Of a DNA stretch of 64,000 nt, positions 1 through 64,000 are shown piece after piece. Where the stretch lies: the NCBI GenBank assembly GCA_037367355.1, contig CM074696.1, forward strand, positions 868,001-932,000, in the 5' to 3' direction. This DNA is from Neoscytalidium dimidiatum (Eukaryota > Ascomycota > Dothideomycetes > Botryosphaeriales > Botryosphaeriaceae). How positions within the stretch are numbered: the first letter of the stretch is position 1; each line of letters begins with the position of its first letter. The position numbers and the translations under genes are program-made. The notes under the pieces were generated by a model. That model made no database searches. It saw only the letters and a list, made by a program, of their open reading frames with translations, and had not been told where the DNA came from.

Positions 1-574
1 AGATGGCGTACTTGGTGTCGACTGCCTGGGCCTTCTCCGTCGCCTTGTACTTCTCGTCGAACGACTTGAGCGCGTTGGTGAAGCGGTTGGACACGCCGTG
101 CTGCTTGTCGAGGGCAAGGGCGCGCTCGATAGCGTTGTCGCTGATGACGTAGCCGTGCGCGAGGTACTCAGCGATGATGCGGCCGCGCGGCTTGTGCTCC
201 TGCGGAATCTCCTCATCCTTGGTGCCCTCGTGCTCGGGCGACTCCTTGCCGGCAGCCAGGTCGTCGAAGCTCTTGGCGCTTGTCACCTTGACTTGTGCTG
301 GTCCGAGCTGGGTGTTGTCGAGCAGCAGCGCTGTCTTGGCGGCCGTCTCCTTCTCGAAGGTAACGGTGGCAGACTGGGTGCCTTCGGCGGTCGGGGTCAC
401 GGAGAGAGATTGGATCTTGCCGCTGCGGAGAGAGCGATGTTAGCATAGCTGGCGGAGCTTAAGGTGCTGAGTGGCGGTGCTCGAAGGGTGCGGTACGTAC
501 CAAAAGCTGAAGAAGTCGCGGACCTCCTTCTCGGTGGTCTGAGAGGCAATGTTTTCAACGTGGACGGAAGCCAT
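1..574 (-). CDS. vip1: Vip1-like RRM protein, partial at the left edge
   Basis: Two exons are visible: 574-501 and 422 to beyond position 1; the 78-bp intron has a GTACGT donor and a CAG acceptor. About 165 residues are present. The start at 574 opens MASVHVENIASQTTEKEV, the first strand and helix of an RNA-recognition motif. The region ending in FFSFCGKI and the later TLLLDNTQLGP-like stretch match the single N-terminal RRM of the fungal Vip1 family, in which the RRM is followed by a helical, charged tail. The family is named after Schizosaccharomyces pombe vip1; its molecular role is poorly defined. The tail includes IIAEYLAHGYVISDNAIERA, typical of the family. The C-terminus lies outside the window. 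Naming rests on recalled family similarity; the RRM and exon structure are directly visible. Confidence 0.85.
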
Positions 575-3500
575 TGTTGCGATTGTGGGAATGCGGTTGT
601 AGTTTGTGTCGAGTTTTTGTGTGGAGCGCGGGTATCAAGAAGGTGGTGCGAGTTGCGATGGAGAGCGACGAAGGCGTTGACGTAGGCAGGCTTATGTAGT
701 AGGAGTGGGTAAAGTGGTGAGGGGCGGCGGGGGCGGGCGCACAGGGCACCGCTCAGCGAATCATCCAGACGCCCCGTTGACGTCGCCGTCCATTGCGTCA
801 TGAGTGGCTGTGCACCCAGTGGCAATTGCTCGGTGGCCGTCGCGAAATCGCGAGCAGCGCAAAGATTGCGGCAACGACTATCATTGGACGCTTCTCGCAT
901 GTGATAGAGACCGCTGGCGGGTGGACGCGAGAAACGGTGCTCCAGCCTGTCGCATTCGCGTTTTCGTGTCTGCCTGCTTGGGAACGCGCAAGGCGGCGCC
1001 ACCGTTCCCAGTTCCGAGGCGGTGCCATGTCATCGTTGAGCAGGACTGCGCACGCAAAAGAAAAAATCGCTTCTCCCACCTACATCACTTGCCAATGGTT
1101 ACCGTGCCTGCGACCGGACCGTGACGTTTCGTTGAACGTGGCTGTGCAACCATAGGGTTCGACGGGTCTCCAAGGTCTGCCACGTTCCCACACGAGGTGG
1201 AAAAATGAAGGGTGCGCCAATCGCACTTTCTCGTGAGGATGGCACAAATGCTCTGTCGAACATGGAATTCAGCCCTTGGCTCGTGCGCAACCTGCACCAC
1301 ACAGTGCAATGGGGTAGATTCTGACCGTCTCCCATTCAACGGCACGTCATGAACGTAAGTATCTCGCGTGCGTTCGGAGTAGTGAGTGAGGCAGCAAGTG
1401 GATGCATGTGGGCGGGAAGCCCAACGATTCATAAGGGAGATTCTCTGCAGTACACGCATTCATGCGCACACAAGACTTATGGCCCAAACAGCGTGTTTTA
1501 TCTAGCCTACATATCGCAGACAATCTCGATCTGATCAAAACCGAATTGTCAACAACCTCGATCCACGCCTCTCGTAATTCTATCAGAGACAAAGTGCAGA
1601 CATCACATGTCAGAGCTACGTAAGATGGCGAACGATAAGCGTTGCAAAGTCAATTGATCCGTCGCAGCTGGTTTGAGGTTTTGAGAAAGTTTCGAGTGCT
1701 TGGCTGGAGCCCGTATGGCGTGACAGTGAGGCGAATGCAGTTGGATTACAACTCTCCATCACCCCCGGGACGTAAGCAGCAAGGTGTGCCAATGGGCAGG
1801 ACGCTCAGCTCGCGATCGCTCGATGTACCAGGGACCTCTTGCCGGCAGAGGCCGGTTGCCGGATGCGGAATATTTGATAAGGTTGGAGTTGTGGAGGTCC
1901 GCGCACATGGGTCAATCCGCGGTTCCCCGGATGGCGTGCTACTTGCATGCTATACATGATCGAATAGATCTCCGTTTCATAGGTGTAGCAAAAGATAAGC
2001 GGCTTTTACAGTTGGTGCTAAAGTAATAGGGCCGGCGAATGGCTGCCATTGCAGAGCCGGAAGCTACTCGTTAGTTCAACGCTAAAGCGACGGATGCGCG
2101 GATACGAAACTAATTTACCGGACATGCCTACCACCTAGCCCTACACCCGCACTCCGCCCGGATTTGCTTGTCGCTATATCCTCGACCCGCCCCGCGGACG
2201 TAGGAACCAAAGTCAATCGCTCGGCGGTGAGGGAGCGTGGGCGACGGGCGATGCGATTTGCATACCACTCGGACCAGACTAAGGCTAGGTCGTGCCTGGC
2301 ACCACGGCACCAAATCTTCCTGCGCGATCGCCGATGTCATGGGGTCGGGGTCGGGGTCGAGGTCGAGGTCGAGGCTGGCGGCTCCGTGTTGTGCGGGATA
2401 AACAACGGAGCACGCGACCACTCCGGGAGGGTGGAGGCATTCCTCAATCTCCGCGGCCTGCTGATGTCGACCTGGGCTGGTCTCCGCTAGTCTAGAGCGC
2501 TACCGAGCGGAGACCGTGGGCAGCCGAAGCGCATTTCGTAAGGTCGGCGTACTGGAGGGGACGCAGAGGTCGTGCATACCGATGGAGCCGAGAACGGCGT
2601 TGCATGCACCTGCGCGCGGCTCTCCTGCCTCGGAGTCGAAGGATGCGGCAAAATTCGATGGCGGCACGGCAGGGTTGCAAGCTACCCTTCGCGTAGCACA
2701 TGGCAAGAAGCTGGCGACGTGGGACGGAGGGCAGCCACCCGCCAGTCCTCATGCAGTTGCAGAGACCGGGTCGATTTGCCGCTCGAGCGTGCTGCTGGGT
2801 CGGCTGCAGGACCGCACGCGCTGCATAGCAGTCCGTGTTAGGCGACCAACCACTGAGGTCGCAGACAAAAAAACAACCTGGGCGGTGGAGTTGCGCGGCC
2901 TTGGTCTCTGGCAGCGGGCGGAAGACAGACCGCTGCTTCGCAGGCAGCGCACCCCAGAGGCAGCCATCAGGGCCCAGCACAGCACGACGTGTCGCAAAAA
3001 AAGGGCGCGGCTAGCACGCCTGGCGGCGCTATTGTCGCGGGGGTTTGTTGTCATGCTGAGGGGTGTCGTCGACTTTGGCCAGGCGGCGCTGGGGGGCACG
3101 GACCGGCGAGACTGCACGGGCAGCCCGTCCATGCAGGTGTAGCCCCAGCCGACATCGGATTGTCCTATCAGCCCACGCGCAGCGGTGAATGCTCGTCCGC
3201 GCTAACGCCATGCGACATGGCCTTGCCGTCTGATGCTCGCTGCTGGGAGATCGCCAGCATGGGCCACACAGCCAAGTCCAAGGCGAGAGCTGTTCATGGA
3301 GACCGCGCCGCGCTCCTCCTCCTCTTCCTCCTCCTCCGCGCGTCGCATGCGGCGACAAGGGCGCGCCGCCGAGGAGTAGGCGGCGCAGATGGCAGCGGCG
3401 GGCAGGATGGGTTGATGGATGAGGATCGGGCGAGCGTGCGAGCGATCTGCTGACCCCGGATTCGTGAACGTTCTGCAACGGCGGGGGCGCTGGTTATCTT

Positions 3501-3865
3501 GCCTGTACGCGGCAGGCGGGAGGACGCTCCGGGGCTTCTTCGCTGCTGCTACTGCTGCTGCCGCCGGCGCGGCCGCAGGCGCAGGCGGGCGCAGGCCGTG
3601 GGAAAGCGCCCGATATGGCGGCTGCCATTCGCACAGGCCAGACGAGTCTCGCGCTGCATGTGGACGGTGCGCGGATCTCGGGCGGGCGCACACGGAGACG
3701 CTCTGGGAAGGATAAATCCTTCACCCGCCTGCCCTGACGACCGTTTCCGTCTTCCACCCTGCATCCTCTCACTTTCGCCTGTCATCGCGCAATAGTTAGA
3801 GTTGCTTGTCGTCTCACTCACAGGGCTCCAAGGTCAAGCGGCACCAGCGCACGGCTCCCTCGCAG
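575..3865. other. gene-poor region, no recognised gene
   Basis: Some 3.3 kb between the 5' end of the vip1-like gene and the 5' end of the MFS gene, so both promoters lie here. Open frames of 100-200 codons exist on both strands, especially in the GC-rich part after 2100, but they overlap each other, lack recognisable domains and look like chance frames. A hexamer repeat is at 2341-2375 and a GCT/GCC-rich stretch at about 3534-3590. Confidence 0.6.
2341..2375. repeat. hexamer microsatellite (GGGGTC then GAGGTC)
   Basis: Three copies of GGGGTC followed by three of GAGGTC, six contiguous units in a non-coding stretch. Confidence 0.85.
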
Positions 3866-3872
3866 TATAAAA
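3866..3872 (+). promoter_or_regulatory. TATA-like box of the MFS transporter gene
   Basis: TATAAAA lies 69 bp upstream of the first ATG of the MFS gene, a normal distance for a fungal TATA element. No expression evidence is available. Confidence 0.45.
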
Positions 3873-3940
3873 CCTGCCCAGAGTCACTCACCACCTTGCG
3901 CGTTGCCACAACCGTAAGATCTAGGCTGTTTTGAAGAGAA

Positions 3941-5728
3941 ATGTTTCTTACCCACCAGAGAAGATACCCTCGCGATCCCAGCAAGTTCCCGACAAGCCAG
4001 CTCTTTGTGCTTGGTGAGTCCACCTCTCGTCCGCTGTCCTCTCTCTGCCTGTCCGCCCCGCTGACTCCTGACTCCGCTGTTAGCGCTGGTTCGAGTTGCT
4101 GAGCCGATTGCTCTCACCTCCATCTTTCCATATGCCTGGAAGCTTGTCCTTCACTATGGCTGCACCAACGAGAACAATGCCGCCTTCTACGCTGGCGTCC
4201 TCATCTCCGCTTTCGCCCTCGCCGAGGCCCTCACCGGCATGTACTGGGGAGGCTTGAGCGATCGCATCGGCCGGAAGCCGGTCCTCCTATTGGGCTGCGC
4301 TGGCACCCTCCTGTCCCTCCTCATCGTCGGTTTCGCCACCAACTTCTGGATCGCATTGATCGGAAGAGCGCTCGGTGGTATGCTCAACGGCAACATCGGC
4401 GTAATCCAGACCATGGTTGGTGAACTCGTCCACAAACCTGAGCATGAGCGTAAGTCCTGCAACTCCGTTCACATGCGTCGAAAGTGCGCTGATCCCTAAA
4501 ACAGCGCGCGCATATGCCGTGATGCCATTCGTTTGGTCCGTTGGAACGATCGTGGGTCGTAAGTAGCCCCCCTCACATGCGTGTACAGGTACATGTGCTG
4601 ACAGTCTCAGCCTCCATTGGTGGGTACTTCGCTGAGCCCTCGAAGAACTTCCCCGCTCTTTTTCCTGAAGGGTCCCTCTTCGACAAGTTACCCTATCTCC
4701 TTCCAAACTTAATCTGTGCTTTGATGCTTCTCGGCTCCATCATTGCTGGTTATGTATTCTTGGAGGAGACCCACCCGGATATGCAGCCTTGGAGCACTGT
4801 CGAGGATTTGGAAGAGACCCAGGCAGAAACTCCTCTCATGCCCACTGCCGGTGCCACGGCTCACGCTGCCGCCAACTTGGCCACGGAGTCCTACGGCACC
4901 TTCGACAATGTTGATGTTCAACGCGAAGAAACCTGGAACGTTAGGGCAGACGGTAGTGATGCACCTCCTAAGAATGCTGCTTCTCACTCTGTCTTTTCAA
5001 AGAACGTAATGATGCTTGTCATTGCTCTTGGTCTCTTCACCTACCACACCATGACATACGATGTCCTGCTCCCGATTTTCCTTCAAGACCACCGTGCCCA
5101 CGACATTTCCACGCTGAGTGTTCCGCTCGCTGGTGGTCTCGGCATGTCGATACAGCAAGTCGGCTTCATCCTAAGCATCAACGGCATAATCGCTTTGGTC
5201 ATTCAGGCAGTTGTCTTCCCCATCATGGCCGCTTGGATGGGAGTATGGCGTCTCTTCATCCTCGTCACGGTTGGCCATCCCATCGCTTACGTTATCGTAC
5301 CGTACCTGGTCGTTCTTCCAAGTAATTGGCTTTACCCAGCCATCTGGGCCTGTCTCACGGCTCGGAACTTTTTCTCCATCGTTGCCTACCCTCTTCTCCT
5401 CATCCTCATCAAGGAAGCTTCTCCCTCGCCGTCGGTCCTCGGCAAGATCAACGGTCTTGCTGCCAGCACCGGCGCTGCTTGCCGTACCATCGCATCTCCT
5501 GTAGCGGGATTGTTGTATGGTGCCGGCAGTCATGCAGGCTTCACTGCCCTACCTTGGTGGATCAGCGGGCTGGTTGCTCTTGCTGGCGCGGCCCAGATCC
5601 CGTTCATCAAGCGGGAAAACAAGCGCGAGACGCATGTCAAGCCGGTAGCAAAGTGCAGCTTCATGCCTGCTGAAAGCGAGGACTGGAAGCAGGAGATTGT
5701 TCACATTAACGTCGAAGACGAAGTGTGA
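3941..5728 (+). CDS. MFS transporter, DHA1-like, 12 membrane segments
   Basis: Exons 3941-4013, 4084-4449, 4505-4558 and 4611-5728 join into 536 residues; all three introns are GT-AG and phases agree. MFS proton-coupled permeases export or import small solutes across the plasma or vacuolar membrane. The N-terminal half starts RYPRDPSKFPTSQLF, then the first membrane segments and motif A, GGLSDRIGRKP, between segments 2 and 3. A long hydrophilic loop (about residues 205-285) separates the two six-helix halves, and the tail is polar. This arrangement fits the fungal group related to yeast YCR023C and plant ZIF-like carriers. The substrate cannot be told from sequence. The N-terminus before RYPRD is short for the group, and CCACCAG just before it could be a splice acceptor, so an upstream exon is possible. 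Confidence 0.85.
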
Positions 5729-7000
5729 AGAAAATAATTTTTGACGAAGCGAATTTTGGAGCGACGGTCGAGAACATTAACAATGCCTCGGGCATGAAAA
5801 GGGGAAGGATTTGACGGAATAAAATGGAATATTCTTGTCATGACGCTTTACGCTATCATGATCCTTAAACCTCATGTTTTCTTTTTAGCTCCCGAGATAG
5901 AGGAGAGTGGCGTTCAACAGGGCATGGCGTTTGAGCGAGCGCGGAGTTCTTTGGAGTATTTGGGTTTGTATTGGGAACGGATATACCTCGATGGGAGACG
6001 AGAACGGAGTCGTTTTCTTCTAAGCGTATTTGGTTCCATGCTGATGAGGTTCAAAGCGTGCTATGTCGGTTTTTGAGTCGTTTGGGTTTGCGTCTGAAGT
6101 CCTTGGTTTCGATTGTTTATAGTTGCGTCTTTGCTTTACCATTGCTACTAGCCCTCTGATTTTCGTATCATTGTTGCTTTCTGGGTTAGTTCAAATTGTT
6201 CATAGTATCGGCCTGGTTCCTCAGACCTGGTTGGCGTACATAAAAAAAAAAATACGGGTAGGAGTAGGAAATTACAGACGAATAAAATAAAAAGAAAACG
6301 GAGAAAAGCTCAAACATCGTCCTCACTCTCGCGACATCACGCAAAACCTTTGAAAACAACGATAAGGGGAATCGGTCATACATATATATCGCGCTGGAGA
6401 TGAATCTTCATCACGTGAAATTACCTCACTGTGGGCCAAGATGGTGGATGATGAGCGAAGGTGGTCGCGTGGTCCGTTTTTGTATCTCTTCATTTGTCTT
6501 TCGGGATCTGGTGGCGGCGGACCCGTCACACAGCATGGTTTCGGGAGGGTTCTATGGGCCAGTGATCGGGGAGTGTGCGCAATTAGTGTGGGTGGGTTAC
6601 CGCCTTTCGCGATAGGCGGCGGGCTGCGACACGCACGGAGGCGCATTTGCTTTTCGTGGGGCGACTGGGGTGTTTTGCAGGGATGCTTGGCTGCGGTCGG
6701 GTTTTTGTTTTTTTTATTTCCGTTCCGGTATCGACGGACGTGCTTGGCTACTTGCTCTTCCTCCGTTTGGATATTTGGAGGTTCGTTGATACGTTGGCTC
6801 ACTGATATGCAGTGTTGACGCCGATTGCGCATCCATTTCGCACCGATCCGGAACTCCCCTCCACGCCTCATCCGCAACCACCAACCACCACAATGTATCC
6901 TCGCTTTCTCCATGCTCAAAAAGGATTCTCCGTAGACGGCAGCACAAGGAGCGGCGCCCAATAGTTTCGCCGGTACGTATCGCCAAGGGTAAGTCGATAC

Positions 7001-8530
7001 GATTCGGCCGTAGAGCACCTACCAGGTGTACTGTGTACCGTTCGACCTGGAGATAACTCCAGCAGCTAAGCTTTTTCGAACCACTTTCGTCACCTTTTTC
7101 TGACCTTTTCGTCACGGCCGAAAGAATGCTACGTTCGAAGTTCTTGCTTTTCGGCCGATCTGGTATTTCCCCTTCGGTCTGTTTGCGCTGGCGAGCAGGC
7201 TTCGTATTCGTCTGTTGTTGCGGCGACGGCACCACGCCGCTTCGAGCTGCTCTGCTGGCACACGGCCGTAGGAGTGCGGAGACGGCTCTATAGCATAGTA
7301 TGGCTATGATCTCCACAAAGACCTGTGCGGCAAGGAATGTTTGGGTCGAGTCACGTAGCAGTGAGGTTTACAGCTGTATTAACGTGAGGCCACCTTTTTT
7401 TTTTCCCCCTTGATTTTTCTGTTTCGCAGAACTCGCCGCGCTTGCTTCCGCATTCGGCACGGAACGTGCTGAAAAGACGCAGACGTTCAAAGTTTGAAAC
7501 GAAAGTACCTACAGAGCGCAGTGCACTGCAGATGCTGCCCCTGTTTCTGCCGCACGGCCGTTGTATCCGTGGACGTTTGACGGTGCCGACCCTTCCGTGA
7601 GTGCTTTTGTTCGCGAAGCATAACACACCATCGGCTCGTCAAACACGGCCGTAGAGCTGTAGACGTCTGAAGCTGGTACGCATGACGCCGGTTCCGCTTT
7701 CTTATGGCCAGCGACTCACGGCCGACAGACGCGTAGACGTTTGAACTTGCTAATCAGTCCTGTCCCGCGCGGATACTTCCCCGTCATTACCGTAAACAGA
7801 CACGGCCGTAGGATCGTAGACGTTGAGTGTTGGCGGCTGTCCCACCGCCTCTTTTACGTCCTTACAACACCGCATCCCACGGCCGAAAGAACGTAGACGT
7901 TGGAAGTTGAAGATCAGCCTCCACACCGCATGAACATTTTACATTTAGCCCGCGCTCTCAGCATGATAGACGCCTGAATTTACCTATTCCGCACCGCTTC
8001 CCTCTACCCGTGCCGAAAAGGTCACGGCCGAGAGGGTACAGACGTTCGAACTTGTAGATCAGCTCCCTCGCCGCATGAATACCCGGCAGTCACTTCTTCC
8101 CGCAAGCATGATCATCGGCTCGCAGACGTGCGGAACTGTCACCCTCTGCACCTGTCCTCTGCACCCGAGAGAATAGACGTTCGAAGTTGGGGATCACTCA
8201 TGCGCTCTGCATCGATATCCCCATCACCACCATGGTGCAGGACGGCCGTAACTCTGCAGACGTTCGACGTTGGCTGATACGCAATCGGTCCTTTGTACAT
8301 ATGACCCAGAAAGCTCACGGCCGGAAAAAGCCTCTACGTTTGAAAGTGAAGATCAATCACCCACCTTAAGCGGGTTTCTCCACTGTCGCACCCACCCAAA
8401 AAAAAAAAACCTCGTGCCACTGTATACGTGAAGTATGAGAGCGGGTCCTCCAGAAGACACTCGATGCGCAGTATTGTAAGGCCCACCCTCTCACGACCGC
8501 AAGAAAGCCAGACGTTCGAAGATCGACTTT
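7001..8530 (+). repeat. degenerate 70-90 bp tandem repeat array, CACGGCCG...AGACGTTYGAA
   Basis: The core CACGGCCG recurs at 7113, 7261, 7553, 7644, 7717, 7801, 7878, 8023 and 8316, with variants near 7003, 7458, 8162, 8241 and 8492. About 10 bp further on, most copies carry AGACGTTYGAAGTTG, and several continue GAAGATCA. All units point the same way. Steps in the best part are 91, 73, 84, 77, 145, 139, 79 and 75 bp, so the 145 and 139 steps are two units, with decayed partners near 7961 (GATAGACGCCTGAATT) and 8122 (GCAGACGTGCGGAACT). Spacers share GCCGCATGAA. Unit lengths are not multiples of three, so a protein repeat is unlikely. Function unknown. Confidence 0.8.
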
Positions 8531-9146
8531 GTGTCGAACAGGTCCTCTGGTTCGTTACTCAGCCTGTCGACTCCAACACCCTGTCAAGGGAGGGTGTGCA
8601 TGCTTTGAACGCAGCCGTTGGCCTTCCTGCAAAGCTAATCGCTCGAGGTGCTGATCTGCGACTTCATTCCGCAAACCCCTTCTCTTTCACACTTCACCTT
8701 CCTCCAGGACTCAGATATGAGCGCACTGGGCTCTATCAAATAGCCTATATTCCTAGGATTTGAATCAAAATCTGCTGCGCGCATTCCCCGTCTTCATATT
8801 GTCCTTCCTCACTCTAACACTGTGGGTAAAACAAAAAAAAATAAGAAAGAGAGGAAAAGGGGAAAACAACGGCTCAACGCAACGAAGGGGATTGATAGTC
8901 TCAGATAGAAAGAGCTTACCACAATAACCCCCGTCACGCTGGTCCGGCTGATCCGGTCGTCTAAATTACCTCCCCAACTTAACCCAATTTTTGACTTTTT
9001 TTTCGCATGGTTAAGGATCCCTCAATTGGGGAGCGGTTTTGCTTCGGAAAACAAAGGTCTGAAAAATGCAAAGGTCAAGAGCCGAGTTGGAGTGAGCCTT
9101 CCTCTTCCTCCATGATTCCCGCAATGAACAAAAGAACAAAAGAACA

Positions 9147-9147
9147 A

Positions 9148-9182
<35 letters not shown>
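9147..9182. repeat. GAAA microsatellite
   Basis: About nine near-perfect tetranucleotide units in non-coding DNA. Confidence 0.9.
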
Positions 9183-9745
9183 GAGTGGAGCCAACATTAG
9201 GTCCTAATCGAGAAAAGAAGAAGAAATACTGTTATGTAACGTCCCATACATTTACAGAAATGAATGCGTGGACATGGTGAAGAATTAAAGCCATCATGTA
9301 ACAAACACACTCTTTTCGACTAGGAAAAAGAATTCCCTCCTTCCTTTCGTTCTTCTCCAATTCAGCCTGACATTTGACGAGTTGTTAAAAACGATCAAGA
9401 CAATCACCCATCCAAGAATTTTATCCAACATCCCATCTGACTTGATACTATACATAAAACTCCCTTTTTGCCAGGTAGCATCGCGTTTTTTTTTTTATCT
9501 CTTGTAAAGAGAAAGAAAAGTCGTCCTCAAACCCACGACGCCCACGCTCATGTCCAAGGGCAGGAAGTAGAAAAAAAAAAGGTGAGACCGAACAACACCG
9601 ACCCCGAATTGCCTTCCATAAAGTGCTGATCTCTCTCATTGCTGCTATGCCACCGCCCACACCTGTTGCTTTTCTGTTTTCTTCGCGCATCGTACAACGT
9701 CTTCTTCTTGCCATGACCGTCCCACCTGATCTCAAGCATTCCCCC

Positions 9746-11057
9746 TCAACGTCTCCCCCTCCCCCGACTCCGACTACGACTCCTATCGCTATAGCTGCTA
9801 TAGCTGCTGTAACTCGGACTCCGCCTCCTCCTCGCACCACCGCCTCCGCCGCCCCCACCACCCCCACCACTCCTCGGCGGTGGCGGTGGACTATCTCTAT
9901 ACCCACCGCCCCTCCCTCCAGCAGCGCCACCACCTCCTCCCCTTCTCGGCGGCGGCGGCGGTGTCCTCGACAGCGAGCGCGACGAATACGAGCGACTCCT
10001 GCTCCTGCGGGGACTCCTAGATCGTGAGTACGACCTCGGGCGGTACGAATAATCGCCGCGCCCACCACCGCCACGACCTCCACCGCCCTGTCCGCCGTAT
10101 CCGCGCGGAGGAAGCGGGCTCCTCGCGCGGCGGCCTGGCGGCGGGGGCGGGGAGCGGTAGCGGCCGGAGGGACCACCGCCGCCGTAGGGGCCACCGGGGG
10201 GCGGACCGCGTCCGTAAGGGCCGCCTGGAGGGGGCCCGCCGCGGGGTGGAGGTCGGTCGAAACGATCGTTGTATGAAGGTGGGGGATGCGGGCGGCGGGC
10301 GGGCGGCGGGGAGCGGCCGGGCGAGAACCGACGACGCGGGAGGACGATGGAGACGGTCAGGACGGCGCCGTCCAATTGGGCTTCGTGCATGTGTGCGATG
10401 GCGGCTTCGGCGGCGGTGGGGTCTGAATACATGATGTAGGCTGTGCCGCGGTTGGTCATGACTGTAAGCGAGAGAGGGTTAGTGTGTGTGATCTTGAGCG
10501 CGGAGAGAAAAGTTGCAGGGAGGGCTGTTGCGGGCCTACATTGACGATTGATGGGCATGTCGAGGTCCTGTATCCTGCCATAGGCACCGAAAATCTCGCG
10601 CAGGTGGTCTTCATTGACGTTCTTTGTGAGCTTCTCGACGACAATCTGCGGGAGCGCGTTAGTGCCAATTGGTTCACGAGTTCAGGCCAACGGTTGCTCG
10701 ACGGAAACACACCTTGGAGCTACGCGGCGGTGATCTATCACGGCTGTCGCGGCTGTCGCGACTCAAGCTCCGGGTGTAGCTGCGGCGGTTGTAGCGCCTG
10801 GGGCCGCGACCGGGGGTAGGGCTCCTTGAGACGCTGCGGCTGTAGCTGCGGCCGCGGCCATTGCGACGACTGTAGGCGGCGCTGCGCGGGGTCGGGGTCC
10901 GGCTCGGGGTGCGAGTACGCGAGCGGTCGCGGTCGCGCGATGGTGAACGCGGCGTGACGGACCGGCGCGGCGAGCGCGACTGGGCTGGAGATTGAGAACG
11001 AGTCCGCGAACGACCGCGAGAGCGGCTCCGCGAGTCGGAGGGTGAGCGGGATGGCAT
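9746..11057 (-). CDS. RNPS1-like SR-rich RRM protein
   Basis: Exons 11057-10713, 10645-10540 and 10461-9746 give 388 residues; junction phases agree. RNPS1 proteins bind mRNA with the spliceosome and exon-junction complex in the nucleus. The N-terminal 115 residues are an Arg/Ser domain. The RRM follows (about 116-190) with VVEKLTKNVNEDHLREIFG as first strand and helix and TNRGTAYIMY as the RNP1-like strand. After it come a Pro-rich stretch, a Gly/Pro-rich stretch and a second RS domain. The single RRM between RS tails and the ITRxV-EDHLREIF pattern match human RNPS1 and plant SR45. Start choice: a longer frame to 11207 exists, but MPSRSPSDS at 11057 begins the RS domain directly. The second half is unusually rich in Gly and Pro codons, which also opens long shadow frames on the other strand. 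Confidence 0.85.
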
Positions 11058-11374
11058 TGCGCGCACGATTGGAGTTGTGCGGCGACCTGCAGGGTGAAGA
11101 GGGTGGAGTGTTGTGGTGAGGCGGAGCTTGCGAGGTGAAGCTCGAAGCTTTGGACGCGCACTTTCCAGATCCAGGGCCAGGTTGTTTCTCCAGAGCGGAA
11201 GCCGCATCGAGTCCGCTGCCTTGGCACCGCTCCCGTCGGCGCTCGGAGAAACTGTCGCTGCCGAACTTCCCGGATCAACCAGCGTGTGGTTAACGGATCA
11301 AATTCTCTGCAATCTTGCTAATTTTAATTAAAGTATATATATTTTTATTTTTAGATATTGAATTGTTACCAGCG

Positions 11375-11464
11375 GCTCCTATGGCTCAGTTGGTAGAGCG
11401 CGGCACTAGTACCTGAGCGTCATCAGCCATGCCGAGGTCCTGAGTTCAAATCTCAGTGGGAGCA
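11375..11464 (+). tRNA. tRNA-Thr (anticodon AGT) with 17-nt intron
   Basis: Acceptor stem GCTCCTA/TGGGAGC, D-stem GCTC/GAGC, anticodon stem CGGCA/TGCCG, T-stem CTGAG/CTCAG with loop TTCAAAT and discriminator A all pair. The anticodon AGT is at 11408-11410. A 17-nt intron (11412-11428) sits after position 37, the canonical place for removal by the tRNA endonuclease. The near-identical copy at 17910-17999 is on the other strand. Decodes ACU/ACC after inosine modification. Confidence 0.95.
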
Positions 11465-11469
11465 TATCC

Positions 11470-11473
11470 TTTT
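11470..11473 (+). terminator. Pol III terminator of tRNA-Thr
   Basis: TTTT five bases after the discriminator base of the tRNA. Confidence 0.7.
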
Positions 11474-14400
11474 GGAATCGCAGCATCAGCGTTTCTGTTT
11501 TACGACTTGGACATGTATGTGGAGGGATCAGCATATACAGTATACAGCATATGGTAATGTGAGGGATAGATAGATGAGAAGCAAAGAATGCCGACATGCC
11601 ACCTAGGTTTGCCAATGATGATTGAGCTAATTTTTACCATTCTCATGGTCCTGCGAAGTGCATCTGTCAGAGATGGTTGAACCGCTTGCTGGATGGAGTA
11701 ATTTTTCCTATCAGGTACCGTTTGTTAGAAGGCAGACCCAGTCAACGCGTACAGAGCCTCTTATGAAACGTTTCGGAGACAACACCGGTAACCAAGCTCT
11801 TGGAAGAGCTACAAACCCTTGCTTATCTTCACTGGCTTCTCACACCGGTGTGTTTCCAAGGTCAACTGACAACTACATACTTCTACAGATCTGCCTGATC
11901 TGCAATGAGAAAGTTTGGGGATTCCGGTGAGGAGGAAGATCAATAGATAGACTGCATGAAGTTGTAGGAAAATAGCTCGGGACCCAGCCGCTTCCGCGCG
12001 AAGCACATCCTGGAGGCGCAGGCATGGCGGCTGGGACATGGATCACAGCCGCGGGAGCACGCCAATTCTTGCGTGCATATCGCCATCCCTGAAGAAGAAG
12101 CCGCCAAATCGGCTATCAGAGATGCCGGTCAGGGTCCTGCTGGGCGAAATCTGGGCTCTTTTCATCCTCCGGGTGAAATCGGGCAATGCAGTGACGGTGC
12201 CTGTATAGTATACCCCAGAGTCTGTTAGACGCCCGGTAAGTCCGGAATCCCCACTCCATGAGCACTATTACATGCAGTCTATTCACATCGTTGCAGCTCG
12301 CCACTTGACGGTGGCGTTGTCAACAGTATGCCCTTGGCGAGGCAGACACGTTCGAGTCCATGCTACTTCTGACGCATCGAGCCATGGCACTTACCGGGCT
12401 TCGTGTCAGTCACCTTTCCGAATGCACCTATCCGAGAAGTTCGGACCAACTAAAAACGCCAAAGGTTTCCCTGCACGGAGCAGGATTTGCCAGGGGTATG
12501 TGCGAGCAATGGGTTGATACGGATCATGTGAGAGCAGAAGACTTTCAGCGCAGCGGGCGCGGGCCGCAGCATTGGAAATCCTGCAAGCCATTGGGCGAGG
12601 ATGAAGCAGATTAGGGCCATCTTCTTGCGATGCACTTGTGGCTCGAGAAATGTTTTGTGTTGCTAGGAAGATCTGTTGCGCCCAGATCTCTCAAAGCTGA
12701 GCGCCGAAACGGACGAGGAGGAGCCGAATCTCAGCTCTGACAACGGCAGTATCGGATGCCTGAGGGATCTGTTTCCGAAAATTTCTCTTTGCTCCACTCT
12801 TATCCAAGAGGTGAGCACTGCTTCCAAGCATCCCAACATTCGTCAGTTCGCCACAAAAAAAAAAAAAAAGGAAAACCACAGCGTAGGCGGTTCTCGCGTG
12901 CGGTATTACGATTAACGTGTTGACTAACGCGTTAGCACGGCATAGTAATGATCGGCTAGCTGCCTTTCCCCGTGGGCGCAGCCCCCGCGTCTCCCCACGA
13001 TCCACATCTTTTCGCCCACACACACCGCACCGCATCCCAAACGGTCTCGCGTGGTGTCTTGCGCGGCAACTTCCTATCGGACCCAGCGCACGAAGGCTCT
13101 GGAAGCCGGAATCCGAGCATATAACACGATTGCGGCTTGGCATATCGCGAATCCTGACCCAAGACGGCGCCCGCATATCCTCTTTCTCACTTCCGCCCAG
13201 AGAAGCCATAGGAAAACGCCACACAAACACGATTCGCGTCACCCGCACCCACGCACGCTCAGGCGCAAATGCAGTCCAAGCCAATGCTTGCGCCGCTCAA
13301 AGCTGCTTAGCTCTGCCCGTTTTGAGCCGCTGCACGACAGGGAGGCGGCCGAAAGACGTTTTTTTGACTTTGCGCTCGTCCGTCGTACGATGCTGGACAC
13401 TGCGCACGCGTCTGGCCGCGCTGTCCTGCCGCCGCCAAGTACCGTGCCGCTCTTGGAACTGGGACCGGACTGAACCCCATCCTCCCTCGGCGGCGGCGGC
13501 GGTGGCGGCGGCTGCTGCTGCGACGCGAAAAGAGGCCGGGCTGATTCACCGGCTGCCTGAGGCGGATACGGGAGATATCGCGGCGGCTGGGTCGCGAAGG
13601 ATTCGGCCATGATGGCTGCCAAGGCCCGGAGGGGCGGGACAGCAGCAAGCGGCGGAGTGAGATAGCGAGGGGAACGGGAGGCAAAAGGCGGTTGGAGAGT
13701 CGGTACGGCGAGGGTGGCATCGCGCTGACGGATTCATGCAGGCACTCCCCACGGGGCAGAGCGGCGTCTTTCGGTTTCAGAGCAGAGGCTCGGTGGGTTC
13801 TACAGGCTGCAGTCGAATCAAGCTGGACAAGCCTCCTCAGCATTCGCCCTATCGCGCCTGGCAAGCCGTTCCCACTTCTTCCCACTCTTGGCCCTTGGCC
13901 CGGCGCGACCACTAGCAACTGTCAGACCACCCGCGCGAACGGCTGGCCGCACATGGCGGAATACCTGTTCGGGCGTGTACCTCCGCTCCAACTTGTCAGC
14001 AGGCCTGCTCCGCCAAGCCGAGGGCGAAGAGGTGGCGCTCCGCTGGTGCTTGGCGGCCCCGGCATCTGACGTGGGCCTCGTCTCTCGCCGCGTGTAAGCA
14101 TCGTGCATCGGCGTCGGTCGTCGCTTGTGTTTCCTTTCTCCGCCGTCAGCAGTCTCCATCTTTCGTCAAACCCCGTGTGTTTTCTCACTGTCTCTTCCAT
14201 GTCTGGCTGCTCTTGTCCGCTCCACCGCGGAGGCTTGGCGGGCAGGGCGGGCGGGCCTGCTCTCGACGAAAAGAACGCCCCCCCACCGACGGGGCAGCCA
14301 GTTGACCGGCCGGATTTCTGTGCGCGAGCAGGGAAGCGGCCGTTCCATGCGCGGCACAGTAAATCTGGGGTAACCAGTTCCGGGGCCGTGGGGTAAAATG

Positions 14401-15064
14401 TCCGACTAACGAGAACCCGGGAAGCGCGCTCGCTCGTCAACCGTCACCAGACCGAACTACACGAGCGTCGCCCCGACTGCTCAATTTCAACCGCTCGCTG
14501 AAATATTGTTTCGCCGCCACGCTGAGTCGGGCGCGTTCGCCGCACGGCGCCATTCCGGATACCAAGGACGCTTGTTCGAGCGAAGCTGTGTTGTGCGCCT
14601 CTCGGCCGCAGCCTGGAGGAACCTTAACCATGCCCGCGCCATGCAAGGACATGACAAGCAACTCACTGGATGCTTCTCGCAACCGGGCCATGTCGGGGCC
14701 TGACGTTGCCCCACGCCGCACCGTCACCCTGCCCGCCGCCCCGCTGCCCGCTGCCCGCTGCCTCGTCACCGGTCCCGAGCGCCAGTCTCGTCGGGCTGCG
14801 TCCAAATTTGCCGATGATACTCGGGGCGGGTGCTCAGCTGCAGACACCACCCCTACGTCGGACCGCTTGGCGGGAGCACTCACGGGCTGGAGCCACTGAG
14901 CGCGGCATCTTGGCCCATCTTGGCCGCGGCACCATTATGACCGCCTGCAAGCCATTGATGCTACCTACCCCAGCCGTGCGAGCTGTCCAAGAGGGCCCCC
15001 CGCTCTGTGTGTGCGTATGTGTGTGTGATGATTAGATTGCTGCTCTATACGGGGCGCCCCGACA
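11474..15064. other. gene-poor region upstream of the JEN-type permease
   Basis: About 3.6 kb with no recognised gene. Several overlapping open frames on both strands in the GC-rich part (12.7-14.9 kb) show no domain and no consistent splice structure. A GGC/GCT run is at 13489-13521, an A-run near 12855-12870, and a GT-rich stretch near 15005-15028. It probably holds the permease regulatory region. Confidence 0.55.
13489..13521. repeat. GGC/GCT trinucleotide run
   Basis: Roughly ten trinucleotides of GGC-type with one interruption, ending in GCTGCTGCTG; non-coding as far as can be seen. Confidence 0.75.
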
Positions 15065-15070
15065 TATAAG
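15065..15070 (+). promoter_or_regulatory. TATA-like element of the JEN-type permease
   Basis: TATAAG within CATATAAGA, 137 bp upstream of the start codon. Position is compatible with a core promoter; it is a weak match. Confidence 0.3.
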
Positions 15071-15206
15071 ATGGCCTGGCCGAAAGTCGCAAGTCCTTCC
15101 AGTCCAGCGGTTCTCTTTTTCACCGTCCTCCTGAGCTCACTCGGCGGCTAGATCGTCACTTCCCTCCTCTTGTACCACCAGCCCGCCGACCAACTACCCA
15201 TTCATC

Positions 15207-16931
15207 ATGCCTGCCGACGGCGAGCCCGCGGAGCCCATGTCCAAGGGTATCCTCTTCACGGCCAAGCAGGCCTGGGGTGACCTCTTCATCTGGAAGCAGC
15301 GCGTCGTGGTGACCAACGAGTACGGCGAGGAGCGCACCGAGTGGCAGTCGCCCGTCCCGCTGCAGAACCCCTTCACGCTGTTCGCCCAGCTTAGCCTCAA
15401 GGACTGGGTCTTCTTCATCGTCGGTCTGGCGGCATGGACGGCCGACGCCTTCGACTTCCACGCCCTATCTATCCAGACGGTCAAGCTGTCCAAGTACTAC
15501 GGACAATCCAAGACCAACATCACCACCGCCATCACCCTCACCCTGCTCCTCCGCTCCATCGGCGCCGCCTTCTTCGGTCTGGCTGGTGACAAGTTCGGCC
15601 GCAAGTGGCCCATGGTGCTGAACATGATCATCCTCGGCATCCTCCAGATTGCCACCATCTACAGCACCACATTCCAACAATTCCTCGCTGTCCGCAGCCT
15701 CTTCGGTCTCTTCATGGGTGGTGTCTACGGTAACGCCATCGCCATGGCTCTCGAGAACTGCCCGTAAGTCCTGTGTCGCGTCCCGATCCAGTCACGCGCC
15801 GGTCACCATACTAACGCTTGGCCCCCATCAGTGTCAACGCCAGAGGTCTCATGAGCGGTATCCTGCAGCAAGGTTACTCGCTCGGCTACGTCTTCGCCGC
15901 CTGCGCCAACCTGGGCGTCGGCGGCGCGACCGACAGCTGGAAGACGGTCTTCTGGATCGCGGCCGGCATCTCCATCTTCGTCGGCATCGTGCGCATCTTC
16001 TTCCCGGAATCGCAACAGTTCATCGAGGCCAAGAAGGCCGGCAAGAAGGCCAAGGCGCCCGGCGCCTTCTGGCAGGAGACCAAGGTCATGCTCGCGCAGG
16101 AGTGGAAGATGTGCATCTACTGCATCATCCTGATGACGTGGTTCAACTACTACAGCCACACCTCGCAGGACAGCTACACGACCTTCATGCTCACGCAGAA
16201 GGAGCTCGACAATGCAGGCGCATCGCGCGCCTCCATCCTCATGAAGGTCGGCGCCTGCGTCGGCGGCACCATCATCGGCTACCTCTCGCAGTTCGTCGGC
16301 CGCCGCCGCGCCATCATCGTCGCCTCGCTCGTCTCCGCCTGCATGATCCCCGCCTGGATCCTGCCCGAGGGCGAGCGCTCCCTCTCCGCCACCGGCTTCT
16401 TCATGCAGTTCTTCGTCCAGGGCGCCTGGGGCGTCATCCCCATCCACCTGAACGAGCTGTCGCCGCCCGCCTTCCGCTCTTCGTTCCCTGGTAAGCATCT
16501 CCTCGCACCCTCCCCCTTCCTTCCACCTTTTCCATCCACAAGATAAAGGAAGAAGAGGCGAATAAAGACACCAAAAAGCTAACACCAACAAAAAAGGCAT
16601 CACCTACCAGCTCGGTAACATGATCTCGTCCCCCTCCGCGCAGATCGTCAACGCCATCGCGGAGAAGACGCTGGTCACCAGCTCGCACGGCGACCGCGTG
16701 CCCGCGTACGGCCCGGTCATGGGCGTCGCCACGGCCATCATCGCCGTCGGCATCGCCGTGACCACCGCCTTCGGCCCGGAGAAGCGCGGCCGCCACTTCG
16801 AGGCCGCCAAGGTCGCCGGCGCCGTCGAGGAGCCCGTCAAGGACGTCGAGCAAGGGTTCGGCAGCGTGAGCGAGAAGGGCGGCGAGAAGGTGCAGGCCGA
16901 GCGCATCGAGACGGCCGAGCAGGGCAAGTAG
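15207..16931 (+). CDS. JEN-family monocarboxylate/proton symporter (MFS)
   Basis: Exons 15207-15763, 15832-16490 and 16597-16931 give 516 residues with matching phases. Family members import lactate, pyruvate or dicarboxylates with protons across the plasma membrane. The diagnostic JEN signature N-x-x-[S/T]-H-x-[S/T]-Q-D-x-x-x-T is present as NYYSHTSQDSYTT in about the seventh membrane segment. LAGDKFGRKWP is the MFS loop between segments 2 and 3, and SFPGITYQLGN spans the last junction. Length and 12-segment pattern fit yeast Jen1 without its long N-terminal extension. The lysine/glutamate-rich tail could take ubiquitin, as known for Jen1 turnover. JEN1-type (monocarboxylate) and JEN2-type (dicarboxylate) members cannot be separated here. 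In the family, expression is usually glucose-repressed; I found no firm operator to show that in this promoter. Confidence 0.92.
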
Positions 16932-17901
16932 ATGGAGGGCGGTCCCACGTTCAATGAACCGTGACATGTGACAACGATTTCTTTTCTGGGAGGGGTGGTG
17001 GCACGACGAACTAGACTCAACTAAAAAGAACGGGGGCGGGACGTGGGGGAGGGGATATCGGGATGATATTGGATACCATGTGAATGATTTGAAACATAAA
17101 AGAGGAACAAACGCATGAGCACCCTGTATCAACGCAGGGAACGAATAAAAAATATCGCGCAAACGTTGCATGACCTCCCATGATATGCAATGTTTCTATT
17201 CCTGTGAGGACTGATCCGGAATCCCGTCCAAGACCCTGGACTGGTTTGATAAGTGACATGGAACAGGGTAACGATATTTACCAAAAGGAATCATGTACCC
17301 ACCCTCTTGGTTCTGTCTGAATCTAGACCATGCACATTCATTGTGTAGTGAATCTACTGACGAGAATGTAGGGATTCCCCGCCGGACCACCGGATGAACG
17401 CTTTAGCAGCGGACGAGTCGAACTGCTTGATTGCTCCCCGTTTGCGGCTTTACTGCGCAAGTCTCCAAAGGACCATGGTTTATAAAAGAGGGCTTCCACA
17501 GCACGGCATAAAGTCAGCCTGTCACGAGGTCAACGAGCCATTTTATTCGCTTACAAACAGTAGCTCGGCGCAAGATAAAACAGCCTCTACGGCCCGCCTG
17601 GATCTCCCACTAGCTCTGTACGATCGCCCATCAGCAGATGGGGGACGATGCGTCAATGCATCTCTGCCCGCATTCCACTATAGATAGTTGTAGCAGTCGC
17701 CTAAACGCAAACACGACATTATTCTTCGCACATTGACTTTTGGACAACTGCTTCAGCTACTCATGCACGCTTTTTCAGGCTGTCGTTGCACTCTTGGCTG
17801 ATCCTACGGTGAACACGCGCCTCCACCCCACCGGCAAAAAGACAACCACAACGCGCAACGCAAACAACACTGCACAATCATCTTCATTGCCCAAGATGGG
17901 C
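16932..17901. other. intergenic, 3' region of the permease gene
   Basis: No recognised gene. Short open frames only (for example 17394-17687), without domains. Confidence 0.6.
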
Positions 17902-17905
17902 AAAA
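17902..17905 (-). terminator. Pol III terminator of the second tRNA-Thr
   Basis: TTTT on the minus strand, four bases past the tRNA discriminator base. Confidence 0.7.
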
Positions 17906-17909
17906 GGGA

Positions 17910-17999
17910 TGCTCCCACTGAGATTTGAACTCAGGACCTCGGCATGACTGATGAAGCTCAGGTACTAGTGCCGCGCTCTACCAACTGAGCCATAGGAGC
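17910..17999 (-). tRNA. tRNA-Thr (anticodon AGT) with 17-nt intron, second copy
   Basis: Same mature sequence and same stems as the copy at 11375-11464. The 17-nt intron after position 37 differs from the first copy at two places (TT for GT and T for C near its end). Inverted relative to the first copy, 6.4 kb away, with the permease gene between them. Confidence 0.95.
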
Positions 18000-18607
18000 C
18001 GTTGATGTCTAGAACCACGCTGTTCCGTGCTTCTTTCTGTTGACAATACGGGTGACAGGTTTGGTTTATGTATCGTTTACGCTTTGCCATTTAGAAATGC
18101 AACAAAAAGGTCGTTAGCAGATGATTTGGTGGAGCACGAAGTGTGAGGAAAGGGGGGACTGATTTTTCTCGGTAAAGCGTTGGAAGGCATGTCGGCGACT
18201 TTCCAATTCGAGTAAACGAAGCGATCGGTCTGGACCGAGCCGCTCAGGGGTTCCGTTGGGTTTCGTGTCGGCGAGTTCCTGGATAGCTGGACGCGTGTCG
18301 CTGTAAATGAGGGATTTTGCGTGTCAAAAAGCAGGAAGGAAACAGATAGAAAAAAGAGGAAGCAGAGAAAAGGTAAATTGAAATGATAAGCGATGGAATA
18401 AGCAGTTCAAGATATGTCATTCGGTTAGATTCCATTCCTACCTCCGTGCGCCGGTATAAAAATATACAGTATGAAATATCGCTACAGATAGTTCTGCTTC
18501 TTCAGTAGGTGCAGACCCTTTTTGTAAGATGCAGAGTCGCTTTTGCAATTTTGCTCCCACTCACCCGGCCATCGGACAATTTCAGAGCCTTCTGTTCCTG
18601 AATGCCT
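18000..18607. other. intergenic, nothing recognised
   Basis: About 600 bp between the tRNA 5' end and the kelch gene 3' end; no gene or repeat seen. Confidence 0.6.
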
Positions 18608-19975
18608 TCACCGATCAACGGTGATCAGCCAGCCATCGTCCAGGATCTTGCCGGTTTCGTCAGCACCACCCCAAATTACGACGCTCGCCCCGTCGACTTC
18701 GGTTCCGGGAGCAGCAGCAAAGCCGATCCGCGTGTCCATGCCCTTAGTTCCCGTCAGAGTTGCGGGTCTTTCGGGGACCACATCGCCGTCATCGTTGAGG
18801 TACTGGTAATGCACCTCCGTCCAATGCGCGTCCTTTGTATCCAACTTGACCGTGTTCTGGGAGGGGGTCTTCGCGGGAGTCGCAGCAATGGTGGTGGGGA
18901 GCTGGAATACCCAAACGTCGTCGAGATAGGAAAGGCCCTCTTCCTGAACCTCGGGCTTCAAGCCGCCAACAAGCAGTAAATAGTGGCCGGACTTGCCGGC
19001 AGTAACTTCGACCAGAGCGGCACCGGAACGGTTCGCAGGCCCATCATCCTCGTTGTGTTGTATCGTCTCCCATTCACCGGAGAGCGTCCTGGCCGGCGGA
19101 CCGCCAGACTCGGCGAACCTCCAGAGGCCGCTAACGTCGAAATGAGAGACACCGGCAGGAACCGGCTCGGAGGTATTGACACCGCCGAAGAGGTAGAGCC
19201 GTGCGCCAACGCACGCCATAGCAGCACCTAGTCTGGCAGGACCAGGTGGTGCTGCCAGCTTATTCCAGATTCTTGACCGGATGTCGAATGTCCACAGGTC
19301 GTGGATGAGCTCCCCGTCCGCACCCTTGCCGCCGGAGATGAAGATGGTGCCCCACGTACCAGGCTCAGGCGGTTCTGGTACGACTTGCGAAGGGTCTGGA
19401 GGTTGCTGGGGGAGAATGGTCTGGTCGGACTTGGACTCCTTGGGCGCAGGCTCCTCGCTTGCGGCGGCAGCGTGGAACGATCTCGGAAGAGGAGCAGGCG
19501 CTTCAGCATTGGCAGGGTCGAGCGCAGTCCAGCTGTTGCGCGAGGTCGAGAAGACCCAAACTCTGCCGCCCTCATCTGCGCCGCCCTCAATGTCGCCTCC
19601 AAATATGAAGATATCGTCGCCAACAACGACGGCGCTGTGACCCTTCCTGGCAGCAGGGACGCCACCTTCTTCCTTGCCAGCCTTGGGCGTGATGGTGTAG
19701 TAATCAGCCTCGGAGACGCCTGACGAGGGCAGGATCACGACGTGCATGTCATTGTCAGCGAGCTGGCCGTTGGCAGTCTCGCCGCCAAAGATGTAAGCGC
19801 GTCCCTTGACGACGGATACCGAGTGCGAGGTGCGCGGCAGTGGAGCTCCGGAGACCTGGGCGAAGGTAGCCTTGACGGGGCGCTGGGTGGGGTGAGCGAT
19901 GCCTTTGGCGAAACCAACGGCGCCGGACAGGTAGCCCTTGCCGGAGTTGAGGACGCCTCCAAAAGTCGGTGGCAT
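18608..19975 (-). CDS. kelch-repeat beta-propeller protein
   Basis: Single exon of 455 residues. Kelch blades form a beta-propeller used for protein binding; the partner is unknown. Repeats show the usual pattern of a hydrophobic strand followed by double glycine: GRAYIFGGE, DDIFIFGGD, GTIFISGGK, ARLYLFGGV, HYLLLVGGL and SVVIWGGAD, i.e. six visible blades, each followed by a W or F-containing strand (for example VWVFSTSRNSW, LWTFDIRSRIW). No transmembrane segment or other domain is evident. Start choice: MPPTFGGVLNSGKGYL at 19975 looks like a real N-terminus; the frame stays open to 20218, but the added 81 residues are of low complexity and carry no kelch pattern. Fungal proteins of this kind are usually annotated only as galactose oxidase/kelch domain protein. 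Confidence 0.85.
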   Translation of the reverse strand: MPPTFGGVLNSGKGYLSGAVGFAKGIAHPTQRPVKATFAQVSGAPLPRTSHSVSVVKGRAYIFGGETANGQLADNDMHVVILPSSGVSEADYYTITPKAGKEEGGVPAARKGHSAVVVGDDIFIFGGDIEGGADEGGRVWVFSTSRNSWTALDPANAEAPAPLPRSFHAAAASEEPAPKESKSDQTILPQQPPDPSQVVPEPPEPGTWGTIFISGGKGADGELIHDLWTFDIRSRIWNKLAAPPGPARLGAAMACVGARLYLFGGVNTSEPVPAGVSHFDVSGLWRFAESGGPPARTLSGEWETIQHNEDDGPANRSGAALVEVTAGKSGHYLLLVGGLKPEVQEEGLSYLDDVWVFQLPTTIAATPAKTPSQNTVKLDTKDAHWTEVHYQYLNDDGDVVPERPATLTGTKGMDTRIGFAAAPGTEVDGASVVIWGGADETGKILDDGWLITVDR

Positions 19976-20888
19976 TTTGCAATCGTGAGAGGGATAACTG
20001 GAGATTGGTGAGGGGAAAGTCGATGTTTGGGAGGCCGTCAGCTCAGGCAGGCAACTTCGGCTTACTATGAGCTCACGCCATGACGTAGCCCCCGCCGTGG
20101 CGGTGCCTGGTGCCGTGTCTCCCGGGCGCACAGGCTCTGCACAGGCTCCGCACAGGCTCCATTCTGGCCCCCAAAAATAGCACTGACACCTGGAGCTCCT
20201 CAGCGGGGAATCAATCACCTCTCAAACAGCACGCCGTATTGTCAAGACCCCATCTCTGTCGTCATCGCTACTCGCAGCCCGGCAGATCTCTTTGCTGGAC
20301 GCTCCAGGCAGAATGAGCACCGCAGCTGAAGACAACCGCCGCAACATCGTGCTGAAAATGTATGTACGCACGGTTATTGCCACTGAAATCCTTTGAAGAC
20401 TAGCAGCCATGGCTCTTCAGCAGAATGCAGATCCAAGGGGCGTTGATCTCTTCTCTCCACCGGTTCCCTGTCCCGTTCAATCTACAACATCTTCTAGAGA
20501 TTTCACCAATCGACAATCTTATCACCCTGTTATGCCTACTCAAAACGGCTAGGCAATGCGCTTCGTCCCGTCGTGCTATTATGTGCAGATGAACAGCGAG
20601 CCCGGCTGCAGCAAAGTTCTCGTCTATGCCGAACACCGATGCATGTAGCTGTTGACATGTTATAACAGGAAAGTAAACAAAAACCAGGCTTGAGTTATGT
20701 CTTGTACATATGTATCCACCGACACTCATCTTGCGCATTGAACTTCTACCGTTTGCTGACAATCTCAAAACCACCTATACTCGTTGTATTTCCCGTAAAT
20801 CGCCTGATAACTCCCTCAGAACTCAACAACCCCACAAGCCCTTTATTCATCCTCCGATGAAAAACCTCCTTCATACCATGCTAATCTA
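19976..20888. other. intergenic, nothing recognised
   Basis: Promoter side of the kelch gene and 3' flank of HIR3. Open frames at 20400-20774 and around 20710 are shadows or chance frames. Confidence 0.6.
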
Positions 20889-23800
20889 CTACGCCCCCTC
20901 AGACCCCTTCGCATCGGCCGCCGCAGCGGCCGCTGCAGCCGCAGCACCCCTGCCCCTCCCTCTACCTCCCCTCCCACCTCTGCCCCTTCCACCCCTCGAT
21001 CCCGGTCCACCACCTCTCGTCCTCCTCGTTCCCTTGCCAGCCTTCTTCTCTTCCTCTTCCTTCTCCCTTTCCTTCCTCTCCCGCTCCGCCTTAGCTTCCT
21101 CGGCGGCCTGTCGCGCCGCCCTCGCACCCTCCGCCATATCTTCATCGTCCGAGTCGTCAATCTCGCTGAGTTCGGATTCATCATCCGCGGAATCATGGAT
21201 GCTAGCTGGAGCAGTCGGCGCCGCTGAAGTCGGAGCAGTAGCTGTAGCAGGGGCAGTAGCAGGTATAGCGGGCTTGGCGTCAACGGGCGAGGAGACTTGC
21301 TCGGGCTTGTCCTCCTCAGGAGGATTAGCCTCGGTATTGGGCGCCACTATCACCTCTTCTTCATCTTCTTCCTCTTTCGCCGTGACGAGCGTCTCGTTAT
21401 CGTTGTCATCATCTCCCGCATCCTCATCATCCGCGGGCGCCTCGTCTGCCGTGACCATGGTCTCATCGCCCGCGTCGGCCTCCGGGTCGTCCTGGTCGAT
21501 GACATCCTGGTCCTGGTCCTGATCCTGATCTCCTTCTTCGTCGTTCTCGCCCTCGCCCTCACCCTCACCCTCTCCCTCTCCATCACCCTCAACCTCCTCG
21601 CCATCTCCTTCGCCAATGTCCTCGGGATCGCCTTCGCCCTCCACGTCACCCTCCACATCTGCCTCCACGCCGGTGTCCACGCCATCCGGACCATCCACCT
21701 CCATGGGATCATCCTTGTCTCCATTCTCCACGCCTTCTATGCCACTTGCACCCTCACCAGCTGGAATTTCCGCAGCGACCTTCGCCTTCTCATCTCCAGC
21801 ACCAGGCGCACCCGTCCCAACAACTCCCAGAATCCCTTCTGCCACGCTAGGTCTTGCCGGACTCGCTCTGATCGGCATACTCGTCGCCGCAGGCGTGCTC
21901 GGCGTCGCAGCGACTGGCCGTGTAACCGCAGCGTCCGCCCTGCGCATGAGCTCGCGTCTTCCAACGCCCTTGGCACGGGGCTTTGGCGCCGCAGCGGCAG
22001 GTTGATCGGAGGCAGCCGGGCCGCCGGCTGGTGTCGTGGTACCAGTGGTGGGAGCGGTGCTGTTGGGCGCGCCGGTGGACTTGTTGTTCATGGACAAGAT
22101 GCCGAAAGCGCCGGCAGACGGTGGTGGTTCATTCGCACCGGCACCGTCGAGGTTCATTATGTTTTGCATCGACATCATGTTGGTCCGTTCGAAAGTAGGC
22201 GCCGGTGGTTGGGTGGGAGCTGTCGGTGCAGCAGTCGCGGCGGTAGGGGTAGGGGCAGGGGCAGGGGCAGGAGGCTCGGGTTCAGGTTGCAGTGTAGGGA
22301 CGACTTGTTGGTAGAGAAGGGCGTAGGTATCGCCGATTAGGTCGTCGATGAGAGTCGCTTTCATGAGATTGTTGTTCAAACGACGCAGCTCCATTGCCTC
22401 ACGTAGTACCTCTAGCACGTTAGATTTGGTTTCCGGGTCGTGGCACCAGGCCTCCAGGCGTGTTGCAGCTGAGGTCCATTCTTCGTGATTGATTGACTTG
22501 AACACGGCATCCTCGTGACCTTCAGGAATTTGCGCGGCGCGTCGGAGCATTTTCAGATACGTCAGGCAAAGCGTCTGCCATAGCTTGGTGTGCTCGAAGA
22601 ACTCATGATTCCTGCGTCTAACCCGCTTTGCCAACGCCTCCATGCCAGCCCTGTCGCCAGTTTCAAAGAGAAGCTGAATGAAGAATAGAGTATAACGCGT
22701 GGTGTAGACAAAGTGTCGGCCCAAACGCTCATATTCAGGCTTCCACACTTGGAGCTGCATCGTCTTGGTGAAGATTTGCTGCGAGAATTCGCCCTTGGCC
22801 GAAAGAGCAGCCATATAGACATCTGCGGGAGATGGCTCCCCGTAATGAATGTGTGCGGCTCTAGCGACCATGCGGTGATGCCAGTTCGACTTGTCAGCTG
22901 ACCGAAGAATTTTGAGAACCTTGAGGATGTAGTCATCCCAATCGTCTTGATGCTCTGAATCCTCCGGTGAGAACACTGGAAGTTGCCGCGCGTAATGAGA
23001 TGCCTGGAGCTTCTCGCTTGCCTCTCGTGGTTCGAGTTCTCTCCGTTGCACCAGCTTGTAAAGAGTGGCCAAGAGCTTGTAGTGAGGCTCGAGGATTGGC
23101 TCTCCCCGGCTGCCCTTCTTACCGGGAAGCTCTTCAATAGCTTTGATAAATGCAGTCACAACCTCTTCAGCGCTTGGCCGATTCTTGGGCTGGATGGCCC
23201 CTTCTTCTGCAGTGTGCAATTTCCAAAGACATTTTCCAAGCATGTAGTGGGAATGCCAGCTGTCGGGCTTTCTGGCGATGGCTCTTTTGAAGAGACCACT
23301 GGCGAATTTCCATGCAGCGACCGGTGTCATGGGTGCGAAGGGAAGAGATCGCATCACCTGATTGGTGCTATAAAATCTTTCCTCTGCCTCCTTCAATGCA
23401 AATGCTTGCATTGATAGTGGATCGCGGGAAGAGGAATAGATCCTCATGCCAAAATCTGCGTAAAGTTGTCCAATCTTGTTGGCCGTGTCTTCAGAAGCGT
23501 CGGCGTTCCTGATTGCTGTTGCAACCGCCATAGTGTAGCAGTGAATAGCCGCCCTCTGGTGCTGCACAAGCTCTGGATCTCCCTTGTTGACCTTTTCAGC
23601 AGACCAAGCCACCATTTCATCAATTTGATAATCGTAGGCTTGCGCTTGCAAGTACCACGTTTCCCAACGCTCAGCATCATACTCAAGATCCTGACCGAAG
23701 AAAGCAGAGGCTATATTGATATCCTCCGTCGGTACGGGCGCTTGCCGCTTTTGATTCTGGGATCTGAATCTGTTCAACGCGATGTTGCCCATTAAGAAAT

Positions 23801-26800
23801 ACCAGCCGCGAGATGCAATGCGTGCGTTTCTCGTTGGTATGGGCTTGGTTGACAGACCTCCAACGCCGTTGACGCATCTGTACAGATCCAGTGGGTTGAC
23901 TGGAGACTTGATGAAGGAGGTATATTTCATCTTGTTCAAAAGGAGATCCTCTGCACCCGCTGGTTTGGCACGTGCCAAGAAGCCGTGGACGACGTCGATT
24001 GTGGATCCGAGCTGGGTCTTGTGCAGATCCTTGATGTTCACCTTACGTGCCTGGTACATTACGAAATCCAGAATCTTCATCGCGGTCTTTTGGTCCATGG
24101 GATCATGGTCGCTTGGGTATTCGGTTACATCGTCGGCATTTGTGAAGCAGAACAGGCCATATAAGTCGTAGAGGACTTGACAGATTACAGTATCTCGAGT
24201 CTCGATGTCAGGTATCTCATCGGTCTTGAACCACTTCAAGATCTCATCCTTCATCAATCTGAGCAATGCTTTGTTCGACGCGGAGCAGAAACCGCGGATT
24301 CCGAAAGCGTAGTGAACATGTCGAAGATATTCGAATTTGTCCTCGGTCGGCTTGGGGAACAGTCCGCTGTTTTGGGTCATAGCCTCACCAAGAAGCCGGA
24401 ACTGTACCAGCCAACCGCGCACCATGGTGTCGTGAAGCTTTCCCATGAATGCGGTGAATGCGGAGTTGAATCGACCTTCAAAAGTGGGTTGAGGAATTTG
24501 ACCAACGCGAATAAGATCCTCGAAAACTGTGACCGTATTCAAGAGCCAGAGTAGTTGGCTGATGGCATTCAGCGACGACCGCATGTGAGCGTCATCAATG
24601 AATTCGAAGGCATTCTCAAGTGAGGCAAGTTTTAATATCCTCTCGAATATTTCGTCAATGATCTTGATCGACTTCAGAAGCTCGGCTGACCTTTGCTCAA
24701 AACCAGCTTCGCTATAGCCTTTGCTCCTGAGGTCTTTAACAAGAATTTCGATGCTGCGGAGAAAACACGAGACAACCTTGGGTGGATAGTCTATTGCCTC
24801 ATATGCCTGGCGAAGGCGCTGCCATAAAGATAGGCGCAATGAAACATTTGCATTCGAGACAAACCTTGTCATTGCCTGAATAGGCGAAGGCCTAGAATCT
24901 GGGAGGCTGTCAGATGCCAGACCGCTCGCTGTTCCATCTGGCGTCATAACATCGTTTGACTCTTGGCTGTCGCCGATCTCGGTCCTCTTGGTAGCTCTCG
25001 AGTCTTCCTCAGTGGACGATTCTAGGATTGGCTCAAGGCTCTCGATGACAGACACGGGGTCCTGTTCGTCATGCTGGAACACCTTCATGAAACAGTCTTT
25101 CATGTTGATCTTGGTCAACTCCCGCTCAGCCGCTTCAACCGATAGTTCCGGCATAATGGCATTGTTTGGAACATGGATAGCAGGTCCCGGAAGAAGACCA
25201 GCTATGGTCTTCACCTCCTCAATGCAGGCCACGACGAATTCCTGAGCAACGTCATCGGAAACGCTTAAGTGGAAAGTTGATGCCCAAAGATGTCTGAAAT
25301 CGATTTCATCGACAAGCGACTTTCTTTCAATGTTTGAACGATATGCGATTGCATCCCTTGAAAAACGGGACCACCTCTCAAGTCTTTCTTTCTGGAACAC
25401 CTGAGTGGAGACGTCGACACTGCTGGTAGGATGCTTGATAAGCGAGTAGACATCAAGGTGAAGCTCGAAGATCGTCTGGATCATTTCAATCAGAGAATCA
25501 TCTTCAACGCTTAGGGACGGGCGTCTGCCAGCTGACTGGTCCTTCAATATCCTCGTGTCAAGAGCAGCAAGTGCCTGTGTCAGACGCTCGTATATGAAGT
25601 CGTCAACGTTGACGATTGCTTGCACTACTATTCTCTTGAGGTCATCAGACCACTGATGGCGCATATAGCTAGACCGGGTGTCTTCACCATCTGGGAATGC
25701 ACCAGGTTTAAGCATACTTTGCAACCACGACCAGACAAGTTCTTTGATTGGCACGCCTTCGCTATCAGCAAGGGGAGGCCACTTGGAGAGATTGTCGCAT
25801 TCAAGGATTGGCCGATTAGAGTCTTGGGAGCTGGAGGATTTGGTGTATCCCAAGAACGCGTTGAGTCCAGCCTCACGCGATGCGCTGCCTAACATGTCGA
25901 TAGAATCGGGGCCAGTAAGGATGGGAACAGCCTGCGGGATCAGTTGCTGGAGGATTGTGTAGAGATCTTGTGCAGCAGGCTTAAAGCCTGAGTCTTCCAT
26001 TTCTGAGGAATCAGTTGGTTTGTCTCGCAGCATGTCTCTCAAGGCTTTTAGAGACCCCAATCCCTTAACGTCCAATTTTCCCAGCATGTCACCAACGATC
26101 TCATAGAGCCAATCGTCAGCTTCGAAGAATTGTTTCAACTCGTCCTCGACCTGTTGCTGGGCAGCGTCTGCGGCGGCAACCACTCCGCTTAAGTTCCCGT
26201 CACCAATCGATTCACGAGCTCGTATTCGTTTGCTTCTTCCCCGACCTCCTTCTGCTGTCTCGGGCAGTCCGGCAGATTCTGTTGACCTTTTGCGTGATGG
26301 CGCGTTTGGCCTGTCGGACGGTTCCGTAGAATTTCCTTCCCCGTTCTTCGTAGTCTCGTTGTCTCCTTTCCCGTCACCAGCTTCCTTCATCTGCGTGTCT
26401 TCTCCAATTTCTGTATTTGCCTTCCCATCCTTTTCTTCCACGCTGGCTTGGGTGTCGGAAGTTTGCTGCTGAGAATTATTCAGCGGGTTGTCATCCGGAG
26501 TGCTTTTCGTCGGATTTTGCTGTGACTCGATGCTCTCAGTAGGAATTCCAGGGAGGTCTAATGTGATGAGAAGCCCAGGACCAAGATCCACAATCCGCTG
26601 TTGTTCCTGAAGATACTCGTTGAGGATTGCGTCACCAACGTGCGCCCAGTCCGGCTTTACAGGGCGCAGCGCCAGGCGGGGCGCGGGGCGGCTGAAGACT
26701 TGCTCCAAGGTGTCGCGCTTTTTCACGTTTGCTGGCAATGGCGCAAAGGCGAAAGGTGCAAGGCGCTTTTTCAAGGCGGCGGAAAGCTTCCGTCGCCTCA

Positions 26801-27594
26801 GATCAGAAAGTGGAGCCTGTAGTAAAGACAAGTTATCTTGTAGCTTTTCCACGAGCTCTCGCAGCTGTTGGCCAGCAAAGCCTTCTTCAAGGCCTGGGAG
26901 CTGAAGTACGCTGTCCAGACCTTCGTCATCGCCGTCGAGGACAGCCTCTAAACAAAATCTCGTTATCCTACTGCTGCCCGTAAGGGCGGCAACAGCGGCT
27001 GTGCGTGTCCATAGGTCCAAATCATTATCATCCTTATCCAAAGCTTCCGCGAAGTAACGGAGTGGAACATCGACGGCGGCAGTCGATGCTGCAGCATCCA
27101 GAGCCAACAAGGAATCTTGGCGTTCCTGGAGGCTGTGCTGCACTACTTCCAACATGAATTGGCCATGGTTCTTGTAAGACAGGTGCAGTATCTGAGGCAA
27201 CGTGTTGGGTGCGCTGTCTGTCGGACCTCCCAGTTGCGTTGGACCAGCCTCATAATCCTCCAAGAATATGAAGTCGTAGTCGGGGTCTCCGTGGAGCTCT
27301 GTGCGGCGGTACTCGGAGAGCGACTCAGGGTATTTGAATATGTCGGACTCGAAGAGAGCTTTGTACGCTTGTATGGCTTGCGGATATGACTTAGGTCCTT
27401 CCGAGTGGAGCTTAAGGGCATTCTGGTAGAGCTTCAAGGCCTCCTCAATCTGAATTTCCTTGGTATCGTCGACCTCCTCGTCCGACTCAACGTCCGACTC
27501 GATATTGATTGCCTTGAACAAAGACTAAAATCAAGGTTAGCACCATCGGTGCGCAAGCTAAAGCGAGGACTTGCCATAGTGAAGGTGTGGGCAT
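20889..27594 (-). CDS. HIR3: Hir3/CABIN1-type histone transcription regulator
   Basis: A main exon 27524-20889 stays open for about 2,210 codons. Hir3 is the scaffold subunit of the HIR complex, which deposits H3-H4 outside S phase and represses histone genes. The N-terminus SLFKAINIESDVESDEEVDD, then EIQIEEALKLYQNALKLHSE and YKALFESDIFKYPESLSEYR, matches fungal Hir3, and tetratricopeptide-like helices recur through the body. The C-terminal 450 residues are low complexity: Pro/Thr-rich, a strongly acidic EGEG/DQDQ stretch, an RGG-like stretch and an Ala run. A short first exon 27594-27571 (MPTPSLWQ) joins in frame through an intron with branch-like GCTAAC and TAG acceptor, but its GTCCTC donor is weak, so the exact start is uncertain. 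The lack of introns in 6.6 kb is unusual for this window. Divergent from the ChAPs gene. Confidence 0.88.
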
Positions 27595-28155
27595 AGCCCA
27601 GTTATTTCGTGGAGAAGAGCTTCGAGCTTACGCTAACTTGCGCGCAGGTTCGATTTGGGTTACTGTCACAGCTGCGAACATGCGGTGGAGCGAAGGTTGT
27701 CTGCACGAAGACTAAGCCATGGGCGGCAGTGCGGGGTGAGCTCGAGGTTGGAAGCGAGTGCGGGCGTGGGGAGGGCGCGTGGGGTGGATGCGTTGCGCGG
27801 ATGCTGGAGTGTCGCGAGCACCTGCGACGCGGCGGCGGACAATGCGGTGATGCGGCGGAGGCCAGCGCGCGAGCTCCAGCGCGACTCGCGCGCCGCAGGC
27901 TGGGCTGCAAAAGTGCATGACTAAGGCGCCGACAGGGCTGGCTGGCGCGGTCCCTGCCCTGCGGCGGTGCTGCTGGCTGAAACGTCAACGACCGGCTGCC
28001 GGGAGCTCAGGTGCGGTCGACGATCACCACCTCCCACCAGACCCTTCTGCTGCCTGAACTGCACTCCGCAATCTCCTCCCTCCTGCTGCCGCCGTTCGCA
28101 AACACAATTGATGCTGCTGCGCTAGAACAGCATCTCCCTCAACCGGCCGCCCACC
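27595..28155. promoter_or_regulatory. divergent promoter region, HIR3 and ChAPs genes
   Basis: 561 bp between two start codons facing away from each other, so it must contain both promoters. No clear TATA box seen; the sequence is GC-rich. Confidence 0.6.
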
Positions 28156-30627
28156 ATGGTTCCTCAGCCAGCAGTCCCCGAGTAGGTCCCGCATTTATTT
28201 CTCTGTGCATCTGTCTCCTTACGGCCTTCACGCATGCCTACTCCAATGCCTACCCACAGCGCTTTCCCCCAATCCAATTCCTCTTCTATCCGCGCTGGTA
28301 TCTCTCTATTTCTTCGCGAATTCGCCGCGAGCAAGCTGCTGACGTGTCTTCTCTCTACCCAGGATCTTCGAGGATGAGATTCAGACCGTCGTCGACGCCC
28401 GCACAGAAACCCTCCAGTCGCTGCGCGAATTAGGGCCTCCGGATCTCGTGCATCTAGTAAAGCAACCAAAGGGCACTACAAACAAGGTGGGTCCCCAGGG
28501 TCATGGCATATTTCAACCTGGCAAGGCTTGTGTTGGATAAACCCTCTGAAAGTTGGGCTAGGTCGGCGTGTATCACCATGTAACCGGAGTCGACGCGTCT
28601 TCATCCGCCAGTCTGGCAGCCTACATCAATACCCTCACCTACAACCCCAATGACAAGACGAACAAGGTTGTTTCTGGCCTGTACTGGTAAGTTTGGAGCG
28701 ATAACCGTGGTTTTTGCTCATTCAGGCTTGGCTGACATGTCCAGCTGCTACAACGCGTTCTCGAGATTGGACATGCGCGTCCAGGTGGCCATTCCCGGGA
28801 CGGTCGAGAGCTACTGCATTGACGAGCGCGGCGAGAAACGAGTAGCATCGGATGAGCTATGGCTTGAGACTTATCTCTGCAGTGTCCTGCGCGCCTACTC
28901 TTACGCGGACGATGGTTCAGGCGATACAATCAAGAAGATCGTTGGTGTCCGGAGATTCAATCCCATCACCACCACCGAGTCGGAGCACAAGTTTTTGGAT
29001 TCTGCAGAGCGCCTGTTCTTCAATGGCTGGCAACTTGGCTCCGACCCTGAAATCCAGGTCCCCAATCTCGTCTCCAACCACCTTACCACGGGGCTTCTAA
29101 ACTACATTCATACAACCGGCCGCTACGCATCAGGGATCAACCTATTTGAGAAACTGCGCACTCGGGATCCCGAGATTGCCTCCCTTCTCGCTCGGGTGTA
29201 CATCTCTGCGGACGAAGAAGTCAAGGCAGTAAAGTTGCTCCATGACGCTATTCAAGAGCTCCCCATGGATTACTCCCTACTTGACTGTCAGGCTGAATTC
29301 CTCAACCGCAAGGGCCATCCCGAGCTGGCGCTGGAAATTGCGAAGCGGAGTGTCATTTCTGCTCCCAGTGAATTCGGCACATGGGCAAGGTTAGCGGAGA
29401 TCTACGTCAGCCTTGAGCAGTGGGACATGGCCCTTTTGACACTAAACTCTTGCCCCATGTTTACGTACCAAGACAAGGATGCGCCGCGCATGCCCGAGCC
29501 GCTTCGCGTTTCTCTTCCTGTAATGCCTGAAAGCGTCTGCGACGAAATCGATGACTCGGCAGGCGTGTCCGACGTGGACATGGTGCATCCTACGTTGCGC
29601 AAATTGCATGCGGCGGGGTTCAAGGGAACGTTCTTGAAGGCTTACATGCTTCTCACAAAAATCACGAAGAAGATCGGCTGGGATCAGCTGCTCAGGATAC
29701 GGAGCCAGGTGTTCGTCATGGAAGAAGAGTACAGACATGAGAAGCAGGTCGTGTCTCAACAACCGCCAAGCCGCAACGCAAGCACGAGCGCAATTCGGTC
29801 CCCAAGTCCGCAGGCAAATGGTCATGGCGAAGTTGAGGCAGTCAACGAGAACGGTGGTGAGAACGGTGGCGAGAACGGTGGCAAGAACGGTGGCGAGAAT
29901 AGTGGCGAGAATGGTGAATCTCCGAAGCCGGATGGGGAGGCTAATAGCGAAGCCGTTGATGCTGGTGACTCCGTGGAGAGGCCTGCGACTACTGTTGCTT
30001 CGGAGGAAGTTAAGGCTGGAAGTGATGAGCCGGACCCTTCGCACACAGCATACACGCAGTTCCAGAATAAGCGTCTCTGTGAGCGCTGGCTGGATAACCT
30101 CTTCATGGTCCTGTACGAAGATCTACGCGTGTACACCATCTGGCGGACGGAGATGGCTCAGTACCGACAACAACAACTGGTCTACAAGAAGACCGCCGAA
30201 GAGTGGGAGATTCTTGGAGAGCTTGCAGAACGGTTACACCATTTCGATGAAGGTATTGAGGCGTATCAGGCTTGCCTTAGCATTCGCTTCTCTCCGAAAG
30301 CGATGCGTGGGTGTCTCAAGATGTACGAGCAGCAGGGAGACGTGAGGGCGATGCTTGGTGCGCTTATCCGTCTTGTCTGTTGGCAGTACAGGTGGTATTC
30401 AGAGGTAAGTCCGAGATGTATCATCCTAGTCTGCGCTCATTCAATACTGACGAACTAAATAGTTCTCTCCCCCCTTACTCTTCACTATTCGTAGACTTAT
30501 CGAAGAGGAAGGTACTCTGAAGGTCCGCAGCATAATTCAGGGAACAAGCCTCCCACAACATGTTTTGGAGCTCACACATCAATACACGGCCCTGGTGGCC
30601 TCGTTCCGCAACCCTGGAACGGATTGA
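28156..30627 (+). CDS. exomer complex ChAPs-family protein (Chs5-Arf1-binding)
   Basis: Exons 28156-28181, 28363-28486, 28562-28686, 28745-30404 and 30463-30627 give 699 residues; phases agree at all four junctions. ChAPs proteins (yeast Bch1, Bud7, Chs6, Bch2) join Chs5 to form exomer on late-Golgi membranes and load cargo such as chitin synthase III. The N-terminus MVPQPAVPEIFEDEIQTVV and then ARTETLQSLRELGPPDLVHL are typical, as are ASLAAYINTLTYNPNDKTNK, tetratricopeptide-like helices (about 180-330) and the conserved C-terminal block beginning RLCERWLDNLFMVLYEDLR. Between them, about residues 385-455 are a Glu/Asn/Gly-rich linker with a 4-residue repeat (29847-29917). The member closest to Bch1/Bud7 cannot be singled out. 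The 26-nt first exon is inferred from frame and a GTAGGT donor. Confidence 0.9.
29847..29917 (+). repeat. in-frame 12-bp repeat (ENGG) in the ChAPs gene
   Basis: Six tandem units of GAGAACGGTGGC with point changes, coding for ENGG/KNGG/ENSG tetrapeptides in the disordered linker. Confidence 0.9.
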
Positions 30628-31323
30628 TGGAACACTACGGCGCGGCGACGCGATAGGCCGAAATGACGCTTACGTGGGTAAAATCGCCGGGATTCTAGCA
30701 TAATTATCGCGCTCTGGTTGTTTGAGGCTTGGAAGAGTACAGGAAAAGAAGATACCTTTGCATAAGGATTTCCGTCATCATCAGTGCTTTATTTTTGCTT
30801 GCCGCGCACACGAGTTGGCAGAGGCTTTGGGCGGTGGCAGCTAGCTTAGAGTTTTAATACGAAAGACCAAGAACTTCCTTCAGTTGCGATGTGCGCCGCT
30901 GATTAGGGTATCTGAGAGGTTTCAATGTTCTGCAAGATAGCTGCTTGGTATGGTGGTCCGGGCGACGTCCGGGGAAGCTCCTGCCGAAGGGACTTGAGCT
31001 CCGGCCCGCAGCTGCTGAACACCAAGGTGGCTTCATCACTTTACACCTGCCCGCGTCGAGCGCAGCACCAAGACAACCTCTCAAGAATTAGCTGGATGAG
31101 ACCAGACACCAGCGTCTCCACCATTACAGCCAATCCATTTCTACCGACCAATTCTGCGTCCGTCATCCTCAGCTCTGCCGTGCACGAATTGTCGAACTAC
31201 GTACTACAGCGTCACACGCATCGCACCGCGCGCAGAAGCACCCCACAGCAACAGCCACGCGCTACCCTTCCATCCCGCCCTCGCATTTGAGTCCGGGGCC
31301 TTGACCCAAAATACAGGCCCACA
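30628..31323. other. intergenic, 3' of ChAPs gene and SEC11 promoter
   Basis: No recognised gene or repeat. Confidence 0.6.
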
Positions 31324-31926
31324 ATGGATTCCCTCCTTGGGCCCCTCGCCGGCATGCAGCCGCGCCAGATCGCGCTGCAAATTCTGAACTTCGCGCTCGT
31401 CCTCAGTACTGCCTTCATGCTCTGGAAGGGACTTTCCGTCGTCACCGACTCACAATCGCCCATTGTCGTCGTTCTGTCCGGATCTATGGAGCCCGCATTC
31501 AACCGCGGCGATCTTCTATTTCTATGGAACAGGGCAAAGGAGACGAAGATCGGCGAGGTGGTGGTATACAGCGTGAAGGGCAAGGACATTCCGATCGTTC
31601 ACAGAGTCGTGAGGAGATTTGGTGGAGGGTGAGCAGCCCGATTCTTTCCTCCCTGGTTCCACCCCAAGAGTTGTTGCTGACTGCTTGACTTTCGCAGACC
31701 GAACCCTCTCTACCTCCTCACAAAGGGCGACAACAACGTCGCCGACGATACGGAGCTCTACGCCCGGGGCCAGTCCTTTCTCAACCGCGAGCGCGACGTC
31801 ATCGGCAGCGTATTCGGCTACATTCCCTTCGTGGGTTATGTGACGATCCTGCTGAGTGAATACCCGTGGCTTAAGACGGTTATGCTTGGTTTGATGGGGC
31901 TAACCGTCGTGCTGCAGAGGGAGTAG
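31324..31926 (+). CDS. SEC11: signal peptidase catalytic subunit Sec11
   Basis: Exons 31324-31628 and 31698-31926 give 177 residues. Sec11 is the catalytic subunit of the ER signal peptidase complex, cleaving signal peptides on the lumenal side. One N-terminal membrane segment (about 18-40) is followed by the catalytic serine in VLSGSMEP (Ser54), the catalytic histidine in PIVHRVV (His93) and the conserved TKGDNN box (about 110-115). The Ser-His arrangement is that of the eukaryotic S26B family, where bacteria have Ser-Lys. A second hydrophobic segment closes the protein. Length is close to yeast Sec11 (167). The single intron has GTGAGC and GCAG ends and lies right after FGGG. Identification is firm. 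Confidence 0.96.
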
Positions 31927-32285
31927 CAGTCTTGCGGCATCATGCCTTGACCATTGGTCGGCCCTTTCATGATTTCTACACTCTCGTCGAAGAGGACGAA
32001 TGGCTGTCAGCCTACTTCAGCATCAGTGAACGGAGTGAACTTGAAGCTCTCTTGATCTTGGCTATACTGGCCGGCGCCCTGTTCGTCCAGGCCAAGTTCC
32101 TGTGTGCGCTTTCCCGGTTGTATGGTGGCCGACAGATGCGGGTGAGTTGGTGGGTTTTCGCATTAACGACCATTCTCTCAGTCATCTGGTCGTCTCTTCA
32201 GATCACTTCCTCTCAAGGAAGGTCGGATATCATGGCATGAGAAGGCTACTAGATATGTTTAAAAAGAATTGAACTGCGACTAAGC
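31927..32285. other. short intergenic region, SEC11 and tRNA-Gly 3' ends
   Basis: About 360 bp where SEC11 and the minus-strand tRNA gene converge. The + strand frame 31932-32240 has hydrophobic stretches but no intact link to SEC11; nothing recognised. Confidence 0.5.
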
Positions 32286-32295
32286 AAAAAGAAAA
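32286..32295 (-). terminator. Pol III-type terminator of tRNA-Gly
   Basis: On the minus strand TTTTCTTTTT, starting 13 nt after the discriminator base. No run of four or more T occurs inside the 199-nt gene, introns included. Confidence 0.65.
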
Positions 32296-32327
32296 GGGAA
32301 GCTCTGCTGCGGAAGGCAAGATTCGAA

Positions 32328-32385
32328 CTGTTCCAACTGCATTAGCTCCATGATCTCTGCGTGTCTGTGCGGGAAGCTGTCTTAC
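32328..32385 (-). other. mRNA-type intron 2 of tRNA-Gly (58 nt)
   Basis: Starts GTAAGA, ends GGAACAG, with branch-like GAGCTAAT 18 nt before the end. Removal joins T-stem GCGAG to T-loop TTCGAAT. An earlier CAG six bases after the branch motif would leave an unpaired T-arm, so the downstream acceptor is chosen. Confidence 0.75.
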
Positions 32386-32423
32386 CTCGCGGTCTCTGCT
32401 TTGGGAAAGCAGCGCCTTAACCT

Positions 32424-32491
32424 CTGTATGATGGAAAGAGACATTAGCGGTGTCTTCTTGTATCGGACATGGGAACCGTGTGTCCACTTAC
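32424..32491 (-). other. mRNA-type intron 1 of tRNA-Gly (68 nt)
   Basis: Starts GTAAGT, ends CATACAG, with CCGCTAAT followed by a pyrimidine-rich TCTCTTTCC. Removal restores D-loop AGAGGTTA. Size and signals match protein-gene introns in this window. Confidence 0.75.
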
Positions 32492-32506
32492 CTAGGCCAC
32501 TTCCGC

Positions 32507-33883
32507 CAGATTCGATGAGAGGACTCGCGGTTTGCTGTAGTAATAAAGCGATAACCGGTCTTGCGGGCGATTGATCATTTCTGGCATGCATAGAAATGTG
32601 ACCGGTATACGTGACATGCCGGAAATGCTGCCTGGGCGCGTACATACGGTAGGGATTTGCAGTTTACATCCGTGGATTCGGGCTGTCATGGGAGTTCAAG
32701 TGCTTCATCTGTAACTCCACTACTAGGATTATTGCATCTAGCAGCTCCACTACCGTGAAACCTCTCTTCAAGAAGCTCCTTCTGTTCCAGATTTCGCGTA
32801 GACCGCGTCCAACGCCTCCTGCATGGCTGCCACTGGCCGGCATGCATGTTGCCGCATCCTCCTCAACACTGTCGTTTGCTACTTCACCGCTCCTCGATGC
32901 TCTGCCCGCCCGCCACATCCCTCGCTACACGTAGACCGAAATGCATGACTTCCCGTGTCCCTATTTTTCATCTTTGTTTGGTCCGATCGCGTCTATGAAC
33001 AAACACGGTGCCACTTCTAAGACCAGTCTTTATAGCTCTCCATACTGCTACGAATCTCCCACTAATTGTGCCTTCAGGCAATGGATGCACCACAGCCACG
33101 GGACCGCCAACGCTGATGGGGTTACCAGCGAAAGAGTAAAACAGGAATGAGGCGTAACCTGAGCCGTCAAGAGCCAGGACTGCTCAGTTTGGAGCTGAAG
33201 GTGAAACAATGGAGGGCCGTTGAAGGTTAAAGTCAAAGGCGTTGGGGACTGGGCGGCTGGAGGAGCTGATTGTCGGCCAACGCATGGTTGCCCAGGGTGG
33301 TGGATAGGGTGGTTGAGGTCTTTTTTTATGCAGGCACAATTTCCATATATCCCAGATGTCGTTACCACGCTTTTCTGAGGAAATAAGGAGCAGGTGAATA
33401 CTGAGTAGCGCAGAAGGTCGGCCAAGTGTTGGCTGGTACGCTGCGGATACAGTGCTAGAGCGTGAGTCCAAGGTAAAAGGATATATTACCGGAGGCCGAA
33501 CATTCAGTGCCCACTATCTTGCACGTACGCAATGACACATTCCGCAGTCCACTCAACGGAACGATTTTTCTCACTAATATTGAGATACGAAGTTGATTTA
33601 CAGGGCGCAATGGTAGTTGAAAACATCCGTCAAACACTGACGTCGGTAGCATTATATCAACCCACGTGTCAGAGCCGTGCGCTGCATTACTATGTATACT
33701 CGCTAACTTCGTTCCTCGTTCACTCCACTGCCGATGACCAGATGTCCTAAATCCATCCTGTCGAGTAACGTCACTCCGTCCATTTTTCCAACCGGAATTG
33801 GTATCCAAAACGACCCGCCCCAACGCCATTGGTCTGCTCGTAAAAAGGGACCTCTGGAAAACACCTGCGACCATGCGAGCAGA
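32507..33883. other. intergenic, nothing recognised
   Basis: About 1.4 kb. Short frames without domains (for example 32664-32918 and 33455-33874 on the minus strand). The tRNA-Gly 5' flank and the 3' flank of the TANGO2 gene lie here. Confidence 0.55.
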
Positions 33884-34978
33884 TCACCAACCCTCAATCT
33901 GGAAATCAAACCTCCGATCCCCCTTCCCCTTCTCAACGGGCCTGCCCTCCCCATCATACAGCGTCCTCTCCACGAACGTGACCTTCCCCTCGCGATCGAC
34001 CAGCACGACCGTCTGCTTCTGGGTGCCGTAGATTCCGCTCGTCGCGTTCACCGTCTCCGTCCCCGTGGCCGCGGCGACCGCATCGGCGGGCTTCTCCCGC
34101 AGCTCGGCGTCGTGGCCGATGCTGGGGATGAAGATGCTGTTGCGCAGCTGGCGGAGGTAGATCTCCCACTGCTCGCCGTTGCGCTGGCGCGGCATCGTGT
34201 CGGCGCTGAGCACGTCGAACAGGCGCCTCAGCAGCGCGTCCTGCGGCTCGGCGGCGGCGACGCTGGCGGCGACGGCGTCGCGCGTGGCCGCTTCGCCCTG
34301 CACGATCTTCGGCCACGAGCGGTCGCCGTAGTGCGAGTTGCTGAGCGCGTGCGTCTCGCCGGGGTGTGCGCCCAGCCAGACCAGGCCCCGGGCGTCCGGG
34401 GTGCGGTTGGAGATGATGGCGAGGCCACGGGGGCCGTGGCCGTTTGCTAGTTTGCTGCTGCTGCTGCTGCTGCTGCTACTGCCGCTGCCGTCTTCGCCTT
34501 CGCCGGCGCGGCGGTCCTTCTGGACGACGTCCTGCAAGCGGCCGTAGAGCAGGCTGAAGCCGCCGACGTGCTTGAGGGCGCCCTCGTCGACCAGGCGCTG
34601 GGCGAAGTCGGCGGGCCCCTCGTGCGAGTCCGGCGGCGTCTTCAGCCAGGCGATGGGGATGGCGCCGCGGCTGCGCTCGTCCTGGATGACGGCGGCGCCC
34701 TCCTCGCGGAAGTTGGTCAGCACGGCGATGCGCCCCTGGCGCGTGATGCCCAGCCAGGTGCCGTGGACGGGCCGGTGCAGGTCGTAGCCGCCTAGGACGT
34801 GCGAGTGCGGCTCCGCCCACCACTGCGCTGGTGCGGTGGGGCGGTGCAGGTATTCCTGGGGGAAATAGAGTCAGTGGCGCCTGTCGTGGGGTCTGGGGTA
34901 GGCCGATCTCACATCTCGGTTGTTGAGGAGGATGAAGGGGTATTGGGGGTGGGCGGTGGTGATGATGGCGATACACAT
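33884..34978 (-). CDS. TANGO2/NRDE family protein
   Basis: Exons 34978-34913 and 34855-33884 give 345 residues. The hallmark Asn-Arg-Asp-Glu motif is split by the intron: FILLNNRD ends exon 1 and EYLHRPTAPAQWW opens exon 2. The N-terminus MCIAII has Cys at position 2, as in Ntn-hydrolase-like TANGO2 proteins, where the second-residue cysteine is conserved. TWLGITRQGRIAVLTNFRE and GLAIISNRT are further family blocks, as is HALSNSHYG. TANGO2 proteins have been linked to Golgi organisation, mitochondria and haem handling; the biochemical reaction is not settled. A poly-Ser run (about residues 135-145) comes from a CTG/CAG-type repeat at 34453-34490 and is probably variable between strains. Confidence 0.9.
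34453..34490 (-). repeat. trinucleotide repeat coding poly-Ser
   Basis: Eight TGC units followed by TACTGCCGC on the + strand, read as AGC serine codons on the minus strand in the TANGO2 gene. Confidence 0.9.
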
Positions 34979-36036
34979 TATAACGGGCGAATGAGATATG
35001 TGGACGATGGTGCAATGCTAGTGTGCTTGCCTGATGCAGAAGGCTGGAGCAGCGGTATATTTGAATGATAGAACATGTGCAGAAAAGCACGCAAGAAAAA
35101 AGACAGCGAGTCTATACAGTCATGTATGGTGAGGTGGACAGACGCTCATGCGAGGCGAGGCGGTTGGAGGGTGTAAAGCTCAGCAGCGAATGTGACGTGG
35201 AGGTCGGGCAAAGCAGGGATCGAAGGTACGTACAGGCACACGGGTACTCCACCTCCACAGCCGGCCTGTGTGTGGCGCAGAGCGAGGCATTCCTGAGCCA
35301 CGCAGCCCTACGGCGGCGCCCTGGCGCGCTGTCGAACCACTCCAGACCGGGAGTTGTTGCGGAGCGGAGCAGGAGGCCGGCAGTCTTCCGTACCGCATTC
35401 AACACTGCAGGGCTCGTGCGCATAGCTGGCGGCCAGCTCAGCGGGCGCTCGCATGCTCAGGCGGCAGTCTACTTGAGACAGCCAGCCAGCCGAACACAGC
35501 GCTTTGCATCGGCCGCCTCTGAGGCGTGACGGGGTTCGGCCAGTGAAAGGAAACGGCGCCACCGGCGCACACACGACCTTGTGACGCGGTAACGTGAGGG
35601 CCTAGCTCTCTCTGACCGCCGGGCTCCGGGGGAGCAGGCCGCGGGTACCTTGGGTCCCTTGGGCCCCTAGGGCCCCTTGGGACGGACGGCAGCCGCTGCT
35701 GGAGGGCTGGAGGGAGGCTGCCTGGGGCGGCGGCGGCGGCGGCGGCGGCGGCGGCAAAAATAGCAGTGGACTGGAGCTTGGTGCAGGGCTCGGACTTCCG
35801 GGCGCGGTTAGACGGCTGCCCGCTGCCCAAGCCCTTCCCGCGCCGATAGGGCCGATAAAGGCGGAGCATGGGTGCTCTGGGTCCAGGGTAGCTCACCGCG
35901 GCGCATTGCGGGGCCTGTCGCAGCAGCTCCGCCGCCTGAGCACTCTGCTGCTGCTCTCTTTCACCTCCGTCCGCTCTCTCCTCTCCCCACTCCACCTTTG
36001 CCTCCCCGACCACCGCGCCCGGGGACCGCCGCCGCC
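34979..36036. other. divergent promoter region, TANGO2 and DP1 genes
   Basis: About 1.06 kb between two divergent start codons. GC-rich from 35250 on, with a GGC repeat at 35726-35755 and a pyrimidine-rich leader just before 36037. Long chance frames overlap on both strands. Confidence 0.55.
35726..35755. repeat. GGC trinucleotide repeat
   Basis: Ten perfect GGC units in the divergent promoter region, followed by an A-run. Confidence 0.9.
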
Positions 36037-37242
36037 ATGTTCTTCGGCATCTTCAACATCGTCCCCAACCTGCTCACGTACGTCGTCGCTCCCGCTTGTT
36101 CCTCCATCGCTCGCGCCTTCCACAGCTTCCGCGTCCCGCTTGGAGCTCAGGCTTCAGCGTCGGAACCCGGCACCGAGCTTGCAGTCCGCTCCACATGCCC
36201 ACGGAAAAATCTCTGTCCTTTGCACTTCACGTCGCTGACAGCCTGATGCAGGACCGGGCTCACCACCCTCTTCCCCATATTCGCCTCGTACAAAGCGCTG
36301 CGCACCGGCGACCCTCAGCAGCTGACGCCGTGGCTGATGTTCTGGGTGTGCTTCACCATCGCCCAGACGGCCGAATACTGGTTTGCGTGGGCTATTGACT
36401 GGTTCCCCTTCTACGCCTGGATACGCTTCGGAGCCTACCTGTACCTGGTCCAGGGGGCCCCATATCTATACCAGACGCACGTGCACCCTTTCCTATCGCA
36501 GCATGAGCAAGAGATCGAGCGCTTCATCAGCGACGCCCACGAGAACGGCAAGCGCATCGGCCTGCAGTACCTCAACCAGGCCATCGAGTTCGTCAAGGTC
36601 AACGTGCTGGGCATGCAACCCCGCGAGCCCACCCCGCCCCCGAGCCGCGCCGGCCAGGGTGCCTCCTACGCCCAAAACTTGCTGTCACGCTTCAACCTTC
36701 CCTCCGCCACCCAGGGTCTCGCAGCTCCGGCCGGCGATTTCTACGGTTTGGTTTCGGGTGCTCTGCAGGGTGCGGCACAGTGGCAGAAGCAGGGCAGCTC
36801 GCGCGACGACGCCGCCACCGCCCTCTCCGCCAGCGGCGGCCTCATCCCGGACGAGATCGCGCGTGGCCGCCCGGAGGACCGCGCGCAGTACATCGCTTCG
36901 CAGCGCGATCGCCTGCAGACGCTCCTCAGCGCCTACGACCGCGAGGCCTCGAACGCGAATACTTCGAGAGAACCGTCCAGGGAGCGCAGCAGCGGAGGCC
37001 TGACCAAGAGCAAGAGCGAGCTGGAGTTCGACCGTGTCGAGTACGACGAGGCGCTTGAAGGGCCCGGTGCGTCGCCGCGTATGGGCGGCCGCAGGACGAC
37101 GAGCGGTGGTTGGATGCCGTGGCAGTGGGGAGGCAACGCGCCGCAGGAGAGGGGGAGGCTTTCGCCGCAGCCGCCGTCGAGGTCGCGCACGCCGTCGCGT
37201 GAGGATCGGGCGAGATCGACGGCCAATGACCTGGCGTACTAG
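36037..37242 (+). CDS. DP1/TB2/HVA22 (REEP/Yop1-like) ER-shaping protein
   Basis: Exons 36037-36077 and 36252-37242 give 343 residues. DP1/TB2/HVA22 proteins insert hairpins into the ER membrane and help shape tubules. The domain occupies about residues 14-110: LTTLFPIFASYKALRTGD, then LTPWLMFWVCFTIAQTAEYW, then WFPFYAWIRFGAYLYLVQ and the closing pattern ending GAPYLYQTHVHPFL. An amphipathic helix follows. The last 200 residues are polar, Ser/Arg-rich and probably disordered, making the protein about twice the size of yeast Yop1 (180); a second long fungal member with such a tail is common. The start MFFGIFNIVPNLL is short but frame-consistent through a GTACGT donor and GCAG acceptor. Function is inferred from family. 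Confidence 0.87.
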
Positions 37243-39002
37243 AGAGAAGGGAGGAAATGTACGTCCCTGGTTCGTCACTTTCTAGAGCATTCCACATCTA
37301 GGGTATCCGGGCGTTTGGGATTTCGCTTCCCTTTTTTTTTTTCTTATTCAGCTGTCCGTTGCTGATGGCCATGCTGAATGTTTACGTGCTAGAGTGGTGG
37401 CTCTCTTATCCTTTCGGAGCGAAATTCCGAGGGGAAGATCAAAATACCGGGTCTCGCGACCGCCGTAGCTATCCGCAATAAAAGCATCTTACATCAGACG
37501 TAAGAAGTAGATGATCAGCTGAAGCAGGAAGTGAGAGAACTATGAGGTAATTTTTCGCTGTGGATCGCATGAGAAGAGAGGCGCACCTAGCTGCGCATGG
37601 GGCTTGACGCATACGCATACGTATATGGGAACCTAATAAGATGGAGATCGGACATCTCAACACCGGAAATAGTAGATCAAGGATGATGCACAATGAGGTT
37701 CGACATGCCTCTGGGACATACAAGCGCCGCTTTGGGACTCATTTTCCTAAAGAGCAGCATCCTACTGACTACAGACCCCACGAGTTGCCAGAATCATCAA
37801 CCCGTTGAACAAAGTCTGCTACGATTACTGCAACTACGTTATTAATGGAATAGATTTGTTTGAGAAAAGATCTAGATGTAGGCGTGGCGTAAGGCTAAGA
37901 GAATGATATTCGTACGCAGGCCTCAGGTCTATTGTAATTTCAGATTACGGCTGCTGGTTTCAACATCCCGTTCGCGATTTAGAGTATTGCAGGGCGAGTA
38001 GAATGCTGAACTCAGTCAATTAGCCAGCGATCTATCTACTTACAGGTTAGTCTATAGTTTATTAATAGATACCTTAATAGAACTATTAATAGACTTCTTA
38101 ATAGACCTCTCAATAGGTTTCTTAATAAGTTCCTTAATAGACCTCTTACAGGTTTCTCAATAGGTTTCTCAATAGGTTTCTCAATAGGTTTCTCAATAGG
38201 TTTCTCAATAGGTTTCTCAATAGACTTCTTAATAGATATCTCAATGGACTTCTCAATGGACTTCTCAATGGACTTCTCAATGGACTTCTCAATGGACTTC
38301 TCAATGGACTTCTCAATGGACTTCTCAATAGACTTCTCAATAGGTTTATACGTCAGCCCACCGGCGCCCGCGTTCATGTTCGTATGCTCGCCGACACCCT
38401 CACCGTAGCCACCGCCGCAAGCCCATCTCACAGCCCACCCTACTCCCCGAGCACTCGCATTTTCTACCTCGCCTGCACCCACTCATCTCATGCGCTAATC
38501 CACCATCCATTTGCACTACTCACCTATCATCCGTCCATACATAACATTCACTGACCTCTTCCTCGTTTGCACTATTCACCCGCTTCTGACGATGAACACC
38601 CACTTACTGGAATGGAACTGCCTGTTCCCTGCTCCACTCCGATGATGAATGTGGCCGACTTACGGGAGACGACACCGTATATATGATACCAGACAATAAA
38701 AAGAATCCGAATACAGCCAAGACGGCGCCCGGAAGGCGGAGATATCTTTCTTTCCCACTTGCTAAGCGGCGAGAACCAAATGCTCTGCTTGGTTACCTGT
38801 GTATACCCATGATCGTCTATATCGTACAAATATTGGAGCGCACTCCATCATCCGTCCCAATCACAAGTCTCCTGCATGACCATGTACATGTCCGCAGCAA
38901 TCCCCACCCCCTCCATTTCCGGATATCCATGTTCTAAACGCGCAATCACGTGCAAAACCAGGAAGTGCAACCCCCTCCCCTCCTCCCCCCACGACAAGGC
39001 TC
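37243..39002. other. convergent intergenic region with 12-bp minisatellite
   Basis: About 1.76 kb between two convergent genes. Apart from the minisatellite at 38050-38347 nothing is recognised. A minus-strand frame runs through the minisatellite. Confidence 0.6.
38050..38347. repeat. 12-bp minisatellite, about 24 units, two subfamilies
   Basis: On the + strand the core CTCAATAGGTTT is repeated about six times (38151-38222), then CTCAATGGACTT about eight times (38240-38330), with decayed units on the left end (38050-38150, CTTAATAGAC type). Because 12 is a multiple of three, the minus strand stays open, giving (IEKS)n and (IEKP)n tetrapeptides and, after a one-base slip, (LLRN)n. The frame has no ATG before its middle (MNAGAGG) and no recognised domain; a real protein is doubtful. 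Confidence 0.9.
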
Positions 39003-39983
39003 TCAACCCGCAAACTTTGACTCCTTCCACGGGTATGGCACCTCATCATCCTTCCTGATCGTGATCTGCTTCTTCTTCTTCGTCACCACATGCTCGACCC
39101 ACACCTTCTTCGCATACTCCTTGTTGAACTTCCGAATGAACCGCGGATCCCACAGCTCGCTCGCAACGCCCAAATCCTTACAGCACCGCATCAACGCGTT
39201 GCTCTTGCAGCCCTCCGTCGCGGTCGGAATGCCCTCGGGATCGAAATACTGCTGCTCGCCCCGCGCGACGCTGACCAGCCTGCCGCCCGCGACGAGCCCG
39301 TACTCCCTCGTGACCGTCTTGCCCGTCACGATCGTCTCGCCGCGCGGCGCCAGGCCCCAGCCGCCGGGCCCGAACGCGCGGTTGAGGATGCGGCGGTACT
39401 TGATCTCGGGCAGGTAGATGATGCCGTCGGGCTTGATCTCGATGTCGTCCGGGTTGATGGGCTCGAGCAGGGCCGCGGCGGCGCTCTCGCTGAAGCGCTC
39501 CGACGACAGGCCGTGGAAGCTGCGCGACCAGTCGCGCGTGCTGGCCTCGACCTCGGCCGGGTTCAGGCCGAGCGGGCTGTCCGACAGGCCCTCCTCGAGG
39601 TCGCGGACCGTCGTCGCCGCGGACCCGTTCGCGGTCGATGGCGTGGCGATTATAGGCGTCGCGCCGGCAGTCGGGGCGGCGGCAGCGTTGCGGACGGTCG
39701 TTGGAGGCGCTTCGGCGGAGGCGGCGCTCGGCGGGGAGGGCGTCGTGCTGCTGGCCGGGCGGCGGGCGGCGGTGGTCGCGGACGCGGCGGTGCTGCGGGC
39801 GGCCGGGGTGGTGGTGCTGGCGCTGCGGACAACGCGCTTGGGGGCGGCGGTGCGAGAGGTGCTACTGCTGGTGCTCGTACTGGTGGCGTACGCATGGCGG
39901 CTGGTGTGCGGAGCGAGGAGGCGAGGGGCATTGATGCAGCGGCGCAGGCACGCGCCTGCGTGCCGGGCGGGTAGTGCACTCAT
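39003..39983 (-). CDS. MGM101: mitochondrial genome maintenance protein Mgm101
   Basis: Single exon of 326 residues. Mgm101 is a Rad52-like single-strand annealing protein of mitochondrial nucleoids, needed for recombination and repair of mitochondrial DNA. The conserved core fills the C-terminal half: [53 protein letters not shown], then the stretch containing [20 protein letters not shown] and the [20 protein letters not shown] block. The first ~140 residues are Ala/Ser/Thr/Arg-rich, start [19 protein letters not shown] and fit a mitochondrial presequence followed by a disordered linker longer than in yeast (yeast protein 269). The lysine-rich [11 protein letters not shown] near the end is also typical. 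Start is the first ATG in the open frame. Identification is firm. Confidence 0.95.
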
Positions 39984-40580
39984 TGAGGATGGGGGTTGGA
40001 TGTGGTGGAGGTGTGGCGGAATGGAGGGAGCGCTGGTGAGCTTTTTCCCCAGGCCGCGCCCACGCGAGAAGTCGCGCAGGCCGTCGGGATTTGCTCGCCG
40101 CTCGGCCCGATCCCAGCGGCCTGTCTTATCAGTTTCTTATCGGTAGCTCTATGTCGTCATTGATGGAGGGACTCCTCATCCTTTTCAGTGCAACGTACAT
40201 AACTCGATCATTTGGTACACTACACATACGAGCTAACTTACATTGCAAGAATGGAATATGCTGCTGCAGAATATGCAATCACCCTCTATCGCCGCGGAAT
40301 CGGTTTGCACCTAAATTTGTATCGCCCGTTTTCTGCTTCGTCTGACTCACGTCGCCTTTTCCGGGACTTCTCTGCCATGCAGCAACTCCTGGCCAGATAA
40401 GGGCGCACTAAAACCTGCCCAGAGTAGCCGGCTCCCACGTCTTTGATATCGCGGCGTCTCTTCCTCGAACCAATTTTCGTCTGATTTGGCGTTCTGACTT
40501 CTCTGTGTCCTCGCTCTTCAATTCCACGTGACAAGAGCTTCGCGACTGCTTCCGTCCTTGTCCACAACTGGGCCATTTCG
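39984..40580. other. intergenic, MGM101 promoter side
   Basis: About 600 bp, nothing recognised. The minus-strand frame 40286-40606 overlaps the 3' end of the pseudogene and has no domain. Confidence 0.55.
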
Positions 40581-42858
40581 TTAGGCCTCTTCCAATATGA
40601 GAGCATTGAAATCTCCGGATCTAAGCAACAGGCGGGTGATGTCTACGTTTCCTGTCGCTGCTGCCCAAAGTAAAGGCTTCATGCCTTCTGGATCTCTCTT
40701 TATCTTCAACTCCATCCTCTTTCAACAGGTCCTTCAATGTATCACCACGTCCATATCTCACGGCTTCAAGCAGTGAAGCACCTGGACCATCTTTGGACTC
40801 TCTATTGAATTCCGGTCTCGAGCTCTTGCCTAGGGGAAAATCGATAAATGCTCCCGGCTTGGTCAACCTTTTGACTACATCGGGAGTGTCAAACATGTGC
40901 CGGCTCTGCCCCGTGGCTTTTGTTTCACCGGCCGGTGATCTGCCCCCTCTGCCGGTCACCTTCCCAAGGCAGTGAGGACCCCGCACCGTCTTGATCACAG
41001 GTCGGGTGTATTTCACCTTTTTGCGTGGGTAATTGCTGCGGCGACAGAGGTGTGATGCCCCTTTTCAGCATACCAAAGCGGCGAGCGTATTCGGCGGCAA
41101 CGGACGTCGGCGTCTGCGCCTTTTTCAAGACGGGCCTTGACTATGCCCAGAAGCCCATTCTCGGCCGCATGTGATATCGGTGTTCTCCCACGGTCGTCTC
41201 TCGTATTCAGGGACACGACCTGAACGATCGCTGGTTCCAAACTCGCCCCAGCCTCGAGGAGCTGCATGAAAGCTTTGGAATGTCGTCGAGTCGCGGCATA
41301 AAGAAAAAAGTGGCGTTTCTCCTGATTCAGTCCCCGCATTAATGTCTACTCCAGAATTGAACAGAATATCTGCCATCTGGGGAGAACCAGTAGCTGCACA
41401 AGTGTGTAGAAGCGTAGCACCATATGGACCGCGTGTGTTAGCATCGACCCTGTCCTAAAAGAACTCTCAGCAAACAAGGTCGGCTCTCAACGACCGCATT
41501 GTATGCTGCGTGTGGTATGTGCATCCCTGTGAGGATCTTTCCAACAATGGTCTCGTGGGAGTGCTGCGCTGCGGCAGTCAGAAGTGTGTTGCCATCTGGA
41601 TCCCTGACATCGGCATTCGCGCCAGCATTCACAAGGACATCGACAATATCTTCCAGCCCAAGGATGGCTGCATGATGAAGTGCAGCTTTGCCGCTCATGT
41701 CTTGTGAGTCTAGGTCTACCCCCGCATCTGCAAGTAACCTGATTACAGTCAAACTATGGTTGAGAATGGCATAGCACAGTGCACCTTGGCCTTGGCGATC
41801 TCCTTCATCCAAGTAGTCCGGTTGTCTGTCAACGATCTTCCGGATAGGAGTTTCACGTCCAGCAAAAGCTAAACAAAAATAACAAACGGGATCCCGTGAT
41901 TGGAAATCCACTTTCGTCTGTCCTTCCATATGTGATGGTATTAGGAAGGGTCAGGTTCGGGTGATAGGAGGTCAAATAGGAAGTCTGGCGTTTGGAAGTA
42001 CTCGCTTGGCATAGGTGGAGTATGATCGGGAAAAGAAAATTCATAGGGACGATACACGCCGAAGAGAATAAGGCCAGTAACGGACTGCAGGTTATCTTTA
42101 TCAGAAACCAGGGTACTGCTTGCCAACTGGCTTATAGCCTGGATCATGGCAGCATTGTGCATGACACCAACAGTTGCAAGACGTTCGTACTTCTTTGATA
42201 ATAATTCCTCCCACACCATGACCGAGCAGTACGAGTGGTTCGCTCGTATCGGCTCGGGCTGGCTCGGGCTGAGCGCAGTGTACCCAGTGTACCCCGAAAG
42301 GACCTACCAAGGTCTATCAGGTTTTGGAAAGATGTGCTGTCTAGGAGCCGGGTATCATAGCCGTAGATCAAAACGCGAGCATTTGGGACAGCTTGGGGCA
42401 AGCCATCTCGAAGCCGCGTAAAGGAATCATTTTCTTTTTTGAAGGAGCCGAAAGCATGTCCGTTGAGGCCAGAGAGCGCGATCAGACTACAAAATTATTA
42501 GAGGTCCTTATGTGAAGTTTGCGAAACATTGAACATACCCAATCTCCCATACTTCTCCGGCTGGCGTCCATAAAGGGGTGAGATCCTGGAAATGTATATC
42601 GAAAGAAAGCTTAGCATCGCCAACGCGAATGTCGACCTCGACCGCACCTGTTGTCCGGGAAAGGGCCGAAGGTACTCTGGAAAACTGCAGAGTTGCTACA
42701 GATTGGTCGTTTTAGAGTGGATCATGTGCCAGCGATGCCAGGTGAATCTCAATATTTTCCCAGGCCAGCGCCTTATGCACTAGCTCAGAAACGCCATGTT
42801 TATCCAGATGGCGAGGTATACCCTGTAGGTGGAACGTCTGATATTTATCACTAATCAT
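40581..42858 (-). pseudogene. broken alpha/beta-hydrolase (SERAC1-like)-ankyrin gene of fungal NLR type
   Basis: Read on the minus strand, fragments in changing frames spell one protein. First an N-terminal block (TFHLQGIPRHLDKHG), cut by a stop near 42712. Then a SERAC1-like hydrolase: IALSGLNGHAFGSF, NARVLIYGYDTRLLDSTSF and the nucleophile elbow LLGHGVGGIIIKE (usually GHSLGG, so the serine is replaced by Gly here). Then ankyrin repeats: GALCYAILNHSLTVIRLLAD, GKAALHHAAILGLEDIVDVL, GATLLHTCAATGSPQMADIL, GRTPISHAAENGLLGIVK and PLLWAAATGNVDITRLLL, ending at TAA 40583-40581. At least four frameshifts (near 42270, 42195, 41450, 41290) and two stops break it. No NACHT NTPase lies between hydrolase and ankyrins. 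In fungi such proteins belong to NLR-like recognition families; this copy looks dead. Confidence 0.8.
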
Positions 42859-43680
42859 ATTTGAAAGCAAGTATACTTCCACCTGAGCTTCGTGTAGATA
42901 AATCGAGCATGGCACCTTCTGGTGGAAGTTGGAGGCGTGGACGAACGCTAGACCCGTGATTCTGGCCTGGTAGACGCGATAAAAGAGGCTGGATCACGCA
43001 AAAGTAGCGAGGCGTTGAGTTTGGATGGACGGGGCTAATCTTTCAACGAAGTAAGAATTTGACGAACATCAAAGGCAGGAGAAGGATCAAATATTGCGAG
43101 AAATGCGTGGGTCTCTGTGTCTGCAAGCAGGCGCAGCACCATAGTCACGTCCAATCACCTTTTAGCATGCTGCGTTGTTCGTCCGAACGCGCTGGTGGGG
43201 CAGGCGAGGTCGGCTGTACCCCAGCCACGCAGGTAAATGCCCCAGCGAGGTATGATGCGCCAGCCCCGTATTTCATACGATAATGGCTTTTCGAGAGTTA
43301 GCACATGAAGGTACGATGCAGGAAATCAATATTCTACTATTCATTACACACGAAACAGTCCTGTTACGGAGTCAGTGAACAATCTATTTCGTACGACAGT
43401 ATAGAAAACTTACCGATGGCCTCGGAACAGGTTCTTACGTACAAACATTCGAAGGACTGACAAGGACAGTAATGAACAATATAGCATCCCGCAACTAGTA
43501 GCATCCATAAAAGTTCATTCATCTCAGGACGTTCTATCTTTCTATAGAGTCCCTATAGTGACTAATAAAGGAAATTTTTGTTGACAAGCAGCCATACCCG
43601 AACCCAAGTCTTGCACGCTCTGTACGAAGACATACCGAACCAACACCTCAACTTCGTAGGGAAAAAATAAAGAAAAGCTT
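42859..43680. other. intergenic, nothing recognised
   Basis: Possible remains of the pseudogene's 5' flank, then the 3' flank of the kinase gene. Only short frames. Confidence 0.55.
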
Positions 43681-45638
43681 TTAAGCCTTCGCATAATCCG
43701 CAACGGCCTCATCGACGAGCTTTCTGTAGCGCTGCTGGTTCTCAACCTGTTCGAGGAAGACCTTGTACTTGGTGGCGAGCAGCTTCTTCTCGCCCTCATC
43801 CTTGGTCGGCTTGATGCACTTGCCGGGCTTGCTGAAGCGATCCATGATCTCCCACAGCGGGGTGCTCTTGCCCTCTTTGTCCGTCGAGGCGGCTTTGGCG
43901 CCCAGCATGGCTGCGCCGTGCACGACGGCTGCGTGGACGTAGCGGGGAATGAGCACCGGCATATTGCACGCGGCGGCGATCAAGTGCATCAGGATCTCGT
44001 TCTGGCACTGCGAGCCGGACATGAAGATGGACGAGATCTGATGGCCGGCTTCGTTCATCGCCGTGACGATCTGGTGAGTCTGCAGGGCGATGAACTCCAT
44101 CGTGCCGAGATACTGCAGCGCCAGAGCGTCCAGCGACTTGTCACTGCTGAGACCAATGATGGAGCCCTTCATGTTGGGATCCGCAATCGGGGAGCGGTTG
44201 CCGAACAGGTCACCGTAGAAGAAGAAGTGCCTTCCGAGCCAGCTGATGAAGGGTGCTTGCGCCTTCTCGGCCATCTCGCGGAGGTGCTCGTTGAGATAGT
44301 CGTAGATATTGGTGTTGAAGGTCTCAGCAACTGACATGGCCTCGTTGAATGCCGGGTGAGTCTCAATCACGTGCTTGAGCAGTTCACCAGTAGCACTCTG
44401 TCCACCTTCTGCCATCCAGTAGTCGGGCAGCAGTACGTCACGGTACGGTCCCCAAACACCTGGGACGAAGACAGGGTTGGGAGACATGGCCAAGTGGCAG
44501 GTAGAGGTACCGGCAACGGCAGCCAGGCGAGTAAAGGCCTGAGAGACATCGTTCTTGGGGGCGTCGGCATTAAGCTCGTCGTCACTCAGCTTGACCTTAG
44601 CACCAACGGTACCGATCCAACCGGCGTAGGCGTCAATGACACCACTACCGACGGCGATACCAGCGGGAAGACCCATATCCTGGGCGGCTCTCTCGCTCAG
44701 CAAGCCGACGAGCTCACCAGCGGTCGAGTATTCTCCGTTCTGCAGACTCAGTTAGCCTGGGGCTGTACAGCAATCAGGAGAGTGAAGGCTAACCACCCCG
44801 TTTACACCGCCCATGCGCTTGAAGTTATCTTCGCACAGCTCCTCCAGGCCGATCTCCTTCAGGAAGTCCTCCTGCCAGCCCTTCACACTGCCATCCACGC
44901 CAACAGGGACGAAGCCCTGCTTGCAGACAACACTGCAGAAGCTACGGGTCTCGTTGCCAGTGGCCATGTGAGTTAGAGCGTCAGTCAAGTCGTAGAATTT
45001 GCACTTGTCGAACAGCTGCTTGGGCATGTTGTTCTTGAGCCAGAGGACCTTGGGGATTTCCATCTCGATGGACATCTTGCCACCGACATAGCGGAGCAGG
45101 TTGTGGTTGGTGTTGTTAATCTTGACCGTCTCGTCGACGGGGCGGTGGTCCAGCCACAGCACGACGTTGCGGTCGTTGCCGTCGCGGTTATCGAAGTTAG
45201 GGCCAGTGATGCACACGGGCTCGTCCGTCTCCGAGTTGAAGACGGCGAGCGAGCAGGTGGCATCGAAGCCAACACCGCGGACGGTAGACGCATCAATGTT
45301 GTGCTGGTCCAGGGCACGGCGGATGGACGAGCAGATGCACCTCCAAATATCGGTGGTGGATTGCTCCTGCGGTGGGATGTCAGCGGCTGTGCAATTGAAG
45401 CAGCTGGAGCGCGCGGACTCACGTAGTAGCCAGTCTGGGGCTGCCAAAGGCCAATGTTCTCAGAGGCAAGGCCAACAATGTCGCCCTGGTCGTTCATGAT
45501 ACAGGCACGCGCGCTGCCGGTACCGACATCGACACCGATGTAGTGATCGACGTGCGGGTGGAGCTCGTTGCGCGGGTCAGTGGACATCTGGCGCGACTGC
45601 TTCCGCGAAGGCGGAGCTCTGTAGGGAAGGGAAGACAT
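43681..45638 (-). CDS. FGGY-family pentulose (ribulose/ribitol-type) kinase
   Basis: Exons 45638-45423, 45366-44797 and 44739-43681 give 614 residues, all phase 0. FGGY kinases phosphorylate sugars with ATP; the branch with yeast YDR109C and human FGGY acts on D-ribulose-type pentuloses. The N-terminal ATP-binding motif is YIGVDVGTGSARACIMND, followed by ENIGLWQPQTGYYEQST. WLDHRPVDE, GVIDAYAGWIGT (catalytic Asp in the D-A-Y-A-G-W turn) and AGTSTCHLAMS are further landmarks. FMSGSQCQNEILMHLIA near the end fits the adenine-binding signature. Start: 45638 has a good context (CCAACCATGTC); an ATG 12 bp upstream in frame is possible. The 15-30 residues before the kinase domain may be a targeting or disordered leader. 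Exact substrate is inferred. Confidence 0.9.
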
Positions 45639-46423
45639 GGTTGGCAGCAATTGGTGCCTAGGCCGGTCTCACGATGGAGGTGCGGTGTGTTGAGCGCGGG
45701 GTGCCGACGGGAGCTCTTTTTCAGGCGTGCAGCTCAATAGAGCCCAACGCGGGGAAGCTGTGAGTGTGTACGTGAAGAAGAGGGAGCGGGCAATTGATTG
45801 AGAGGATTGAGAGGGAGCTGAATGGAGTGTAAGACGCGCAGCGAGGAGAGTGTCGCGGGGCAGGGGCGGGAAAAGCTGTTGAGACGCGGGCTCCTAGCTC
45901 TCTTTCAAATCTCACGATCGTCGAGAGCTTGCGCGAATGACTTCATACCCTGTCTAGCCCGAGGGTCCTCCACACTCAAATTGTGGAGCTCGCGCCCCGG
46001 ACAGGTTGCGATTTGCCCAGCCGGGCCTTGACCGGCTTTCTCGCCAGCGACGGCCATTGGCCGCGTCGTCGCGATGCCGGTTTTGCTGCGGTTCCGAGGG
46101 GCACCGGGCGACCACGTTGACGTTGCACGACTCAAAGGTTTGCAGCCGCCATCCGCGCCTCAGGGCTTGGGCGTCGTCTATCTTGCCATCAGTCTCCACC
46201 GCCGAGCCAGCCTCCTCGGCGGACCTGCTCCCGAGCGCGAGCTACCAAGACCGGCCCGTCTCTTTTTCCGCTCGGTCAGCCCGCCGCCCTGCGGCCAGCG
46301 AGCTCCGTCAACCACAACTGCTGCTGCAACCTGCGGAGCTATCGCCAGCTGCACGCACAACGTCCGCAGCCAGCCACACCGCCCGTCCATCCCTTCCTCC
46401 GCCTCTCCGGCCGATCGCCCACC
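45639..46423. other. divergent promoter region, kinase and EMC10-like genes
   Basis: 785 bp between divergent starts. GC-rich with pyrimidine tracts near 46424; no gene or clear motif recognised. Confidence 0.6.
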
Positions 46424-47105
46424 ATGGCGTTGTCGTCGTCGCTCCTTCACCACCTTGTCGCCCTGCTCGCCCTCCTCCTCACTACTGCCATCGCCGACAA
46501 AACCCTCAACATCCACGCCTGGCCGCTCGGTGCTAGCGCGCCCCAGCACCTCGCCCAGATCAGCTACAACCCGGCCACCTCCAATGCCTCCGTTGTGTCC
46601 TGGAAGCCTCCGGCCATCTCCGCCCCGGACGCCCTCGTCCGCATCGGCCTGCAAAAGCCCGACTGGTCCGGCATCCTGACGTCTGCCGCCGCTCTGAGCC
46701 CGGAATACAAGAAGACGCTGATCCTGCATGCCGACACGCAGGGCAGCGTGTACAGCATCGGATTCGGTGCCGAGCCTCGAGAAGGGAGGACGGCTGCGGC
46801 GGCGGCGTCGTCAGCGAAGAATGGTAAGAAGGATGAGGCTGAAGGCGAGGCCGATGTCGTGGAGGTGAGGGTCGAGAAGGCGCAGGCGGGTCCGGCGCCC
46901 ATTCTGAATAAGCCGGTCGTGCTGGACGAGACTGGCAAGGTCGCCGGCCAGGAAGAGCCGCAGAAAACGTTTTTGCAGAAGTGAGTGCCTGCTGGTTTGG
47001 CTTAGAGTTGCGAATGTTGCATTGCTGACTTGTCCTTTGCGCAGATACTGGTGGGCAATTGCCCTGTTCTTGGTGCTTCAGGTCTTTGCGGGCGGGAAGG
47101 AGTAG
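46424..47105 (+). CDS. EMC10-like ER membrane protein complex subunit
   Basis: Exons 46424-46980 and 47045-47105 give 205 residues. EMC inserts membrane proteins into the ER; subunit 10 is a lumenal, singly anchored accessory part. An N-terminal signal peptide (HHLVALLALLLTTAIA, about 9-24) precedes a lumenal beta-rich domain with LAQISYNPATSNASVVSW, LVRIGLQKPDWSGIL and YKKTLILHADTQGSVYSIGF. After a Lys/Glu-rich linker, a C-terminal segment WWAIALFLVLQVFAGG anchors the protein. Length and order match fungal EMC10-like proteins. The second exon carries just the membrane anchor, joined through GTGAGT and GCAG. The family assignment rests on architecture and recalled similarity rather than a catalytic motif. 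Confidence 0.78.
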
Positions 47106-48516
47106 AAGGCCTGTCTCAGAGTATAGAAGGAATAGACGAACGACCTCACAGAAGGATGAATATTTCACGAACGATTATCGACATGCGTAGGGCATCAGAT
47201 TGAGACATCGTGTCGCCTTCAGATTTGGGAGCCGGACCACTGTCACTGAGAGCAGTTCAGATGTACAGCCAGCATATTGGCGTAATCGACAAAGCAGGGA
47301 CTTAAACAGTCTCTGTCATAGGTGCGGAGTTTTCCACAATCTCTGTAAAAGATGGAAAACGAGAAAAGAGAGAGAAAAAAAAACAGAACGAGATAAAACA
47401 ACGTGAAGATAATTCTAGTCCAATTTCTGGACTATGTAATTAACCAACTGGTGCAGGAACCGTAGTAACCCTAACCGATTCAGGTGAAAGTCGTGCCTGA
47501 CTAGGACATCCTGCAGATCACACATCCTTCAGTTAAAGCCCATAGGTCTTAGTTTTACGGCATAGATTCGGACACTACTCCATATATTGAACGTCGTGCT
47601 GTAGACTGCTAGGCTTCCAAGCTTTGTATGCGCATGAGAGGGATCGTCTTAAGATTCTGTAACTCGTATTGGTTCACGTATACTTTGTTGAACACAACCA
47701 CCTGAGCATTCGTCTCGTCATGTCAGACTGACAACAGGACACTTTTACTTCACTCTGAGCTGAACAGCGCTAACCATTCGCTTTAAGGCAGAGCATCGCT
47801 GACGCTGAACTACATTAATGGAATAATTAGGACATGGCTACCTTTACAGATATCTTGTTCGCTCTAATCGTCCACTATATCTGCTCACTTCAAATGGCAG
47901 AACGTCGGCTGTTCTTCTCCAAGATGAAAGGCATTAGCCACATCAACAGCGCGGGAGAATTCTGAGACGACTAGATTGGGGTATCTTCATTCTGCGATAT
48001 AACACACTTCGTGATCGAGCAACCCGCGTGGGCGACGTCATATCTCTGCCTTCTTTCGGAAATCCAAAGAACACATAAACGCCAATTTGCCTGCGCCGCA
48101 TCTCGCTGTTAATAACTGTAAGACTGACCACGACCGTCCTAAGCCCAACCAGATACCAAGGAAATGCACACTACTACCACGCAAAAGCCACCATTCTAAG
48201 GAAAATGAAACCATCGAGATTGGAAAGGAAAGGAAAGGGAACTGAATCATGCCGTTAGGAGAGAAGAAGAGACAAGAAGAAAGTAGAAAAGCGGTGAACG
48301 CTGAAACCCTGTATCCGCCAAGAGAAAATGAAAATGTGACTAAGATGAGCCAGCAAAGCAATATAGGCCGTGATCATAAATAAATGGTCCGCCCGGCTCG
48401 CTTATCATCGCGTTTAATGATTAGGATTAAACCCCGTCGTTGACCGTTTCGCCAGTTAAGCCGCCTCGGTTCGTCCGCAATGAGGCCGCAATAATTTCCT
48501 TACGTATGGCCGATGT
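47106..48516. other. convergent intergenic region, nothing recognised
   Basis: About 1.4 kb, more AT-rich than its surroundings, between two convergent 3' ends. No recognised gene, repeat or tRNA. Confidence 0.6.
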
Positions 48517-49744
48517 TCAGCAACACTTACCATTCTTCTTCTCGACCCTCTCAATCTCAGCATTCCATTCATCTCCACCTGGGGTCTGCATGGGTCCGCC
48601 CAGCCCCGGTGAAGGGGTCGGGAAGCCGAGCCAGCTTCTGCGCTTGTCTCCCACACCAACTCTGAAGCTGCCGTTCGCACTTCCGGATGAATAGTCGAAG
48701 TACCCTCCTTGGCCTTGCCCCCCGTTTATAGCAGGAGTCACGCCGCCTGAGCTAAGGAACTCCTGTTCCATACTCTTGTTCCGTTGCTCAACCAGTTTGC
48801 GGGTGATTACCCGGAAGACTTCCTCGACACCCTCGCCGTCCTTGGCGCTGATCTCATGGCAGCAATCCCAACCGACATCCTGGCCCCAGAAGCCGCTGCT
48901 TCTGTTGCTTTGAGGGCTCGCCATGCCGCTATCATCCTTGCTTGCCCCCGTCACTCCTGCAACACCCCAGAGGCTCTTCGGCACCGAAGGAGTCTGCTTA
49001 TCCTGTTGCGTCTGCTGCGGGAAGAGGTTCTCGGCAACATAAGCGATGCATCGTTCGAAGGGAACTTTCCGCGCGGAAGGGTCTTCAGCCACCCTGTCGA
49101 CCTTGGTTCCTACCACATGCAGGATAATGTCGTCGCCCAGATTGTTCTTCAGCTCGATGAGCCAACGGCCCATTTCTTCGAAGGACTTCGGATCGGTGAT
49201 GTCGTAGCAGAGGACAGCTGCATTAGCGCCTGCATGTATGCCGTCAGCATTCCGCCCGCCTGCATCCGCAGCTCTCCACCATGCTGTGTCCGTCCGCAGG
49301 TACCTAAGCGAAGGGAACAAGCATTTGCATGCTGCTCTCCCCTTCAGCGGGAACGGCGTATGCAGACCATCCGGTGACCCCCTTCGGACGACAACTTTGG
49401 CAGATATAGGTGTCTGTGCGGCGCAAGATGCAGGGTCTGTGACTTACCCCGGTAGTACAGCTTGGAGATGCTGCGATACCTCTCCTGACCGGCAGTATCC
49501 CATATCTGAAGGCGCACAACGGTCGAGGTGTCGATATCGACGACCTTCTTGGTGAGGAAGGAGGCACCCACGGTGGAGGTTGTCTTTGCGAAGGCGTTCT
49601 TCACGTATCGGTGGACCAGGCTGGTTTTGCCGACGCCCTGGCTCGAGGTTAGCAATCTGCGAGGAGCTTGCGCGCCGATGGGAGATGGGAGGGTACCTGG
49701 GAGCCGAGCACTACGACCTTTGCCTCGACGTCTGAACCGGCCAT
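48517..49744 (-). CDS. Rab-family small GTPase with internal insertion
   Basis: Exons 49744-49697, 49637-49448 and 49229-48517 give 316 residues. Rab GTPases direct vesicle traffic. The P-loop spans the first junction as GSQGVGKTSL; VGASFLTKKV is the switch I region, WDTAGQERYRSISKLYYRG is switch II, GTKVD is the guanine-specificity loop and ISAKDGEGVEEVF ends with the SAK loop. The C-terminus KKNGKCC carries two cysteines for geranylgeranylation. Between the specificity loop and SAK lies an extra stretch of about 65 residues rich in Gln, Ser and Gly, and the tail is longer than in typical Rabs (about 200-220 residues in total). The subfamily cannot be fixed; the pattern recalls Rab24/Rab21-type proteins. 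The last codons contain a GTAAGT that could act as an alternative donor. Confidence 0.88.
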
Positions 49745-50770
49745 GTTGGGAGGTTCACAGCGTCTTGGGAGGCGCTCGCTGCGAAGGGAGGGAGCGGTGT
49801 TGTTGTGGCAGGCGCGTGGGGAGATTTGGTTTGGTCAATAGTCGGAGGTCCGTGTGCAAAAGTTCAAGGATTGTGCTAAATGGGAGCTGGCGGCGACGGT
49901 ATTGCTGCGGCGCTGGGCTGAAGTGCGAAACGCGCGACGGCTAGGATCGGCGCTGTGCGAGTCCCGGAGTGTTTGGAGATGCTTGTCGCGACGCAGCCAT
50001 GAGAGAGCGCCGGGTGGGTGACAAAGGTACTTCTGGTGGAGCTCGCGACGGCAGGGCAGACGTGAGGTACGGCGATAGGATTGGCGGCGCTGGAGTGGTG
50101 GTGAGCAGCGATGACGAGAGGCGCGGCTGTGCGATCGGCCTGGATTGGCAGCATGACAATCATAGAGAGTGGATCATCGTCCTCGTGCCGTTCTGCGGGC
50201 TGCGGGCATGTGCGTAGCGCCGCTCGGGGGCTTGGCCGCCCTGCACTTCTGGCGCCCGGCCCGGCTGCCGTGTGGGTGTGGGTGCAGCTGCAGCTGCTGC
50301 CTGAGGCCACACGCGCAGCCGGGCAGCAGAGCAGCAGATGCATTGCAGGAGCGGGCGGGAAGCGCAGGCCAGCTACGACTAGAAATTCGCCAGAAGACCC
50401 CCGAGGTCGGCATGATGCATTACTCGATGCAGCGAGCGGCGCCGTCGTCTTGAGCGAGCGCGACGGCGCCCCGAATCCGTGCTTAGGAAGCGCCGCCGTG
50501 TCATTCGTCGGCACCCGCTCGAGAGGCCCAGCGTCTACCCCACACTCACTCGAAGGCTGGGGCGTCGGCTTAAAGGAATACCGAACCGCTGCGATAGCCG
50601 TGTCGGAAAGCTCAGGGTGCCGGGCTAGACTGTACCAAAGCAGCAATATCTTCCTCTTCCACTTGTAATATATCTCCTCCCAGTGCCGTCCTCTGCTGCC
50701 TACTGTCTCTCGCTGCTCCTCCCCTCCCCAAGCCTGCCGCATTCCTGCTCGAGTGACACCGCCGCCCGCC
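49745..50770. other. divergent promoter region, Rab and cytochrome b2-like genes
   Basis: About 1.03 kb between divergent starts. GC-rich; long overlapping frames on both strands have no domains. No repeat seen. Confidence 0.55.
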
Positions 50771-52519
50771 ATGAACCGTCAGAGCAACAGCACCCAGCCG
50801 GTGAAGCTAACCGGTGCCGATGTCGCCAAGCACAACTCCAAGGACAGCTGCTGGGTCATTGTCCACGGCCGCGCATACGATGTCACCGAATTCCTGCCAG
50901 AACACCCCGGTGGCCAGAAGATCATCCTCAAGTACGCTGGCAAGGATGCCACCGAGGAGTACGAGCCGATCCACCCGCCCGACACACTCGATAAATACCT
51001 CGATAAGTCGAAGCATCTCGGCGAGGTGGACATGAACACTGTGCAGCAGGAGGAGAAGGCTGAGGATCCGGATGAGAAGGCACGCCAGGAGAGAATTGCC
51101 CGGATGCCAATCCTCGAGCAATGCTACAACCTGATGGACTTCGAGGCGGTGGCAAGGAATGTCATGAAGAAGACCGCATGGGCATATTACTCGAGCGGTG
51201 CTGATGATGAGATTGTAAGACAGCCTCTGACCCGTGGCGCAAGGTCAATGACTGCCGGGCAACTGTGGTGGGACTGGTCGGTACACTCACCTTGACCGGT
51301 GACGCCGTCCAGTTCGCGCATTTCCTACTCAATCGACTCGGTCTGAACATGCCCAATGGTCGATGTTGGCTGACTTTTCTCTCTCCGCAGACTATGCGCG
51401 AAAATCACTCAGCCTTCCACAAGATCTGGTTCAGGCCCAGAGTACTCGTCGACGTCGAGAAGGTCGACTTCTCAACAACGATGCTTGGGACAAAAGTTGA
51501 CATCCCTTTTTACGTCACTGCCACTGCCCTTGGCAAGCTTGGTCACCCAGAGGGTGAGGTGATCCTCACCAGGGGTGCGAAGAAACACAATGTCATCCAG
51601 ATGATTCCCACCCTTGCATCCTGCTCGTTCGATGAGATCGTGGACGCAGCAGAGGATGGCCAGGTGCAATGGCTGCAGCTCTATGTACGTGATTTTTTCT
51701 TTTCTAGAACATATTCTTCTAACTAAGACTGACATGATTCAGGTTAACAAAAACCGCGCCATCACCAAGGGTATTGTCGAACATGCTGAGAAGCGTGGCT
51801 GCAAAGGTCTCTTCATTACCGTGGATGCTCCTCAGCTCGGACGCCGTGAGAAGGATATGCGGAGCAAATTCGATGATGTCGGCTCAAACGTCCAGAGTTC
51901 CTCGGGCGATAACGTCGACCGCTCCCAGGGTGCTGCCCGCGCCATATCCTCCTTCATCGATCCCTCTCTGAGCTGGAAGGATATTCCCTGGTTCCAGTCC
52001 ATCACCAAGATGCCCATCATTCTCAAGGGTGTGCAGTGCGTCGAGGACGTGCTTAAGGCTATCGAAGCTGGCGTTCAGGGCGTCGTTCTATCTAACCACG
52101 GTGGTCGCCAACTCGATTTTGCCCGCTCCGGTGTCGAAGTTCTTGCCGAGGTTATGCCAATCCTACGCGAGAGGGGATTGGAGAATAAGATCGAGATCTA
52201 CATTGACGGTGGTGTCCGTCGCGCGACCGACATCATCAAGGCGCTCTGCCTAGGTGCAAAGGGTGTCGGTATCGGCCGCCCATTCCTGTATGCAATGTCC
52301 GCATACGGCCTGCCTGGTGTTGATCGTGCTATGCAACTTCTCAAGGACGAGATGGAGATGAACATGCGCTTGATCGGATGTTCAAGCATCGACCAGCTCA
52401 ACCCTAACCTACTCGATACCAGGGGTCTTAGTTTTCACAGTGCCAGCGTGCCGTCGGACACATTGAGCTTGAATGTGTACGACCCATTGGTCGGGCCTAA
52501 GGAGAAGGCGAAGTTGTAA
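50771..52519 (+). CDS. cytochrome b2-like FMN-dependent 2-hydroxyacid (lactate) dehydrogenase
   Basis: Exons 50771-51214, 51391-51684 and 51743-52519 give 504 residues, all phase 0. Flavocytochrome b2 oxidises L-lactate to pyruvate. The N-terminal cytochrome b5 domain (about 10-88) has the haem ligands in FLPEHPGGQ (His45) and EEYEPIHPP (His68). The FMN domain (about 118-490) shows AWAYYSSGADDE, the IILKGVQ lysine (about 341), the catalytic base in LSNHGGRQLDFA (His365) and EIYIDGGVRRATDI plus GVGIGRPFLYA for phosphate binding. Length fits the family, but there is no N-terminal presequence: the b5 domain starts within 12 residues, whereas yeast Cyb2 has a long mitochondrial leader. The protein may therefore be cytosolic, or act on another hydroxyacid. 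The first intron (176 nt) is long for this window. Confidence 0.9.
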
Positions 52520-53052
52520 GACATACGAGTGTAAGAGAAATAATGGGATTTGGCATGGAAGCGCCTTTCTTTTCTACATTTTTTTTTCTCTCTCGGCAAG
52601 TTCTTTGACCCTTTCCTCGTACAGGCACAGAGACTACTGATTGAATTTCTGAGGATACATTTGGATTGGAAGGGGCGGATAAGATAGTAGACTTGTAGTT
52701 ACACGGCATATAGCTTCGAGGCTATGTAGACGGATCCATTTTTATTCACAGACTAGGTATTTGCTACTCGTAGTTCCTGCACGTAAGAATTTAGCGTTCC
52801 CCTGACTCGAGAATGGATATACAGAATGACATGCACATACTGCGAAGGGGAAAAAAATCTTTGAGCATCGAATGACCGGTGATAGTAATAATATCCGCTT
52901 ACCTCCGGAAGTCGATGTCGAGCTTGCCAACGTTCACCTTTTCGAATCTTTAAATAATACTCACAGTCACGACTGACCACCCAAACCACTCAAGACAACT
53001 ACCAACATACTGAATTACCGAACACCATTGCAAGAAGTCAATACGAACAAGA
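52520..53052. other. intergenic, nothing recognised
   Basis: 3' flank of the dehydrogenase and promoter of the SDR gene; a CT/A-rich stretch near 52575-52595 only. Confidence 0.6.
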
Positions 53053-53957
53053 ATGGCGTCTGTGGAACTTTTCGACTTTCAAAATATCTTCTCGCTGGAG
53101 GGCAAAGTCGCAGTCATCACGGGGAGCTCGAAAGGCCTGGGCCTCGCCGCGGCTTCGGGGATGCTACAGGCCGGCGCCTCCAAGGTCTACATCACCTCGC
53201 GCACGGCTAGCGCCTGCGCCGAAGCATGCGAGAAACTCAACCAGCTCCCCAACAGGCGACCAGGCGCCCAAGCCGTCTCCGTCCCCGCGGACTCCTCCAC
53301 CGTCGAGGGCATCCAACAGCTCGTCGCCGCCGTCAGCCAGACGACGGACCACGTGGACATCCTGGTCGCCAACGCCGGCGGCACGCAGGGCGCGTCGATC
53401 GAGGAGACGAACGAGAAGGACTTCTCGCAGGTGCTGGACCTCAACATGAAAAGCGTCTTCTTCCTCGTGCAGAAGTAGGTGCAGTATGACCCTACCTGTG
53501 CAGGAAGTGAGGAAACTTGGCTAACACGTGCTCACCAAGGTTCCTGCCCCTCCTCACCGCGCATGCCACCGTAACCTCCACATCCCGCATCATCGTGACT
53601 TCCTCGATCGGCGGCCTCGTCCTGTCCAATATCGGCGATGTTGCGACCTATGCCTACGCTGCCGCCAAGGCCGGCGTCACGCATCTTGTCAAGCATCTTG
53701 CTGTGGATCTCGGACCCCGCCATATCCTGTCCAACTGCATTGCGCCAGGGTTCTTCGTGACTGAGGGGTCCGCACCGTTCATTGAGAGCTATGGAGGCGA
53801 GGAGAAGCTGGCGAAAACTTATCCGAATGGGAAGCTGGGTAGGAGTGAGGATTTTGCGGCCGCGGCAGTGTTCTTGGCGAGCAGGGGCGCGGCGCATGTG
53901 AATGGGCATTGTTTGGTCATTGATGGAGGCGGAATCGTTGGGAGGATTGGACAGTAG
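53053..53957 (+). CDS. short-chain dehydrogenase/reductase
   Basis: Exons 53053-53474 and 53540-53957 give 279 residues. Classical SDR fold: cofactor motif TGSSKGLG (23-30), NAGG (107-110), Asn131, Ser163 and the YxxxK pair Tyr180/Lys184. TSR after the second strand (48-50) suggests NADPH preference, as the arginine can bind the 2'-phosphate. After Lys184 come HLAVDLGPRHILSNCIAPG and the C-terminal NGHCLVIDGGG, typical of 3-oxoacyl-ACP reductase/gluconate 5-dehydrogenase-like members. The substrate is unknown, and the neighbours (dehydrogenase, relic region) do not define a pathway. The intron has GTAGGT and CAAG ends and lies in the helix after Asn131. Confidence 0.9.
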
Positions 53958-54863
53958 GGGACGAAAAGAGGGGAGGGAGTGAAGTGATGTGGCCTACTTT
54001 GGCAAACGCATTATTTGGTATCTTTCGATAGCTTTTATATCTGTCCGGCTAATAGCCAGGTGGAAACGCTCAATTTCAGCGGGATGATATGATGTTAACT
54101 TCAGTCATAGTGATATCTACTCAATGAGAGTCTTGATAGAAATCTATTTTGGCGGCCTGTCAGTGCCTGTCATTGGGATGCTCTTTCGAACGAGGGCCTC
54201 GATTGCGTATATGTGTCATCCAGCCTTCCAAATGTAAAACATTATGTGCATTAATTTTATATCAGGTTCAGAGTTATTGAATCGAGAAAGACAAAACTAG
54301 AATCATTTCAAACTTGACGCTTCGCCGTGTTCCTGCTATTCTACTCACTCCGGCAAAGAGTCTCGTGAAGTGTGTGAGAAGGAGCCGGGAAAAAAAAAAA
54401 AAAAACAGAGAAGCTGGATCCTCCCATTTCTCGGCGACTCCCCACTCGTACTATTCATCCCAGTATCCGGATACATCAATCTCTGTTATCCGAGAAAAGT
54501 CTCTCACATAATCGTCGCCCTATAATTCGTAATTACTAAAAATCAGTGCTGGCGGTGGAACCCAAGATGGATCAGTGCTCCAGCTTCTGTTATCGAACAT
54601 GGGAATGGTTGCGCCGTTGTGGCCCAGAGAAATGACGATTTCAATGGTTGGGGTTGGTAGATGGTCGACCGGGTTAAATCGTGCATCTGCATCAGGGATC
54701 TGAGCGATCCCGCCGCATTATCAAACATTGATCAGGGACAAGTCCCGGTTCAGGCTTGGAAGCAGTCGTGTATCACCTTAAAATGTTCATAGACTTTTAA
54801 TGTTGTGTCCATGACGGTGGGGAATTGACCTAGTAGCTTTTGCCAACTTCTGCCCCTAAACTT
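53958..54863. other. intergenic, nothing recognised
   Basis: AT-rich 0.9 kb with a run of about 16 A at 54390-54405. No gene recognised. Confidence 0.6.
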
Positions 54864-55620
54864 TTAAGCTGCGAATTCTATCAGACATAGCTTCGTATCT
54901 TTTTCGACTTCATCGGTGGGAAAGGCGATGAGAATAAACTGAATGCTGGCACTGGTTTGGGATGAGAGCCTCCTGATTCGACAATAGCACGCTACGAAGG
55001 CTTTGAATTCGATCAGAATGTGACGCAGCACAACTTCTGCGGCATTCAGACTTGAGACAGTTTCGCACAACTTTTCTACTCCTTGGACTTGAGTGCCAGA
55101 AGTAATGGGATGAACACATGGTCCCAGGATTCATGAGCGCTTACCCTACCTGAACGGAGACTTAACAAGCATCTCGTCGGGCAACAAATCTGAAAGTTCT
55201 GCCACTGATGCTGAGACCGCAGTCGCCAGTGCATCGTACAATGGTGCTACACGAGTATGGTCTCGTCTTATCTCTTTATGTGCTTCTCGATTTCCCTTAT
55301 CCAATAATATTCCGCCGCGTCCAACACGTCGGCTTTTCTGCACGGCTTTTGTGTTATCCCGTAATCCGTACACGAAGGCACCCCATCCCTTGAGGAAGCC
55401 TTCTACTGCCTCACCCTGCAAAAAATATAAGTGAATGGGTGATCAAAATCAAGTAAAAGCTAACATACTTAGCGCACAAACCCTAAGGTGCCATTTCAGC
55501 CATCGCCTGATATAGGTTCACCCTAGAGTGCTTTTCGAGGATATCCTCTTTGCAAGCTTCCCAGTTGAAGCAGGCATGTTTTCGGTACAAGCTGCTTGCG
55601 AATGCGTGTAATATTTGTCG
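54864..55620 (-). pseudogene. possible relic of an unrecognised gene
   Basis: On the minus strand, three protein-like pieces follow each other: FNWEACKEDILEKHSRV...MAEMAP then a stop; EGFLKGWGAFVYGLRDN through ALATAVSASVAELSDLLPD (55421-55146); and VEKLCETVSSLNAAEVVLRH through FILIAFPTDEVEKD to a stop at 54864. They read like helical protein sequence, and intron-like GTATGT/TTTGCAG and GTAGGG signals lie between them, but the phases do not join and the first piece has an in-frame TAG. I do not recognise the family; N-terminal domains of fungal STAND-type proteins would be worth comparing. It could also be a gene with introns I failed to place. Confidence 0.35.
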
Positions 55621-56291
55621 AAGACAGGAAACTTATGGCAAGTGCGATACCTGGATGAGGTGGATGTTAGAAGGGAACTTTGAATGGACTAGGTCATTAG
55701 AGGGGTCCTCATTTATGGGTGCTGTTGACCGGCCAAAAGAGTTCAGGTCCAGCATTGTCCGGAAATGCAGTCTGCCAGGTCAGGGCAGCAGCCGATCGAT
55801 TTGATTCCCTCCTGTATTAAGAAATGTATAAAGTGCAGTCGGCGGCCATGCTGTAACGCACTAATGGCACATGGCCAATGATAAGTATCCTTCGATTGAC
55901 GGCCGCACGGAAACGTATGTTGTGCGCCAGCTGTTCTACGGTGATATCATAGGCCAACCAGCGAGCTTATGCACTGTAGTCAGTCTGTTCCAGCAGAAAA
56001 TGATAGTAAGCGATCAGCGGATGTCGGGACTGCAAAAGAAAAAGTAATTTGTATGTCCTGATCTGCTAAGCCTCTCAAACAAACTGGTGAATAAAAAGGG
56101 GACATACAAATATAGGGTAGTAGCTGAGTTGTGGTAGGGGAATCCCCTAGTAAGTACACCTCGAATGCACGCAAATCTCCCTGAATAGCAACACCAAAAC
56201 CATGCAAAGCAAACCTTCTTCATCAACCCAAGCTCCTACGCTTCAAACCATGATGCCGCCATATGATGCCCTAGCATCCGCGAATAAATAC
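55621..56291. other. intergenic, nothing recognised
   Basis: About 670 bp of mixed composition, no gene or repeat. Confidence 0.55.
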
Positions 56292-58645
56292 TCAAAAGAA
56301 ATCCATCACATCCACGACTCTCACCCTTCCCCTCAGCCTATGCCATGCTCTCTTCCCCGTCCCCCGATCACCGACCGAACCCGTACACGCCTCCCTCATA
56401 TCCGGACCACCAAACCCCCTCGGGCTGACACCGCCGACGCCCCTCGCCGGGCCCCCCAAAATCAGATCCGCCACCCCGATAACCGCATCCACGCTCCCCT
56501 CCACATCCGGCTCGAGCACGTACTCGACCCGACTCCCCAACGTGCCCACGTGCTCGAACGAAAACCGCTCGACCACGACGCCATCCTCCTCGACCACGAT
56601 CTCGATCCCGCTCCCCGCCGCCGTCCCGCAGCTGTTCCCGCTGCCCACCGACCGCCCGCTCCCCCACGACGAATCCGACGACGACGACCCGCCGCGCAGG
56701 GCCTTCGGCGACGACGCCGCGGCCCTGGCGTCGATCCGGTCCTGCGCCCTCCTGCGCGCCTTCGCCAGGTTCCGTGAATATTCCACCGCCTGTGCGCCCG
56801 TCGTCGACCTGACGGGCCCACCGCCCGTAGTAGTAGTAGTAGTAGTAGCAGCAGCAGCGTCGTCGCTCGGGCCCATCGAGTCCCTGCCTCGCTTCCGCTC
56901 CGCGCCGGGGCCGCGGTCGTCCGCAGCCGCGGACGCGCGGAACAAGAAGCCGTCCTCGGGCGCCAGCACGCAGGCGCGCGGGCGGCACAGGTCCTGCAGG
57001 GCGCCGTCGTAGTCGCAAGGGGCGCGCAGGCGCTCGAGGGCCGGCAGCGCGCCGCCGGCGATGCTGACGGCCAGCTCCTCGGTGGCCGGGCCCGGCATCA
57101 GCACGTCCCAGTGCAGGTGGGCCAGCGAGCGCGACGCGAAGACCGGGCGGAAGAGCGGGATGTGTGGGGCGACGCCCGGCGAGCCGTCCTGGATGAGGGC
57201 GAAGCGGCGCAGGCGCGTGCAGAACTTCAGGAAGGCGATGAGGATGAGCAGGTCGACGAGCTCCTGGTGGACGAGGGCGAGGGATGTGAGGTTGGCGGCG
57301 GCGGGGGACTGGGCGAAGCGGAGGAGGCCCTTGTCGGTGACGCCGTCGAGGGCTTCGAGGCGGAGGGAGGTGAGGGTGGTGGGGAGGGCGGCGAGAGTGC
57401 GGTCGTTGAAGTCGTGGGCGGAGAAGTTGGAGAGGTGGAGGTGCTGGAGGTGTGGGAGCTTGCGGAATGTGGCAACAAAGGAGCGGAAGTCCATGGCGCC
57501 CGCATCTTCGCCGTGCAGGAGGAGAGTGCGTAAGTTTGTCGTGATGTCATGGTGGTGTAGGAAGAGCTCCGTCGGCCCCGGGTAGAGCTCGAAGGCTTGT
57601 TGTTGGGTCAGTTTTCCCACACCGTGGTTGATGGGTTTGCCGACGATCCAAGCTCGCTCTTTCAGATTCGGTCGGGTTGACAATGCATGGTTCAGGCGGT
57701 CGAATTCGTGGTTGTAGATTGTGTGGAAACCGACGAGCCTCTCGAGGTTGGGACAAACCATGACGATCGATGCTAGATCGTTGATGATCTCCTGCCCCTC
57801 ATTGTAATTTGCTTGAAGGAATACCTGCTGCATTTCCGATGCCTTTATTTCTAGCACCAACTTTGCCAAAGCGCTTCTTTCTCGAAGTGTTTTTCGTAAA
57901 AGCTTTAGGCGACCAGGGGGTTTGGACTTCATATAGCTGGTATCTGATGTGTCAGGAGGAGGTAGCCATAACCTGGAGTATCTGCAGGATGGTGAGTAAA
58001 ATATTCAAAAAATCGCACGGGATCTCTTGACGCTTACAGTTTGATACGCGCGGCCTTGTCCCAAGAGCGACTCGTGAGGGCGACACTGTACAGATCTCGT
58101 AAATAGCAGGTCGTACAACTCTGTGCACCCTTTCCAAAATGGAGGACCTCCAACTGCTGTAGGACGCAAGCATACACCTCGCGCGGCAGGAGTTGGAAGA
58201 TGCGGGGCTGCATGATGCTCGGAGGTTTTGAATGGCGGGGCCCGGAGGTGACGGAGAAGATGGAAAGCGGGCGTTCGAACATGCTCTGCATTTCCCAAGA
58301 AGCCTTTTCAGCGCCGCCCGTGGGGGCGCTCTCGAGTTGCGAACGATGCTGTGTCCCCGCCTGATTCTTGTTGGTGGCAGCCGTGCGCGGCGAAATGATC
58401 GAATTCGCGGTGCGGTATATCGACGTCCTCGCGCTTGAAATGGCCGGCGGGATGGATGATCGTTTTCGAGACTTGTCCGTCTGATCTCGATACCGTGGAA
58501 TGTTGACCGATGGGGCGGCATCGTCAGTGTCGTAGGAGTAGGCTTCATCCTCCTCGTCGATTACATAGGGTCGTGGGGCGTCATATAGCCTTTTCGCGCG
58601 ACATGTCAGCAACTCTACCAGGGAGCTGGAAACCCTGCCGAACAA
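56292..58645 (-). CDS. F-box/leucine-rich-like protein, 5' end unresolved
   Basis: Two exons join in phase, 58645-58038 and 57981-56292, about 766 codons. An F-box-like segment (MQPRIFQLLPREVYACVLQQ, then SVALTSRSWDKAARIKLYSR) spans the junction; F-box proteins link substrates to SCF ubiquitin ligases. After it, leucine-rich segments (HLQHLHLSNFSAHDFNDRTL, TLTSLRLEALDGVTDKGLLR, NLTSLALVHQELVDLL) suggest an LRR-type substrate domain. The last ~230 residues are low complexity with a poly-Thr run and a Ser/Gly-rich stretch. The open frame at 58645 has no ATG before a stop at about 58700 (TAA), so an upstream exon is needed; ATGs near 58745 and 58727 with a following GTAATT donor are candidates, but the phases did not match. 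Substrate unknown. Confidence 0.75.
56827..56859 (-). repeat. trinucleotide repeat coding poly-Thr/Ala
   Basis: Seven GTA units followed by three GCA units on the + strand, read as threonine and alanine codons in the F-box-like gene. Confidence 0.9.
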
Positions 58646-60655
58646 GCTGGGCCGGGACGTACTCGTGGGATTGGCAATGCGGCGTAATGCGGGTAATTAC
58701 ATCTTGCATGAAAAGCGAATCCTCCATAGAATTGAGTCTCGCCATGGTTCGACGGGCTGTCGGACGGAGACATTCAGCAATCGAAGAACTCGGGGTGAGG
58801 GCGAAGGATATGGGCCTTGAGAGAAGGGTTGGCCAAGCTCGCAGCCGCACTATCAGAGGGCAGCGGCAGGAAGAGCCATGCGCGTGCGCGTCGAAGGCGC
58901 GCTCGAGCATCCAGCGCCAGGCCAGGGATGGCGGGAGTTCGGCAGGGTTGCGCCAGCGGTGATAGCGCCATGACTACCGGACGGGCGGCCAATGGATATG
59001 GAGATCGGAACAATTCGCTGTGGCTCCAGAGCGTGGGCTAGCGGCACATCCAGTTGCGTGGTAAGGGACCCAGGACGTGGGAACCTAAGATTGAGTTGCA
59101 GATCCGGGTTCATCAGAGGCCCCGAGGGCTCTGCCAGAGATCCGCGCTCTCTCATCGATCGCCCAGCCTTCCCCGGCCTGCCCTCGCGCAGATCCGGTTG
59201 GCTTGTTCCTGTCGTAAGCAGCTCGACACGCGCTGGCCAACTCATTCTCGGCGTCAAAATCAGCTGATGACGGCTCTAAAAAGTAAACCCAGGCGGCGTT
59301 CGGCGAGTTGACAAGCCACCAGCCGAGTCTCCTAGCCTCATCCGCCCACATCCCCCGCCCATGGCTTTTTTCCCTCTCATCTTCTCCAATGGGGCTCGGT
59401 CGCGCCGTGGTTTGCCCCCGCGCTCTGCGCTCTGTCTGTCAGTGGCTACCTTTCGAAACGTCGGCCGCGTCGGCACCGAAAGGCTCCCTTGGGTGAACAA
59501 TGCGGGAAATCCATGTTCGGAGCACTTCTGCGCTATTCTGAAGGGCACGTGGCGAACTGACAGTCCGTTCCATTCCTGAGGCGCGCTGTCACATCCGCCG
59601 GTGACGTCTAACTGCGCATAGTCCGCATTGTGCGCACAGGAAAACGCACTGATATGAGCTTGCTCTCTGTTGGTAGTTCTGCTTATTCAAGTCTGGACGC
59701 GCTCAAGACGCCTTCGTCCCGCTTTCAGTCCTGTATTGCGGGCTCGGTCATGATTCCGCACCCAAAGTGCTACAGGACTCGAGTATATATTGAAACTGAC
59801 GTACTTTCTGGTCCTCCACATGCGGAGACCCCAAGACCCTACCTGATCAAGCAGGCCAGAAGCCGAAGCGAAGTGTAATGGTTGATACGATTGGTGGCGC
59901 GCTCGGGTCGCAGAAAATGAGTTTCACCAAATAACTTTAAATGCCCAGATCTCTGCATAGACGTCCATAAGCTTCGCGTGGGAGCCGATTAAGGTACAGG
60001 GACCCGCAGCCGCCCGCTACTCGGACGTGACCGCGGCAACGCGACTACAATGATGGTCAAGTTTCCGAGCCGCGGCCGTTTTGGCGGCGAAAAAAGGTTT
60101 GTTGATCCACATCAGCCTTCCCAGGTTAGACGAAGCTCACTTTCGTGCTTGCCTGCAGACCACGTTAGTCCAGAGTAAGTTATACGAGATGCCCATCTCA
60201 TGATGCCTGCGAGTGAAAGAGTGCGCGAATCGAAGTAGAGGATATTATCCCGAAAAATGCATTTTGGCCTATGCAGAGGCCGCTCTTTGTCCATGCCAAC
60301 CGAAATATCGTGCTGGAACCAGCTGTCTGTATTTTTGATATCCCACCAAGCGCCGACCCGTTGCTGAAACATTCGTCCCAACCGAATGAGACGGTCCAGA
60401 TGCCACGAAACACCGTCGCCGAATGCTCTTGAAGGAACTCCCGGTCTGCCGTGCATCTAAGTCTATGAGAGAGGCCGTTATCTTTCCGCCATTGCCAGCT
60501 CGTTGAAGCTGCTCCGCCAGTCAACGCCCGACGCTGTCCAAACGTCATGCGGAGCGGAGTCTTCCGTCAAACACCGAGGTTCGAAACGGTTCAATCAGCA
60601 CCTGCAGCCGTTAGTCTTCGTTCATGCGCCCAATCAGTTGTAAGTCGACCGGGTC
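58646..60655. other. gene-poor region
   Basis: About 2 kb. It holds the undetermined 5' end of the F-box-like gene and the 3' flank of PRMT1. Two overlapping minus-strand frames with ATGs (60112-60456 and 60198-60548) have no recognisable domain. Confidence 0.5.
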
Positions 60656-61985
<1,330 letters not shown>

Positions 61986-62754
61986 GGTTGCTGAAGATTG
62001 AGGAAGGAATACAGTATACTGGAAGGAAAGGCTGGTTGGTAAGGAATGTGCAGAAAGTCAGGTCGGACTTTTCTGTCGCCCAATAACTTCGCGAGCGTCC
62101 GTGCGGCGCGGCGTTGATTTTTATACGCTTATCGCCCTTGCGTCGGGTAAGTCCCCGGCGCCGCTGCATTCTACCGTCCACCGGGTTAGAAAAGGTGCAA
62201 TCTCGGTCGGTCAGGCGAGCATCCTCCGCAGAGCTCCCGCGCTTCCTGTCCGCTTTGTCAATCCGTCCAAGTCGCCCGTGGCACCACTGTGCGTCTTTGC
62301 TCGTCCACGGTGGCGTTTGCGCCCAACCGCTGGGGCGGTCCACGCTTCTTCCATATACAGAAACCAACGCAAACCAAGCAAGGATATGCGAAAGTGATCA
62401 AGGCATACTATTGGATAGAATACTGCCAAAGTCATGCCGGCGCAAAGCTTCCGCTCATGTTTAAATAACCTGCGCAGATCCCCTGCATGTGCTATGCTCG
62501 AAAAACAAATATTGAATTCATGAAATATTTCCGCCGAGCCGTTTTCTTTTGCGCATTGCCAAAGGAGCGTCCCGATGTCATCATGCCTTTCCGACGTCAA
62601 TCTTCATCAACAGGAGGAGACCGCCTTGTATTGAACATTCCGCCCCGCCAATTGATGGGTATATCTTTGTCGTTAATTCGTAAGCCGTTATTCGTGAACA
62701 TGTAAGTATATGGAATGAAATGCTCGAAGAAAGATCACGCTATGCTGAAGTCGC
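61986..62754. other. intergenic, PRMT1 promoter side
   Basis: About 770 bp; overlapping chance frames on both strands, no gene or motif recognised. Confidence 0.6.
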
Positions 62755-64000
62755 TTAACGGATCCCAATAGTCGGGAATGTGTCAATGAATGCTTCACAG
62801 TCTGCGCAATGGTTAGCATAGGGCCAGCAGGGGAAACCGTGTGAACTGACCTTGCCGCAATTTGAAGCGCAGCTCAAAACGACCATCTCTGCCTCTGGGC
62901 GGCGAGTAATTGTCGCAGAAGACGTATGGGTGAAGAGTGCTCAAAGAAAGAATCCTCGGGCCTACACGGCGCATCCATCCATCGAGGCCGATATACGGCG
63001 TCACAAACGCTGTCCATATCGGCGTCTTCTGCATGGGGCCCCGGCGAGCTGTTGCCTCGAAACGGACAGCACCGGTATTCCTGTCCTTGAATACCCGGAA
63101 GGCATGAAGGTAGCGGTCATCCTCTATTTCTGCCGAGAATTCCATATCCTCGCCGTTTTGGAAGTAGTCCTCGACGTTAAGAGGGCTGTCAACACCATCT
63201 TGCCGTTTCAATGCCACGGCAGTGCAAAAGAACAGGACCATCCTTTCGTAGAAAGTGAAACGAAGGTTTGCCCAAAGGTCCAGGCGGTTGCCGTCAAACT
63301 GGTTGCCTCTGGACAACTGCAGACAGGTACCAACACGCCGAATGTTCAAAGAAGTAAGCGGAATACAATGGCGGTAGCGTCGGCCAAGTCGATCTTTGGT
63401 GAGGAACAGAAGTCTTGCGCGATGATCTGTTGGTCGCCAGTATAGCCGCACAAACGCATCTGCTGCATCAAATGGCCTTATTGAATTAGCAGGTTGGTTT
63501 CGCAGTGAAGAAGGCTACTTACTGCTCAACCACCTTGAGGAAGCCTTCACCCCAGAGCCTATTCACTGCCTCAGGGATGTCCCTTCCAAGACATCTCGTT
63601 CTGGCCATCGTGTTAGTACAACGTGTGGCATTCGATCTCTGCGGATCTTACGGTTGGCCCAGATTCCCGCGGAACGGCGTCATTGGGTGCAATCCATCAA
63701 AAATTTTATTTGCCCAGTGGATTGGACTATATGAGCCGTTAGAATCCAGACTCGGGGACGTCGGAAACGAGGCATAGGTCTCGAAGGAGGAATTGGAAAA
63801 CGTCGGCGAAAGAGGTGCCTGAGGCGCTGCTGGTGGAGGCGCAAACATTTCGTCACTGTCCCAATCATCCGAGCTTGTGTTTGGGGACTGGTGCATATAT
63901 GGTGGATTTGCACGCAGGGGAGGCCTGGCTGCGGGTATTCTAGGCTGCGCTGGTGGAGACCCTATTTACGTATCAGCCTCGTACGAATGGCATTTTTATT
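62755..64000 (-). CDS. unrecognised conserved-looking fungal protein, partial at the right edge
   Basis: Four exons can be joined in phase: 63961-63652, 63600-63523, 63476-62851 and 62801-62755, giving about 353 residues plus an unseen N-terminus (an acceptor TAG precedes 63961, so more exons lie beyond the window). The start of the visible part is Pro/Ser-rich, with SSDDWDSDEMFAPPPAAP and FDGLHPMTPFRGNLGQP. Then a compact domain follows: VNRLWGEGFLKVVEQPFDAA, FVRLYWRPTDHRARLLFLT, YRHCIPLTSLNIRRVGTCLQ, WANLRFTFYERMVLFFCTAV and, at the end, LRQDCEAFIDTFPTIGIR. The strand-rich pattern with a terminal helix is reminiscent of a PH-like fold, but I do not recognise the family and assign no function. 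Introns have good signals (GTAAGA with CTAAC branch; GTAAGT with GCTAAT branch). Confidence 0.7.

Follow-up and report, generated by a model that had tools for sequence, protein, structure and literature searches.

Introns with spliceosomal signals in a tRNA-Gly(CCC) gene and in other tRNA genes of Neoscytalidium dimidiatum

Interrupted small RNA genes and the tRNA-Gly(CCC) locus

An mRNA-type intron in U6 snRNA occurs in S. pombe and in other fungi; the S. pombe U6 is a Pol III transcript from which the spliceosome removes it (PMC8917221). U6 is itself a component of the spliceosome, whereas the interrupted RNAs considered here are tRNAs. The U3 snoRNA of fungi, likewise small and structured, contains spliceosomal introns of the normal type (PMC5832005), but it is not a tRNA and represents a single gene family; according to the same text, from 2017, no small structured RNAs other than U3 and U6 are known to be frequently interrupted by an intron. 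The initial annotation of the locus had named S. pombe U6 as the sole precedent, a statement that fungal U3 makes too narrow.

Canonical introns of nuclear tRNA genes, removed by the tRNA endonuclease (TSEN), are found in the same class of genes, and in the tRNA-Phe and tRNA-Ala genes of this fungus they coexist with introns of mRNA type. They differ in that they lie at position 37/38 and lack GT-AG borders and a branch site (none of 13 here has GT-AG borders; see below). Archaea, Cyanidioschyzon merolae and nucleomorphs have tRNA introns in the D arm, the anticodon stem and the T arm, and a gene may contain several; in this respect these introns are similar to those described here. In archaea and C. 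merolae they are described as bulge-helix-bulge substrates of the endonuclease (PMC4090602, available part), whereas the inserts studied here bear splice signals and for the most part lack that motif. The same part of PMC4090602, which is concerned with non-canonical tRNA introns, gives the splicing mode of the very short nucleomorph introns as unknown, and no word beginning "spliceosom-" occurs in it. A study of Aspergillus tRNA promoters removed 14 tRNA models with introns longer than 100 nt (PMC6108506). Among the matches listed by a search of the open-licence literature, covering titles and the beginnings of abstracts, there was no report of spliceosomal introns in tRNA genes.

The window, i.e. 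the whole stretch of DNA that was analysed, is 64,000 nt long and belongs to a genome assembled into 40 contigs with a total of 43.76 Mb. Its encoded proteins include TANGO2, cytochrome b2 and an FGGY kinase, whose best matches are among Botryosphaeria, Macrophomina, Neofusicoccum, Diplodia and Lasiodiplodia, all of them Botryosphaeriaceae. On the minus strand of the window, at 32506-32308, three exons of 15, 38 and 20 nt are separated by two inserts of 68 and 58 nt. Joined, the exons make a 73-mer that ARAGORN calls tRNA-Gly(CCC), in agreement with the initial annotation. The features of the locus, with the boxes judged against the A-box consensus TRGYNNAGNGG and the B-box consensus, are as follows.

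32492..32506, minus strand: exon 1, nucleotides 1-15 of tRNA-Gly(CCC), placed by the letters, ARAGORN and stem pairing
32484..32494, minus strand: A-box-like TAGGTAAGTGG, of putative function, spanning the 5' splice site in the gene before splicing, with 1 mismatch to TRGYNNAGNGG
32424..32491, minus strand: intron 1, 68 nt, GTAAGT...GCTAAT...ATACAG, after nucleotide 15 (D loop, within the A box)
32443..32448, minus strand: GCTAAT of intron 1, branch-site-like, with 19 nt of intron after it
32386..32423, minus strand: exon 2, nucleotides 16-53, bearing the CCC anticodon
32328..32385, minus strand: intron 2, 58 nt, GTAAGA...GCTAAT...GAACAG, after nucleotide 53 (start of the T loop, within the B box)
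32341..32346, minus strand: GCTAAT of intron 2, branch-site-like, with 13 nt of intron after it
32320..32329, minus strand: B box AGTTCGAATC, whole in the unspliced gene
32308..32327, minus strand: exon 3, nucleotides 54-73, with discriminator A
32286..32295, minus strand: TTTTCTTTTT, Pol III terminator-like, 12 nt past the 3' end of the tRNA

All 21 of 21 stem pairs form in the 73-mer; the acceptor, D and anticodon stems are entirely Watson-Crick, and the one G-U pair, which had been noticed before, is in the T stem. Both inserts begin with GTAAG and end with ACAG, so that each shows the signs of a U2-type intron, namely GT, AG and a GCTAAT that reads as a CTRAY branch site. The protein-gene intron at 63477-63522, to which the inserts had been compared as also ending in CAG, ends in AAG in our reading and is itself putative. 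The insertion sites are 15/16 and 53/54, away from the canonical TSEN position 37/38, as had been claimed; the two tRNA-Thr(AGT) genes of the window, at 11375-11464 (plus strand) and 17910-17999 (minus strand), face each other about 6.4 kb apart and have 17-nt introns at the ordinary site.

The Rfam tRNA model and intron-allowing ARAGORN find only these two Thr tRNAs in the window. With a lowered threshold ARAGORN returns 205 mostly spurious genes, among them the Gly locus with a single 115-nt intron, and these matches were left unused. One detail of the locus counts against the spliceosomal reading: an AG nearer to the branch site of intron 2 (GCAG) would yield a wrong product of 82 nt.

We consider this a nuclear tRNA-Gly(CCC) gene with two spliceosomal (U2-type) introns, one of a set of such genes in N. 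dimidiatum, with a probability of about 0.86 as judged from sequence. The initial annotation favoured spliceosomal introns as well, and that reading is now strongly supported by eight further tRNA genes in this genome, among them every initiator gene found.

Splice-aware scans and the other tRNA genes

We scanned for tRNAs that appear only after splicing. The intron was predefined as GTRNG...CTRAY...YAG of 40-120 nt, one or two such introns were removed everywhere, and ARAGORN was run on the product. Among 162 candidate splicings in the window (195 with slightly wider limits), the tRNA-Gly(CCC) gene was the sole gene to appear; with the wider limits it appears twice, because the nearer AG of intron 2 is accepted too. 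In 150 dinucleotide-shuffled windows, none of 35,723 candidates gave a tRNA. As the exon boundaries were first chosen by eye, the resemblance to a tRNA might be suspected to be accidental, but the shuffled candidates and the eight further tRNA genes with such introns effectively refute this.

In 101 loci fetched from the genome (295,457 bases, overlapping loci counted in), the strict forward motif had 910 candidates and gave five distinct tRNA readings, of which two belong to the Gly gene of the window, two to initiator tRNAs and one to a trimmed ordinary tRNA-Arg. The reversed motif gave one in 944, also a trimmed Arg. The first 61 of these loci (489 candidates) had already produced an initiator tRNA-Met. 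The Phe and Ala genes escape the strict motif, and a wider motif finds them together with false matches; the shuffle and reversed controls apply to the strict motif only. The relaxed scan (22,769 candidates) had 21 distinct matches, which we count as six real genes, nine alternative readings of those, and six false ones, all of them ordinary tRNAs trimmed by a chance occurrence of the motif (one Thr, two Arg readings, one Lys, one Val and one called Leu). A locus read after fetching, L098, was without a tRNA call.

A genome search with the spliced initiator tRNA-Met identified three loci, all split at 24/25:

C3:1838956-1839077 (L062): initiator tRNA-Met, 54-nt intron GTATGT...ACTAAC...CCAG
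C7:2396460-2396581 (L063): initiator tRNA-Met, 57-nt intron GTAAGT...ACTAAC...ATAG
C4:3550946-3551066 (L064): initiator tRNA-Met, 56-nt intron GTAAGC...ACTAAT...ATAG

All bear the marks of an initiator: an A1-T72 pair, three G-C pairs next to the anticodon loop and an ATCGAAA T loop. The C7 and C4 tRNAs are identical, and where C3 has A-T at pairs 6:67 and 7:66 they have C-G and G-C. In each of these acceptor pairs one side is in exon 1 and the other in exon 2; such paired changes across the intron indicate that the exons evolved as one folded RNA. The introns share GT, CTAAC or CTAAT, and AG, and are otherwise unlike: their pairwise identities (65%, 66% and 65%) are no closer than shuffles, with maxima of 65%, 70% and 68%.

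The search with the spliced form found no contiguous, unsplit copy of the initiator tRNA-Met in the 43.8-Mb genome. Four copies of the anticodon arm GGGCTCATAACCC are present, in the three initiator genes and at C12:1574914; the latter, known by this match only, does not match the spliced initiator and is absent among the tRNA-model matches listed. The Rfam tRNA matches listed for the genome lack all three initiator genes, and ARAGORN misnames two of them as Ser and SeC and misses the third. In other collections the initiator acceptor pattern matched 17 stretches from a viral collection and 25 from prokaryotes. None of these 42 has the eukaryotic initiator T-loop motif, and hence they say nothing about fungi; 36 are plain tRNA-Met calls, and three gave a spliced Met reading too, as trimmed ordinary tRNAs.

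Three of the five tRNA-Phe loci are split at 30/31, and the intron was read in all three (L083 on the minus strand, L100 and L101): 61 nt, GTCAGT...ACTAAC...GCAG; 54 nt, GTAAGC...ACTAAC...ACAG; and 54 nt, GTTAGT...ACTAAC...ACAG. Each of these genes has a further insert at the ordinary site as well. Two of the three intron pairs exceed shuffles (69% and 66%, against a maximum of 62%) and the third does not (65% against 67%), so that the Phe introns are probably of common ancestry and hence not independent. The other two loci, known by coordinates, match end to end with about 28 and about 32 extra bases, which fit an ordinary intron alone, and are unsplit at 30/31.

The tRNA-Ala(CGC) gene (L078) combines a 51-nt intron, GTTAGT...GCTAAT...TTAG, at 15/16 with a 14-nt intron near the ordinary site. 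A tRNA-Ala(AGC) gene recognised by eye (L099) has a 56-nt intron, GTGAGT...ACTAAA...GTAG, at 19/20 and a 21-nt ordinary intron. It is one of six Ala(AGC) loci. In this locus and three more, exon 1 directly abuts GTRAG, which in the three further loci, judged by coordinates and pattern only, lies about 58-59 nt before exon 2. At C9:1013075 exon 2 starts at the same place and exon 1 is unmatched, and C4:2707178, also known by coordinates only, is unsplit at the site of the extra intron. Thus, by their sequences, at least one tRNA-Ala(AGC) gene, one tRNA-Ala(CGC) gene and three of five tRNA-Phe genes carry introns of mRNA type; the two unsplit Phe loci and the unsplit Ala(AGC) locus count against the spliceosomal interpretation.

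The tRNA survey covers the fetched loci, some Ala and Phe loci being known by coordinates only, and genome-wide Rfam tRNA counts are lower bounds. Several observations were made alongside it. One of five pattern matches, at C11:933170-933187 (minus strand), matches Ala exon 1 plus the 5' splice site with one mismatch and lies outside the six Ala(AGC) loci. The tRNA-Gly(GCC) genes (L075 and L091) have long introns, 64 and 67 nt, at the ordinary site, without GT-AG. About 45 of the 59 matches of one genome pattern search belong to a dispersed repeat with CTAATATCTATCTATACGGACGCGAGTTCGATTC or close variants (for example L032, L035 and L050); it has a B-box-like end and is perhaps a transposon. 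On contig C40, tRNA matches are paired at a distance of about 176.85 kb, which would fit a mitochondrial genome assembled twice in tandem.

Intron type and transcription signals

Ten introns, from the Gly gene and the eight other tRNA genes (three initiator, three Phe, Ala-CGC and Ala-AGC), were read letter by letter. They are 51-68 nt long; all ten have GT-AG borders, nine have CTAAC or CTAAT, and the tenth (Ala-AGC) has CTAAA. For comparison we took the 13 distinct introns that ARAGORN places at tRNA nucleotides 36-40 in the fetched loci, leaving out a misread initiator (called SeC), introns at nucleotides 33-34, the Thr genes of the window and those introns of the Phe and Ala genes that lie at the ordinary site. 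Sliding the borders by up to 3 nt yields a GT-AG reading for none of these 13. Fisher's exact test for 10/10 versus 0/13 gives 9e-7, which is a guide only, as paralogues are not independent and some of the ten were found by motif. With the five not found by motif (initiators C7 and C4, Phe C5 and C9, all by homology, and Ala-AGC, with borders by eye), 5/5 versus 0/13 gives 1e-4, again a guide only because of the dependence of paralogues.

Four protein-gene introns of the window were placed with the help of homologous proteins and are listed here without strand:

34856-34912: protein-gene intron
44740-44793: protein-gene intron
45367-45422: protein-gene intron
51685-51742: protein-gene intron

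In this small sample (n = 4) the lengths are 54, 56, 57 and 58 nt, the introns start with GTTAGC, GTGAGT, GTGAGA or GTACGT, and they contain CTAAC or CTGAC. An apparent intron at 51514-51663, an artefact of greedy search, and a 176-nt candidate at 51215-51390 were left out of the comparison. Judged by size and motifs in the sequence, the tRNA introns are of the same kind as the protein-gene introns of the window.

The inserts might instead be cut by a TSEN whose specificity has broadened, as is the case in red algae, nucleomorphs and archaea, the GT-AG borders being incidental. Non-canonical introns are indeed described at 53/54 in archaea, in the D and T arms in nucleomorphs and in similar places in Cyanidioschyzon (PMC4090602), and ordinary tRNA introns are present in this genome. 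Yet a simple test for the bulge-helix-bulge motif, in which a 4-bp helix lies between two 3-nt bulges at the junctions, taking the best of three registers, finds the full central helix of four pairs in only one of the ten introns (Ala-CGC), and only one of four central pairs in either Gly intron. The occurrence of GT-AG with CTAA in ten of ten inserts and in none of the 13 ordinary introns of the same genome, and the agreement in length (51-68 versus 54-58 nt) and motifs with the four protein-gene introns, also speak against this explanation, which we regard as very improbable.

Group I and group II introns, which have a catalytic core and are far longer than 70 nt, were rejected on size (51-68 nt here); the only Rfam matches at gathering level in the window are the two tRNAs.

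The transcription signals have to be considered together with another alternative, that the exons sit in a Pol II transcript, a long non-coding RNA or an untranslated region, which is spliced like an mRNA and from which the tRNA is excised. Spliceosomal introns are normally found in Pol II transcripts. The B boxes, however, are retained in the Gly gene and in both Ala genes; that of the Gly gene is preserved in the DNA, since the AG at the end of intron 2 repeats the one that closes exon 2. T runs follow the 3' end in most of the genes, with TTTT beginning within 25 nt in 5 of 7 (background 6%), and the initiator genes are at three separate loci. Transcription by Pol II is in our opinion quite improbable. 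The A-box region is left undivided by introns at 19/20, 24/25 and 30/31, and in Ala-CGC the A box differs at one position from a looser version of the consensus. The Phe gene on C2 has no TTTT before 48 nt downstream and Ala-AGC (L099) none before 35 nt, which counts against Pol III. On the whole, the box and T-run signals in the sequence agree with transcription by Pol III and are no proof of it. The genome has one match to U6 snRNA above the Rfam cut-off, at C5:1524025-1524126, and it is intronless; this counts against the spliceosomal interpretation, and implies that the introns have not simply spread over all Pol III genes.

Probable function of the Gly gene and the proposed role of the spliceosome

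The genome also contains an ordinary tRNA-Gly(CCC) gene, with a 14-nt intron at the ordinary site (C9:77263-77348), and so the gene in the window is not the sole decoder. The latter could be a dispensable pseudogene, left by the recent insertion of two introns into a tRNA gene; besides the existence of the ordinary gene, this idea gains from the lack of a second match to the locus in the genome. In comparing the 21 stem pairs of the two genes, however, we found nine with both sides changed and pairing kept, nine the same, two changed on one side and one that is unpaired in the ordinary gene. The doubly changed pairs include acceptor, D and T pairs spanning the introns. If the two genes are homologous, nine such changes suggest that both have long been under constraint. 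Every stem pair of the window gene is intact, both introns have complete signals, and the same kind of intron is found in other tRNA genes of this genome, some with an essential role. We therefore think a pseudogene unlikely; the gene is probably functional, with odds of about 7:1 on this comparative evidence.

If the tRNA-Gly(CCC) gene is spliced as we propose, Pol III would transcribe it from internal A and B boxes that are usable despite the introns, and would stop at the T run. The spliceosome would recognise GTAAG, GCTAAT and CAG and remove both introns; we infer this removal from the motifs, the paralogues and the need for an initiator tRNA. The joined exons are predicted to fold into the standard cloverleaf, as they do in silico, and the product would then be trimmed, receive CCA, be modified and be charged with glycine. 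Phe and Ala precursors would also need the tRNA endonuclease at the ordinary site, so that two splicing machines would work on one precursor.

The initiator introns possibly carry more weight than the Gly finding in the window. As no unsplit initiator gene was found, spliceosomal splicing of tRNA should be essential for translation. The spliceosome is quite likely to be an obligatory enzyme of tRNA maturation in this fungus, by which every initiator tRNA-Met would have to be spliced before protein synthesis starts, and some Phe and Ala precursors would pass through both machines.

How the spliceosome would recognise an uncapped, very short precursor with a tRNA exon of 15 nt, and how Pol III promoters internal to the gene tolerate introns, are questions raised by these genes. 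Standard tRNA finders would miss essential tRNAs, as with the initiator genes. If the proposal is true, nuclear tRNAs would have a third splicing route, and the introns would have been gained by the same process that spreads introns in mRNA genes. tRNA genes with mRNA-type introns would tie translation initiation to mRNA splicing, and, if so, the capacity for pre-mRNA splicing would directly gate the initiation of translation in N. dimidiatum.
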